A stretch of 51,058 bases of DNA, from positions 1 through 51,058 of the forward strand of contig CASDPA010000014.1 of the NCBI GenBank assembly GCA_949282255.1. The letters are read 5' to 3'. Each line of letters starts with the position of its first letter. Position 1 is the first letter of the stretch. Source of the stretch: an uncultured Spirochaetales bacterium. Its GTDB lineage: Bacteria > Spirochaetota > Spirochaetia > Sphaerochaetales > Sphaerochaetaceae. The notes below the pieces were generated by a model, which did not search any database, was not told where the DNA came from, and was given only the letters and a program-made list of their open reading frames with translations. Shown one piece after another: positions 1 to 51,058 of this stretch. A program made the position numbers and the translations under genes.

Positions 1-22
1 AAAAAAAGCTGTCATGGACAGC
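1..22 (-). terminator. Rho-independent terminator of tRNA-Thr
   Basis: On the minus strand GCTGTC, loop CAT, GACAGC is followed at once by seven T residues (plus-strand A run at 1-7). It lies 8 bases past the 3' end of the tRNA gene and so ends a monocistronic tRNA transcript. Confidence 0.85.
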
Positions 23-30
23 CTTCCTAA

Positions 31-104
31 AGCCCCCTGTCGGATTCGAACCAACGACCCCGAGATTACAAATCACGTGCTCTGGCCAGCTGAGCTAAGG
101 AGGC
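31..104 (-). tRNA. tRNA-Thr (anticodon UGU)
   Basis: The minus strand folds into a full cloverleaf of 74 nt: acceptor stem GCCTCCT/AGGGGGC with one T-G pair, D arm GCTC/GAGC, anticodon stem CGTGA/TCACG with loop TTTGTAA (anticodon TGT), 5-base variable loop, and T arm GTTGG/CCGAC with loop TTCGAAT. Decodes ACA (and by wobble other ACN) threonine codons. The discriminator base is T and the next bases are TTA, so CCA is not encoded and must be added after transcription. A terminator follows and a promoter-like pair precedes it, so it appears to be transcribed alone. Confidence 0.95.
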
Positions 105-124
105 ATTTGAATGATTGCTAACAA

Positions 125-153
125 AAAATAGCAGTTATCCGAGACAATTTCAA
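125..153 (-). promoter_or_regulatory. probable sigma-70-type promoter of tRNA-Thr
   Basis: Minus strand: TTGAAA (148-153), 17-base spacer, TATTTT (125-130). The predicted start lies about 14 bases before the mature 5' end of the tRNA at 104, leaving a short leader for RNase P to remove. Based on consensus match only. Confidence 0.45.
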
Positions 154-220
154 GTAGAAAAACAAATTTTTTGATGGTTTGACCGTAAAAATATATTTTA
201 CCAGCATGTTATCACCGGCT

Positions 221-1360
221 TTACAATAGTTTTTTATCCGGAGAGGCCTTTACAAACAGCTTTGCAGAAAAAAACGCAGTAATGGGAGTTACTGAAATTA
301 TGCCGAAAGCTCCCGTTACCGCCTGGGCCAGTTCAGATGCAATCTGTTTTGATGTAAGTATGTTGGCAACCGGTGTGGATTGGGCCATATACACCATCAT
401 CACAGTAAGATAACTTCCCATATATGCAAGCAATAGTGTAGTCGTCTGAGTACCCACCCCGGCCCTGCCGATTTCCATACCTGAAGAAAACAATGTCCTA
501 AAAGAGGCATTTTCGGCATTTTCACCAACCTCCCATACAGCAGCAGAGACATCAATCGATAAATCTGTTATCGCCCCACCTGCAGCCAATGTCACTATGC
601 CGGAAAAAAGCGCAGTCAAATCCAGATTCATGAAGCCGCTGTATAAAAGAGACTCACTCATATCCAGAACCGAACCATGTATCATCAAAAACGAGGTTGA
701 GCTCAGTGCGATGATTATTGTTACTGTTATGGAGCATAATGAGCCTAAAAATGCAGCCAGTCCACGCCTATTCACCCCGGATACCATAAAGAGTGTCGAT
801 GCAGAAATCAGCATAGTCATGAAAGAACAGATAAGTATGGGATCATGCCCTTTCAAAATCGAAGGGATCAGCAGTTTCCAAATGCATAGGAAGGAAAAAA
901 CAAATGAAAAGATCATCCTTATTCCCCTTTTTCCAGCAAAAAGAACAAGGGCCAGGAAAAAAAAGGCCACAAGCACAATCTCCCTCGATATGCGGTAGTT
1001 GTCTATGGCATTGACGAAAACCGGTTCGTTTTCCTCATCCATTTCAACAAGCACCCATGCAATATCTCCAGCAGCAAAAACCTTATCCTGTACAAGGCTT
1101 CCAGAAAGCATGTTGATGCCTTTCAGCATCTTTCCTTCATGCTTTCCCGAAAGAATCTGGAGATCCACCCGCTGTTCTCCCTGCCTGAACAGTCCGGTAT
1201 CGATTATTGTTGAGTCATCTGTCGCAACAACCTTGGCAACAGCTCCCTCTGCATTGAAATAAATGCTTTTTTGAAAGCCGGTGGGAATAAGAAGAAGGAT
1301 CAGGGATAAAACAACAAATATGCAGATGAATGCACTTTCCTTGCTTAATTTACTATGCAT
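221..1360 (-). CDS. YibE/F family membrane protein
   Basis: 379-residue polytopic inner-membrane protein of the YibE/F family, whose biochemical role is not established (a transport role has been proposed for the family). An N-terminal TM helix (about 10-27) is followed by a soluble extracytoplasmic domain (about 30-125) and then seven or so hydrophobic segments from about 127 to 365; this layout, with an early soluble domain followed by a helix bundle, is the family pattern. The ATG at 1360 has an AGGA eight bases upstream. It lies just 12 bases past the T tract of the phoA terminator, so it is transcribed by read-through or by a promoter I cannot identify. No terminator is evident between its stop and the tRNA promoter. 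Confidence 0.8.
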   Translation of the reverse strand: MHSKLSKESAFICIFVVLSLILLLIPTGFQKSIYFNAEGAVAKVVATDDSTIIDTGLFRQGEQRVDLQILSGKHEGKMLKGINMLSGSLVQDKVFAAGDIAWVLVEMDEENEPVFVNAIDNYRISREIVLVAFFFLALVLFAGKRGIRMIFSFVFSFLCIWKLLIPSILKGHDPILICSFMTMLISASTLFMVSGVNRRGLAAFLGSLCSITVTIIIALSSTSFLMIHGSVLDMSESLLYSGFMNLDLTALFSGIVTLAAGGAITDLSIDVSAAVWEVGENAENASFRTLFSSGMEIGRAGVGTQTTTLLLAYMGSYLTVMMVYMAQSTPVANILTSKQIASELAQAVTGAFGIISVTPITAFFSAKLFVKASPDKKLL

Positions 1361-1371
1361 TGCAATATCCT

Positions 1372-1393
1372 AAAAAAGGGGCGCAAGCGCCCC
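1372..1393 (-). terminator. Rho-independent terminator after phoA
   Basis: Minus strand GGGGCG, loop CTTG, CGCCCC, then six T residues (1372-1377). The stem is all G-C and starts about 18 bases past the phoA stop. The T tract runs directly into the ribosome-binding region of the next gene on the same strand. Confidence 0.85.
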
Positions 1394-1411
1394 ATATGTG
1401 ATCAGGCCTTT

Positions 1412-2878
1412 TCATACGCCTGTCAAAGCCATGAGCTTCTTAGCGACCTCGGTGTTTTCATAAGACCCGCCAAAGAGTTCGGAACCGGCACCGTAGGCAT
1501 ATACAGGAACAGGAAGTCCGGTATGTGCATAACTTGTCCAGCCTATTCCAGCCTTATTATTGATGATATGGGTAAGTGTCACGGAAATCGGATTGTAGCC
1601 ACCGTAAAGAAGGCTCTCCTCATAACCATCCACATTGCCACTTGCAGCATCCTCATATGCCTTTTGAAGCTTTGCAAGCTCATACTCATTAAGAACCAAA
1701 GCTTCGGAGTATGCTTCCTCTAAATTTCTACCAAGACCGAAATCACTGCTGACCATGGCCATAAGGTCATCGAAGGTGAAGGAAGAATCCATCACCTCTG
1801 AAAGTTTTTCATCAAAGGCAACAAAGGAAAGCTTCTGCGCTGAAAGTATATCGTATGCGGTATTGTATCCGGTTGCGGCATAGCCTATGGTCATGCCTCC
1901 GGTTTCATGGTCACCGGTAACGATTATCAAAGTCTCCTCTGGATGTTCAAATGCAAACTCAAGAGCGACTTCCACCGCCTCATCAAGAGCAAGGGTGTCG
2001 TATATGTTGGCAACAGCATCGTTTGCGTGTCCGGCCCAGTCTATCTTTCCGGATTCGATCATGAAGAAGAAACCTTTTTCGTTATAAAGCACATCTATCC
2101 CCTTTTTGACAAAATCCTTGAGCGTGAGTTCATCAGTTTTTGCATCGATTGCATATTTCATCGCACCGTCATCCTGGAGCACGGGACTTTGTGCATACAC
2201 CTTTCCGCTATCCGGTCCGAGCGAAAGGATCTCATCCCTGTCTGATGTGACAATATAGCCTGCTTTTTCCAGCAAAGAATAAATTGATTCACCGCCATCT
2301 TCTGCCTTATTTATCGATCCGCCGCCGAAATAGTCGAATCCACTTTCAACCAGCTGCAGACCGATATCATAGTAATTGTTCCTGTTCGCAACATGGGCAT
2401 AATAGGCTGCAGGAGTCGCATGGTTGAGAGTCACCGTCGAAACTATTCCTATCTTGAAATCCTTTTCGGCCTTCAATTTCTCGGCTATGGTCACACCTTT
2501 GGTAGTTTTATCAATACCCATTCCGATAACACCGCTATGGGTCTTGAATCCGGAAGAAAGGCTTGTGGCAGTCGAAGCCGAATCCGGGCAGAATGAGGTC
2601 GCATCCTGTGTGTACTGTAGCCCAACAACAGGAAAACGGGTAAATGCAAGCTTATCCAATTCGACCATCCCGCTTTCGTTGCATCCGCCGATGATCTGTG
2701 CTGAATTGATCTGCGGAGTGCTCATCCCATCGCCGATGAACATGAATATGTATTTAGGCTGAGCATCCGAAACATAAGCATTTACAGCCGTCCGGGTTTC
2801 TCCCGTACCCTGCGCATAAGCACAGAATACCGCAACAGAGAAAACAATCATAAAAAACAATCTTTTGAGTGTTTTCAT
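1412..2878 (-). CDS. phoA: alkaline phosphatase, exported
   Basis: 488-residue alkaline phosphatase that releases phosphate from phosphomonoesters in the periplasm, using two Zn and one Mg ion. A signal peptide is evident (KTLKR followed by a hydrophobic core, cleavage likely after AYA at about 22). The metal site IGDG lies at 48-51, and the nucleophile motif D99-S100-A-S-T-A-T matches the DSA site of the E. coli enzyme, making S100 the catalytic serine. HATPAA (from H153), ESGKIDWAGHAND, GDHETGG and a late SYAHTG carry the remaining metal ligands. Length is normal for the family. AGGG lies close before the ATG at 2878. A strong terminator follows. The 250-base upstream gap holds a folded element (2996-3032) and an inverted repeat; no clear Pho box was seen. 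Confidence 0.93.
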   Translation of the reverse strand: MKTLKRLFFMIVFSVAVFCAYAQGTGETRTAVNAYVSDAQPKYIFMFIGDGMSTPQINSAQIIGGCNESGMVELDKLAFTRFPVVGLQYTQDATSFCPDSASTATSLSSGFKTHSGVIGMGIDKTTKGVTIAEKLKAEKDFKIGIVSTVTLNHATPAAYYAHVANRNNYYDIGLQLVESGFDYFGGGSINKAEDGGESIYSLLEKAGYIVTSDRDEILSLGPDSGKVYAQSPVLQDDGAMKYAIDAKTDELTLKDFVKKGIDVLYNEKGFFFMIESGKIDWAGHANDAVANIYDTLALDEAVEVALEFAFEHPEETLIIVTGDHETGGMTIGYAATGYNTAYDILSAQKLSFVAFDEKLSEVMDSSFTFDDLMAMVSSDFGLGRNLEEAYSEALVLNEYELAKLQKAYEDAASGNVDGYEESLLYGGYNPISVTLTHIINNKAGIGWTSYAHTGLPVPVYAYGAGSELFGGSYENTEVAKKLMALTGV

Positions 2879-2995
2879 TTTCCCTACAAAACAATCTTTT
2901 TCTTATGCCTTGATTGTAGGAAAATGAAAAAATGATTTCTTCAAAAGCGTGAAAAACTATTGTTAACTAATGGTGAACTGCAATTTTGGGCTTTA

Positions 2996-3032
2996 CTGGC
3001 AACTCTCCCGCCTGAAGACGGGAGTATTCCAG
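2996..3032 (-). other. stem-internal loop-stem element upstream of phoA
   Basis: Minus strand: CTGG, four-base bulge, CTCCCG, eight-base loop, CGGGAG, five-base bulge, CCAG. Both arms match perfectly and enclose each other. It lies 118 bases before the phoA start in the leader/promoter region. There is no T run, so it is not a terminator. It could be a leader RNA element or a protein site; I could not match it to a riboswitch class. Confidence 0.4.
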
Positions 3033-3063
3033 ACGCAAATTCAATTCTTTATATATTTTATTT

Positions 3064-3084
3064 TACCAAATAAATGCCTTGGTA
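3064..3084. repeat. inverted repeat TACCAA/TTGGTA
   Basis: Perfect 6-base arms (3064-3069 and 3079-3084) separated by 9 bases, between gntP and phoA. A possible operator for an unknown regulator; short arms make chance occurrence possible. Confidence 0.25.
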
Positions 3085-3089
3085 TCCAC

Positions 3090-3118
3090 AGATGACTCCT
3101 GCTGAGCAGGAATCATCT
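3090..3118. repeat. 12-bp hairpin after the GntP permease gene
   Basis: AGATGA and TCATCT arms plus TCCTGC/GCAGGA with one C-A mismatch and a TGA loop. It begins 11 bases past the permease stop on the minus strand. No T run follows on either strand, so it would act as an mRNA 3' stabiliser or a weak or Rho-assisted terminator. Confidence 0.4.
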
Positions 3119-3129
3119 ATACAATAGGA

Positions 3130-4503
3130 TTACAGAAGTATAAGGGAGAGGATGAATGTGAATATGATGCCCACAACACCCATTATGCCTGTCATTGCAG
3201 ACTGTGTCCTATATCCGTCTTCCATATCGATTTCACCGAATTTGGTGACAACCCAGAAATAGGAATCGTTGGCATGGGAGACTGTCATCGCACCTGCGGC
3301 GATCGCCATTACGGTCAATACGCCGGCAAGCGGGGTGTTGAGCCCAAGCAGATTCATCATGGATCCTCCATCCGCAATCGATCCCATTATTCCAGCAGTA
3401 GTCGTAAGAGCGACAGTTGAAGATCCCTGTGCTGTTTTGAGTATGGCGGACACCAGGAACGGGAAGAAGATGCCGACCTTTGCAAGTACAGCTGCATGCT
3501 GCTGCATATACCCCACAAATCCGGCTTCGGAGATCACCTTCCCCAGAACACCACCTGCGGCTGTCACGAAAAGGATCGGTCCGACTGTCCTGAGCGTATC
3601 GTCAACGAGCTTATAGAAGTCACCCATACCCTTTCTCATGGCAAGCAGGATAACGCCGAAAATGACACCAATCGTAAGAGCTATCACGGGAGTGCCAATG
3701 AAGGCAAGGAATGTTGCCATGGCTCCTGTCCATCCGGCCATGGAGGAAATGGAACCCAAGGCCATCGCTATTATCGGGAGCAAAATCGGGGCAAGAGCCC
3801 AGAATCCGCTGGGAAGATCACCGAAAGACTTCAAAAGCTTCTCATACTCATCAGAAGATGAAGAAGCCTCATCCTCAACAGTCTTGACCTTCTTTCCAAT
3901 GTATGAGGCATAGAAATAGGCAGCAATCAGACATGGTATGGAAACAAGAGCGCCGATGCCCATCACGAGAAGAAGATGTTCGCCTACTCCGATTGTGTTT
4001 GCTGCAGCAATCGGTCCTGGTGTGGGAGGAATGAAAACGTGGGAAGTATAAAGACCAGCGGAAAGCGCAACTGTGAGGGTTACGGATGAGAAACCGGTCT
4101 TCTTCTGAAGCGCCCTTCTTATAGGATCGAGGATTACAAATCCAGAATCGCAGAATACAGGGATGGATACGACCCAGCCCATGAGTTCAACCGCGATATC
4201 CGGATGCTTCCTTCCAACCAGACGGACAACCATTTCAGCAAGCTTCAGAGCACCGCCTGTCTTTTCCAGGATTGTTCCAACCAATGCACCAAGAATGATG
4301 ACGATGCCGATTGAGCTGAAGGTTCCTGAGAATCCCGCACCGACCATCGTCGGTATCGTAGTAAGCGGAATGCCGACGACAATTGCAAGGATCAGGGAAA
4401 TGCCCATCAGTGCAATAAACGGATGAAGATGATATTTGCTGATAGCAACAATCATCACAACGATTGCAATTACAAAAGCTATAATCAAACCAATACCGGA
4501 CAT
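3130..4503 (-). CDS. GntP family gluconate/organic-acid permease
   Basis: 457-residue secondary transporter of the GntP family (gluconate:H+ symporter and relatives in the inner membrane). It has about 12 hydrophobic helices, the PTPGPIAAA segment near residue 165 and the late SHANDSYFWVV motif typical of gluconate/idonate permeases. The start is set at the ATG of MSGIGLI because AGGAGG stands seven bases before it; an in-frame upstream extension of 20 residues has no ribosome site. The substrate cannot be read from sequence: no kinase or dehydratase gene is next to it. It is monocistronic by appearance, with the preceding gene closed by a terminator at 4591-4620. Confidence 0.88.
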   Translation of the reverse strand: MSGIGLIIAFVIAIVVMIVAISKYHLHPFIALMGISLILAIVVGIPLTTIPTMVGAGFSGTFSSIGIVIILGALVGTILEKTGGALKLAEMVVRLVGRKHPDIAVELMGWVVSIPVFCDSGFVILDPIRRALQKKTGFSSVTLTVALSAGLYTSHVFIPPTPGPIAAANTIGVGEHLLLVMGIGALVSIPCLIAAYFYASYIGKKVKTVEDEASSSSDEYEKLLKSFGDLPSGFWALAPILLPIIAMALGSISSMAGWTGAMATFLAFIGTPVIALTIGVIFGVILLAMRKGMGDFYKLVDDTLRTVGPILFVTAAGGVLGKVISEAGFVGYMQQHAAVLAKVGIFFPFLVSAILKTAQGSSTVALTTTAGIMGSIADGGSMMNLLGLNTPLAGVLTVMAIAAGAMTVSHANDSYFWVVTKFGEIDMEDGYRTQSAMTGIMGVVGIIFTFILSLILL

Positions 4504-4590
4504 AGCTTCCTCCTTTTGTTCTATTTTAGATACGTAGAAAACTAAAAACAACAAAAAAAACATTTAATGGAAAAAAATTTCCGGTAAAAG

Positions 4591-4620
4591 AAAAAACCCT
4601 TCCGGAGGTCCCGGAAGGGT
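4591..4620 (-). terminator. Rho-independent terminator
   Basis: Minus strand ACCCTTCCGG, 5-base loop, CCGGAAGGGT, then TTTTTC. A perfect 10-bp stem 23 bases past the stop of the exported InlB-repeat protein. Confidence 0.9.
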
Positions 4621-4643
4621 AAAAGTCAAAAGAAGTCTGGATA

Positions 4644-5816
4644 TTATTTGGCTTTGAGGGTGAAAGTGCTGGTCCAAACATCACCGTCCGAATCGGTCAT
4701 TGTGACAGAGAACGGGAGATCTTCCCCGGAAACCGCATCTGAAACCACGATTTTTGCCCCTTTCACGACTGCAGAGCCATTGGGATTCAATCTTGAAACA
4801 TAATAGGAATCATCTATTATGCTGACCTTGTCCGAAGAGGATGAGATCTCGATTTTTATGCCGGAAATGCTTTCATTGGCGGTATTGCTGATCGTAAAAC
4901 CAAGCGGAACCTGGACATTGGAAGGAATGGAAGCATAGGGAGCTGTCGTCGGATCTGAAACCTCAAGAGCCTTATACAGCGCTTCAAAGGAAGCTCCATT
5001 TCCACGAACAGTATATGTCTCTTCTTCAGATCCAAGATATTCACCTGTACTTGGATCATACCATCCGGCGAAAATCGCAGAGCCATTCTGCTTTTCCACA
5101 GCAGGAACAGATACGCTATCACCATCCTTAACATCCGATGTGGACACATCCACTCCGGAAAGGCTGTCCTTGAACGAAACGGCGTTTTCCCAAACGGCAA
5201 AAAGCGTCATATCCGTAAGAGGCATTGAAATTTCCTGTCCTGGAAGATAATCCACCTGCTCCGGTACAAGCCCCCAGCCTATCAGCCGGCCAAGGCGGTT
5301 TGTATTGAAATTCAAATCCTCCCGGCTTGGAAGAACCACAGTCTGTCCAGGCTTGAGGGAAATGGAATTGGAATAATTGAAGCTGTATCCCTCAGAAGCA
5401 GATGAGTAACTCAATTTCAATACAGGTCTGTAATACCGGCTGTTGTCATAAAGCCAAGATGCATCAGCAATGGCCTTGCTTGAATCCTCATCCAATATTG
5501 AGCAAAGAAGCGAATCCGTCTGCTCTTTAGTTATCGAATACCCGCTCAAAGTCCTCAAATCCGTTACCGCTTCACGGTAAAGCTCCCAATTATTTTTCCT
5601 ATATGCTTTCTCAACCGATTTCTTCGCCGTATCGGTTTCCTTTCCTATCCTCTGCTGAAGATCGGAATAAGAATCGATCGCTTCAGCAACCGCACCTTCT
5701 GAAGCATAGGAAGAAAACTTCTGATATAATTCCGATGCATCCGATGCTGCAAAAACCATCATCGTCGAGAGAAGAAGCACAATCGGAAAAACGAATATTT
5801 TTTTGTTGTCTGACAT
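4644..5816 (-). CDS. exported protein with InlB-type beta repeats
   Basis: 390-residue secreted or periplasmic protein. The start at 5816 is fixed by AGGAG upstream of the ATG and by a signal peptide immediately after it (DNKK, hydrophobic core to about 18, AxA-like end before SDASELYQ). Residues about 25-120 are charged and helical. Residues about 150-205 look like a Listeria-Bacteroides (InlB B) repeat, with the GQTV...LIGW...FAVWE pattern, and about 215-275 a second, weaker copy (FAGWYDPSTG). The C-terminal 100 residues are beta-rich, like a CARDB/Ig-like domain. Such proteins sit outside the cytoplasmic membrane; the partner and role are unknown. It has its own terminator and so forms a single-gene unit. 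Confidence 0.7.
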   Translation of the reverse strand: MSDNKKIFVFPIVLLLSTMMVFAASDASELYQKFSSYASEGAVAEAIDSYSDLQQRIGKETDTAKKSVEKAYRKNNWELYREAVTDLRTLSGYSITKEQTDSLLCSILDEDSSKAIADASWLYDNSRYYRPVLKLSYSSASEGYSFNYSNSISLKPGQTVVLPSREDLNFNTNRLGRLIGWGLVPEQVDYLPGQEISMPLTDMTLFAVWENAVSFKDSLSGVDVSTSDVKDGDSVSVPAVEKQNGSAIFAGWYDPSTGEYLGSEEETYTVRGNGASFEALYKALEVSDPTTAPYASIPSNVQVPLGFTISNTANESISGIKIEISSSSDKVSIIDDSYYVSRLNPNGSAVVKGAKIVVSDAVSGEDLPFSVTMTDSDGDVWTSTFTLKAK

Positions 5817-5886
5817 ACCTCGTATCTCCTTACACACAAGAATATGCCTGATAATATTGGATAAATAATGAAAGAAATTTGTTTTT

Positions 5887-7224
5887 TTAATGAACATGCC
5901 CTTTTTTAGAAGGGAAAAACAAGAAAAACGCAGCAGCAAGATCTGCCAGGGCCCATCCGATGGGTATGCTCATCCAGATTCCAATCTCCCCCAAGAAGGA
6001 AAGCCTTGAAAGCTGATAAGCAAGAACCACCCTGGTTCCAAGGCTGATTATTGTCAAAATCAGGGAGATATGAGGTTTTCCCGAGGCCCTGAAGTAACCA
6101 TAAAAAAGAAACAGATACCCGATGAGGATATAAAACGATCCCTCGATCAGAAGATAGCGGCATCCGATATAGATTATCCTTATAGATGGGGAAGAAACGA
6201 ACAGCCCCATCAGGAATCTGGACATGGCTACGGTAAAAATGGAGAGAACTGCGCCAAAAGCCGTAACCGCAATAAAAGAAATCCTTATCCCTTTTTTCAC
6301 CCTGTCCGGTTTTCCGGCTCCCCTGTTCTGACTTATGAATACAGAAAGGCCGTTTCCATAATCCTGCATCGGAAGATATGCAATCCCGTCGATCTTCACA
6401 GCAGCCGAAAATGCGGCCATCACATCGGACCCAAAGCTGTTCACAAGCCCCTGTACCATGAGGATGCCGAAATTCATAACCGATTGCTGTGCGGCAGTAA
6501 ATAATGAAAGCCCCATCAGTTCTTTCAGAACATCCTTTTCAAAGGACACGTTTTTTAACCTGATCTTCAAAACAGGATAACTGCGGGAGCATAATAGCAA
6601 CGCCACAGCAGAAAAATATTGGCTTATGACTGTAGCCCAGGCCGCGCCTGAAACCCCAAGGGAAAGACGGAGAATGAAAAAAAGGTCCAAGCCGATATTG
6701 AGAAGGCAGGATAAGGCCATGAAAAAAAGAGGTGAGACAGAGTTTCCAATGCTTCTCAAAGCCGAAGCATGGTAATTGTAGAGAAAAACCGCAGGAAGAC
6801 CTAAAAAAATGATGCCAAGATAATCCTTCATCGCAGGTTGTACATTCAATGGAACATTCAAGGAGGCCAAAATCCAATCCAAAAGAAGAAAGACAATGAC
6901 CATTATCAGTATGGTTATCGTCATGATGAGGAAAAAAGAGGTTGCAAGGCATTTTTCCAGACGCCGCAAATGTCCTGCTCCGTAATTATAAGAAAAAGAT
7001 GCCGCCGATCCCAGAGAAAGACCGATCATGATGCTTGTCAAAAACGTCATGAGACTGTAGGAGGAGCCGACAGCGGCCAAGGCCTCAGCACCGATGAAAT
7101 TTCCGACAATCATGCTATCGGCAAGATTATAAAAGGTCTGCAGAAGATTGGCCAACATCAAGGGAAGAGAAAAAAGCAAAAGGGATTTGGTTATTCCAGA
7201 GCTTGTCAGATCAACGTTTTTCAT
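5887..7224 (-). CDS. MATE family multidrug/Na+ antiporter
   Basis: 445-residue inner-membrane MATE transporter with 12 predicted helices in two similar halves; the family exports cationic drugs or metabolites against H+ or Na+. The N-terminus LFSLPLMLANLLQTFYNLADSM and the mid-protein QSVMNFGILMVQGLVNSFG region are typical of the DinF/NorM-like branch. Start choice is uncertain: ATG at 7224 gives the usual family N-terminus, but ATG at 7263 and TTG at 7293 are also open, and none has a Shine-Dalgarno site. It is transcribed away from a second MATE gene starting at 7311, so the two share a short promoter region and may form a heteromeric or duplicated pair. Confidence 0.85.
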   Translation of the reverse strand: MKNVDLTSSGITKSLLLFSLPLMLANLLQTFYNLADSMIVGNFIGAEALAAVGSSYSLMTFLTSIMIGLSLGSAASFSYNYGAGHLRRLEKCLATSFFLIMTITILIMVIVFLLLDWILASLNVPLNVQPAMKDYLGIIFLGLPAVFLYNYHASALRSIGNSVSPLFFMALSCLLNIGLDLFFILRLSLGVSGAAWATVISQYFSAVALLLCSRSYPVLKIRLKNVSFEKDVLKELMGLSLFTAAQQSVMNFGILMVQGLVNSFGSDVMAAFSAAVKIDGIAYLPMQDYGNGLSVFISQNRGAGKPDRVKKGIRISFIAVTAFGAVLSIFTVAMSRFLMGLFVSSPSIRIIYIGCRYLLIEGSFYILIGYLFLFYGYFRASGKPHISLILTIISLGTRVVLAYQLSRLSFLGEIGIWMSIPIGWALADLAAAFFLFFPSKKGHVH

Positions 7225-7271
7225 CGCAAAAAGCTTATTAAAAAGATAGCTGTAATGCAACATGATGGATA

Positions 7272-7300
7272 TTAACAATTTGTCTTTGAACAATTATAAT
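7272..7300 (+). promoter_or_regulatory. promoter of the second MATE gene
   Basis: TTAACA (7272-7277), exactly 17 bases, TATAAT (7295-7300). The predicted start lies at about 7307, only about four bases before the ATG at 7311, so the mRNA would have almost no leader. Confidence 0.6.
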
Positions 7301-7310
7301 TTCCACGGCT

Positions 7311-8694
7311 ATGGAAAGAAAAAACAGATATGACCTCGGAGGCGGCGATATCCTCAAGCTGAGTTTCATCTTGGCCTTCCCTACTGCACTGGCACAGGCG
7401 GTGATGGTTCTCTATGCCATAATAGACAGAATGTATATAGGGCATATAGATAAGGTCGGAGACATGGCGCTTGCAGGAGTCGGCGTCGCCGCTCCCGTAA
7501 CAACCCTTCTTTCGTCATTTGCCGTACTTATCGGCCTGGGGGCGGCACCTGTAATGGCGATGAGAGCCGGGCATGGAGAAAAAAAGGTTGCAGAAAACGT
7601 TGTGTCGAACGCGTTGATCCTTCTTCTGGGAATATCCATGATCCTTACTCCAATTGCTTATTTTTCAAGAGAAAGGATGCTTATGGCCTTCGGAGCAAGC
7701 AGGAATACGATCACCTACGCCTCCTCCTATCTGGGAATATATGTGCTTGGAACCCCTTTTGCAATACTTTCCACAGGATTGAATTACTTTCTGATCAACC
7801 AGGGGCAAAGCAGGAATGCCATGCTTTCTGTCTTTTCAGGCGCAATATGCAACATCGCCTTGGATCCACTTTTCATCTTCGTATTCGATATGGGGGGTGG
7901 AAGGGGCTGCGGTGGCCACAGTCATAAGCCAGGGGCTGCAAACCCTGCTGACCATTGTTTTCCTCCGCATTAAGACCTGCATGATCCGCCTGAAGCTAAG
8001 AAAGCCGGAAAACATGCTGAAAACATCCTTTGCCACAATCAGATTCGGCCTTTCCCCATTCATAATAATCGCAACAGACAGCATTTTGATGGTGTTGCTG
8101 AACACCGTGCTGCAGAAATACGGAAGCGATGGGAGCGGGGACATGCTCATAACAGCAGGAACAATAATACAATCGTTCCATCTCCTGGTGATGAATCCTT
8201 TGGGAGGAATCACCGGAGGCTGCCAGGGACTGATAAGCTACAACTATGGGGCAGGAAACACAAAGCGTGTCAAGAAAGCGATAATGTGTACACAGCTCTG
8301 GGCTACGCTTTATACGGTGGTGATGTTCATCCTTACCTTCACAGCGACAAAGCATTTCGTAAGGCTATTTACTCCCGACGAAGAGATTGCACTGTTTACC
8401 GTAGGATATCTGAGAATTTTCGAGATGATGATAATCCCACTCTCTTTCCAATACCAGAACGTGGATTCGCTCACCGCATTAGGGCAGATAAGATTTTCGC
8501 TGCCGATGTCACTCTTCAGAAAAGGGATGTTTCTTGCATCCCTTCTGGTCCTTCCCGCACTATTCGGGGCCGGAGCGGCTTTCTTTGCAGAACCGATATG
8601 CGACCTTGTGGCGGCGATCGTCTCCACCACCCTTCTTTGGACGAATATCGACAAGATACTCAGAAAAAGGGAGCAAGAAGGGTTAAAGGTCTAA
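7311..8694 (+). pseudogene. MATE family transporter, frameshifted
   Basis: Two overlapping frames together encode one MATE transporter of about 460 residues. Frame 1 (7311-7973) gives MERKNRYDLGG through DPLFIFVFDM and then turns into an unrelated tail; frame 2 continues the family sequence as GVEGAAVATVISQG to 8694. The switch falls on a run of six G at 7892-7897: with five G the reading is continuous (DMGVEGAAV). The second half retains the LGGITGGCQGLISYNYGAG signature. The lesion is therefore one extra G, either a true mutation, a phase-variable tract or an assembly error; six bases is short for slipped-strand switching. Its 3' end overlaps convergent aroH by 12 bases. Confidence 0.8.
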
Positions 8695-9069
8695 CTCCTC
8701 TTCGATGTGGAGATCAGGTCTCAATGCCGCAGCACCCTTGAGATATACCATCACCGGTTCACTTTTTTTGGGATGGTTTATCTGCACCAGAACCCTTATC
8801 ACACGAGCGAGAGAGCCAGCGATCTCCGCCTCCTGGACACAGAAAAGCGGAACCGCGGCCCCCTTTCCGGTTGCGCGGAATGCCGCTGCAGCATTTCTGC
8901 TCTTCAAATCGATGGTCTGGGAAAAAAGGATGAAGGATATATCACTGTCCGTGATGTGGTTCCTTTTATACAATTCTTCCATCATAAGCTTCACAGCCTC
9001 GTCTATAGAGGCCGGGCTGTCGAAATCCGCGGTGATCGCACCACGGATAGAATAAATCATTTCTTCCAT
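8683..9069 (-). CDS. aroH: chorismate mutase, AroH type
   Basis: 128-residue monofunctional chorismate mutase of the AroH class, turning chorismate into prephenate for Phe/Tyr synthesis in the cytoplasm as a trimer. It lines up end to end with B. subtilis AroH: IRGAI near the N-terminus (R9 matching catalytic R7), PLFCVQEAEIAG carrying the Cys and Glu of the active site, RVIRVLVQI with the second arginine, and the closing VYLKGAAALRPDL. ATG at 9069 has GGAG seven bases upstream; the ATG at 9075, which overlaps the stop of the preceding gene as ATGA, is an alternative. It ends the thiN-membrane protein-aroH operon. aroB, another gene of this pathway, is at 42273-43340. Confidence 0.9.
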   Translation of the reverse strand: MEEMIYSIRGAITADFDSPASIDEAVKLMMEELYKRNHITDSDISFILFSQTIDLKSRNAAAAFRATGKGAAVPLFCVQEAEIAGSLARVIRVLVQINHPKKSEPVMVYLKGAAALRPDLHIEEELDL

Positions 9070-9071
9070 TT

Positions 9072-9422
9072 TCATACTCCGAATGTAACACCCATACCGC
9101 TTGAGATCAGATGAGAAAGGAACTCCAAGAGGAACGAGGTAAGATAGAACACCGCAAGGCGGAGCAACGTTATTGCCAAAGGAAATATGGTAAGGACGGA
9201 GGATATGAAGCTCAGATGCAGCGATGTCAGGATTATCCAACCGCCTAAAAAGACCATCAGCCAGCCTATCACATCATCCGATTTAAGCACAAGTGAATAG
9301 AACTGTCCTGAAAGCGGAAGAAACAAGGACAGGACGAAAAGAAATGTGAGCACCAGATGCAAGGCAAGCAGGTACGTGTGTATCCTTGAAGAGAATTCAA
9401 TCAACCGCCGATAATTCAACAT
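9072..9422 (-). CDS. small membrane protein of unknown function
   Basis: 116-residue protein with three or four hydrophobic helices (about 15-37, 48-70, 72-110) and a basic N-terminus, so an inner-membrane protein. I do not recognise the family. It starts inside the last codons of thiN (7-base overlap) and its stop overlaps an ATG of aroH, so it is translationally coupled to both; no separate ribosome site is visible. Being between thiamine and chorismate genes gives no clear functional hint; the coupling argues that it is real. Confidence 0.6.
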   Translation of the reverse strand: MLNYRRLIEFSSRIHTYLLALHLVLTFLFVLSLFLPLSGQFYSLVLKSDDVIGWLMVFLGGWIILTSLHLSFISSVLTIFPLAITLLRLAVFYLTSFLLEFLSHLISSGMGVTFGV

Positions 9423-10039
9423 ATGTAAATTTTAGCCTTTAGCAGGGATTTGTCCATACCGAAACGTATGGCAAGAGGCAAAGATGATGTGATGCTGGTA
9501 TAATCTCCGTAACTTCTGTTGGAAAGCGAGAAGAATCCCAAGCAGACCTTTCTTTCCTCCAATTCCCACACAAGCCCACGGGCTGTCACCAGAGCCTCGC
9601 TCTTCAGATCATATGGATAAAAAGACAACAGGGTGCCTTCTTCAAGGCAAGCTTCAAAATGGCTGGAGAAGAAAATGACATCCTGCGCGGTGAACCAGAG
9701 CTTTGGCGGATGATATTTTGAAAAACAGGAATAGAGATTTATAAGGTGATCCATCCTTCCCCCTCCGCCTCCGATAAGCACATAATCGCCGTTGCAGAGG
9801 CCAAGTGCGATCTCGAAATCGGACTCGTCCTTGTCACATGGCCTCACTATCTTCTCATACCCGGATATGTCAGCTTTAACAGAATCCATGTCACCCACAA
9901 CCAGATCCGGACGATAACCCAAAGCAAGGGCAAGATCCAATCCGCTGTCGCAAGCGATGATTTTTGAAAACCTTCCGGAGAGGGGCATTTCCAGCTTGTC
10001 AGGGCCTTCACCACCGATAAAAATCAGCGTTTCGCTCAT
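9416..10039 (-). CDS. thiN: thiamine pyrophosphokinase
   Basis: 207-residue enzyme that moves pyrophosphate from ATP to thiamine, giving the cofactor TPP. The family motifs are in order: ACDSGLDLALALGYRPDLVVGDMDS (about 29-53, substrate and Mg-binding acids), DESDFEIAL (about 70-78) and GGGGGRMDHLI (about 90-100). The C-terminal part is beta-rich as expected. AGGAATT precedes the ATG. It is the first gene of a three-gene coupled operon and is divergent from the DUF1015 gene across 82 bases. It implies salvage of thiamine; no thiamine biosynthesis genes or TPP riboswitch are seen here. Confidence 0.9.
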   Translation of the reverse strand: MSETLIFIGGEGPDKLEMPLSGRFSKIIACDSGLDLALALGYRPDLVVGDMDSVKADISGYEKIVRPCDKDESDFEIALGLCNGDYVLIGGGGGRMDHLINLYSCFSKYHPPKLWFTAQDVIFFSSHFEACLEEGTLLSFYPYDLKSEALVTARGLVWELEERKVCLGFFSLSNRSYGDYTSITSSLPLAIRFGMDKSLLKAKIYIC

Positions 10040-10121
10040 AATTCCTCATTTCTCCTTGCCAATAGCTAAAACCCACTCTACCATATTAATGGAAAGATAA
10101 AAACATCCCAGGAGAACAAGA

Positions 10122-11420
10122 ATGGAAAACAATGCCAATCCAACGATTGTCAGGCCGGCGGATATCCTTTTGCCGAACAGCAGCATAGATTTAAAGAAAT
10201 GGGCAACCGTTGCCTGCGACCAATTCACAAGCCAACCGGAATATTGGAAAGAAGTGGAGGCCTTTGTCGCAGAAAGCCCTTCAACGCTTAAACTCACCTA
10301 TCCGGAAGTCTATCTGGAAAGGCCGGACAAGGAGGAGAGAATAAAAAGGATAAACGACGAGATGGACAAGTACCTTTCTCAGCGCATCTTCACCTCCTAC
10401 CCCGATTCCTTCATCCTTGTTGAAAGGACATGTGCGGATTCCGTACGCTACGGTCTTATGGCCACCCTGGATTTGGAATGCTATGATTATTCAAAAGGCT
10501 CGAAAACACTCATACGTGCAACCGAAGGAACGATTGTTGAGCGGATTCCGCCAAGAAAGGAAATAAGGAAGAATGCCGTCCTGGAGCTGCCGCACATAAT
10601 GGTTCTGATAAGCGATGAGAAAGAAAGCGTAATAGAGCCGCTTATCAGAAAAAAGAATGATTTTGAAATAGTATACGACACAGATCTTATGATGGAAGGC
10701 GGGCATCTGAAAGGTTATCTGATAGAAAACATGGAGGATAAGCAGGCCATACTCCAGGCCTTCAAAGCCTTGGAGGACTCTCTTGATCCATCAAATCCCC
10801 TGCTCTTTGCGATGGGAGACGGGAACCATTCCCTTGCTACGGCAAAAAGCTGCTGGGAAGATGTGAAGAAAGGCCTAGATGACAGTCAGAAAGCCACCCA
10901 TCCGGCAAGGTATGCGCTGGTGGAGATAGAAAACATATTCTGCCCAGGTCTGGAATTCGAACCGATACACCGCGTATTTTTCAATCTCCAGGAAAAGGAT
11001 TTTTCCTCGGAGCTGATAAAGCATGCAAAAAGCGTGTACATGAAAAAGGTAGGAAGCAAAGAAGAGCTTTTAGCCATGATCGATAATAAAGGGAGGCAGA
11101 AATTCGGAATCAGCCGCGCAGAGGGGCTGTATGTCTGTGAACTTGTCGGGGCCGAATGCTTCACCGCGGCTGCAACAATGCAGCTCGTCATAGATTCGCT
11201 TCTTGAAAAGGGGCTGTGCACCGTCGACTACATACATGGTGTGGATGTTACGATCGACCTGTCCCAAAAAGAAGGAAACATCGGCATAATTCTTCCGCAA
11301 GTATCCAAAAAGACATTCTTTGAAACCATTTTGAAGGATGGCTCCTTCCCCAGGAAGACGTTCAGCATCGGGCATGCCAATGAAAAACGTTATTACATGG
11401 AAGCCCGGCAGATCAAATAA
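10122..11420 (+). CDS. DUF1015 family protein
   Basis: 432-residue soluble protein of the DUF1015 family, whose activity is not known. The family hallmark is present: ADILLPN near the N-terminus, VACDQFTSQPEYW (about 31-43) and the DGNHSLATAKSCW stretch (about 228-240), which suggests nucleotide or phosphate handling, followed by TIDLSQKEGNIGIILP near residue 370. A good ribosome site (GGAG) precedes the ATG. A weak promoter TTGCCA (10057-10062), 17 bases, TACCAT (10080-10085) lies upstream. It converges on and overlaps tsaC by eight bases, so no terminator separates them. Confidence 0.8.
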   Translation: MENNANPTIVRPADILLPNSSIDLKKWATVACDQFTSQPEYWKEVEAFVAESPSTLKLTYPEVYLERPDKEERIKRINDEMDKYLSQRIFTSYPDSFILVERTCADSVRYGLMATLDLECYDYSKGSKTLIRATEGTIVERIPPRKEIRKNAVLELPHIMVLISDEKESVIEPLIRKKNDFEIVYDTDLMMEGGHLKGYLIENMEDKQAILQAFKALEDSLDPSNPLLFAMGDGNHSLATAKSCWEDVKKGLDDSQKATHPARYALVEIENIFCPGLEFEPIHRVFFNLQEKDFSSELIKHAKSVYMKKVGSKEELLAMIDNKGRQKFGISRAEGLYVCELVGAECFTAAATMQLVIDSLLEKGLCTVDYIHGVDVTIDLSQKEGNIGIILPQVSKKTFFETILKDGSFPRKTFSIGHANEKRYYMEARQIK

Positions 11421-11976
11421 GGCTGGAAACGTCGTAAGCTCCCTGGCGTATAACGCGCCAGGGCTTTTTTGTCACATCAAGAAGAGTCGAAGGAAGTCCC
11501 GATCCCGTACCATCCGCCTTGACCATGAAGGACACCAAGGGGGAAAATGTCTTTTTGATCTCTTCATATCCAGTCAGGCTAGGAGAACCGGAAAAATTGA
11601 CACTTGTGCTGAACAAGGGGCCTGTAAGAACGATAAGCGCCTGGATATAATCATCGGCGGGAATCCTCACCGCTACGGTGGAAAGCCCGTCCTCTGCTGC
11701 CAATATGCATGTCAGAGGAGCCGGCCAAATATCATAAAGCTCCTTTGGAACAATCAAGGAGGATTTCTTCAAATCATCCAGGCTCATCAGATGTATGAAG
11801 CTCTTTGATTGGGGACGGCGTTTTATCTCATAGAGTTTTTCCGCATTTTCTTCCCCCACCCTGGCAGTCAAACCATAAATCGTATCGCAGGGGACAACAC
11901 CAACCTCGTCCCCGATCAACAGCTTTGCGACTTTCTCAATATCCCCGTTTCCCCTTGAAAACTCATATCTCATCAT
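11413..11976 (-). CDS. tsaC: L-threonylcarbamoyladenylate synthase (Sua5/YrdC/TsaC)
   Basis: 187-residue YrdC-domain enzyme that joins L-threonine, bicarbonate and ATP into threonylcarbamoyl-AMP, the first step of the t6A37 modification of ANN-decoding tRNAs. Signature parts are GVVPCDTIYGLTA (about 26-38), KRRPQSKSFIHLMS (about 52-65), VAVRIP (about 101-106) and STSVNFSGSPSLT (about 123-135). It has only the YrdC domain, as in TsaC, lacking the extra Sua5 domain. AGGAGG stands before two consecutive ATG codons; the second (11973) has the better spacing. It overlaps the stop of the upstream membrane protein gene, so they form an operon. Confidence 0.9.
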   Translation of the reverse strand: MMRYEFSRGNGDIEKVAKLLIGDEVGVVPCDTIYGLTARVGEENAEKLYEIKRRPQSKSFIHLMSLDDLKKSSLIVPKELYDIWPAPLTCILAAEDGLSTVAVRIPADDYIQALIVLTGPLFSTSVNFSGSPSLTGYEEIKKTFSPLVSFMVKADGTGSGLPSTLLDVTKKPWRVIRQGAYDVSSLI

Positions 11977-12400
11977 ATCCTCCTATGCCATCATCCTTTT
12001 TTCTTTTCGCCTTTGTTTTTGGAACCGTTTGCCAAAGGATAACGGCAAAAGCTGAAAATAAAAAGCTCATCAAAGCGATCAACCAAGCTGACAGGCCAAG
12101 AAAAAGATTAGAATCGGATTCATCCAAATCCTTTTTTACCGTCTCCTGATTCCCATTTCCAGCCCCGATATAATCAACAACAGTGTAGCCGCCATTGCTG
12201 CGCGGAGCGGCGTTTTTTTCACTCTCCCTGAGCACAGCAAGACCGGCTTGTCTCCGCCCGACTTCGTATTTCAGCTCCAAATAGCTTTTTTCAAGCGACT
12301 TGTTAACAAAAAATCCTGTTTCGCCGAATAATGCTGAAAGAACGGAAAAAGTTACAAAAAAGATTAATAAAAAAGCAAATAATTTCGTTCTTGTCATCAT
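11963..12400 (-). CDS. small FtsB/DivIC-like membrane protein
   Basis: 145-residue protein with a TM helix at about 8-26, a charged potential coiled coil at about 34-62 (NKSLEKSYLELKYEVGRR), a glycine/asparagine-rich linker and a second TM helix at about 102-127, ending in a basic cytoplasmic tail. The first half resembles septum formation initiator proteins (FtsB/DivIC), but those have one TM only, so the assignment is weak. The start is the ATG pair at 12400; an in-frame 27-residue extension is unlikely because it runs through the divergent promoter region. No Shine-Dalgarno site is seen. It overlaps tsaC and is divergent from the repeat protein. Confidence 0.5.
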   Translation of the reverse strand: MMTRTKLFAFLLIFFVTFSVLSALFGETGFFVNKSLEKSYLELKYEVGRRQAGLAVLRESEKNAAPRSNGGYTVVDYIGAGNGNQETVKKDLDESDSNLFLGLSAWLIALMSFLFSAFAVILWQTVPKTKAKRKKDDGIGGYDEI

Positions 12401-12420
12401 GTTAACACATAGTTTATAAT
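12391..12420 (+). promoter_or_regulatory. promoter of the Val-Pro-Val-Glu repeat protein
   Basis: TTGTCA (12391-12396), 18 bases, TATAAT (12415-12420). The predicted start near 12427 leaves a leader of about 40 bases with GGAGG before the ATG at 12469. The -35 box overlaps the start codons of the divergent gene, so the two are likely to interfere. Confidence 0.5.
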
Positions 12421-12468
12421 ATGCTTTGATTATAACTTGCAAGTGTTTGGCAAAAATCGGAGGAAGCG

Positions 12469-13650
12469 ATGTCCAAATCATCTAGTTCACTGAAAATCAT
12501 AATAACGAGTGTTGTTATTTCTGCGATTGTTCTTGGAATCTTCGCAGTGGTCTTCCTGCTTTATCTGGTACCAGCCTTTCAAATCACCAACGAACAGATA
12601 TACAATGTTCTGATCAAGCTCTTTCCGGTGGTGATAGGCCTTATTCTCGTACAGATTGGCATCGTGGCAGGGAAAATGCATGATCAGGATTTCTCGGACA
12701 AAGTCGACAAGCTTTCCCCGAATGCTTATGACAAGCCCCTTTACAACGAAGCATCAGACGATCCCATGGACAAGGGTGGTGTGGATCTTGGAGCCTTTGA
12801 CAGGCAGCCAGTAGAGAAGATCGTCGAGAAGGAAGTCATAAAAGAGGTTCCTGTAGAGGTTGTCAAGGAAGTTATAAAGGAAGTTCCCGTAGAAGTCGTT
12901 AAGGAAGTTACGAGAGAAGTTCCGATTGAAATCGTCAAGGAAGTCGTCAAAGAAGTTCCTGTGGAAGTCATCAAGGAAGTCATAAAGGAAGTTCCTGTAG
13001 AAAAGGAAAGCGAAACTGTAAGGGAGATAGAGGTTCCAGTAGAGGTTATAAGGGAAGTTCCGGTTGATGTAGTAAGGGAAGTTGAGAAGGTCGTCGAAAA
13101 GATCGTCGAGGTTCCTGTAGAAAAGATTGTTGAAGTTCCCGTCGAGGTTGTCAAGGAAGTTGTAAAGGAAGTTCCAGTAGAAGTCGTTAAGGAAGTCATA
13201 AAGGAAGTTCCTGTAGAAATAATCAAGGAAATTCCCAAAGAAGTCGAAAAGGTTGTTGAAAAAGTTGTCGAGGTCCCGGCAGAAAAGCCTGCAAGAATCG
13301 AAGCCACCGACCAGGCGCAGCCAAAAGAGCAAAAAGCTTCAGGAAAGCTTCTTAATCTTTGTGAGACAATCGATGAGGAAATTGCAGAAGCCAAGGCGCT
13401 CGGATACGATCTTTCAGTTGTCGGTCTGAAGGCCAGGGATGGGCTTACAGCCGAATCCATCGAAGAATTCTTCGGAGAAGACACGCTTTCCTTCGACGAG
13501 GGTGGCGACATCTTCATCGTATTGCCGCTTTACAACAAGACAGAGGCTGAGAATACGCTCAGAAGATTCGAGCCTCTTGCATGTGTGCAGTATAAGGATG
13601 GAGATGGTTCGAAGCTCATCTCCCAACTCAAGAAGCTACTTTCAAAATAA
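12469..13650 (+). CDS. two-TM protein with long VPVE(V/I)KEV repeat
   Basis: 393-residue membrane protein. Two TM helices (about 9-34 and 47-67) anchor it; residues 115-271 are a near-continuous 12-residue repeat of the type KEVPVEVVKEVI, alternating acid, base and beta-branched residues with one proline per unit, which should form a long stiff rod. Residues 285-393 are a compact alpha/beta domain (GYDLSVVGLKARDGLTAES..., DIFIVLPLYNKTEAEN) that I cannot name; it vaguely resembles degenerate nucleotide-cyclase or signalling folds. Both TM helices close to the N-terminus suggest that rod and C-terminal domain are in the cytoplasm or the periplasm together. GGAGG precedes the ATG. It is a single-gene unit with promoter and strong terminator. 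A structural or scaffold role is inference. Confidence 0.75.
   Translation: MSKSSSSLKIIITSVVISAIVLGIFAVVFLLYLVPAFQITNEQIYNVLIKLFPVVIGLILVQIGIVAGKMHDQDFSDKVDKLSPNAYDKPLYNEASDDPMDKGGVDLGAFDRQPVEKIVEKEVIKEVPVEVVKEVIKEVPVEVVKEVTREVPIEIVKEVVKEVPVEVIKEVIKEVPVEKESETVREIEVPVEVIREVPVDVVREVEKVVEKIVEVPVEKIVEVPVEVVKEVVKEVPVEVVKEVIKEVPVEIIKEIPKEVEKVVEKVVEVPAEKPARIEATDQAQPKEQKASGKLLNLCETIDEEIAEAKALGYDLSVVGLKARDGLTAESIEEFFGEDTLSFDEGGDIFIVLPLYNKTEAENTLRRFEPLACVQYKDGDGSKLISQLKKLLSK
12811..13281 (+). repeat. degenerate 36-bp coding tandem repeat
   Basis: About 13 imperfect units of 36 bases, each coding KEVPVEVVKEVI-like residues, with units such as GAAGTTCCTGTAGAA recurring. Third-base variation between copies shows that selection is on the protein and not on the DNA, so this is not a CRISPR or minisatellite array. 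The repeat creates spurious long open frames on the opposite strand. Confidence 0.85.
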
Positions 13651-13661
13651 GCAGACACCTT

Positions 13662-13692
13662 AAAAAAGAGCCGGCGCCGGCTCTTTTTTTTT
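13662..13692. terminator. bidirectional Rho-independent terminator
   Basis: Perfect palindrome GAGCCG-GCGC-CGGCTC flanked by an A run on the left and a T run on the right, so it works on both strands. It lies between the convergent repeat-protein gene and rnz; its edge includes the rnz stop codon. Confidence 0.9.
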
Positions 13693-14614
13693 AGTCTTTC
13701 AACGGTATGTCAAAATTCATCCGGTCCCTAGTAAGGATGGTGTTTGCGAAAACTGACGAAGCCTCTTCTTTGAGCTTTTTAAGTTCCTGATTGGAATACC
13801 TGGGAGAATAATGCTGCAGGCAGAGCATACCGCAATTCCCATCGCGGGCGATCAAAGCGGCCTCATCTGCAGTCATATGCTTCTTCGAATGGGCATCCTC
13901 AGCCAAATCGCGCTCAAACATGCCTTCGCAAAAAAGTATATCAGAATCATGTACGTAATCGGAAATTTCAGGAAAATACAGGCTATCGGTCACATAACTG
14001 AATTTCCTTCCCTTTCTGGGACTTCCCATGACCTCCTCCGGCTTTATCACCGAGCCGTTTTCAAGCGTCACCTCTGCTCCCTTCTGCAATTTTCCCCATA
14101 ACGGCCCCTGTGGAACTCCCAATGCCTTGGCCTTTTCAGGAAAGAACTCACCTTTGCGGTCCTTTTCAACTATGGAATAGCCGAAACAAGGCTTTGTATG
14201 ATCCAGAGGAAATGCATTCACGGTAAACTCATCGGTCTCCAAAACCACGCCCGGCTCCACAGGTACCACATTTATCTCGTAGTTGATATACATATCCAAT
14301 ATGCGTCTGGTCTGTTCGACATATTCCTTCAAGCGGGCAGGCCCGTATATGTAAAGCGGTTCTGTCCTATCCACCTGGCTGGAAAGCATAAGGATTCCGG
14401 GAAGCCCCGTGACATGATCGGCATGCATGTGACTGATGAAAATGCTGTCGATCTTCTTCCATCTGAGATTCAGCATCTTCAGCGACACCTGCGTGCCTTC
14501 ACCGCAATCAAACAAAAAGAGATCCCCTTCCCTACGGACAAGAACGGAGGTCAAAAATCTTCCGGGAAGCGGCATCATGCCGCTGGTACCCAATGAGAAC
14601 ACTTCGAAATTCAC
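13691..14614 (-). CDS. rnz: ribonuclease Z
   Basis: 307-residue zinc metallo-beta-lactamase that cleaves tRNA precursors after the discriminator base. The HxHxDH site is SHMHADH (H62-H67), followed by metal ligands in the second half (LDHTKPCFGYSI near 160, TDSLYFPE near 210, and SKKHMTADEAA near 243). Size fits the ElaC/RNase Z dimer class. It starts with GTG, without a Shine-Dalgarno site. A strong promoter ends six bases before this GTG, so the mRNA is probably leaderless. Its substrate need is clear locally: the tRNA-Thr at the left end has no encoded CCA. Confidence 0.92.
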   Translation of the reverse strand: MNFEVFSLGTSGMMPLPGRFLTSVLVRREGDLFLFDCGEGTQVSLKMLNLRWKKIDSIFISHMHADHVTGLPGILMLSSQVDRTEPLYIYGPARLKEYVEQTRRILDMYINYEINVVPVEPGVVLETDEFTVNAFPLDHTKPCFGYSIVEKDRKGEFFPEKAKALGVPQGPLWGKLQKGAEVTLENGSVIKPEEVMGSPRKGRKFSYVTDSLYFPEISDYVHDSDILFCEGMFERDLAEDAHSKKHMTADEAALIARDGNCGMLCLQHYSPRYSNQELKKLKEEASSVFANTILTRDRMNFDIPLKD

Positions 14615-14620
14615 GCTTCA

Positions 14621-14649
14621 AATATAGCAGGTTAAGCAGATACTGGCAA
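14621..14649 (-). promoter_or_regulatory. promoter giving a leaderless rnz mRNA
   Basis: Minus strand TTGCCA (14644-14649), 17 bases, TATATT (14621-14626). Six bases separate the -10 box from the GTG start at 14614, so the expected transcription start is the G of the start codon. It overlaps the 3' end region of the upstream ABC permease unit. Confidence 0.6.
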
Positions 14650-14651
14650 TC

Positions 14652-15791
14652 TCAAGCTCCGGCTATGATTTCATGTATGTCCAGCGATATGGTTTTTCTC
14701 AGGCTTATCAAGAGGGATAAGCAGCTTGAAAAAAACAATCCACCAAGCATCAAAAGTATTTTGCCCAAAGGTATACTCACATCAAAAGATGTCATATACG
14801 CATCCAGCGCAGCAAAATCAAGCCGACCAAGAGCCTCCATCATGCCAGGTATCAGAAATGATAAGGCAATGCCGAAAATCAAGCCGACAAGCAAGGCAAC
14901 GAACACAAAAGAAAGGGTTATGACCAGATAGATCCTTGCCACATCCTTCTTCCCCAGTCCAAGCACCATAAGATTGGCTATGTCTTTCCTGTCCCGTGAA
15001 ACGTAATCAAAAGCGATATTGGAAGAGAACACAGCGGCAAGAAGAGCAAGGATAAAAAAGATGCCATAAAGGATGGTAAGACTGAATTCCACATTGCTGT
15101 AAAGATCGGAATACACGCTCTTGTAGCTTCTGGCTGTGTAGCCTGATAATGTAAGGTCGCCGATCACCTCATCAATGCTTGATTCATCGCCCAGAAGCAC
15201 CTCCGTCCTTTTATCCCCGTCCTCAACCAGGTTCCTGTCCACATAGCAGAGAACAGAATCAAATTCATTGTAGCCGGAAGAAAATACACCTGCACATGTC
15301 AAGAGAAGAGGTCTTGTCCGATTTGTGCTGCTTTCATAGATAAGTATTGAGAGCCTGTCTCCTACATCAACACCAAGCTCTTTAGAAAGAGAAGAACTCA
15401 GATAGACAGGATTGAGGACATTCAAATCACCAAGCGATGAGAAATTGAGAACATCGAGCCTTTTTGGGTTGAAATAGGAATCAAAATCGACTCCCTTGAC
15501 ATATAGCGCCGCACTTGCTTTCCCACTGAAGGCCAGGGCCTCGGAAGTCACAACCTTATCCACAGAATAAAAGCCGGGCCCATCCAGATCCTGCAAACCA
15601 TCAACGGTGACATGGCCGCTGCCAAGATTGGCCATTACATCCTCCATGGCAGAAACCATGCTGGTTATGAAGGAAAGGGAGAATACCAGCAGCAAGGAGA
15701 CAAGCAATATCAAAAAAGCAGGAAGGATTGCGGATATGAAGAATGGGATCCCGTTTTTGAAGCCGATCTTCCTTAGGATATACATCGACAT
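14652..15791 (-). CDS. ABC transporter permease, FtsX/LolE-like
   Basis: 379-residue permease with one N-terminal TM helix (about 18-45), a large extracytoplasmic domain (about 50-235) and three C-terminal helices (about 245-275, 300-325, 340-365): the MacB/FtsX/LolCE layout used by lipoprotein-release and mechanotransmission ABC systems. The start at 15791 follows the ATPase stop by one base; longer in-frame starts lie inside the ATPase gene. With the upstream ATPase and a second permease it forms an asymmetric exporter, probably LolCDE-like. Substrate is not readable; exported proteins encoded in the same unit are candidates for partners. No terminator separates it from the rnz promoter. 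Confidence 0.82.
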   Translation of the reverse strand: MSMYILRKIGFKNGIPFFISAILPAFLILLVSLLLVFSLSFITSMVSAMEDVMANLGSGHVTVDGLQDLDGPGFYSVDKVVTSEALAFSGKASAALYVKGVDFDSYFNPKRLDVLNFSSLGDLNVLNPVYLSSSLSKELGVDVGDRLSILIYESSTNRTRPLLLTCAGVFSSGYNEFDSVLCYVDRNLVEDGDKRTEVLLGDESSIDEVIGDLTLSGYTARSYKSVYSDLYSNVEFSLTILYGIFFILALLAAVFSSNIAFDYVSRDRKDIANLMVLGLGKKDVARIYLVITLSFVFVALLVGLIFGIALSFLIPGMMEALGRLDFAALDAYMTSFDVSIPLGKILLMLGGLFFSSCLSLLISLRKTISLDIHEIIAGA

Positions 15792-15792
15792 G

Positions 15793-16473
15793 TCAAAGCC
15801 TTTCAAGCAACCCTCCCCTGAGCGCATACCTTATGTCCGCCCTTCTGCTCATCTCCTCGTCATGGGTAACCATCACAAGGGCACGGTCTGCAATGCGAAC
15901 CGCATCAAAAAGCAGCTTCTCCACTTCCCTGGCACTCTGTTCATCAAGGCTTCCAGTGGGTTCGTCAGCAAAGACAACCGCTGCGCCTGAGGCAAGACTC
16001 CTGGCAATGGCAACACGCTGCCTCTCTCCTCCGGACAATTCCTTTGGACGGTGGGATGCCCTTTCGGCGAGCTTTACAATATCCAGATATTCCAAGGCCT
16101 CTTTCTTCGCCTCTTTTTTTGACTTTTTCTTCAGCAACAGCGGAATCATCACGTTTTCAACTGCAGAAAAATCCTCCATCAGAAGCGGATTCTGGAATAT
16201 GAATCCTATATGGCTTCTGCGAAGCATGCACATATCCCCTGCCCTCATGAGATCCGAATCCCGGCCGGAATAATAGATTTTTCCACCATCCTTCTTCTCA
16301 AGCGACGCCAATACGGATAAAAGGGTGCTTTTTCCACAACCGCTCTTTCCGATTATGGAAACCGATGTCGAAGAAGCTATTGTCAAATCGACACCTTTCA
16401 GGATATACAACCTGCCCTCGGCTGTTGAAAAGCCCTTCACAAGCTTTTCCGCCCTTATCATTTCACCTTCCAT
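15793..16473 (-). CDS. ABC transporter ATPase, LolD/MacB-like
   Basis: 226-residue ATP-binding subunit that powers the two flanking FtsX-like permeases. Walker A GKSGCGKST (42-50), Q-loop FQNP (about 93-96), signature LSGGERQRVAIARS (146-159), Walker B VVFADEPTGSLDE (166-178) and the H-switch VTHDEE near 205 are intact. The size and the EPTGSLD form are typical of the LolD/MacB/FtsE branch. A clean GGAGG stands six bases before the ATG. It overlaps the end of the first permease gene by 11 bases. Confidence 0.92.
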   Translation of the reverse strand: MEGEMIRAEKLVKGFSTAEGRLYILKGVDLTIASSTSVSIIGKSGCGKSTLLSVLASLEKKDGGKIYYSGRDSDLMRAGDMCMLRRSHIGFIFQNPLLMEDFSAVENVMIPLLLKKKSKKEAKKEALEYLDIVKLAERASHRPKELSGGERQRVAIARSLASGAAVVFADEPTGSLDEQSAREVEKLLFDAVRIADRALVMVTHDEEMSRRADIRYALRGGLLERL

Positions 16474-17521
16474 ACAGCACCTCCAAAGGACTCTTTCCCC
16501 TTTCTTTCATGATCCTGAAAAAACAAGAGATGATGGATACGCCCGTCATGCAGATACATATCAGAACAAAAGAAGGGATGGAAAATTTTAATTCAACAGG
16601 CAGATAGCTCATTGAAGAAAGCCTGAGTGAAAACAAATGCAAAATAAGAAGGGAGGCTCCAGCTCCGAGCAAAAGAGCAGAAAAGACCAAAATCACAAAA
16701 GAAAGTGTGAACGATGAATATATCCTCCACTCCTCCATTCCCAGAACCATGAGTTCGACCCTTTCATTCCTTTTGATGGAGAAAAAAACCCTTATTTCCT
16801 GCCTCAGCTGGAAAAACGTTATGAGAAAAAGGAACGAAAGGATGAAAATCATCATAAAGCGCTCAAGAAGGAATGCGGAATAAAGTGTGCTCTCGCTTTC
16901 CTTCCAAGTCGAGTATTGATACCCCCTGCTCTCCAAAGCGCTCCCATCGTCGCTTCCTTTTACAGCCACAAGCATCTCCTGCCCGGAAGATGCGGAGACC
17001 GGCAAGAAAAGATAGGACGGATCGAAAGAAGAACCGAGGCTTGTCGCATAAACTCCAGATACCGCATATGAAAGTGTCTTCAGATCTCGCAGAGTGCTGC
17101 CATGAAGCACATTCATGCTTATATCGGAAAGGCCGTTTTCGATAAAAAGGCTGTAAGGGATGACTGCACAAGAGAAATCGCCCGTTAAAAGCTCAAGATC
17201 CCCGTCGTACGTAGCAGGATCCATATATCTGATATTCATCACATGACCTTCAACCAAAGCCATTTCCTCGCCGTATTGGAAAACCGTACAACCAGGATAA
17301 AGCTTCTCCACTTCCTCAACAGAAGCATCTTTTACCACGAGGTCGAAACTCTTTATATCCCGTATTCTTGAAAGACGTGTATTCTGAAGATAATCCATCA
17401 CACTCAGCACAACTATGAGCACAGCGGTGCTGAAAGCAAGGGAAAGCATTATCCTGACAGATCTTCCAAGATGCCTGTTCATGCGGGAAAAGGAATAGCG
17501 GAGAGCAATACGAAAAATCAT
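16463..17521 (-). CDS. ABC transporter permease, FtsX/LolC-like
   Basis: 352-residue permease with an N-terminal TM helix (about 22-45), an extracytoplasmic domain (about 50-210) and three C-terminal helices (about 220-240, 265-300, 313-335). It resembles the other permease of this operon in layout but not closely in sequence, as in LolC/LolE pairs. A GGAGG is 12 bases and an AGG four bases before the ATG, which overlaps the previous stop as ATGA. Together with the ATPase and the second permease it should span the inner membrane and act on a periplasmic lipoprotein or envelope substrate. Confidence 0.82.
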   Translation of the reverse strand: MIFRIALRYSFSRMNRHLGRSVRIMLSLAFSTAVLIVVLSVMDYLQNTRLSRIRDIKSFDLVVKDASVEEVEKLYPGCTVFQYGEEMALVEGHVMNIRYMDPATYDGDLELLTGDFSCAVIPYSLFIENGLSDISMNVLHGSTLRDLKTLSYAVSGVYATSLGSSFDPSYLFLPVSASSGQEMLVAVKGSDDGSALESRGYQYSTWKESESTLYSAFLLERFMMIFILSFLFLITFFQLRQEIRVFFSIKRNERVELMVLGMEEWRIYSSFTLSFVILVFSALLLGAGASLLILHLFSLRLSSMSYLPVELKFSIPSFVLICICMTGVSIISCFFRIMKERGKSPLEVLYGR

Positions 17522-18432
17522 AGCCTCTCAACCTCCTTTACTGTCTTCATATCAAAATCGTACACGATCTTCACGTATGGAATGGAATTCCTGGACCTGA
17601 TTTCGACCTTTCCCCCATACTCAAAGCGCTCCTCGACAGACCGCCCATCAGGGTAGGATGTGATACGGGATGAAAGGACATCATCCTCATAAACCTCTTT
17701 TATGCTCTTGTCCGGATATTCCTCGAGAATGGAAGAAAGCTTTCCATTCTCGTCATAAGCATATGAAAACGAACTGTCTCCATCCTTTCTGCCCGAAAGG
17801 CGCCCCTGCGCATCATATACGTTCACCACCCCGTCCCGCCGGGATGCCTCGATACTCCCGTCAGGCAAGGATGTGAACACCGCCTCCTCTTTCCCATCCT
17901 CTTCCCCATCATTATCAAAAACCCTCACCTCGCCAGCAATGCTGAAGGAAAAAAGGTCGGATGAAGGAAAGAGGTAAACACCTCCCTCGTAGGAATCGAT
18001 TCTTGTTATGGAGCCAAAAGAGTCATGCACATACTCGTTGACACCGAGCCCGTCGGCAGTAGAGAATGTTGCGGAAGAAAGCAACCCGCTTTCATCATAG
18101 AAATAACGGATTTCCATCCCGGAATCAAAAATATATACCAGCCTTCCCTCTTCGTCATATCTTCTTTCCTCCACCAATTCATCCCCGTGATAGACAGAGG
18201 ACGAAGAGCCATCTTCAATAAGTCTTGAAATCTCCTTGCCATCCAAATAGAGGATGGAAATACCATCCTCCGTTTCAAGCTCATAACCAGAACAAGCAAG
18301 ACCATCCAGGCTCTCAAGCCTCATCATGAGTGCGTTGCTCTTATAAAATGCGGCATCCAAGTGCAGGCTGCAAAATAATAAGATAAAAACAACAAATGGG
18401 CGTCTAAGCGTCGAGACCGACCAGTGAATCAA
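17518..18432 (-). CDS. exported protein with YD-like repeats
   Basis: 304-residue protein with a signal peptide (RRP then a hydrophobic core, ending near DAA at 27-29). The mature part is a series of short beta-hairpin units with the YD/RHS-like pattern (RYDEEGRLVYIFD, RYFYDESGLLSSA, VYDAQGRLSGRKD, YAYDENGKLSS, SYPDGRSVEERFEY), as in MORN-variant and RHS sheets. It lacks the toxin or shell domains of true RHS proteins. The start is TTG at 18432, chosen because AGGAG lies four bases upstream and because it gives a normal signal peptide; it overlaps ftsY by 29 bases. It precedes the ABC permease in the same operon and could be the exporter's periplasmic partner (inference). Confidence 0.7.
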   Translation of the reverse strand: MIHWSVSTLRRPFVVFILLFCSLHLDAAFYKSNALMMRLESLDGLACSGYELETEDGISILYLDGKEISRLIEDGSSSSVYHGDELVEERRYDEEGRLVYIFDSGMEIRYFYDESGLLSSATFSTADGLGVNEYVHDSFGSITRIDSYEGGVYLFPSSDLFSFSIAGEVRVFDNDGEEDGKEEAVFTSLPDGSIEASRRDGVVNVYDAQGRLSGRKDGDSSFSYAYDENGKLSSILEEYPDKSIKEVYEDDVLSSRITSYPDGRSVEERFEYGGKVEIRSRNSIPYVKIVYDFDMKTVKEVERL

Positions 18433-19282
18433 GGAACTCCTCCTTGTTAAAGGGCCTTATGTCATCATAACCTTCACCAGTGCACACGAAAGCAATCGGT
18501 ATATCCAGAAGCTTTCCGATCTGGACAAGCGCGCCTCCCTTTGCAAGGCTGTCGTACTTTGTAAGGATTATTCCGGAAAGCCCCACCGCCTCATTGAACA
18601 GCATCGCCTGGGAAAGCCCGTTCTGGCCGGTGGTCGCATCGATGACAAGGAAGCGGTAATAATTCTCATCGCTTATCCCCCTGGCACGTATCACCTTGTC
18701 CATCTTCTTCAATTCCTTCAAAAGGTTTTCCTTGTTATGCATTCTTCCCGCCGTATCAGCAAGGATCAGGTTGTCGCCATGGGCGTTTGCGCTTGTTATG
18801 GCGTCATATATCACGGCTCCCGGATCAGAGCCGGTTTTCTGCTTGACTATCCTCATTCCAAGCCTTTCAGCGTGTATGTCAAGCTGCTCGCAGGCCGCGG
18901 CGCGGAATGTATCGGCTGCAGCAAGGAGGACCTTCGCACCATTTTCAGAATAATACTTTGACAGCTTTGCTATCGTAGTGGTCTTTCCCACCCCGTTGAC
19001 CCCAAGCATCAAAAAGAGCGTAAGCCCGTCCCCGACAGGAACATCAAGCTCCTTTAAATATCTGGACAGAAGCTCTTTCATCTTCTTTTGGAGATCTTCT
19101 GCGCTGAGGTTCTTCTCCTTTTTTGCCAACGCCCTCAATTCGGAGGAAATCTCCTCTGTAAGGCGGGAGCCGAGATCCCCTTCGATCAAAGTGTCCTCAA
19201 GGCTGTCGAAAAAATCCTCGTCGATTGCATGGCTTTGGAAAAGCTGCTTGAGCTTTTGTCCGAATTTTTTGAATAATGCCAT
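18404..19282 (-). CDS. ftsY: signal recognition particle receptor FtsY
   Basis: 292-residue SRP receptor GTPase that docks SRP-ribosome complexes at the membrane for co-translational insertion. It contains the N domain (about 1-85) and G domain: GVNGVGKTTTIAKLS (P-loop, about 95-109), DTFRAAA (about 123-129), DTAGRMHN (about 176-183), TKYDSLAKGG (about 240-249) and the closing GEGYDDIRPFN. There is no acidic A domain; membrane binding must use the N-terminal basic helix (FKKFGQKLKQLF). AGGAGAGG precedes the ATG. It lies between two exported-protein genes in the long rnf transcription unit. Confidence 0.95.
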   Translation of the reverse strand: MALFKKFGQKLKQLFQSHAIDEDFFDSLEDTLIEGDLGSRLTEEISSELRALAKKEKNLSAEDLQKKMKELLSRYLKELDVPVGDGLTLFLMLGVNGVGKTTTIAKLSKYYSENGAKVLLAAADTFRAAACEQLDIHAERLGMRIVKQKTGSDPGAVIYDAITSANAHGDNLILADTAGRMHNKENLLKELKKMDKVIRARGISDENYYRFLVIDATTGQNGLSQAMLFNEAVGLSGIILTKYDSLAKGGALVQIGKLLDIPIAFVCTGEGYDDIRPFNKEEFLDSLVGLDA

Positions 19283-19290
19283 AACCTCTC

Positions 19291-20505
19291 CTATATGCCC
19301 AAAGCAAGGGCATCCCTGTATTTGAAAAGACCATCTATGGTCCGTATAAGCTGGAACACGCTGATGCCTGCCGCAAGCGTCTCCAAGGGAGCAAGATAAT
19401 CCAGCGAATAGACATCATTGACAAAGCCTATCGCTATGCCCGCTCCGAAAGATGCGAGAGTCAGAAGGAGATTGCCATAGAAATCCTTTTTAGCAATCTC
19501 CAGATAATCCGGCTCATACAATGATGAAGGAAGCAGGCCGACCTCAATCAGTCCGGGGTTGGACGATCCTTGGATCATGCCCACCTCGTATCCCTCATGC
19601 CCGATGCTCAGTGAAAAAGGAACCGAGGCATCCTCGACATATCCATCTTCCACAATTTCACCATTCAATCGTATTTCCTCCGAATATGGGAACGTGGAAA
19701 TAAAAAGTGGTTTCCCCTCATCCTTTTTCAAGGAGAAATAAACCGCACTTGAAGCAGGAGTCTCAAGAACAGCCTCGAAATCGGCATGGTATGGATAAGA
19801 AAGCACCAGTTCATGGCTGCCATCTTCAAATACCGCGTACCTGTCGTACATCCCAATCCCTTTTCCATCGCTTTCAACCGTATACGGCACATTTCCTTCA
19901 AACCGTACGATACTGTAACCATTTCCTCTCCACCTGTTGAGGAAAAACGATGAAAGGGGCTTGAAATATCCGCTGTTGTCCAACGGTGGGAACAGGATAT
20001 CCTGAAGAACCCCGTTTATCCATATCTCCAGCTCTTCCAGCACCCCATGGCTGAATTTGGAAAAGAACACAAGCTCGTCAAGATCATTAAGAGCCATGAT
20101 GTAGGAGACAGCTTCCGCATCCCCTTTCTTCACAAATTCAAGTTGGACCTCAGGAAGGTCTAAAAAAACGGGCTCGATTTCATAGAGCTCGGCAGAACGG
20201 TCCTTTTCGACATATGAAGGCTTATCATTTTCTGCAGAAACAGCGGATGCCACAGAAATCTCATATTCCTTCTCATCCTTTGCTTCATCCCTTTTTATCG
20301 CCTCTTTGAGCAACAACGGATCTTCCACGGCCGAAGCGGCAAAGGAGATTGCGTCACGGACAGTATCATCAAAAGCAGGGTCAAAGAAAGACGAACATAC
20401 TCCGACCCTGTAGGATGCCGCGCCGAGCTGCATCGTAAAAAAAAGCATGAGCAGCGCCAGGCTACTCCTCTTTCTGGAAATGGAGATAACTTTCGATAAA
20501 GTCAT
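19291..20505 (-). CDS. exported/membrane protein of unknown function
   Basis: 404-residue protein I do not recognise. An N-terminal signal sequence is clear (SRKRSSLALLMLFFTMQLGAAS). The body is beta-rich and acidic; around 265-320 a segment with short turns (FSLSIGHEGYEVG, PFSLS) recalls PEGA-type surface domains. Two hydrophobic stretches near the C-terminus (about 344-362 and 370-390) could anchor it. The start lies inside the 3' end of prfB in another frame: ATG at 20505 has a GGTGAG nearby and keeps the signal peptide, but ATG at 20517 is also open. Overlap with prfB (44 bases) and an 8-base gap to ftsY make it part of the long operon. Confidence 0.6.
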   Translation of the reverse strand: MTLSKVISISRKRSSLALLMLFFTMQLGAASYRVGVCSSFFDPAFDDTVRDAISFAASAVEDPLLLKEAIKRDEAKDEKEYEISVASAVSAENDKPSYVEKDRSAELYEIEPVFLDLPEVQLEFVKKGDAEAVSYIMALNDLDELVFFSKFSHGVLEELEIWINGVLQDILFPPLDNSGYFKPLSSFFLNRWRGNGYSIVRFEGNVPYTVESDGKGIGMYDRYAVFEDGSHELVLSYPYHADFEAVLETPASSAVYFSLKKDEGKPLFISTFPYSEEIRLNGEIVEDGYVEDASVPFSLSIGHEGYEVGMIQGSSNPGLIEVGLLPSSLYEPDYLEIAKKDFYGNLLLTLASFGAGIAIGFVNDVYSLDYLAPLETLAAGISVFQLIRTIDGLFKYRDALALGI

Positions 20506-21560
20506 CGATCTCACCATCCATCACTGCAGTTATATTGCCAGTGCTGTAATTTGTCCTATGATCCTTGACAAGAGTGTAAGGCTGGAAAACATAGCTTCTG
20601 ATCTGGCTTCCCCATGCGATATCCTTCTTCGCTATGGCGTTCTTTTCCTTCTCCTTTTCCCTTTCCCTCTGGTAATACTCGTACAGCTTACTCCTGAGCA
20701 TCTTGAAAGCCATCTCCTTGTTCATAAGCTGGCTTCTCTCATTCTGGCACTGCACAACTATTCCTGTTGCATAGTGCGTGATCCTTACGGCACTGTCGGT
20801 CTTGTTGACATGCTGTCCCCCAGCACCGCCAGCCCTGTAGGTATCCAATCTGTAGTCCTCAGGTTTGATGTCTATTTCGATATTGTCATCGACCTCCGCA
20901 GAGGCATAAACCGAGGCAAACGAGGTATGACGCCTCTTTTGTGCATCAAAAGGACTGATCCTAACAAGACGGTGAACTCCGGCCTCCCCCTTGAGATAGC
21001 CGAAGGCATATGGGCCGTCCACCTTTATCGTCACACTCTTGATGCCTCCCTCGTTTTCCTCCAGATCGAGGATCTCGCTCTTGAAACCATGCCGTTCCAC
21101 CCATCTGAGATACATTCTCATGAGCATGCTAGCCCAATCGGAGGCCTCTGTGCCGCCAGCACCGGAATGTATGGAAAGATACAGATTGTTCTTATCGAAT
21201 TCCCCGTCAAGCAAGGTCTTGGTCTTGAGAGGCCGGAATTTTTCATCGAGGGCGTCTATCTGGGCCTCCAGCTCGGCCCGGAGGGTTTCATCCTCCTCCG
21301 AGGCATACATCTCCATAAGCTCCTCAAGCTCATCGATTTCACCGATGAGTTCCTTCCAGGGATAATAGCTGTCCTTTAGCATATTGAGCTTCTGATAAGT
21401 CTGCTCGGCTTTCTGCTTATCGGACCAGAAATCATCAGCGAGCGTCTTTTCTTCTTCAGCTTTTATTTTGTCCAATACCTTGGCGTCGTCAAAGACGCCT
21501 CCATACTTGGTAGGCTTCTTCCTTGATATTTTCAAATTTCGATCTGTTTTCGATGAACAT
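20462..21560 (-). CDS. prfB: peptide chain release factor 2, programmed +1 frameshift
   Basis: 365-residue RF2 that ends translation at UGA and UAA. Contains the specificity motif SPF (in RLVRISPFDAQ) and the catalytic GGQ (in AGGAGGQHVNKTDSAVR). The true start is ATG at 21560 with GGAG eight bases upstream; this frame reads 23 codons (MFIENRSKF...QVWRRL) to an in-frame UGA, where the sequence CTTTGAC (21488-21494) lets the ribosome slip +1 to read DDAKVL onward. GGAGG three bases before CTT is the internal stimulator, spaced as in E. coli prfB. RF2 level thus autoregulates its own synthesis. A single-frame prediction instead gives a false TTG start at 21565. It starts 5 bases after the GH57-like gene. 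Confidence 0.95.
21488..21494 (-). promoter_or_regulatory. prfB: RF2 programmed +1 frameshift site
   Basis: Minus strand reads GGAGG-CGT-CTT-TGA-C: slippery CTT followed by a UGA stop and C, with an internal Shine-Dalgarno-like GGAGG three bases upstream. All three elements of the bacterial prfB recoding signal are present. Confidence 0.95.
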
Positions 21561-21565
21561 TTCAA

Positions 21566-23398
21566 TTACTCCTTGTTATCAGTTTTTGCACTTCTCATGA
21601 TCAGTTTGAAGGAGGCGCAGCCGCCCTTTTTCAAACTGAATGGGAATGAGAATGTGAATTTATTGTACAGATTAAACGACTCCTGTCCAAGCACCGTATG
21701 CTGACTTTGTTTCTTCACATCCTGTTTTACTGAGAAATACGAGGTGCTGGTGAACACAAGCTGCACATCGCTGATCTGTCCGATGACCTTGATGGTTTTC
21801 ACCCCTTCCATCTCATCAAAGAGCATAAGCTGCTTCTGCTCAGGCTTTTCAAAGGTTATGTCATCGAGCATCAGATAGCAGTTGAGACGATAGAATCCAT
21901 TCTCAATATCCTCTTTTGCAACCAGATCGCTTTCCAAGATGAATGTCTGGCTCCTCAATTTGAAATGCTTGACAAGAGTAAACGGAAGATCCTCATCGTC
22001 ACAGGTGAAGAGCATGTCGGTTTTCGCCTTGTTCAGGAATCCGGAATCAAACCGGCGGTGCTTCATCTTATACTGCACTCCATCGGTATCGACCGTATCG
22101 GCAAAGGAATGCTTGAGACTGAACGGCAGAAAGCCTTTGTCGAAATGGCTTTTTGCATCGATCACGTTTATCAGCTTGTCCATCAAATCGAATTCGACAA
22201 CGGACCCGCCGAAAGGGGAATAGACCACGGTGAAATTATCGTTTCTGGAGATGTGGTTCATTTCTCCCAGATCCTCAAGATCCAGCTCGCTTTCCAGCAG
22301 CTGCTCCCCCTTGCTGTACAAAAGGCGCTCCGCCTCAAGCACATTCTTCCAGAACATCCTCCGCTCACAGGTTCTCAGTGGCCCGCACTGGGGATCGAAA
22401 ATGAAAAGCGGGCCGGAACCAACATGGGAAAGGTTGTCCTCTGCAAGCCTTCTTATATCCCTATCCTTTTTATAGCTGTTTATGCATTCGCTGAGAGTGA
22501 GGACCCTGTTGAGAAGATAACGGTTCATGCCGTTTCTCACAAAGATGTCATTGAACGAATAAAGGGGCCCGGCATACGCATCCCTGCCATACCATCCGGA
22601 ATCAAGATACCCGGGGCCTGTGGAACGGAATTCGTCGAAATGGACTATTTCAGCTCCTGAAGAGGCCGCCTCATCCACGATGGCAGAAAAGATCGAGGCC
22701 ACATCGAGGTTCTCAAGATCCTGAGCCCTGGCATACCCCTGGAGCAGCTGATCAAGGTTTATGAAGAAGAAAACGGAATCTTGGTCGGAAGAACGGATGA
22801 ATGTGGAAACAGAGCTTTTAAGCTCGTCCATTCCGATAAGCCCCTGTGCAAACTTGCTTATGAGGTTGGCGGCAAAATCGCTGACAGGATAAATCATTGT
22901 CCTTTTCCCTAGCTCGTTCATCATCTTCGGCTCTGAAAAAAGAACGTTCTTGCTCGTCGCCTTGTAGGTGCTTATCGCAACGGATGAGATTGCACAGTTG
23001 TTCAAGGTCGAAATGAAAGCGGGCGTCCATATCTGACCATAAAAAAAAGCTGTGGAACATCTATAGCCGTAGATCTTGCGGATATAGGTGGTCATCTTTT
23101 CGATCTGGCTCCCCCGTTCCCTTGGAGGATTGAGGGAGATGATAGACTGTGAATATATACCGCTCAAAATCTTTATGCGGTTCTTTTTCGCAAGCGTGGA
23201 GATGAGCATGTTCACCTCACTGTTGTTGCTTTGAAAATACCGCATGACATCGGCGCTCTGATAAAGTGCGAACTTAAGATCCTCCCTTTCATAGAGCATT
23301 TTTAGTACAGGCTTGTAAATGAGTGAAAGCGCCCGTTTGAATGCGGGCGCCGGAGTACAGGATGATAGCGTGGTATACATGCCTAAAGCTATCTTCAA
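21566..23398 (-). CDS. GH57-like protein, active site apparently lost
   Basis: 610-residue cytoplasmic protein related to family 57 glycoside hydrolases (4-alpha-glucanotransferase/amylase). The N-terminal half can be laid on the T. litoralis enzyme: LSGIYSQSI against AGFYEPVL, and FFYGQIW (118-124) against WLTERVW. In that alignment the nucleophile Glu is G121, the HNHQP motif is YTTLS near residue 8, and the general-acid region reads FFINLDQLLQG. The C-terminal 250 residues match the beta-sandwich (DUF1926-like) of such enzymes. So fold is likely but catalysis in the usual way is doubtful; it may bind glucan or be a regulator. It is located 4 bases after rnfB and 5 bases before prfB. Confidence 0.65.
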   Translation of the reverse strand: MKIALGMYTTLSSCTPAPAFKRALSLIYKPVLKMLYEREDLKFALYQSADVMRYFQSNNSEVNMLISTLAKKNRIKILSGIYSQSIISLNPPRERGSQIEKMTTYIRKIYGYRCSTAFFYGQIWTPAFISTLNNCAISSVAISTYKATSKNVLFSEPKMMNELGKRTMIYPVSDFAANLISKFAQGLIGMDELKSSVSTFIRSSDQDSVFFFINLDQLLQGYARAQDLENLDVASIFSAIVDEAASSGAEIVHFDEFRSTGPGYLDSGWYGRDAYAGPLYSFNDIFVRNGMNRYLLNRVLTLSECINSYKKDRDIRRLAEDNLSHVGSGPLFIFDPQCGPLRTCERRMFWKNVLEAERLLYSKGEQLLESELDLEDLGEMNHISRNDNFTVVYSPFGGSVVEFDLMDKLINVIDAKSHFDKGFLPFSLKHSFADTVDTDGVQYKMKHRRFDSGFLNKAKTDMLFTCDDEDLPFTLVKHFKLRSQTFILESDLVAKEDIENGFYRLNCYLMLDDITFEKPEQKQLMLFDEMEGVKTIKVIGQISDVQLVFTSTSYFSVKQDVKKQSQHTVLGQESFNLYNKFTFSFPFSLKKGGCASFKLIMRSAKTDNKE

Positions 23399-23402
23399 CT
23401 CA

Positions 23403-24194
23403 TCACCTCTTTTCTATGCACTTTCTGGGACATAGCTCAAAAGCCTGTCCTGCCGTCTCCTGACTCTTTGAATAATCAACATGAGACAAAAAGTTTTCAA
23501 CCACGAACGGGGAATCAGGAACCTTGACCTGACATATCTTACACCCTATGCAGCCTGCCTGGCAAACTGCTCTGACCTTGGCTCCGTTCTCATGGTTGTT
23601 GCATGCCACCACGTATTTCGCCGAGTACGGTATCATCTTTATAACACCATTCGGACAGACTGTGGTACATTTTTTACATCCGATGCATTTTTCCTTATCA
23701 ACAACCACATTGCCTTCGCTGTCCTTGCTTATGGCTCCGACAGGACAGACTGCGATGCAGGAGCCCAGATGCAAGCATCCTTCCTTGCAGGCATTCGGAC
23801 CGCCAAGAAGCAAAGCGGCGGCATTGCAATCGGAAATACCCTTATACTCGTACTCTTGGACGGTGATTCCAAGATTGCCTTTGCAGTGGACATAGGCAAC
23901 CTCCCTCTCCTTCATCTCGACAGCTATTCCGAGTATCTCTCCCATCTTTTTCGCAAGGGATTCCCCTCCCGGCGCACAGAGCCCAGCAGGAGCCTCTCCC
24001 TTGAAAACAGCCTCGGCATATGCAGAGCATCCGGCATAGCCGCATCCGCCGCAATTGGCGCCAGGCATCGCCTCTTCAAGCATCAGGAGCTTTTCGTCCT
24101 TCTCAACCTTTAGTTTCTTATCCGCAATCGACAGCCCGATTCCGAGGATCAGTCCGAGAACCGCGATTACAAGAAATGAATATAAAATCGCCAT
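23403..24194 (-). CDS. rnfB: Rnf complex iron-sulfur subunit RnfB
   Basis: 263-residue subunit receiving electrons from ferredoxin in the Rnf ferredoxin:NAD+ oxidoreductase. One N-terminal TM helix (about 3-23) anchors it; C48, C51, C56 and C73 (NCGGCGYAGC...GLC) form the Fe-S domain typical of RnfB, followed by a ferredoxin-type region with CxxxCLHLGSCxxxCP, CIGCKKCTTVCPNG and CIGCKICQVKVP, i.e. several [4Fe-4S] sites. GGGAGGA precedes the ATG. It is the last rnf gene of the order C-D-G-E-A-B, and transcription continues into the GH57-like gene. Confidence 0.95.
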   Translation of the reverse strand: MAILYSFLVIAVLGLILGIGLSIADKKLKVEKDEKLLMLEEAMPGANCGGCGYAGCSAYAEAVFKGEAPAGLCAPGGESLAKKMGEILGIAVEMKEREVAYVHCKGNLGITVQEYEYKGISDCNAAALLLGGPNACKEGCLHLGSCIAVCPVGAISKDSEGNVVVDKEKCIGCKKCTTVCPNGVIKMIPYSAKYVVACNNHENGAKVRAVCQAGCIGCKICQVKVPDSPFVVENFLSHVDYSKSQETAGQAFELCPRKCIEKR

Positions 24195-24207
24195 TTTCCG
24201 TCCTCCC

Positions 24208-24801
24208 TCACACCAGATGCAGATTTGTTATCAGCGACTTGTCGAAAGCCATGAAAGCAAGAGCCATCAAGCCGGCGCTGATGAATGCGATCGGAACGCC
24301 CTTGAAGACCTTTCTGACAGGAGTCATCTCAAGCTTTTCCCTTATGTTGCTCATAAGTATGATGGCCATGGTGAATCCCAGGCCTGCCGCGACTCCCGCA
24401 GTGAAGCTTTCCAAAAGATTATAGCCGTTGTCGATATTGATGATAGCAATACCCAGAACCGCACAGTTGGTAGTTATGAGCGGGAGATAGATGCCCAAAG
24501 CCTTATAAAGCGACGGGCTCATCTTCCTGATGACCATCTCCACGAACTGCACAAGGGCGGCGATAACGAGTATGAAGGCGATCGTCCTGAGGTATTCCAG
24601 AGCAAAAGGCACCAGAAGGAAGTAATAAACCGCCCAGCAGACGGCGGAGGCAATGCCGGTTACGAAGGTGACGGCCATGCCCATCCCGATGGCACTCTCG
24701 CTGGATTTCGATACCCCGATGAACGGGCAGAGTCCAAGGAACTGCACAAGAATGAAGTTTTGGACAAATATGTATGTGATCAGTATTCCGATATAGCTCA
24801 T
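24208..24801 (-). CDS. rnfA: Rnf complex membrane subunit RnfA
   Basis: 197-residue integral subunit with six TM helices, homologous to NqrE, holding part of the intramembrane [2Fe-2S] site with RnfE. Typical sequence: SYIGILITYIFVQNFILVQFLGLCPFIGVSKS (with the conserved Cys) and TTNCAVLGIAIINID (second conserved Cys). The start at 24801 has GGAG six bases upstream and its ATG overlaps the rnfE stop as ATGA. Confidence 0.95.
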   Translation of the reverse strand: MSYIGILITYIFVQNFILVQFLGLCPFIGVSKSSESAIGMGMAVTFVTGIASAVCWAVYYFLLVPFALEYLRTIAFILVIAALVQFVEMVIRKMSPSLYKALGIYLPLITTNCAVLGIAIINIDNGYNLLESFTAGVAAGLGFTMAIILMSNIREKLEMTPVRKVFKGVPIAFISAGLMALAFMAFDKSLITNLHLV

Positions 24802-25421
24802 TTTGCACTCCTCGAGCTCTTCCACTGGAAGAACGCCTTAAGATAGCCCATGACCAAAAGGGCACCGGCCGCAAGGGTAAGCACCCTTACAGGGGATTGG
24901 CTGAGCCCCGGGATCTCTATCACACCATCAAAATTGCCGATAGCGAACAAAGTGATGGTGCCGGCGCCGAACACCTCCCTGATCAGAGCGATCAGAGACA
25001 AGGAAAGGGTGAACCCGATTCCCATCCCGATTGCATCCAAGGCACTGTCGAGCACCGTATTCTTATTCGCAAAGGCCTCCGCACGCCCCAATATGATGCA
25101 GTTTACCACTATCAACGGCAGATATACACCGAGAGCCGAATAGACGGAAGGGACAAAAGCATGGGTTATCATCTCCACGATCGTGACGAACGATGCGATG
25201 ACAACTATGTATGCGGGAATCCTCACCGTATCCGGGATGATCTTTCTCAAAAGGGAGATCACGATGTTTGAGAAAAAGAGTACGAACAATACGCTTGCAC
25301 CCATTCCCAAGGCATTCGAGACCTGTGTGGAGACTCCCAATGTCGGACACATCCCGAGCATGATTATGAATGTCGGATTTTCTTTGAAAATACCTTTTGT
25401 AAGCTCTTCCCTATGGCTCAT
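24798..25421 (-). CDS. rnfE: Rnf complex membrane subunit RnfE
   Basis: 207-residue six-helix subunit homologous to NqrD, partner of RnfA in the membrane core. Diagnostic parts are FKENPTFIIMLGMCPTLGVSTQVSNALGMG and VNCIILGRAEAFA, each with the conserved cysteine of the membrane Fe-S centre. The ATG at 25421 has GGAGG six bases before it; a 58-residue in-frame extension lies inside rnfG and is not real. Start and stop both overlap neighbours as ATGA. Confidence 0.95.
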   Translation of the reverse strand: MSHREELTKGIFKENPTFIIMLGMCPTLGVSTQVSNALGMGASVLFVLFFSNIVISLLRKIIPDTVRIPAYIVVIASFVTIVEMITHAFVPSVYSALGVYLPLIVVNCIILGRAEAFANKNTVLDSALDAIGMGIGFTLSLSLIALIREVFGAGTITLFAIGNFDGVIEIPGLSQSPVRVLTLAAGALLVMGYLKAFFQWKSSRSAK

Positions 25422-25975
25422 AATGCACCTCCAAGACCTTTGACATAGCCGCTTCCAAGGTTCAATGCACCGCTTACGCCGGAGAAAGTGATGGAAGCCC
25501 CGCTTACGCTCTGGGCCTGATCGGATGGAAGATCGGCTTTCGACGTAGGAAGCGGCGAAGCACCGCCGAGCCCTTCGAACATCGCCATATACCAATCATT
25601 CTCAGATTTCTTGCCGAGGCCCGGGGTTTCGCTGTTGGCCATCATCTTTGCCTTCATAAGCTCTCCCGAAGCAAGGTATGAAGCGATTATGGTCATTCCT
25701 CCGCCATAGCCGTTGGCATTCAGTTCGAGAATATAGCCTGCAACCTTATCATCCCCATCAAGAAGGGGGATGACCATTGTTATGGATGCGTTCGAGGACT
25801 CCATCTCATCTCCCAACGCATAACCACCGCTTACGGCAGAGAGCGCGGCTTCGGTCTCCTTCTGGGTGTTTATCAGTATCTGCGGTGCTGTAATGCTGTT
25901 TATTATCCCGCAGAGGCCGGCAGAAAATGCGCAGATGAAAAAAAGGAGCAAACCTGTTTTTATGGTAGTTTTCAT
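25418..25975 (-). CDS. rnfG: Rnf complex flavin subunit RnfG
   Basis: 185-residue subunit with one N-terminal TM helix (about 7-27) and a periplasmic FMN-binding domain. ETPGLGKK (117-123) is the family signature. The site where FMN is bound through phosphoester to a threonine, normally SGAT, reads S158-G-A-S161 here, so the acceptor would be serine, or the flavin is shifted to T163. The ATG overlaps the rnfD stop, and the stop overlaps the rnfE start. Confidence 0.93.
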   Translation of the reverse strand: MKTTIKTGLLLFFICAFSAGLCGIINSITAPQILINTQKETEAALSAVSGGYALGDEMESSNASITMVIPLLDGDDKVAGYILELNANGYGGGMTIIASYLASGELMKAKMMANSETPGLGKKSENDWYMAMFEGLGGASPLPTSKADLPSDQAQSVSGASITFSGVSGALNLGSGYVKGLGGAL

Positions 25976-27036
25976 GCCTTCTCCTCCTTTTTCCTGATTT
26001 CCTTCACATAGCCGAATTTCTTCGGGCGCACAAACCTGTCGATAGTTGGAGTGACAATGTTCATCAAAAGGATTGCAAGGGAAACACCTTCAGGAAGGGA
26101 TCCGAAATACCTTATGAGGAATGTGAAAAAACCGCATCCTATGGCAAATATGACCTGCCCTTTTATCGTTGTGGGGGTTGTCACCCAGTCGGTAGCCATG
26201 AAGAAGGCTCCGAGGAAAAGTCCTCCGGAGAAAAGCGGCAAAAGTATTTCACCTGCAAAGAGGCCGTAGCCGCGCGGTATTCCTCCGAATACCCAGGAAA
26301 GGATGGCAAACGATCCGAGATATACCACAGGAATATGCCATGTGATTATCTTTTTGGCGATCAAAACCAGACCTCCGATAAGAAGCAGGAATGCGCTCAC
26401 TTCCCCTATACATCCGGCAACATTTCCAAAGAATGCATCAACAGTGTAGGCATCAAGCCCTGTTGCCGAGGATATGGAAACTGCAAAATCCGTCACAGGA
26501 AGTCCCGCCTTAGCCAAAAGGCCGGCATTATCGGCATATGTTCCTGATGTGATCAGCGTTTTTATCGATCCGAGCGGAGTTGCGGATGATATGGCGTCGG
26601 CTGCCATATAACGGGGAAGGGAAAAAGAACTCATCTGGCTTGTGAAGCTGAAGAATACAAACACCCTTCCGGCAAGTGCCGGGTTCATCCAGTTCGCACC
26701 AAGGCCTCCAAACGTCCATTTCACAACCACGATCGCAAAAAACGATGCTATGACAGGGATATAGAGAGGCACATGTGGCGGCATGTTCATACCGACAAGC
26801 AGGCCTGTAACCAACGCAGAATAATCCTTGAGCGTGAATTCGTTCGATACCTTGCCAAGCAGGAATTCAGCCAAAACCGCACTTGCTATCGAAACGGCAA
26901 GCACCAAAAGCGCGCTGAAGCCAAACGCAAACACACCCCATAAGGCTGCAGGAAGGAGTGCGGCCACAACCCAGAGCATTGCATTGTCCGTACTTAGCGG
27001 AGAATGCACATGGGGACTAGAAGATACCACTCTCAT
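25972..27036 (-). CDS. rnfD: Rnf complex membrane subunit RnfD
   Basis: 354-residue integral subunit (about nine TM helices), homologous to NqrB, that carries a covalent FMN and takes part in ion pumping. GANWMNPALAGRVFVFFSF (about 113-131) and SSATPLGSIKT (150-160), with T153 as the FMN acceptor, are family signatures; the late DWVTTPTTIKGQ and NIVTPTIDRFVRPKKFG complete it. The ATG overlaps the rnfC stop. Whether Na+ or H+ is pumped cannot be told from the sequence by eye. Confidence 0.95.
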   Translation of the reverse strand: MRVVSSSPHVHSPLSTDNAMLWVVAALLPAALWGVFAFGFSALLVLAVSIASAVLAEFLLGKVSNEFTLKDYSALVTGLLVGMNMPPHVPLYIPVIASFFAIVVVKWTFGGLGANWMNPALAGRVFVFFSFTSQMSSFSLPRYMAADAISSATPLGSIKTLITSGTYADNAGLLAKAGLPVTDFAVSISSATGLDAYTVDAFFGNVAGCIGEVSAFLLLIGGLVLIAKKIITWHIPVVYLGSFAILSWVFGGIPRGYGLFAGEILLPLFSGGLFLGAFFMATDWVTTPTTIKGQVIFAIGCGFFTFLIRYFGSLPEGVSLAILLMNIVTPTIDRFVRPKKFGYVKEIRKKEEKA

Positions 27037-28346
27037 TTCTTTTTCCTCCCGAGTTTCTTACCGAGCTTGAAGCCTTGCACAAGAGGAAGATGGGATGGAC
27101 AGGAGAATGCACAGCAGCCGCATTCCTTACAATCCATCAATCCCAGCTCCATAGCAGCTTCGTAATTGCCATATTTGATATTGCGGAACATCTTGTTCGG
27201 CATTAGTCCCATAGGACAATGCTGGACACATTTTCCACATGAGACACAGGGCATGGTGTCCTTGCATACCATTTGGGGAAGTGCCAGAAGACCGCTGGTT
27301 CCTTTTGTTATCGGGGTTTCATCCAAAGAGAAGGCAAAGCCCATCATCGGACCACCGGAAACAAGCTTGTTTATGTCATCTTTCAAGCCACCGGCAAAAT
27401 CGTACAGATCGCTCGCTTTTGTTCCCATTGGAGCAATGACATTCTTAGGCTCTTTCACACCTTCGCCTGTAACGGACACCACGCGCTCGAAAAGCGGTTT
27501 ATGGTGCACCACCGCCTCATAAATCGCATAGCAGGTCGAAACATTGGCAACAACGGCCCCGATATCCAGGGGAAGCTTGCCGGAGGGAATCTCCTTGCCG
27601 ACAGTAGCCTTGAGAAGCTGCTTTTCATCGCCCTGAGGATATTTCAATTTCAGAGCTACAACCTCGATCGGATAATTGAGTGCCTTGATCCTTTGCTCGA
27701 CATGGGCTATCGCATCCATCTTGTTCATCTCAATACCGATCATAATCTTCTCAGGCTCAAGGATCTTTGAGGCGATCATGATGCCTTCAAGGGCCTGGTC
27801 GGTCCTCTCCATCATGGTGCGGTAATCGCTTGTGAGGTAAGGCTCGCATTCAACCCCGTTGACAACCAGGGCCTCTACCTTGCGTCCCTTTGGAACGGTG
27901 AATTTCACTGCGGTCGGGAAGGTCGCACCTCCCATGCCGACGATTCCAAGATCCTTGACCAAGGCCAAAAGCTCTTCAGGTCCGAGATTCGAATACGGAT
28001 AGGCCTTATCGAACAGATGGTCATCCTGCTCTTCCGACACTTTTATCACCAGTGCCGGCGCAACCGCTCCATTGGCTAAACGAACTGGCTTCACATCCAA
28101 AACGGTCCCATCAACAGGACTGTGCACATTGGCGGAAATGAATGAGGACGCCTTGCCGACGAGTTCGCCACGTTTAACACTGTCCCCTTTCTTCTTCAGG
28201 CATTCCGCCGGAGCTCCCAGATGCTGGCTCATCGACAGGAGGATTTCTCCGGGAAGAGGAAGGACTTCAATCTTCTTGTCCTTGGACAGCTCTTTCCGGT
28301 CAAGGGGATGGACCCCACCTCTCCTGAATGTGGAAATTCGGCTCAT
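27033..28346 (-). CDS. rnfC: Rnf complex NADH-binding subunit RnfC
   Basis: 437-residue peripheral subunit that passes electrons to NAD+. It contains the FRRGGVHP start, the lipoyl-like and Nqo1-like core (GIVGMGGATFPTAVKFT, NGVECEPYLTSDYR) and two [4Fe-4S] motifs at C367/370/373/377 and C406/409/412/416. The start is the ATG at 28346 with AAAGGAG six bases upstream; nine more in-frame residues upstream are not used. First gene of the long operon, with a strong promoter 40 bases ahead. Confidence 0.95.
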   Translation of the reverse strand: MSRISTFRRGGVHPLDRKELSKDKKIEVLPLPGEILLSMSQHLGAPAECLKKKGDSVKRGELVGKASSFISANVHSPVDGTVLDVKPVRLANGAVAPALVIKVSEEQDDHLFDKAYPYSNLGPEELLALVKDLGIVGMGGATFPTAVKFTVPKGRKVEALVVNGVECEPYLTSDYRTMMERTDQALEGIMIASKILEPEKIMIGIEMNKMDAIAHVEQRIKALNYPIEVVALKLKYPQGDEKQLLKATVGKEIPSGKLPLDIGAVVANVSTCYAIYEAVVHHKPLFERVVSVTGEGVKEPKNVIAPMGTKASDLYDFAGGLKDDINKLVSGGPMMGFAFSLDETPITKGTSGLLALPQMVCKDTMPCVSCGKCVQHCPMGLMPNKMFRNIKYGNYEAAMELGLMDCKECGCCAFSCPSHLPLVQGFKLGKKLGRKKK

Positions 28347-28385
28347 TGAACACTCCTTTGTAATATTCAGCAAATAAACATCTTC

Positions 28386-28414
28386 ATTCTACGGCAAATG
28401 AAAATTTCTTGCAA
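28386..28414 (-). promoter_or_regulatory. promoter of the rnf superoperon
   Basis: Minus strand TTGCAA (28409-28414), 17 bases, TAGAAT (28386-28391). Predicted start near 28379, giving a leader of about 33 bases with a good ribosome site for rnfC. Confidence 0.6.
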
Positions 28415-28541
28415 AGGATAAAAACGGAATTATGGTTCATTTAAAAACATAATTTCATCCCAAATACTCAAAAAAGGGATTTAATAAGTAAAAAAATATC
28501 AATTTAAGGCTCCTAAAAGGATTATTTGGAATGCTTATCAT

Positions 28542-28571
28542 TTGACGATAAAACAGAACATTTGCTATGAT
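28542..28571 (+). promoter_or_regulatory. promoter of the P-loop protein gene
   Basis: TTGACG (28542-28547), 18 bases, TATGAT (28566-28571). The -10 box contains the first possible ATG (28567), and the expected start is one base before the second ATG at 28579, again suggesting a leaderless mRNA. Confidence 0.5.
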
Positions 28572-28578
28572 TAAATGG

Positions 28579-29430
28579 ATGAACAGGTTTTTCAAATTCG
28601 CATTCAGCAAGCTCAACGGAGTAAAAGTTTATGCTCTTGTCGGACGGTCCGGCACAGGCAAAAGCTACCATAGCAAGCTTGTTGCAGCCAAATACAAGAT
28701 AGATCTGATCATAGACGATGGCTTGCTGATAAAAGGGGATAAGATTGTTGCCGGGCATTCGGCAAAGCAGGATCCGAATTTCATCAGCGCCGTACGTACT
28801 GCCGTATTTGACGACGACGAGCACCGCGAGCAGGTCATGAACGCCTTGCTGAAGGAAAAATACAAGAAGATACTCATAATCGGCACGAGCGAGAAGATGA
28901 TAGGAAAAATCACCAAGCGTCTCGAACTCCCGCCTGCAGAAAAGATCATACATATTGAGGACATATCCAGTCCGGAAGATATCGAGACTGCGATGAGGAT
29001 CAGGTTCACAGAGGGAAAGCATGTAATTCCTGTGCCAAGCATAGAAGTCACCAGAAGCTATCCACAAATCGTTTATGATTCTTTAAAAATCCTTAAGAAG
29101 AACAGGACGGCAAAAGACAAGTCCTATGAGAAGACCATCGTGAGGCCAGAGTTCTCCCGGCCTGACAAGGAAGAGATAACCGAGCAGGCGCTGACACAGA
29201 TGGTAAGGCACGCGATAACAGATTACGATCCGGTGATAAAGGTGAAGAAGGCCAGAGGGATCAAGACCCCCGATTCAACCTATTCCCTCCAGGTCACACT
29301 GCAACTTCCGATCCGGCATTACATGACGACCACGATTTCCGATCTTCAGGAATATATAACCGAATGCATAGAAAAATATGGAGGGATACTGCTGAAAAGC
29401 GTTTCCATCGAAATCGAAGAATGGGGCTAA
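28579..29430 (+). CDS. P-loop NTPase with C-terminal Asp23-like domain
   Basis: 283-residue cytoplasmic protein (287 if the ATG at 28567 is used). Walker A GRSGTGKS is at 22-29, with a DD pair (IDLIIDDGLLI) shortly after and ILIIGTSEKM as a possible sensor strand near 100. The C-terminal 95 residues (ITEQALTQMVRHAITDY..., then two beta strands, amphipathic helix and VSIEIEEWG) resemble Asp23/Gls24 envelope-stress proteins in strand-helix order. I do not know a characterised protein of this layout. The first ATG lies within the predicted -10 box, so the second is preferred. It converges on pcnB with a 4-base overlap. Confidence 0.6.
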   Translation: MNRFFKFAFSKLNGVKVYALVGRSGTGKSYHSKLVAAKYKIDLIIDDGLLIKGDKIVAGHSAKQDPNFISAVRTAVFDDDEHREQVMNALLKEKYKKILIIGTSEKMIGKITKRLELPPAEKIIHIEDISSPEDIETAMRIRFTEGKHVIPVPSIEVTRSYPQIVYDSLKILKKNRTAKDKSYEKTIVRPEFSRPDKEEITEQALTQMVRHAITDYDPVIKVKKARGIKTPDSTYSLQVTLQLPIRHYMTTTISDLQEYITECIEKYGGILLKSVSIEIEEWG

Positions 29431-30668
29431 AAATCGTGGCTTTCGGCAAGGGTCCTCGCATCCTCCTTCTCCCGGGGGATGTTTCCCACCTTCACACTCT
29501 TCTTCTGGACCTTCTTTGTCTTTGAAAGCTCCTCGCTTGCGGCGCTCTTGCGTCCAAGGGAAAGGCCGGGCTTTTTCCGTACGACACTGGCTGCCAACGC
29601 CTTTCTCTGTGTCTTGGCTTTGAACCCGAACCCGGCAAGGATTATCACGCAGGCCCTTTCTATCTCATAATTGGGCGGCGTCATCGGAGAAATAAGGACC
29701 TTTACCTGGCGGAATGCCTCCTTGGCCCTTTCCTCAGGAGTCAACCCTCCATTCTTCTCGATAATAACAAGATGCATAAGAAGTTTGGCAAAGACTTCAG
29801 ATTTCTCTATGGGACTTCCGCTTTCTTTACTAGAATTCACATAGCTGTCGACCGCCTCCAAATCCTTTCTTACGACATCATAATCCATATATAGGGAAAA
29901 ACAAGGAAGCATGTAGACTAGAAGCTTATACTTGTCCAATTCGGGGAAAATCTCCGCACAATGGCCTGAAAGCATTATTTTGGAGACTTCTTCGGTGAGT
30001 CTGCTGGTGGAAACGGAGGAAAGATGATGGGCATTACGCCTGATCGCACGCTTGACATCCCATTTCAATCTGAAACCCGTTGTGACCGAATACTTGACAG
30101 CCCTGATCATCCGCACAGGATCCTCGCTGAAAGAATAGGAAAGCGGGATAAGGCTCCTTATGACCTTCTTCTTAAAATCGGGAAGAGCCGAATTGAAATC
30201 CAAAAGTTGCCCGTTCTGAGGGTTGTAATAAAGGCTGTTTATCGAAAAATCCCTGCGCTTGGCATCCTGCTCTATGGTTCCAAAGATGTTGTTGTTACCC
30301 TCCTCGAAATTCTCCTCATCGCTGCGGAAGGTGGTCACCTCGATTATCTTGTCGTGATTGAAGTAAAGATGGACAATGCGGAAACGGCGCCCGATTATGC
30401 GGGCATTCCAAAACATCTTCTGCACCTGGCGGGGAGAAGCACTGGTAGCCACATCGAAATCCTTTGGTTTCCGACCGAGTATCATATCCCTGACCGCCCC
30501 GCCCACTATATAGGCCTCATAGCCTTGTGCATGAAGCTTTCTGATAGCCCATAATGCGTCCTTATCTATCTGGGAATTCCTTACATTATGTTCTTTCAAA
30601 GAATATATGCTTGCAACGGGAACCTCTTTGGTCCCTTCCTGCTTATATCGGATATACATCACGCCCAT
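29427..30668 (-). CDS. pcnB: poly(A) polymerase / tRNA nucleotidyltransferase family
   Basis: 413-residue class II nucleotidyltransferase. GGAVRDMILGRKPKDFDVAT (about 56-75, catalytic Asp pair D70 and D72), NARIIGRRFRIVHLYF and KIIEVTTFR form the block that marks PcnB-type poly(A) polymerases against CCA enzymes; RRDFSINSLYYNPQ and EDPVRMIRAVKYS follow. The C-terminal 45 residues are basic and low in complexity (RNA binding). Activity could still be CCA addition, which the local tRNA needs. Starts are weak: ATG 30668, ATG 30659 or TTG 30695, with no ribosome site. It follows the radical SAM gene by about 36 bases, so it is in its operon. Confidence 0.85.
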   Translation of the reverse strand: MGVMYIRYKQEGTKEVPVASIYSLKEHNVRNSQIDKDALWAIRKLHAQGYEAYIVGGAVRDMILGRKPKDFDVATSASPRQVQKMFWNARIIGRRFRIVHLYFNHDKIIEVTTFRSDEENFEEGNNNIFGTIEQDAKRRDFSINSLYYNPQNGQLLDFNSALPDFKKKVIRSLIPLSYSFSEDPVRMIRAVKYSVTTGFRLKWDVKRAIRRNAHHLSSVSTSRLTEEVSKIMLSGHCAEIFPELDKYKLLVYMLPCFSLYMDYDVVRKDLEAVDSYVNSSKESGSPIEKSEVFAKLLMHLVIIEKNGGLTPEERAKEAFRQVKVLISPMTPPNYEIERACVIILAGFGFKAKTQRKALAASVVRKKPGLSLGRKSAASEELSKTKKVQKKSVKVGNIPREKEDARTLAESHDF

Positions 30669-30704
30669 TTTAATGGCTTTTATGTATTCGGGCAAGATAT
30701 CTGC

Positions 30705-31868
30705 TCAGACTTGACTGCGGACGCGGATCTCCTGTTCGGCCATCTTCGCAAGATCCGGCAGGCAGGAATCGAAGAATTTCTTATATGCAGGACAGAGATA
30801 AGAAAGGGAAAGTTCTCCTGTGGAGAAATCCTCCCTGTCGCGCCTGCATCCACCGCGGCAGATGGAAAAATACCTGCAAGATCTGCATTCCGGTTCGATC
30901 TTCCTCGACTTTTCTGTAAATCCGATTTCCCTGCGCTTTTCATCGAACATCTCGAAGCTGTCGGTCTTGATGCTTCCAAGCCGATACCCGTCAAGAACAT
31001 AGAAATCACATGGATAAACGCTTCCATCGGCCTCTACGACATAGTTCGAGGGGCAGAAGCCGAGCATGCCGCACGACTCGGGAGGATAAGAGCAGAGCAT
31101 CATCACAAGGTTGTCAAAATACCGTATCGAGACATAATCCCCCCTCATCCAATCCTTGTGATAGCAGGCAAAAAGGCGTATCAGGAAATCTGCGTAAAGC
31201 TCAGGGGTAAGTGAATAATCAAGGCTTCCCCGCTGATTTGCAATAGGATCGAGACATGGTATGTACTGCTGGTATCTGAAACCGTTTTTTTTGAAGAATG
31301 CATATATATCCTCAGCCTTCTTCGCCACGTCCTTAGTCACCGTCACCAGTATGTTGAAATCGACACCGGATGACTCCAGATAGCGGGAAGATCGGAAAAC
31401 CCTGACAAAAGTCCCCTCGCCTTTCGCATTTCTGCGGTAAAGGTCATGGGTCTTCTTGTTGCCGTCCATCGACAGCCCGATCAGAAAACTGTTGGCCTTG
31501 AAGAAATCCGCCCACTGACTATCGATGACATATCCGTTCGTCTGAAGTGCAAAATGTATGCGCTTACCCGCTTGAGAAGCCTTCATTCCGGCATAAGAGG
31601 CAAAATCCTTGAAAAAATCCAATCCCGCAACCGTCGGCTCGCCCCCCTGAAAAGAGAAGGTCACATCATCAGAGACCCCAAGGGCCTTGTCGATGAGCGC
31701 ATGAGAGACAAAAGTGTCCATCAGACCGAAGTTTGAAAACTCCCTGTTTTCAGCCTCGTCAAAATAAAAACAATACCTGCACCTCATATTGCAGCTTCCG
31801 CTTGCAGGCTTTATCAAAAGGACCAAGGGGCCCCTTTTTGCTTTAATCGCTTCCACAGTATCCGACAT
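30705..31868 (-). CDS. anaerobic sulfatase-maturating-type radical SAM enzyme
   Basis: 387-residue radical SAM protein with SPASM domain. The SAM cluster motif is C26-NMR-C30-RY-C33, followed by SFQGGEPTVAG; the SPASM part has CGMLGFCPSNYVVEADGSVYPCDFYVLDGYRLGSI and CRSCRYFSICRGGC for two auxiliary [4Fe-4S] clusters. This is the anSME pattern: oxidation of a Cys or Ser of sulfatases to formylglycine without oxygen, so mucin or glycosaminoglycan sulfatases may be encoded elsewhere. Other SPASM peptide maturases look similar, so substrate is inferred. ATG at 31868 has no ribosome site; TATTTT ends six bases before it. Confidence 0.87.
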   Translation of the reverse strand: MSDTVEAIKAKRGPLVLLIKPASGSCNMRCRYCFYFDEAENREFSNFGLMDTFVSHALIDKALGVSDDVTFSFQGGEPTVAGLDFFKDFASYAGMKASQAGKRIHFALQTNGYVIDSQWADFFKANSFLIGLSMDGNKKTHDLYRRNAKGEGTFVRVFRSSRYLESSGVDFNILVTVTKDVAKKAEDIYAFFKKNGFRYQQYIPCLDPIANQRGSLDYSLTPELYADFLIRLFACYHKDWMRGDYVSIRYFDNLVMMLCSYPPESCGMLGFCPSNYVVEADGSVYPCDFYVLDGYRLGSIKTDSFEMFDEKRREIGFTEKSRKIEPECRSCRYFSICRGGCRRDREDFSTGELSLSYLCPAYKKFFDSCLPDLAKMAEQEIRVRSQV

Positions 31869-31874
31869 AATTGT

Positions 31875-31880
31875 AAAATA
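31875..31880 (-). promoter_or_regulatory. -10 element for leaderless radical SAM mRNA
   Basis: TATTTT on the minus strand six bases before the ATG at 31868, where no Shine-Dalgarno site exists. The -35 region is AT-rich without a clear box. Confidence 0.35.
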
Positions 31881-31961
31881 ATCTTAACTATCTTATATTA
31901 AATTGTATACAGGGATAAACCCATTTTATTCCAATGTGATATATGAGATAAAATAGGTTAG

Positions 31962-31990
31962 TTGTCTTTTTTCAGCAATTTTAATACAAA
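31962..31990 (+). promoter_or_regulatory. promoter of hisS-hrpA
   Basis: TTGTCT (31962-31967), 17 bases, TACAAA (31985-31990), predicted start near 31997, about 50 bases before the hisS ATG. No T-box or other leader structure is visible. Confidence 0.4.
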
Positions 31991-32048
31991 AACGGCTTGG
32001 TCAGTGTTTATTATTAAACTGCTTGAAACAAACCGATTTGGAGGGAAA

Positions 32049-33332
32049 ATGATCGAACCACTTGTCCTCAAAGGCTTCAGGGACAGCCTGCCTGGAGAGG
32101 AAATTCCAAAAAAGAAGATACAGAGGAAACTCGAGGATGTTTTTGAATCGTATGGCTTTGTGCCGATAGACACACCGGTTCTGGAATACGAAAACGTACT
32201 TTTAGGAAAAGGCGGAGGGGAAACCGACAAGCAGATATTCCATTTCGAGGACAACGGAGGAAGAAAGGTTGCAATGAGGTTCGACCTTACGGTTCCCTTC
32301 GCGCGCTTTCTGGCCCTACACCACGACGAACTTGCAATCCCGTTCAAAAGATACCACATAGCTAAGGCGTTCAGAGGCGAAAACCCGCAAAAAGGACGTT
32401 ACAGGGAATTCATACAGTGCGATTTCGACATAGTCGGCTGTGACAATGCCGAATCCGATTTCGAAATCCTCTCCATCATGAACTCATCCTTTTTGGCTAT
32501 GGGAATAAGTAAAGTGCAGTTCCATGTGGCCAACCGCGGACTTTTCAACGACTTCCTCTCTTCCATAGGCATCGAGGAAAAGAGCGTGGAGGTGCTCCGA
32601 TGCGTGGATAAATTGAGGAAAATCGGCAAAGACGAGGTTAAGAAGCTTCTTGTTGACATCATTGGAAACGAGGAAAAGAGCGAGAGCATACTCAAATACA
32701 TCACAAGCGGCGACAGGCACCGGTTTAACGAGACACTGGACATCCTATCCAAGCTTATCGGGAAAGAGACGGAAAGCCTTTTCAGGATGAGGCGGATATA
32801 TTCCCTGCTCCTTCAGGCGGGCATTGCAGACAAATTCATTTACGACGCATCGATAACCCGCGGGCTTGATTATTATACAGGCATTGTATACGAAACCTTT
32901 TTGACGGATATCGAATCGATCGGCTCCGTCTGCTCGGGAGGCCGGTATAACAACCTCGCCAGCCTTTATACGAAAGAAAATCTTCCAGGAGTTGGTGCTT
33001 CAATCGGCCTTGACAGGCTCATGGCCGCACTGATCGAGCTCAAGAGTCCCCTCGTCAGCGACACTGCAAATGCGGATATTCTCATCTTCCCGAAGCCGGA
33101 TGAGACGGAAAAGGCCTTGAAAGCGGCCATGGCTCTCAGGAAAATGGGAATAAGGACTGACGTGTACCTGCTCCCAGAGAAAAAGATGAAGGCGCAATAT
33201 GATTATGCTGCGAAAAACAGGATAAGACATTCTCTTACATTCGTTGACAACAGCTACATCGTCAAAAATCTTGAAACGAGGGAGACTGTAACAGTCAACA
33301 GCCTTGAGGAGGTCGCATCGCTTTGCCGATAG
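32049..33332 (+). CDS. hisS: histidyl-tRNA synthetase
   Basis: 427-residue class II aminoacyl-tRNA synthetase that charges tRNA-His. It shows KGFRDSLPGEE at the N-terminus, motif 2 with RYHIAKAFRGENPQKGRYREFIQCDFDIVG, the histidine-A motif RGLDYYTGIVYE, motif 3 GVGASIGLDRL and a C-terminal anticodon-binding domain. The ATG at 32049 is preceded by GGAGG; 29 codons of open frame upstream run through the promoter. It overlaps hrpA by 10 bases. Confidence 0.95.
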   Translation: MIEPLVLKGFRDSLPGEEIPKKKIQRKLEDVFESYGFVPIDTPVLEYENVLLGKGGGETDKQIFHFEDNGGRKVAMRFDLTVPFARFLALHHDELAIPFKRYHIAKAFRGENPQKGRYREFIQCDFDIVGCDNAESDFEILSIMNSSFLAMGISKVQFHVANRGLFNDFLSSIGIEEKSVEVLRCVDKLRKIGKDEVKKLLVDIIGNEEKSESILKYITSGDRHRFNETLDILSKLIGKETESLFRMRRIYSLLLQAGIADKFIYDASITRGLDYYTGIVYETFLTDIESIGSVCSGGRYNNLASLYTKENLPGVGASIGLDRLMAALIELKSPLVSDTANADILIFPKPDETEKALKAAMALRKMGIRTDVYLLPEKKMKAQYDYAAKNRIRHSLTFVDNSYIVKNLETRETVTVNSLEEVASLCR

Positions 33333-35809
33333 ATTTCAAAAGCCTGCCCGTGTACCAGCACAGGCAGGAGATACTCGATGCACTTGAAAAGAACCAGGTC
33401 ATTATTATCGAAAGCCCGACCGGAAGCGGGAAAACAACCCAGCTGCCGCTCATTCTGAAGGAAGCCGGTTATGACCAAAAAGGTATCATAGGAATAACCC
33501 AGCCAAGAAGAATTGCAACACTTTCGATATGCGATTTTATAAAAAAGCAGATCGGGGATACCGGCTCGTACGTCGGATACACAATGCGCTTTGCAGACAC
33601 GTCGGACCATGAAACCAGAATAAAGATCATGACCGATGGGATCCTTTTGCAGGAGGTCAAGGCAGATCCGGTGCTTTCAAAGTACTCTGTCATCATGGTG
33701 GACGAAGCGCACGAAAGAAGCCTCAACATAGATTTCATTCTCGGACTTCTAAAGGAGATAATACCCAAGCGTCCGGATCTGAAGGTCGTCGTATCCTCTG
33801 CAACGATTAACACGAAAACCTTTTCCGATTTCTTTTTCCAGGCTCCGATAATAAGCATCGACGCAAAGACATTTGATGTCGATGTACGCTATAAGAGCAT
33901 GGTTCTCGACAGGGACAATGAGGATCTGTATTACCAGGGTATAGAGAAACTGATTGCCGAGGATAAGAAGGAAAACCCCGGTGATGTGCTCATTTTCCTT
34001 CCCGGGGAAGCCGAGATAAAAGGGATGGTCAATGCATTGGCGCTTTCGCCTAACAGCAGGTCATATCAGGTCTATCCACTTTATGGACGACTCTCGAAGG
34101 AGGATCAGGAAAAGGTCTTCACTCCGACAAAAAAGGGAAAGACAAAGGTTGTTGTCGCAACCAATATCGCAGAGACAAGCATAACCATCGACGGAATCAC
34201 AACGGTGATCGACAGCGGAAACTGCAAAATAAACTTTTACAACCAGAAGAACTTCACCTCAGCTCTTTTACCTATGATGATCTCCAAGTCTTCAGCGGAC
34301 CAGAGGAAAGGACGCGCAGGAAGGACAAGGGAAGGAGTATGCTATCGGCTTTATACAAGGGACAACTATGAAAAGCGTCCTGATTTCACAGAAGAGGAGA
34401 TACTCCACTCCGATTTGGCGGAAGTCGTCCTCAGGATGAGTGAACTTGGGATATACAACTACTCATCCTTTCCTTTCATAACCCCTCCCAAGAAGAGCGC
34501 GCTTGAAAGCGCTGTTGAGACGCTCATGCTCATCAACGCCATCAATGCTGACCACAGCCTGACAAACATCGGGCAGATGATGATCCGCTTCCCTCTTCTT
34601 CCGCGCCTTTCAAGGGTGATAGTCGAAGCTATCATGAATTATCCCCGGGTTCTTGATGAAGTGTTGGTCGCGGTATCCACACTCTCCACAAAACAGCCTT
34701 ATGCCATGCCACTCGGAGAGGAATACCAGGCGAGGGAGGCCCACAAGGCGTTCCAGAATCCGAGGTACGGGGATTTCATCTCCATGCGGACGATGTTCCT
34801 TTCCTACAGAAGCCTTAACGACAGGAAGGAAAAGGAAAATTTTGCCAAGAGGTTCTATCTTGATATCCAGACGCTGGATGAGATACAGAACATCCATGAC
34901 CAGCTTGAGCAGCTCATATCCAAAGATGGCATCCCTATTACGAAAGGTGGGAGCGTGGATGAATATTTCTGCTGCCTCATCTCCGGCCTCAGACAGTATG
35001 TGGCATGCAAAATGGATCGGAGAACATATAAAACAATCACGGCAGATAGCATCTTTATCCATCCGGGTTCGGCATGGTTTAAAGTACTTCCTGATTATAT
35101 CCTTGCAGGAGAAATCGTACAGACAACGAAAATGTATGCACGCACTGTAAGCCCTGTTGCTAAGCAATGGCTTGACCAGGTTGATCCCGGACTGGCATTG
35201 CAGCTGAGAGAAAGCAGGAAGAAAGGAAAAGAGGAAAAGAAAAAGGAAGGCAGGAGCGAAGGGAAAGGCGCCAAGAAGGCATTTATAAATGAGAGCAGTC
35301 CAACCAATGAATTCGAAGGGCTCCCCCTGCTCGAAAAAGGAAAGAAAAAGACAATATACGAAGCTACCATCAAGCAGATGGAAGGGCTAAGGACAAGGGA
35401 TAACAGAATACGTCTTGCAATAAGGATAGGACAGTACCGTTCCAGATCAACGATAAAGACGTCAAGAATAGATTATGAAGCAAAGCTTATCAGGGATGTT
35501 CCTGTGATGAGAAACAGGAAGCTTCCTGCCAACCTTGACCCATATTCGGATATGGAAAAGATATTGTCTTCCTTAAATCTTCTTTTCACACCAATTGCAA
35601 GCTCAAAAGGATTCTTCGACTACATCGGGCTCAGCGAGTATGACGGTGTTTTCTCCTTAAGGCCGTACGCCTCCATACAGGATGCGGCGGACGACAGCTT
35701 GGAAAGCCTTTATATCCTTGCCGAGACTGTAAACAAGAAGGACAAGGAAAAGAAGAAAAGCATATTCAAGCATATAAGGAGCATAGAAGAGGCTTTAGGT
35801 TTTGAATGA
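33323..35809 (+). CDS. hrpA: DEAH-box RNA helicase, HrpA-like
   Basis: 828-residue ATP-dependent helicase. Motif I GSGKT (34-38), motif II DEAH (127-130), SAT (motif III, about 157-159), motif V TNIAETSITIDGI and motif VI QRKGRAGRTREG are intact, followed by winged-helix, HA2 and OB-like regions. A lysine/glutamate-rich linker (about 632-655) separates the OB region from a C-terminal extension. It is much shorter than E. coli HrpA (about 1300) and near HrpB in size, but the motifs look closer to HrpA. The start is TTG, with GAGGAGG upstream, overlapping the hisS end. Likely role: ribosome or mRNA remodelling. Confidence 0.88.
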   Translation: MPIDFKSLPVYQHRQEILDALEKNQVIIIESPTGSGKTTQLPLILKEAGYDQKGIIGITQPRRIATLSICDFIKKQIGDTGSYVGYTMRFADTSDHETRIKIMTDGILLQEVKADPVLSKYSVIMVDEAHERSLNIDFILGLLKEIIPKRPDLKVVVSSATINTKTFSDFFFQAPIISIDAKTFDVDVRYKSMVLDRDNEDLYYQGIEKLIAEDKKENPGDVLIFLPGEAEIKGMVNALALSPNSRSYQVYPLYGRLSKEDQEKVFTPTKKGKTKVVVATNIAETSITIDGITTVIDSGNCKINFYNQKNFTSALLPMMISKSSADQRKGRAGRTREGVCYRLYTRDNYEKRPDFTEEEILHSDLAEVVLRMSELGIYNYSSFPFITPPKKSALESAVETLMLINAINADHSLTNIGQMMIRFPLLPRLSRVIVEAIMNYPRVLDEVLVAVSTLSTKQPYAMPLGEEYQAREAHKAFQNPRYGDFISMRTMFLSYRSLNDRKEKENFAKRFYLDIQTLDEIQNIHDQLEQLISKDGIPITKGGSVDEYFCCLISGLRQYVACKMDRRTYKTITADSIFIHPGSAWFKVLPDYILAGEIVQTTKMYARTVSPVAKQWLDQVDPGLALQLRESRKKGKEEKKKEGRSEGKGAKKAFINESSPTNEFEGLPLLEKGKKKTIYEATIKQMEGLRTRDNRIRLAIRIGQYRSRSTIKTSRIDYEAKLIRDVPVMRNRKLPANLDPYSDMEKILSSLNLLFTPIASSKGFFDYIGLSEYDGVFSLRPYASIQDAADDSLESLYILAETVNKKDKEKKKSIFKHIRSIEEALGFE

Positions 35810-35854
35810 GGAAGGAAAACCAGCAATAAGGTATCTGCTGTTATTGGATGATAT

Positions 35855-35876
35855 AAAAAAGCCTCCCGAGGGAGGC
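35855..35876 (-). terminator. Rho-independent terminator
   Basis: Minus strand GCCTCC, loop CTCG, GGAGGC, then six T (35855-35860). It closes the minus-strand operon ending in the PfkB-like gene, 8 bases past its stop. Confidence 0.85.
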
Positions 35877-35884
35877 AAAATATC

Positions 35885-36406
35885 TTAATCCAAAGGATGA
35901 CCATGTCCGAACGCACCATGAACAAGACATGTTGCAGCTGCACGTTTTGCCGCGTATTTCAATGAAGCTGCTATATCCTGACCATTTCCGTGCGCAGTCA
36001 GAAATCCGGCTATGAAGCTGTCGCCTGCCCCCATCGTATCAACAACAGACTCCACTTTCTCCACGTAGCCGTCAAAGAATTTTTCCCCATCGTAAAAAAT
36101 CTGCCCATTTCCGCCGCGGGTGGCCCCGCAAATGCGACATCCAAGGGAGTGCATCCTTTTAAGGATTTTTTTGCACTCCTCCAGGCTTTTATCAGCTCCG
36201 GAAAAGAAACCATACCAAAGATAAGGGCATGTACGGGCCAGATAATCATCATCGACATGCTCAGAGAAATCGAAAGCGATTTTACATACCGCGCTTATTG
36301 TCGGAAGTTCATACTCCAAATTCGAATAGCAACTTGTTATGCATATGTCGAAATTTTTTGCCATCAAGCCAAAAAAAATTGCCGTTCCGCATGCATATAA
36401 GCCCAT
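35885..36406 (-). pseudogene. PfkB-family sugar kinase (FrlD-like), 5'-truncated
   Basis: 173 residues matching only the C-terminal two thirds of a PfkB kinase such as fructoselysine 6-kinase (about 260 residues). The ATP/anion-hole motif DTMGAGDSFIAGF (about 122-134) with the catalytic Asp is intact, but the N-terminal part with the substrate-binding GG motif is missing. A TGA lies in frame 22-24 bases before the ATG, and the GntR gene ends just 32 bases upstream, so the missing part is deleted and not frameshifted. No ribosome site is visible. I read it as a deletion remnant of a GntR-kinase operon; expression of the fragment remains possible as the terminator is intact. Confidence 0.65.
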
Positions 36407-36438
36407 GCCCGCAGAACGGCAGCAAAATCAAAGCTGAA

Positions 36439-37203
36439 TCAGAACGACCAGCTTATGCCATTGTGGGTCATTCTGTCACCATCAAAACCGGTGATAGTGT
36501 AACTGGTTTCTTCCCCTTTTATAAGACTTATCGAAAGATGCACGGGAATGCCAGCACTGTCATATGTCAGCTTGAATAGATCAAAAAGAGGATCTCCCAG
36601 CGGGCAATTAAGATACGAGGATATCTCTTTATTTGCCTTACGCACTTTGAGAACCTTCTGGTATTTGCCCATTTTGACTCCATATTCGTTTTTTAGAATC
36701 CTGAATATCGAATCATTGTCATGAAACTTCTCGACTATGCCTGAAAAACGTTTCATCGGTATATAACAGGAATCAATCATGATGGGTATTCCATCTGTAA
36801 ACATGAGTCTTTTTATGAAAAACACATCATCGTCATCCGAAATCTCCATTTCCTTTGCCAAGGATGGCTTGAGCTTTATTATGGAGCGTTCCAAAATTTT
36901 TGTCTCGACCTTGCGTCCCTGCTCTTCCATATAATCATGGAAGCCGGTTAAGCGTCCCATATCTGCGCTGATTCCGTTGCCGACAACAAATGTCCCCTTA
37001 CCCTGCTTTTTTATCAGCAGCCCTTCGTCGCACAACTCGCTGACAGCCCTTCGCACAGTAATCCTGCTGACGCGATAGCTGTTTTCTATTTCGAGCTCGC
37101 TGGGCATCCTTGCCCCTTTTTCATACAACCCTGCCCTTATATCCCGGGTTATCTGTTCCTTCAACTGTTCGTAAAGCGGTACAGAAGAATTCTGTTCCAG
37201 CAT
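36439..37203 (-). CDS. GntR/HutC family transcriptional regulator
   Basis: 254-residue repressor with an N-terminal winged helix (about 5-70: VPLYEQLKEQITRDIRAGLY, RMPSELEIENSYRVSRITVRRAVSEL, GKGTFV) and a C-terminal UTRA effector domain (about 90-245), which binds a sugar phosphate or amine ligand. Similarity in layout to FrlR, and the neighbouring FrlD-like kinase fragment, suggests a fructosamine-type ligand (inference). GGAGGG precedes the ATG. It follows the PHP phosphatase by 11 bases. The likely site of action is the inverted repeat at 38016-38030 before that operon. Confidence 0.85.
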   Translation of the reverse strand: MLEQNSSVPLYEQLKEQITRDIRAGLYEKGARMPSELEIENSYRVSRITVRRAVSELCDEGLLIKKQGKGTFVVGNGISADMGRLTGFHDYMEEQGRKVETKILERSIIKLKPSLAKEMEISDDDDVFFIKRLMFTDGIPIMIDSCYIPMKRFSGIVEKFHDNDSIFRILKNEYGVKMGKYQKVLKVRKANKEISSYLNCPLGDPLFDLFKLTYDSAGIPVHLSISLIKGEETSYTITGFDGDRMTHNGISWSF

Positions 37204-37214
37204 ACTACCCTCCT

Positions 37215-38006
37215 TTAATTGCTTATATTGCGTTTTCTAAAACTCACAAGTTCATAATCACTTGGAACAAAATCGGATACTGCTGAAAAATCAGCTCCGA
37301 TATCTTCTTTTACGTGGGCATCCGAGCCAAAAGTGACAATCCGCCCGCCCAGCTCAAAAAACCTTGCAACAATATTTTTCCCAGGAAGGGCTTCTTTCAC
37401 CCCTTGCCTGAGACCTGAAGTATTTATTTCCAATCCTTTTTTCCGTTCTGCAAGCTTTGAAAGTATCTTATCGACCATCTCGGGCCGCTCCTCTATTCTT
37501 ATAGAATGGCCGGCAGAACAAAAATATCTTTTCACCAAATCGATATGCGCCAGGACATCAAAATCACAAGAGCAGACCATTTCATACACATTATCGAGAT
37601 AGCGGTCTAAAAGGCTTTGGTTTGCTGTATCCCTGCAATCGAGAAACTTCAGCTCCTTATCATCGATCTTATGCACGGATGCAAGAACCAAGTCAAAAGG
37701 ATAGTCAGAAAGTATACACTCAGCTTCTTTAATCTGAAGATGAGGCTGCCCAAACTCTACTCCATATCCTATGAAAATATCGTCCTCATACCTATTTCTT
37801 GCCTCTGATATCCTTTTAAAACACTTATCCAGATACTCCATTGTAAATATTTTCGACCTGTTTGGCGTTGTGTAAAATTCAAAATGATCTGTGAACATTA
37901 TCTCCTTCATGCCTTTCTCGCACGCTGCAAGGCACATGGAATCCAAACTTTCATGGCAGTCCGGAGAGTTATCACAATGGATATGGTAGTCGTAATATAT
38001 CGTCAT
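37215..38006 (-). CDS. PHP-domain phosphatase, HisK/HisJ type
   Basis: 263-residue metal-dependent phosphoesterase of the PHP superfamily. Metal ligands are visible as YDYHIHCDNSPD (H8 and H10), FTDHFEF (about D39-H40), GVEFGQP (E near 83), ASVHKID, LAHIDLVKRY and TFGSDAHVKED. This is the histidinol-phosphatase (HisK) pattern, but no his genes are near and the operon also holds a GntR regulator and sugar-kinase fragment, so another phosphorylated substrate is possible. Ribosome site is weak. First gene of its operon. Confidence 0.8.
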   Translation of the reverse strand: MTIYYDYHIHCDNSPDCHESLDSMCLAACEKGMKEIMFTDHFEFYTTPNRSKIFTMEYLDKCFKRISEARNRYEDDIFIGYGVEFGQPHLQIKEAECILSDYPFDLVLASVHKIDDKELKFLDCRDTANQSLLDRYLDNVYEMVCSCDFDVLAHIDLVKRYFCSAGHSIRIEERPEMVDKILSKLAERKKGLEINTSGLRQGVKEALPGKNIVARFFELGGRIVTFGSDAHVKEDIGADFSAVSDFVPSDYELVSFRKRNISN

Positions 38007-38015
38007 ATTAAACTC

Positions 38016-38030
38016 ATCATAAAGTATGAT
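38016..38030. promoter_or_regulatory. inverted repeat, possible GntR operator
   Basis: ATCATA, AAG, TATGAT: perfect 6-base arms 10 bases before the start of the PHP-GntR-kinase operon. The right arm, read on the plus strand (or the left arm read on minus), is a -10-like TATGAT, so a bound regulator would block transcription. Confidence 0.4.
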
Positions 38031-38190
38031 ATCACATAACGACTAGTATGGAAGAAAAATATGTCCTTCAGAATAAAAAAATATCGTATAGAATAATGCA
38101 TTACAAAAACTCAAGAAATTTTACAGCTTGAAATAATTCATTCCAAATGTAAATCAAAGCCCAACTGCTTAAGTCAAAAAAATTACATGC

Positions 38191-38196
38191 TATAAA
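38191..38196 (+). promoter_or_regulatory. extended -10 element before the transglutaminase-like gene
   Basis: TGC-TATAAA, seven bases before an ATG at 38204. That ATG is not in frame with the long ORF that begins at 38215. Confidence 0.35.
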
Positions 38197-38214
38197 ATAA
38201 AATATGGCATCAAA

Positions 38215-39591
38215 TTGACAATTGCAGAAGCCTTTCTGGGGCTCTATAATCATTTCATGGAATATGACATAAAGGATCAGGCCGTTCCTCTTCCGGAGGC
38301 GGTTTCAAATGCGATTGCTGCAGGATATCTGGATTTTGCCATAAGCTTGATTGATGGATATCTGGAAAAAGACATACCTTCTTCTATGAGAAGACGCCTT
38401 CTTATGGAGAAGGATCTGATAAGACGAAGAAAAAGCCACTACATATACACATACGAGGAGGCTGAAGAGCTACTTGAGAAAGCATTTGCAGATTACAGGC
38501 GCGGAATGCTCGAGGAATACATTTCAAACGGACTTCTCGATTGGTCATATATAAATGGAAAGCTGATGCTGGAAAAAAGGCTTGTAGACAATGCGGCAAA
38601 AAGATGCTCTCTCCTTCAAGATGGCATAGATCCTGATTTGAAAAGAAGGGACATGTGCATAAAGCTCATGGAGGAAAAAGGAGCGGCAAGGGCAAGAATA
38701 GGGGTCAAAGAGACATTGAGAATCAAGGATCCATCACTTTACGGCAAGAAGGTTCTTGTCAATCTTCCTTTCATAAAACCTGTAGACAACATGATTTCAT
38801 CAATCTCATTGGAAAACACGAGTGGAAACATCATAGCAATAGGCGACGAGATGGAAGAGATGCGTACACTGCGATTTATTGATACAATCAAAGACGATAC
38901 GTCCTTCTTTGCAGAATTCAGCTATGATATCGAAGCTATAAAAAACGGGCGACCAGAGGAAGAGGCCATAATGGAGAATATGGAAGAATACCTCAAAGAG
39001 GAGGCGCCTCATATACTGTTCACGCCTTACATGATAGAGCTGGCAAGGGAAATAACAAAAGATATCCACTCTCCTTGGAAAAAGGCGGAGGCCATATACG
39101 ATTGGATAACGACGCACATCCTTTATTCCTTCATGCGCAGCTATGCGGCAATCGACAACATCAGCACATATGCAGCAGCGAACCTGAAGGGCGACTGCGG
39201 AGTCCAGGCACTGCTTTTCATAACTCTTTGCCGCGCTTCAGGCATCCCTGCACGCTGGCAATCGGGCTGGTATGTCACTGAAGACGGGGTATCCTGCCAC
39301 GACTGGGCGGAATTCAATATCTCCGGCAAATGGTATCCTGCCGACTGCTCGTTCGGAGGAGGTGCATACAGGCGTGGGGAAGAAAAAAGATGGAAGCACT
39401 ATTTCGCCTCCCTCGACATTTTCAGAATGGTAGCCAACACGTCGTGCTCAAAAGCGCTTGAAGGGAAAAAAGCCCCCGCAGACGATCCTGTGGACAATCA
39501 AAGAGGTGAAGTCGAGACTTGCGACGGAGAGAGGATAGGAAGGGATGCCTTTGAAACAACACTGGAGACTGTATCTTTCCTTATCCTGTAG
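38215..39591 (+). CDS. transglutaminase-like (papain-fold) protein
   Basis: 458-residue protein with a C-terminal transglutaminase core: C328 in GDCGVQALLFITLCRASGIPA, H362 in CHDWAEF and D377 in YPADCSF form the Cys-His-Asp triad. The N-terminal 270 residues are helical and then beta-rich (interdomain of unknown fold); no signal peptide is seen, so it is probably cytoplasmic. Bacterial members act as peptidases or protein crosslinkers; substrate unknown. The start is uncertain: TTG at 38215 has no ribosome site, while the well-placed ATG at 38204 is one base out of frame, and adding one A to AAA at 38212-38214 would join them (MASK-LTIAEAF). It ends one base from a convergent gene. Confidence 0.7.
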   Translation: MTIAEAFLGLYNHFMEYDIKDQAVPLPEAVSNAIAAGYLDFAISLIDGYLEKDIPSSMRRRLLMEKDLIRRRKSHYIYTYEEAEELLEKAFADYRRGMLEEYISNGLLDWSYINGKLMLEKRLVDNAAKRCSLLQDGIDPDLKRRDMCIKLMEEKGAARARIGVKETLRIKDPSLYGKKVLVNLPFIKPVDNMISSISLENTSGNIIAIGDEMEEMRTLRFIDTIKDDTSFFAEFSYDIEAIKNGRPEEEAIMENMEEYLKEEAPHILFTPYMIELAREITKDIHSPWKKAEAIYDWITTHILYSFMRSYAAIDNISTYAAANLKGDCGVQALLFITLCRASGIPARWQSGWYVTEDGVSCHDWAEFNISGKWYPADCSFGGGAYRRGEEKRWKHYFASLDIFRMVANTSCSKALEGKKAPADDPVDNQRGEVETCDGERIGRDAFETTLETVSFLIL

Positions 39592-39592
39592 C

Positions 39593-40603
39593 TCATTCAT
39601 AATTCCTGATGAGAAAAAGAGGCTTGATTGCAGTAATCTCCTCGTACTCCTCACGGCTTACCTGCACACTGCCATCCAGAGCCTTCAGATCCGATTTCAA
39701 AAGGCTGAACGCCTCAGCCTCAGTCTCCGCCCGCCCCTCGCGTATTATCCTTATCATGCGATCAAGGCAGAGAGGATGGGCATACCACGGTGGAAGGAAG
39801 AATCCCGGATAGGCTGAAATACGTTTCTTAATATCCGAAACTGCTTCATCCAAATTTTTTCTTACAGCCTTTCTATTGTTTTTTCCTGTAGGCATCACAC
39901 TCAAGCCGGAAAAAAGGAATATTGCAGCAAGGCCGAAAAGAGTAAAATATATACCAAAGCTCCCCTCTCCCCTGATAAGGCTGAGCAGGCCATATATAAA
40001 AGACACAGCAGAGCAAATGACGATTGCAGTGGCAAGCCATTTCAAAGATTTTTTTGATATGTCATCCGCCCTTTTCGCCTTAGCCGCATGTTGCAGCTTC
40101 AGATACTCGCTACCGGCAAGAAGGAAATCCCTTTGCTTTGAGAGGGTGGAAACGCTTTCAGATGCCCTGGGAGAAAGTTTTTTCAGGTATCTCATCTCTT
40201 CCTGTCTCCTAGCTTCTTTCAATCGCGTTTCCGCACTGCTGCTCAAGGTTTTTATCCAAGGAGCCTGATATGCGACAGCGGCAAGGAGCATGTCGATATC
40301 CTCCTCCCTCCTGACTGCAGACTGTCTTTCCTTCCCGTCATCGAACTGCACGACAAGATAGGAAATGGATGCAAACAATCCCTTGCCGGTAAAGCCTCCA
40401 CGGCTCATCGCAACACGCTTGAAAACCCTTTCAACGGCACTCAAGGGAATATAATACCGACGCTCCCCGAAAAAGGAGTTCAGATAAAGGGCATGCTTTC
40501 CCAATCCCAAGGGCCCGAATTTCCTCAAAGAAGAGAAATCGGTTTTGAGCAAACCAGGCTCCAGGACCTCACGGCTGATCGATGAAGGGTAAAACAAAGG
40601 CAT
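39593..40603 (-). CDS. membrane protein with PH-like N-terminus, unknown function
   Basis: 336-residue protein. The first 110 residues (LGLGKHALYLNSFFGERRYYIPLSAVERVF..., LVVQFDDGKE) look like a bacterial PH-type beta domain, where a membrane-near barrel reads lipids or partners. A helical linker (about 120-185) leads to two TM helices (about 190-210 and 217-235), and the C-terminal 100 residues are soluble. I cannot assign a function. GGGGAG precedes the ATG at 40603. It stands alone, 26 bases before the end of the cstA gene on the same strand, so it may be co-transcribed. Confidence 0.6.
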   Translation of the reverse strand: MPLFYPSSISREVLEPGLLKTDFSSLRKFGPLGLGKHALYLNSFFGERRYYIPLSAVERVFKRVAMSRGGFTGKGLFASISYLVVQFDDGKERQSAVRREEDIDMLLAAVAYQAPWIKTLSSSAETRLKEARRQEEMRYLKKLSPRASESVSTLSKQRDFLLAGSEYLKLQHAAKAKRADDISKKSLKWLATAIVICSAVSFIYGLLSLIRGEGSFGIYFTLFGLAAIFLFSGLSVMPTGKNNRKAVRKNLDEAVSDIKKRISAYPGFFLPPWYAHPLCLDRMIRIIREGRAETEAEAFSLLKSDLKALDGSVQVSREEYEEITAIKPLFLIRNYE

Positions 40604-40629
40604 TTCTGGCTCCCCGAACGTTCAACAAT

Positions 40630-42105
40630 CTATTTTTTCCTGTTTTTCTGAAGCGTCGAATAATCGGGCTTCGGATCTCTTTTGTATATCACAAAAAGGA
40701 AGAAAGCGAGGAAGGTTGCGGCAATGATGAGTCCGACAGGGTATGCGATTGCCGATGAAAGGCCGAGGCATTCGGGCGCACTGAAGAAATAAGTCATGCT
40801 CACAGCCGACATGAAGGTCGCAGGAACAGCGGTAAGCCAGTAATTCTTCTTTTCCATGTAAAGATACATGCTTGCCGTCCAAAGCACAATCATGGCAAGA
40901 GTCTGGTTTGTCCAGCTGAAATAACGCCATACGACCGAATAGTCCAAAAGGCTTATCAAGCCCCCGATACAAAGAAGAGGCACGCACAGATACAGCCTTT
41001 TTTTCCAATCATTCTGATCGAGGCCGAACCAGTCTGCTATGGTGAGCCTTGCGCTTCGGAAAGCGGTATCGCCGCTGGTGATCGGGCAGACTATCACGCC
41101 GATCATCGCAAGGGCTATGCCAACACCACCCATCGTTTTTGCGCAAACATCGTATATTGCAGCGCTCTGTCCCATTGAAAGCGCCTGCTGCAAGCCTGTT
41201 GAAAGACCTCCTGTCTTCTCATAGATTGCACAACCGGCGGCAGCCCAGATAAGGGCGATGACACCCTCTGCTGTCATGGCTCCATAGAAAACAAACCTTC
41301 CCTGCTTTTCGCTCTTCATGCAGCGCGCCATCAATGGGGACTGCGTGGAATGGAACCCGGATATGGCTCCGCACGCCACTGTTATGAACATGAAAGCCCA
41401 TATTGGAGTGGAAGACGGGTGCATGTTTGTGAAATTATTCCAAATCTCAGGGATTGTGTACGCAGGATTGGTATAGATCCCGAATATGACACCTACGGCC
41501 ATTATTATCAGGCAGATGCCAAATATCGGATAGATCTTCCCTATTATCTTGTCGATGGAAACAAATGTTGCCACAAAATAATAGATGAGTATGATGAACG
41601 ACCAGGCTCTAGTGTTGACCATGACACCGGAGGCTCCATGTTCTCCCAAAAGCGTGGTGATTAGGCCTGCCGGGCCTACGGCAAAAACAGTACCGACCAT
41701 GACAAGAAGAACAACCGATACAACCCTCATTATATTCTTCATCACACGCCCCATATATATCCCGCTGACCTCCGATATTGAATATCCCTCGTTCCTTTCG
41801 CTGAGCATGCCTGAAAAGTAATCATGCACGCCACCTGCAAAAATTGTTCCAAAGGTTATCCACAAGAATACGACCGGCCCCCATAAGGCTCCCTGCATCG
41901 CACCGAAAATCGGTCCCAGGCCGGCAATATTGAGAAGCTGCACAAGAAAAAGCTTCCATTGCGGCATCACGACATAATCCACCCCGTCGTCTATCCGCAC
42001 AGCAGGGGTTTCCCTGTCATCCGGATGGAAGATGTTCTCAACGAGTTTTCCATAGAGGAAATACCCGGCTATCAACACAAGCAGACAGATTACAAAACTG
42101 ATCAT
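40630..42105 (-). CDS. cstA: CstA-family peptide/pyruvate carrier
   Basis: 491-residue inner-membrane carrier with about 13 helices, of the carbon-starvation CstA family (import of peptides or pyruvate). Family parts: FGAMQGALWGPVVFLWITFGTIFAGGVHDYFSGM (about 67-100), RAWSFIILIYYF, ISGFHSTQSPLMARCM, ICPITSGDTAFRSARL and YFSWTNQTLAMIVLWT. It is shorter than E. coli CstA (about 700), as usual in anaerobes. GGAGG stands seven bases before the ATG. Promoter not identified; the aroB terminator lies 49 bases upstream. Confidence 0.92.
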   Translation of the reverse strand: MISFVICLLVLIAGYFLYGKLVENIFHPDDRETPAVRIDDGVDYVVMPQWKLFLVQLLNIAGLGPIFGAMQGALWGPVVFLWITFGTIFAGGVHDYFSGMLSERNEGYSISEVSGIYMGRVMKNIMRVVSVVLLVMVGTVFAVGPAGLITTLLGEHGASGVMVNTRAWSFIILIYYFVATFVSIDKIIGKIYPIFGICLIIMAVGVIFGIYTNPAYTIPEIWNNFTNMHPSSTPIWAFMFITVACGAISGFHSTQSPLMARCMKSEKQGRFVFYGAMTAEGVIALIWAAAGCAIYEKTGGLSTGLQQALSMGQSAAIYDVCAKTMGGVGIALAMIGVIVCPITSGDTAFRSARLTIADWFGLDQNDWKKRLYLCVPLLCIGGLISLLDYSVVWRYFSWTNQTLAMIVLWTASMYLYMEKKNYWLTAVPATFMSAVSMTYFFSAPECLGLSSAIAYPVGLIIAATFLAFFLFVIYKRDPKPDYSTLQKNRKK

Positions 42106-42153
42106 TGATACACCTCCGTAGAAATATTAGGCTCCGGTAGAATTTTCTCACTT

Positions 42154-42192
42154 AAAAAAAAGCCCCTCAATATCGAAAAATATGTATGGGGC
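42154..42192 (-). terminator. Rho-independent terminator after aroB
   Basis: Minus strand GCCCC ... GGGGC with an inner ATAT/ATAT helix, followed by eight T (42154-42161). About 80 bases past the aroB stop and just ahead of cstA. Confidence 0.75.
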
Positions 42193-42272
42193 AAAATTTA
42201 TCTATACATTTTTGACAAAACGGGGTCTAAATAAAACATTTCATGAAACAATGGTTTCTTTTACGAAAGATA

Positions 42273-43340
42273 TCAGAAACTGATTTTTGCACTCTGCATG
42301 ACAGCAGACTGGATGAACTTCTGTTCCAAAGGAATGAGCAAAGGTTTTCCGAAATCCGACAAAAGAACAAACTTTATGCTGCCTGAAATCTTCTTCTTGT
42401 CCTTTGCCAGCGCCTGATTGTAAGCAAGCCAGTCCCCCCTTCCGATCCGGTAGTTCACGGCAAAGCCGTATTTCTTCAGCATCGATAGGGCCCTGTCACG
42501 CATCGATGCATCGGTCACGCCGGCATAAACCCCTGCATCCAATGCCCGGGAAATACCCCAGGCGACAGCCTCCCCATGGCTCACGGTGTAATTACCCATG
42601 GATTCAAGCGCATGCGCAAACGTATGTCCGAGATTCAAAAAGCTCCTGATTCCCCTGGTTTCCGTAGGATCGGCTTCAATGAATGTCTTTTTCACCACAA
42701 GGGATCTGAAAACCATATCCGTAAGCACTTCCTTGTCCCGGGAGATTATCTTCTGGCTGTTTTCATCCATGAATCTGAAAAGCTCATCCCCTTCGGCCAA
42801 AAAGGCATGCTTGACGACCTCCCCCAGCCCGCACTTGTATTCTTTTGCAGGAAGGGTTCTCAAAGTATCTATGGAAATCAGCACCTCGTCAGCAGGATAA
42901 AACGTTCCCACGAGATTCTTTCCGCCCTCGAAGTCGATTGCGGTCTTTCCTCCCAAGGAGGCGTCTACCATGCACAAAAGCGTTGTCGGCACGAGCGTGA
43001 GACGGGCTCCGCGCATATACAGAGATGCTGCCAGCGCAGTCATGTCGCATACAACCCCTCCTCCGAAGGCAATAAAGCGTGTATCCCTTGCACTGGAAAA
43101 AGAAAGGGCTGCAGAAAGGATTTTTCCAAGACTTTCCATAGTCTTGTATCTCTCTCCGCTCTCAAGCACTATCCTCTTTTCAGGCAGGCTGCTGAACAAT
43201 GCCGCACTGTTGTTGTCAAAAACCCAGAACACGTTGTTGCCATAGGAAGATAGATGGGAAGACAGGTCCTTGATGTCATTCGCAAAAAGCACATCCGTGA
43301 CCTTTCCTCCGGCTAATGTGCATGACAGCTTTTTTTCCAT
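42273..43340 (-). CDS. aroB: 3-dehydroquinate synthase
   Basis: 355-residue NAD- and metal-dependent enzyme making 3-dehydroquinate from DAHP, second step of the shikimate pathway. Present are FGGGVVCDMTALAASLYMRG (NAD-binding), VDASLGGKTAIDFEGGKNLVGTF, LGEVVKHAFLAE, and the metal-site LGHTFAHALE and SHGEAVAWG. The start at 43340 is set by AGGAGG before the ATG; 37 codons of open frame upstream lack a site. Divergent from the cysteine desulfurase gene. It is a single gene, far from aroH, so aromatic synthesis genes are scattered. Confidence 0.95.
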   Translation of the reverse strand: MEKKLSCTLAGGKVTDVLFANDIKDLSSHLSSYGNNVFWVFDNNSAALFSSLPEKRIVLESGERYKTMESLGKILSAALSFSSARDTRFIAFGGGVVCDMTALAASLYMRGARLTLVPTTLLCMVDASLGGKTAIDFEGGKNLVGTFYPADEVLISIDTLRTLPAKEYKCGLGEVVKHAFLAEGDELFRFMDENSQKIISRDKEVLTDMVFRSLVVKKTFIEADPTETRGIRSFLNLGHTFAHALESMGNYTVSHGEAVAWGISRALDAGVYAGVTDASMRDRALSMLKKYGFAVNYRIGRGDWLAYNQALAKDKKKISGSIKFVLLSDFGKPLLIPLEQKFIQSAVMQSAKISF

Positions 43341-43499
43341 CCTTACGCCTCCTAAAGAAAAAAGTAGCACATCGGACGGTCTTGGTGAACTATGAAAAAT
43401 AATGAAAAGGACCTTTTTTTCGCATGTATCATCCTGCTTTGCCAAAGACATTCTATGTCTTTATTGCATTTTTCATCCATTCCTATTTTAATATTGGCT

Positions 43500-44630
43500 A
43501 TGGATTTTTACTTTGACAACGCGGCTACGACACAAATCAGCAGGAGGGCTTTGGAAGAATATGCATTCACCTGCACCAATTACCAAGCAAACCCCTCTTC
43601 AATCCATCGCGAGGGATTGAAGGCCCATGGATATTTAGAAGAGAACAGAGACAGGATCGCAAAAGTTCTCAATGTGGAAAAAGAGAACATAGTATTCACA
43701 AGCGGAGCCACCGAGGCCATTGCCATCGTGATGGAAAACCTTTTATGGCAAAAGACGCCTGGAAGGATCATCACCACCAGGATTGAACATGAAGCTGTGC
43801 TTTCCTTCCTCCCACTTTTGAAGGAAAAGGGATGGGACATCGTACAGCTCAAGACAAAGGGAGGCTTTGCCGACCCGGCGGATTTGAAAGAGGCGTTGAA
43901 CGAAGAAACAAGACTTGTCGCCGTGATGAGCGTCAACAATGTCACAGGTGCGGTGCAAGACATCCGTACTCTGGTCGAGACTGTCAGGGAATATGAAAAA
44001 AAACTGAAGAGAAAGATATTCTTTTTCTCAGACAGCGTCCAAGCCCTGGGCAAGACGGGCCTGGACCTCAAGGGATGGGATGTGGATGGAGCATCCTTTT
44101 CCGCACATAAGATCACCGGGCCAAGAGGAATCGGTATGCTGTATCTAAAGAACCGTCAGCTTATCCGTCCTCTTGCCCCTGCCGGAGGACAAGAAGCAGG
44201 GCTTCGCGGGGGGACTGAGAACTTGGCCTCCATATCCGCCTTCAGGACTGCATTGGAAGAGACATATGAAAACAGGCTTGAAAAAGAAGAGAGGGTAAGA
44301 GAATTGAACACCCTGGTAAGGAACGCCTTCCAAGATTTTGGGAATTTCCATATCATAAGTCCCGAGAATGCAAGTCCGTACATCCTTTCAATTTCAACAC
44401 CGCTTCCTGCGGAAGTTTTCACAAGGATGCTTATGGACAAGGGGTTCTGCGTATCTTCCGGCTCTGCCTGTTCCAACAATGCAAGGAAAAAAGCAGGCGG
44501 CGTGCTTGAGGCCATGGGAGTGCCAAGCAAACTGAGCATGAACAGCATACGCATTTCCTTTTCCGATTCCACAGGAAAGGAAGAGACGCTTCTTTTGATA
44601 AAGGCAATGAAGGAGATCGCAAATGGCTGA
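43500..44630 (+). CDS. cysteine desulfurase dedicated to ThiI (NifS/NifZ-like)
   Basis: 376-residue PLP enzyme that moves sulfur from cysteine to an active-site Cys. FDNAATTQISRRALEEY is the N-terminus, SFSAHKITGPRGIG holds the PLP lysine, and SSGSACSNN near 322 holds the persulfide Cys. The start is ATG at 43500 (family N-terminus); 36 open codons upstream are non-homologous and overlap the divergent aroB leader. There is no ribosome site; TAATAT ends five bases before the ATG. Its stop overlaps thiI by eight bases, the same pairing as nifZ-thiI in B. subtilis, so its likely job is tRNA thiolation rather than Fe-S assembly. Confidence 0.9.
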   Translation: MDFYFDNAATTQISRRALEEYAFTCTNYQANPSSIHREGLKAHGYLEENRDRIAKVLNVEKENIVFTSGATEAIAIVMENLLWQKTPGRIITTRIEHEAVLSFLPLLKEKGWDIVQLKTKGGFADPADLKEALNEETRLVAVMSVNNVTGAVQDIRTLVETVREYEKKLKRKIFFFSDSVQALGKTGLDLKGWDVDGASFSAHKITGPRGIGMLYLKNRQLIRPLAPAGGQEAGLRGGTENLASISAFRTALEETYENRLEKEERVRELNTLVRNAFQDFGNFHIISPENASPYILSISTPLPAEVFTRMLMDKGFCVSSGSACSNNARKKAGGVLEAMGVPSKLSMNSIRISFSDSTGKEETLLLIKAMKEIANG

Positions 44631-45849
44631 AAAGCTTTATCTGATAAAAGTCGGGGAAATATCGCTGAAGGGCGGAAACCGCCCTCTTTTTGAAAAACGT
44701 CTGAGAGGAAACATAAAGGACAAGCTCCATCAATATCATCCAAGGGTGGAGAAACAGAAAGGAAGGCTTTATCTCAAGATCGATGAAACCGTTGACGAGA
44801 GCATTGTGGAAAAAGCCTTGTCCACGACATTCGGCATCACAGGCTTTGCAAGGGCCTACGAGATAGAAAAGGATATGGATGTGCTTGATTCCCTTGTAAG
44901 AGAGATACTACCCTTTTCCTCATTTGCAAGCGGGAAAGGGAGCTTCAAGGTAGAAACCAGAAGAGAGGACAAATCCTTCAGTCTTTCCAGCTACGACATC
45001 TCATGCCACCTTGCCGACATCATCCATGCCATGTATCCCGGTTTGACTGTGGATTTGAAAAACGCCGACCATATCCTATATGTGGAAGTGAGGAAGAAAA
45101 TATTCGTATACACCTCGGACCAGAAAGGTCCAGGAGGGCTTCCCGTGCAGAGTGCGGGAAGGGGCATGCTTCTACTTTCGGGGGGAATAGACAGCCCCGT
45201 TGCGGCATTCCATATGGCGAAAAGGGGCATGAAGCTGGACTGCATCTATTTCCATGCCTACCCCTACACCAGCGAGCTCGCTTTGGAGAAGGTAAAAAAA
45301 CTTGCCAGCCTCATCGCCCCGTACCTTGGCGGAACCAGGCTTTATGTGGTCCCTTTCACAGACGGGCAGCTTAAGATAAGGAAGGAAGCGTTCGAGGATG
45401 AGACCACGCTCATGTTCAGGGCCGCGATGATGAGGACCGCGGAGGCGATTGCAAAAGAAAGGAATGCAAACGCCATTGTAACAGGAGAGGCGCTCAGCCA
45501 GGTCGCCTCGCAAACCTTGGAGGCGATGAGTTTCACGGACAGCATGACGGATCTTCTGGTGCTCCGTCCTCTTGTCGGCATGGACAAGGAGGAGATCATC
45601 GAAACGGCAAAAAGGATAGGGACATATGAGACCAGCATCCTACCCTACGAGGACTGTTGCGTGATCTTTTCCCCGAAGCATCCGATAACCCATCCGGTCA
45701 GGCAGGTTGCAAAAAGGCATTATGAGAACCTCAATATGGAGCAGGAGATCGAAAAGGCGGTCGGAAACATATCGGTACACTATTTCAATCCCATGGGGGA
45801 GGAAGAGGAAAAAGCCGCAGTGGAAAACGGTGGAATACATTTTGAATAA
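44623..45849 (+). CDS. thiI: tRNA 4-thiouridine synthetase ThiI
   Basis: 408-residue enzyme that adenylates U8 of tRNA and places sulfur there (and may feed thiamine thiazole). It has an NFLD/THUMP part (about 1-165), the PP-loop LLLSGGIDSPVAAF (about 183-196) and the C-terminal PPase domain with CVIFSPKHP near 344. It lacks the rhodanese domain of E. coli ThiI, as in B. subtilis, in keeping with direct sulfur supply by the adjoining desulfurase. Last gene of the pair; no plus-strand terminator is obvious, but a minus-strand RNA gene ends 37 bases downstream, convergent. Confidence 0.93.
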   Translation: MAEKLYLIKVGEISLKGGNRPLFEKRLRGNIKDKLHQYHPRVEKQKGRLYLKIDETVDESIVEKALSTTFGITGFARAYEIEKDMDVLDSLVREILPFSSFASGKGSFKVETRREDKSFSLSSYDISCHLADIIHAMYPGLTVDLKNADHILYVEVRKKIFVYTSDQKGPGGLPVQSAGRGMLLLSGGIDSPVAAFHMAKRGMKLDCIYFHAYPYTSELALEKVKKLASLIAPYLGGTRLYVVPFTDGQLKIRKEAFEDETTLMFRAAMMRTAEAIAKERNANAIVTGEALSQVASQTLEAMSFTDSMTDLLVLRPLVGMDKEEIIETAKRIGTYETSILPYEDCCVIFSPKHPITHPVRQVAKRHYENLNMEQEIEKAVGNISVHYFNPMGEEEEKAAVENGGIHFE

Positions 45850-45884
45850 GATAGCCTCAGACTTTTATGATTTCAACTTATTTT

Positions 45885-45939
45885 GAAAAAATAAACCGGA
45901 TGGAAGTCCTTCGTTTCCGTAAAGAACTTATCCATCCGG
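45885..45939 (-). terminator. Rho-independent terminator of the orphan RNA
   Basis: Minus strand CCGGATGG (45932-45939) pairs with CCATCCGG (45896-45903), with inner helix TCTTT/AAGGA around an ACG-GAAA-CG cap, then TTTATTTTTT (45886-45895). It faces away from thiI; there is no T run on the plus strand. Confidence 0.75.
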
Positions 45940-46091
45940 ATGTTCCCGACTTACAGGTCAGGATGTTCTTGCACCCTTTTCATGGAACCTCTCATCATTC
46001 CTCTCTTTACCATTTTTCAGGTCGCACATCCGTTGATCCCGGAAACCTTTTCTTGGAGGGTGTGCTTTTTGTCCCATTACCTTTCAGGTAC
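45886..46091 (-). ncRNA. probable orphan structured RNA, about 206 nt
   Basis: The 464 bases between thiI and the activase gene (45850-46313) have no convincing protein gene. The minus strand has a near-perfect promoter at 46098-46125 and a terminator at 45885-45939. Between them are stable hairpins: TACC/GGTA (46078-46090), GCACACCC/GGATGTGC (about 46024-46065), GTTC/GAAC and CCTGAC/GTCGGG. The motif ACCTGAAA with a GGTAA partner occurs twice and ACCTGTAAG once. No minus-strand gene follows, so it is not a cis-acting leader. It lacks the marks of tmRNA, RNase P RNA or SRP RNA; 6S RNA fits by size but the ends do not pair. Confidence 0.6.
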
Positions 46092-46097
46092 ACTTTC

Positions 46098-46125
46098 ATA
46101 TTACCTCAAGAAGGTGGTTTGTCAA
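46098..46125 (-). promoter_or_regulatory. promoter of the orphan RNA
   Basis: Minus strand TTGACA (46120-46125), 16 bases, TAATAT (46098-46103). The best -35 match in the window; predicted start near 46091. Confidence 0.65.
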
Positions 46126-46278
46126 GAAAAAACAGCACATAAAGGAAATGCAGACCGGACAAAAAAAGGGGGCCTTCCTCTGAAAAAAAGTTCGATGCAA
46201 TACATAAATTCTTTTGACAAAACCTGTTATTTGTAAAAAAAATCCTACCCTTTTTCCACGAAAATCCGTTCATTCGAC

Positions 46279-46307
46279 TTTTCAAAAATTTTAATAAACA
46301 TTATTTT
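46279..46307 (+). promoter_or_regulatory. promoter giving a leaderless activase mRNA
   Basis: TTTTCA (46279-46284), 17 bases, TATTTT (46302-46307), then six bases and the ATG at 46314. No Shine-Dalgarno site is present, so transcription should start on the A of the start codon. Confidence 0.45.
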
Positions 46308-46313
46308 TTAACT

Positions 46314-49217
46314 ATGCTGAAAATCGGAATCGACGTAGGAAGCACCACCATGAAGGTGGTGGCGCTCGATGACGGGAACAATGTCGTCTACGGCGCCTAC
46401 GAAAGACATTATTCGGAAATTTTTTATAGAGCCGGCAAAATGCTTGCCGACCTGCGCGACAAACTGGGAGATCAGGAGATAACCTATTCCATCTCCGGTT
46501 CAGCGGGCATGGGCCTCAGCGAAGAGGCTGGAATCCCGTTCGTACAGGAAGTTTACGCCACAAGGGTCGCAGCCATGACATACATGCCGGATACCGATGC
46601 CATAATAGAACTCGGAGGGGAGGATGCCAAAATCCTCTTTTTAAAAAACGGTCTTGAGGTGAGGATGAACGGAACCTGTGCCGGAGGCACCGGAGCATTC
46701 ATCGACCAGATGGCAACACTGCTCGGCATATCCAGAGACGATATAGACGCACTGGCTTCGAAAGCCACGGAGATATACACCATCGCCTCACGTTGCGGGG
46801 TGTTCGCAAAATCTGATGTGCAGCCGCTCATAAACCAGGGGGCAAGAACCGAGGACATTGCCGCTTCGATACTCGTTGCCGTGGTGAACCAGACAATCGC
46901 GGGACTGGCACAAGGAAGGAAGATCGAGGGTAACATAGTTTATCTTGGTGGCCCGCTGACTTTCATCAGCAGTCTCAGAAAATACTTCGACGAGGCTCTC
47001 AAGACAAACGGCGTATGCCCGGAGAATTCGCTTTACTATGTTGCAATCGGTGCGGCCCTCACCCCAGGAGGGAAAAAGTCGACGATGACCGAACTCCTTG
47101 ATTTGGTTTCAAAACTCAAGGGGACCGGAAAATATACAAAGCTCCCTCCCCTTTTTAAGGACAGGGACGAATACGAGCAATTCAAGGCACGCCACGAAAA
47201 GGCAACGGTGAAATACATAGATGCTTCCAAATACGCAGGAGAAGCCTTTCTCGGCGTCGATTCTGGCAGCACCACGATAAAATGCTGCCTCATAGACAGG
47301 GATGCGAACCTGCTTCTGTCCAGATACAGTCCCAACAACGGAAATCCGGTGCAGGCGATAAGCTCCTTTTTAAGCTCCGTATATGAGGATTACCCGAACA
47401 TCATAATCCGTTCCAGCGCCGCAACCGGATACGGCGAAGAGCTTTTGAAGACTGCGGTCAACCTCGACTACGGACTTGTCGAAACGCAAGCACATTTTCT
47501 AGGAGCAAAGCACTTCATGGACGATGTGGATTTCATAATCGACATCGGCGGCCAGGATATAAAGTGCTTCAAAATCCGTGATGGCGCGATTGATGACATC
47601 TTCCTCAACGAAGCCTGCTCATCGGGATGCGGATCTTTTTTGCAGACGTTTGCAAACGCTCTCGGCAAATCCAGCCAGGAATTTGCAGACCTTGCAATAG
47701 ATGCAAAAGCTCCGGTGGACCTTGGATCCAGATGCACGGTTTTCATGAACTCCTCCGTCAAGCAGGCGCAAAAGGACGGAGCTGGGATAAACGACATCTC
47801 GGCGGGACTTGCGATATCGGTCGTAAAGAACGCGCTTTACAAGGTCATCAGGGCCACCAGCAAGGAACAGCTGGGAAAGAACATAGTCGTCCAAGGCGGC
47901 ACATTTTTGAACGATGCGGTACTTAGGGCGTTCGAGCTTGAACTGGGCATGGAGGTGATCAGGCCTCAGATAGCGGGACTCATGGGAGCCTTCGGAGCTG
48001 CTCTTTATGCGAAGCTGATGACAGAGCGAACCGGCAAACAGACCGGGATAATATGCAAGGAAGAGCTTGCCGAGCTACATCCCAACATCCGCAGCATCCG
48101 TTGCCAGGGGTGCGCAAACCATTGCATACTCACCATAAACGACTTTGGTCTCAACAGGAGGCTCATAAGCGGCAACAGGTGCGATAAGCCGATAACAGGC
48201 GTGAAAAGGGAGGAAAGCGACGAGGACAATCTATATCTTTTCAAACAGAACCTGATGAAGGGCTACATGGGGGAAAAGGGAGAGAACAAGCGTGGACGGC
48301 TGGGCCTTGCACTGGCACTCGGGATGTGGGAGCTTCTGCCGTTTTATCAGACGCTGTTCGAGAATCTCGGTTTCAGGACTGTCGTTTCCCCGTTCAGTAC
48401 GAGAAGCCTCTACATAAACGGACAGGCATCCATTCCTTCCGACACGGTATGCTTTCCGGCAAAGCTCATGCATGGACATATCGAATATCTGAAAAAACAA
48501 AAGGTGGACATGATATTCATCCCTGCAAGCAGCTATAACGTCAATGAGGAAAAAGGCACAAACCATTTCAACTGTCCCGTCGTGGCCTACTACGGGGAGG
48601 TGATCAGGGCAAATCAGGACCTGGAGGGGATTCCGCTCAAACTCGCCTACCTCTCGCTTGAAAGGAAGAATGTTCTCAAAAAGAGGATCATGGACACTTT
48701 CGGAACAAAATCGGGAGAAACCGCACGGGCGGTGGACAAGGCGTTTGCCGCATTGGAGGAATACCACAGGAAGGTCATCGAAAAAGGTGCCCGGGTCATA
48801 GAGAAGGCAAGAAAAGAAAACAGGCACATAATCGTGCTTGCCGGAAGACCTTATCATGTCGATCCTGAAATCAACCATGGAATCGATCATCTGATTGTCA
48901 CCCTTGAGGCTTCGGTTGTCAGCGAGGACAGCCTGAGCTATATGATCGACAGGGGAAAGGTGGATGTCCTGAACCAGTGGACCTACCACGCCAGGATGTA
49001 TGATGCGGCCAGATATGTCCTTGACAAGCCGGACATGGACCTCGTGCAGCTCGTTTCCTTCGGCTGCGGGCTCGATGCAGTCACGACTGACGAGGTCAGG
49101 GAGATCCTGAGAAGCGGCGACAGGATCTACACCCAGATAAAGATCGACGAGATCACAAACCTCGGGGCCGTAAAAATCAGGCTCAGGAGCCTTTTCGCCG
49201 CCATGGAGCTTAAGTGA
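46314..49217 (+). CDS. 2-hydroxyacyl-CoA dehydratase activase-related protein (two ASKHA domains + DUF2229)
   Basis: 967-residue protein. Two ASKHA ATPase units of the BcrAD/BadFG class: the first with GIDVGSTTMK (4-13), GGEDAKI and NGTCAGGTGAFIDQMA; the second with GVDSGSTTIK (about 314-323), GGQDIKCF and NEACSSGCGSFLQTFA, which has the cluster-binding Cys. Then a DUF2229 region with RCQGCANHC and RPYHVDPEINHG. Activases use ATP to inject an electron into the [4Fe-4S] dehydratase. In many anaerobes this and the next gene are one chain of about 1400 residues whose true substrate is unknown; here they are two genes with a one-base TGATG overlap. Confidence 0.85.
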   Translation: MLKIGIDVGSTTMKVVALDDGNNVVYGAYERHYSEIFYRAGKMLADLRDKLGDQEITYSISGSAGMGLSEEAGIPFVQEVYATRVAAMTYMPDTDAIIELGGEDAKILFLKNGLEVRMNGTCAGGTGAFIDQMATLLGISRDDIDALASKATEIYTIASRCGVFAKSDVQPLINQGARTEDIAASILVAVVNQTIAGLAQGRKIEGNIVYLGGPLTFISSLRKYFDEALKTNGVCPENSLYYVAIGAALTPGGKKSTMTELLDLVSKLKGTGKYTKLPPLFKDRDEYEQFKARHEKATVKYIDASKYAGEAFLGVDSGSTTIKCCLIDRDANLLLSRYSPNNGNPVQAISSFLSSVYEDYPNIIIRSSAATGYGEELLKTAVNLDYGLVETQAHFLGAKHFMDDVDFIIDIGGQDIKCFKIRDGAIDDIFLNEACSSGCGSFLQTFANALGKSSQEFADLAIDAKAPVDLGSRCTVFMNSSVKQAQKDGAGINDISAGLAISVVKNALYKVIRATSKEQLGKNIVVQGGTFLNDAVLRAFELELGMEVIRPQIAGLMGAFGAALYAKLMTERTGKQTGIICKEELAELHPNIRSIRCQGCANHCILTINDFGLNRRLISGNRCDKPITGVKREESDEDNLYLFKQNLMKGYMGEKGENKRGRLGLALALGMWELLPFYQTLFENLGFRTVVSPFSTRSLYINGQASIPSDTVCFPAKLMHGHIEYLKKQKVDMIFIPASSYNVNEEKGTNHFNCPVVAYYGEVIRANQDLEGIPLKLAYLSLERKNVLKKRIMDTFGTKSGETARAVDKAFAALEEYHRKVIEKGARVIEKARKENRHIIVLAGRPYHVDPEINHGIDHLIVTLEASVVSEDSLSYMIDRGKVDVLNQWTYHARMYDAARYVLDKPDMDLVQLVSFGCGLDAVTTDEVREILRSGDRIYTQIKIDEITNLGAVKIRLRSLFAAMELK

Positions 49218-50467
49218 TGCCTCAATTTACGCAGCAGATGAAAAACGACGGTTGGACCATCGTGGTCCCCAACATGTCGGAGATACATTTCAACGTGATG
49301 AAGCGGATTTTCGAAAATTACGGATATAATGTCCTGCTTCTGGAGAACAATGATTCGACCCTGATAGACGAAGGGCTGAAGTATGTGCACAACGACATGT
49401 GCTACCCTTGCCTGCTTGTCATCGGGCAGATGCTGGATGCGATCAGGCGCGGCTTGGTAGACAAGAACCGGTGTGCCTTGGCAATAAGCCAGACAGGCGG
49501 TGGCTGCCGTGCGAGCAACTACTATTTCCTTCTTATAAAAGCGCTAAAAAAGGCGGGGCTTGAGAACATTCCCGTAATCTCATTAAACCTTCAGGGAATG
49601 AACAGCAATCCCGGCTTCAAGATAACCAAGACGATGATGCTCCAGGCTTTCACAGCTCTCATCTATGGGGACCTTCTGATGCTTTTGTCGAACCAGACAA
49701 GACCATATGAGACACATAAGGGGGATACGGACCGCATCGTTGCAAAATGGACGGACCATCTTGGAGAATGCTTTGCAAGGAACCGAGGCTATTTCGGGCG
49801 CAACCTGAAAAAGAACCTAAATCGCATCAGCGATGATTTTGCAGCCATTCCGATGAAGCGGGAAAAGAAGGTCAAAGTAGGTGTCGTCGGAGAGATCTAC
49901 ATGAAATACTCCGCACTCGGCAACAACAACCTCAAGGATTTTTTGGAGAGCGAGGACTGCGAGGTGATGCTTCCCCCGATGCTGGGATTCGTGTTTTATG
50001 GTTTTACGAACGGCATACACGACCATGATTTCTACGGAGGACGTTGGATATACAAACATATAGTTAAATATATAGTCATGCCGTATCTTGAAAAGTTCGA
50101 ACGCTGGAGTGAAGAGGCGGTCCTGAGGCATAAGGAATTCAACCGTGCCGCAAGCTTCAAAGAACTTGAAGGCTATACAAAAGGAATCATAAGCCAGGGC
50201 TGCAAGATGGGTGAAGGCTGGCTCCTGACCGCAGAAATGGTCGAGCTGATCGAAAAGGGGTATGGCAACATAGTCTGCACCCAGCCCTTCGGGTGCCTTC
50301 CAAACCATATCGTCGGCAAAGGCATGATCCGGCCGCTAAAGGAAAAATACCCCGATTCCAACATAGTCCCGATAGACTACGACCCGTCTGCAACGAAGGT
50401 CAACCAGGAAAACAGGATAAAGCTGATGCTCGCTATCGCAAGGGAAAACCTTGCAAAGCAGAAGTGA
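49217..50467 (+). CDS. 2-hydroxyacyl-CoA dehydratase-like protein
   Basis: 416-residue protein matching the C-terminal HGD-D-like part of the fused activase-dehydratase proteins. Cysteines likely to hold a [4Fe-4S] cluster are in NDMCYPCLLVIGQ, QTGGGCRASNY, SQGCKMGEGW and TQPFGCLPNHIVGKG. The start is ATG at 49217 (GGAG eight bases upstream), overlapping the previous stop as TGATG; GTG at 49214 is an alternative. It works with the activase, probably on an unknown radical dehydration or reduction. Converges on the MATE fragment with no gap. Confidence 0.85.
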   Translation: MPQFTQQMKNDGWTIVVPNMSEIHFNVMKRIFENYGYNVLLLENNDSTLIDEGLKYVHNDMCYPCLLVIGQMLDAIRRGLVDKNRCALAISQTGGGCRASNYYFLLIKALKKAGLENIPVISLNLQGMNSNPGFKITKTMMLQAFTALIYGDLLMLLSNQTRPYETHKGDTDRIVAKWTDHLGECFARNRGYFGRNLKKNLNRISDDFAAIPMKREKKVKVGVVGEIYMKYSALGNNNLKDFLESEDCEVMLPPMLGFVFYGFTNGIHDHDFYGGRWIYKHIVKYIVMPYLEKFERWSEEAVLRHKEFNRAASFKELEGYTKGIISQGCKMGEGWLLTAEMVELIEKGYGNIVCTQPFGCLPNHIVGKGMIRPLKEKYPDSNIVPIDYDPSATKVNQENRIKLMLAIARENLAKQK

Positions 50468-50986
50468 TCATATCATCTTCCGTCTCTTGTAATGGATGAA
50501 ACAGCATAGCAGGAACACTATCCCGCAAACCGTCGTGATCGGGGTTGCAAGCCCTATCAAAAAGAGGGATGAATTTTCCAGACGTGAGAATATCATGGCC
50601 AGTGGTATCCTTATCAAAAAGGCCGAACCCATTCCCTGCACCATCACAGGCACCGAGCGTCCGGAGCCATTGAAGAATCCTATCAAGGAAAAGAGCATGC
50701 AGGTAAGGATGCACTCGGAGGAAAAGCCTTTTAGAAACAGTGCGCTCTGATTTACGACATCCTTTTCGGACGTGAAAAGCGATGACATTGCGCCTCCCAA
50801 GAAGAACCCCAAAATGAAAAATAGTGTTCCAAGGGAACATCCGCATGCAATTGCCGTCTTAAGCCCTTTTTTGGCTCTTTCGCGCAAACCAGCCCCTATG
50901 TTCTGCGCGCTGAAAGCCGATACGGATTGCATGAGCGATGAGGGCAGGAGCATTATGAACCCAAATTCTCGCGCAAGTTGTAGCAC
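50468..50986 (-). pseudogene. MATE family transporter, C-terminal fragment
   Basis: 172 residues corresponding to the last five or six helices of a MATE transporter: LPSSLMQSVSAFSAQNIGAGLRERAKKG is the second-half signature and RIPLAMIFS a late one. In the family this begins near residue 250, yet the frame opens only at a GTG (50984-50986) and meets a TGA at 50999-51001, inside a hairpin. Thus the N-terminal half is missing or displaced before the window ends. An insertion boundary is the likeliest reason; a frameshift is less likely as the upstream bases do not look coding. Confidence 0.6.
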
Positions 50987-50987
50987 T

Positions 50988-51020
50988 AGAGCCTGAAGTC
51001 ACGTGAAATCAGGCTCTTTT
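50988..51020 (+). terminator. hairpin with T tail at the right edge
   Basis: Plus strand AGAGCCTGA, 12-base loop, TCAGGCTCT and TTTT. Perfect 9-bp stem. It could end a plus-strand transcript, but on the plus strand it follows only the antisense side of the MATE fragment; it may be the end structure of an inserted element. Confidence 0.45.
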
Positions 51021-51058
51021 CAATCAAGCATGATCGGAGTTTATGAGTGCTTCCGTAT

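Follow-up and report, generated by a model that had tools for sequence, protein, structure and literature searches.

A probable stand-alone small RNA gene restricted to three close species of one Spirochaetia genus

The stand-alone intergenic small RNAs (sRNAs) of bacteria are ~200 nt in length and are encoded by orphan genes of restricted range that have a sigma-70-type promoter and an intrinsic terminator. CsrB/RsmZ-type sponge RNAs and multi-seed sRNAs, such as Listeria LhrC, carry a short motif that is repeated at stem/loop borders. 6S RNA (RF00013) is a structured stand-alone RNA, also of ~200 nt. Ms1 RNA of Actinobacteria is structurally related to 6S RNA and binds the core of RNA polymerase (RNAP) (PMC9130861).

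Here, we describe a locus in a window of 51,058 nucleotides (the whole stretch of DNA analyzed) from the 2.35-Mb genome of an uncultured spirochaete. Based on sequence comparisons, this locus is probably the gene for a stand-alone, trans-acting sRNA of a new lineage-restricted family found in three close species of one Spirochaetia genus. As a kind, it is familiar, i.e., an orphan intergenic sRNA at a small distance from known systems. The candidate shares the orphan gene, the length, the type of promoter, the intrinsic terminator, and the restricted range with the stand-alone intergenic sRNAs but differs from them in that it has no sequence or structure match in Rfam 15 and no detectable Hfq. 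It resembles 6S RNA as a stand-alone structured RNA of similar length, while its fold and sequence are different. Ms1 (PMC9130861), like the candidate, is a lineage-restricted structured RNA of a similar size class, and gene context was required to trace it across genera; unlike Ms1, the candidate does not resemble 6S RNA and coexists with a 6S gene.

Sequence signals, conservation, and predicted fold

The initial annotation had described a TTGACA-16-TAATAT promoter at 46098-46125, followed by ~206 bases that end in a hairpin with a T tail and contain a thrice-repeated ACCTG(A/T)AA motif. We recovered all these elements on the minus strand (Table 1), including a terminator hairpin with a 9-bp and an 8-bp stem in front of the tail UUUAUUUUUU and three copies of the motif, two as ACCUGAAA and one as ACCUGUAA. 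In the consensus fold, each copy begins in the 5′ strand of a stem and continues into a loop. A promoter scan of the 2-kb region returned 6 promoter-like sites versus 2.0 ± 1.6 expected (an excess of 2 to 3 standard deviations), and a tripled 8-mer with one wildcard arose in 7% of dinucleotide shuffles. Relative to shuffles, the full-length RNA of the window had a folding z of −3.0, which became ~−2.1 without the terminator, and much of its fold stability is due to this hairpin. By themselves, these single-sequence signals are only moderate.

Using BLAST, we identified the element in 2 of the 47 other congeneric genomes (G003 and G034; 87-88% DNA identity), and with a covariance model derived from all three sequences, the G003 and G034 elements scored 247-252 bits. 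By both types of search, the element is single copy. Because the same promoter hexamers, RNA body, and terminator recur in these two species inside diverged flanks, the element stands above chance.

The three RNAs are 88-90% identical in pairwise comparisons; the corresponding values are 48-59% for fourfold-degenerate sites in the adjacent activase gene and mostly 30-55% for the windows flanking the RNA. Conservation begins at the −35 box, dips in the spacer, returns at the −10 box, and ends at the U tract, and this profile fits an RNA gene that is transcribed in the minus-strand direction. Nearly the whole RNA is conserved, loops and internal loops included, rather than one short seed; a linker at ~45980-46004 varies freely among the three species. 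These comparisons show that the predicted RNA is under purifying selection. The preservation of TTGACA-16-TAA[TG]AT around a diverging spacer argues that the RNA has its own promoter, and the stem, the U tract, and two compensatory changes in the stem argue that it has its own intrinsic terminator.

A small protein gene (the 91-aa plus-strand ORF spanning 45867-46142 or a peptide encoded on the minus strand) might be suspected, as the three species share a largely open antisense frame and retain a sense ORF of 10 codons (MKRVQE[HQ]PDL). However, indels between species break the sense as well as the antisense frames, most codon changes within the longest antisense frame alter the encoded amino acid, and the upstream part and start region of the 91-aa ORF lie in unconserved sequence. 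Moreover, the conserved promoter and terminator both have minus-strand orientation, which argues against a protein gene as well as against an untranscribed conserved DNA element, and we consider both very unlikely.

The RNAalifold consensus of the three sequences predicts a 5′ domain in which two long-range helices surround smaller hairpins, followed by two separate hairpins (Table 1). Pairing probabilities are 0.95-0.99 for H1 and H2 in each of the three species, standard pairs make up 98.2% of pair cells in the alignment (3 of 165 are broken), and the folding z of the full-length RNAs ranges from −3.3 to −4.0. In the terminator hairpin H7, two pairs have double compensatory changes across the three species. 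For the three sequences, the covariation score was reached by 101 of 500 shuffles and, therefore, is not significant; for this reason, outside the terminator the fold should be taken as predicted rather than proven. Variable columns were enriched in unpaired positions, and this enrichment disappeared (p = 1.0) once one variable linker was omitted.

Table 1. Features of the candidate RNA locus (window coordinates) and 6S RNA loci of the genus (coordinates of the loci named)
Feature	Position	Strand	Basis and remarks
−35 hexamer TTGACA	46120-46125	−	Promoter scan; invariant in all three species despite diverged spacer
−10 hexamer TAATAT	46098-46103	−	16-nt spacer to −35; TAAGAT in G003 and G034
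Predicted sRNA, ~206 nt	45886-46092	−	Start placed from −10 box, end from U tract
U-rich tail UUUAUUUUUU	45886-45895	−	Sequence read; 3′ limit of RNA at 45886
ACCUGAAA copy 1	46082-46089	−	Stem/internal-loop border of H1; ACCUG kept in three species
ACCUGAAA copy 2	46015-46022	−	From 3-bp stem H5 into H5 loop; conserved in three species
ACCUGUAA copy 3	45951-45958	−	Runs into loop of hairpin H6; conserved in three species
Predicted 5′ domain (H1 and H2 around H3/H4 and H5)	45970-46092	−	RNAalifold
Predicted helix H1	46092-46086 with 45976-45970	−	RNAalifold
Predicted helix H2	46077-46071 with 45988-45982	−	RNAalifold
Predicted hairpin H3/H4	46065-46024	−	RNAalifold; enclosed by H1 and H2
Predicted hairpin H5, small and weak, 3 bp	Within 5′ domain	−	RNAalifold
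Predicted hairpin H6 (UCCUGAC-CUGUAA-GUCGGGA)	45944-45963	−	RNAalifold
Terminator hairpin H7, 9-bp and inner 8-bp stem	45896-45939	−	Perfect 9-bp stem 45896-45904/45931-45939
BadF/BcrA-type CoA-enzyme activase (BcrAD_BadFG, DUF2229)	46314-49217	+	Divergent from RNA
Genus 6S RNA, same genome as candidate	G000:C28 ~6510-6689 = L084:808-987	−	Gene order
Genus 6S RNA, other loci	L082:2368-2547, L083:808-987, L085:2292-2473, L086:2287-2467, L087:2439-2621		Gene order

Genomic context and distribution

The divergent activase gene is the only neighbor conserved with the RNA in the three species, and its start codon is ~222 bp from the RNA start in all three. The initial placement of the RNA between thiI and the activase gene holds for the window, where thiI is convergent on the 3′ side, but not as a conserved linkage, as thiI is absent from this place in G003 and G034 and the activase gene alone is kept. 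On the 3′ side, G003 instead has small peptide ORFs on the strand of the RNA, and G034 has an FGGY kinase gene, with the next gene on the same strand as the RNA. In agreement with the initial claim that no protein gene follows on the strand of the RNA, the window has no minus-strand gene within 2.4 kb downstream.

Riboswitches usually consist of a structured RNA with a terminator behind it, and the next gene is on the same strand in G034 and G003, as would fit a cis-acting leader, either a riboswitch or an attenuator, that controls a downstream gene through its hairpin terminator. Because each of the three genomes has a different neighbor on the 3′ side, with the convergent thiI in the window and no gene common to the three contexts, such a leader is highly improbable; also arguing against it, sequence conservation ends at the U tract, and none of the Rfam riboswitches matched. 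The lack of a common downstream gene together with the dedicated terminator suggests that the RNA would act in trans.

Several other observations were made in this region. In G003, the two small ORFs close behind the RNA (L005:697-819 and L005:875-1006; minus strand) start with MK(K/E)YVKPE, have Shine-Dalgarno-like sites, and resemble peptide-precursor genes; neither has a match in Pfam. Upstream of the activase gene in the window, a TTTTCA-17-TATTTT sequence (46281-46313; plus strand) ends ~6 bases ahead of the ATG, the start lacks a Shine-Dalgarno sequence, and more distant congeners (L007-L011) retain a similar upstream sequence. Based on these features, the activase mRNA is possibly leaderless. 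Between the RNA promoter and the activase gene, a second conserved island, TTCTTTTGACAAAACCTGTTATTT (46198-46247; plus strand), is 76-96% identical in the three species amid diverged sequence. In most congeners in which thiI precedes the activase gene, a gap of ~1.0-1.3 kb between them reads as a permease-like gene; this arrangement, without the RNA, is seen in L015, L016, L018-L022, L024-L026, and L028-L030.

The thiI-activase junctions of other congeners contain no diverged copies of the RNA, and the covariance-model search did not detect the element in the remaining 45 congeneric genomes. Weak matches in 16 congeners were partial or open-ended alignments that we judged to be due to chance. 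Among 139 genomes of the family in all, only the same three were positive, the other members of the family having no element, and a class-wide covariance-model search of 395 sampled genomes gave no credible match. In the latter search, five weak matches (E of 1e-3 to 0.07 per genome) fit in number with chance across 395 genomes; of these, we checked those in L039 and L040, and both overlap with protein genes. No credible element was found in the plasmids and phages searched; we regard an exact match of 19 nt to one IMG/VR contig as chance, and a second pattern gave none.

In searches of Rfam 15, no family matched the candidate at the gathering threshold or, over a 476-base stretch, at E up to 10, where only chance matches appeared. 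This bears out the initial annotation, which had found no tmRNA, RNase P, SRP, or riboswitch cores: neither ARAGORN nor Rfam gave a tmRNA, RNase P, or SRP RNA match for the candidate, and the whole window yielded only a tRNA-Thr at 31-104. Among titles and abstracts on spirochaete 6S RNA and sRNAs, we found no sRNA literature for this uncultured lineage. The proposed check in relatives was borne out for conservation, which extends to G003 and G034, but not for covariation.

The 6S RNA of the genus

The initial annotation had left open whether the element is a new small RNA or a diverged 6S RNA. Of 198 Spirochaetia genomes, 63 have a 6S RNA detected by RF00013, and these include members of three other genera of the family; the 48 genomes of this genus gave no match. 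Because RF00013 is blank across the genus, a 6S identity of the candidate, which has about the right length, was worth testing.

In the three other genera, 6S lies directly upstream of a gene for a TPR protein, with the rplT/infC side on the other flank (gene names at the 6S loci were assigned by inspecting translated ORFs). In the same slot in this genus, in the order rplT, zapA-like gene, 6S, and TPR gene, we identified a ~180-nt 6S homologue (Table 1). It has paired ends, carries the conserved segments CTCTTGG-CAAA, GGAACAGAA, and CCCCCTTGAACC-GTTCAAGAG, and aligns with the 6S RNAs detected by Rfam in the three genera. The three species share 96-98% identity in this RNA, and identity to the next congeners is 81-84%. 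In the two of these loci that were checked, RF00013 gave no score even at E up to 1.

Based on the syntenic homologue in the rplT-zapA-like-TPR interval, the 6S slot of the genome that contains the candidate is filled. The candidate also lacks the long end-closed rod with a large central bubble: in its consensus fold, a 5′ multibranch domain is followed by two separate hairpins. In 33 of 300 shuffles, local similarity to the genus 6S RNA was at least as high as that of the candidate. RF00013 did not match the candidate at E up to 10, although the true 6S RNA of the genus also escapes this model. These results make it extremely unlikely that the candidate is a diverged 6S RNA; of the two initial options, comparison and the lack of an Rfam match favor a new small RNA.

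The 6S RNA also served as a yardstick, in that a vertically inherited candidate evolving at anything like the 6S rate would be recognizable in congeners. Because 6S remains 81-84% identical in the next congeners, in which the candidate is undetectable, the history of the candidate probably involved acquisition by the ancestor of the three species, loss in other lineages, or much faster evolution before the three diverged.

Possible modes of action and implications

In the proposed mechanism for the trans-acting sRNA, a sigma-70-type promoter would give rise to a ~206-nt non-coding RNA that stops at its own intrinsic terminator. The helices would serve as a scaffold for exposed loop segments with the three ACCUG(A/U)AA copies, and these would base-pair with mRNAs to regulate them. 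We regard this as the most likely mechanism, with the chances for and against it about evenly balanced. When 466 orthologous start regions, drawn from about half of two genomes, were searched for targets, the best score was beaten by 9 of 16 structure-preserving decoys. Hfq was not detected, as judged by the lack of PF17209 matches in the three genomes, although a diverged spirochaete Hfq could escape PF17209.

The position of ACCUG(A/U)AA at three stem/loop borders is reminiscent of CsrB/RsmZ and LhrC, and its copies could serve either as seeds or as protein sites. This position, the near full-length conservation including loops rather than a single short seed, the target search without signal above decoys, and the lack of an Hfq match are also what might be seen if the structured RNA acted by binding protein, as a sponge, RNP scaffold, or RNAP-binding RNA, instead of pairing with mRNAs. 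Arguing against protein binding, CsrA, the classic sponge client, was not detected (no PF02599 match in the three genomes), most GGA triplets of the RNA are paired, and a separate 6S RNA exists; this alternative is plausible but somewhat doubtful. In its details, the candidate differs from CsrB/RsmZ in that its motif is not of the CsrA-type ANGGA and from multi-seed sRNAs such as LhrC in the lack of a target signal above decoys. A more specific version, in which the RNA would represent a new, recently acquired class of RNP-forming structured RNA with a dedicated protein bound at the three ACCUG(A/U)AA stem/loop sites, appears unlikely. For the preferred reading of a stand-alone sRNA, the divergent pairing with the activase gene at a fixed distance leads us to speculate that its regulation may be shared with fermentative CoA-enzyme metabolism.

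These findings indicate that reading of raw sequence can find a selected RNA gene that is missed by every Rfam model. That RF00013 misses 6S RNA throughout this genus matters for annotation. For the genus itself, the candidate would be a clear-cut example of an RNA gene confined to one lineage: it is ~90% kept in three species with almost scrambled silent sites and is undetectable in close congeners, even though their 6S RNA is still ~82% identical.
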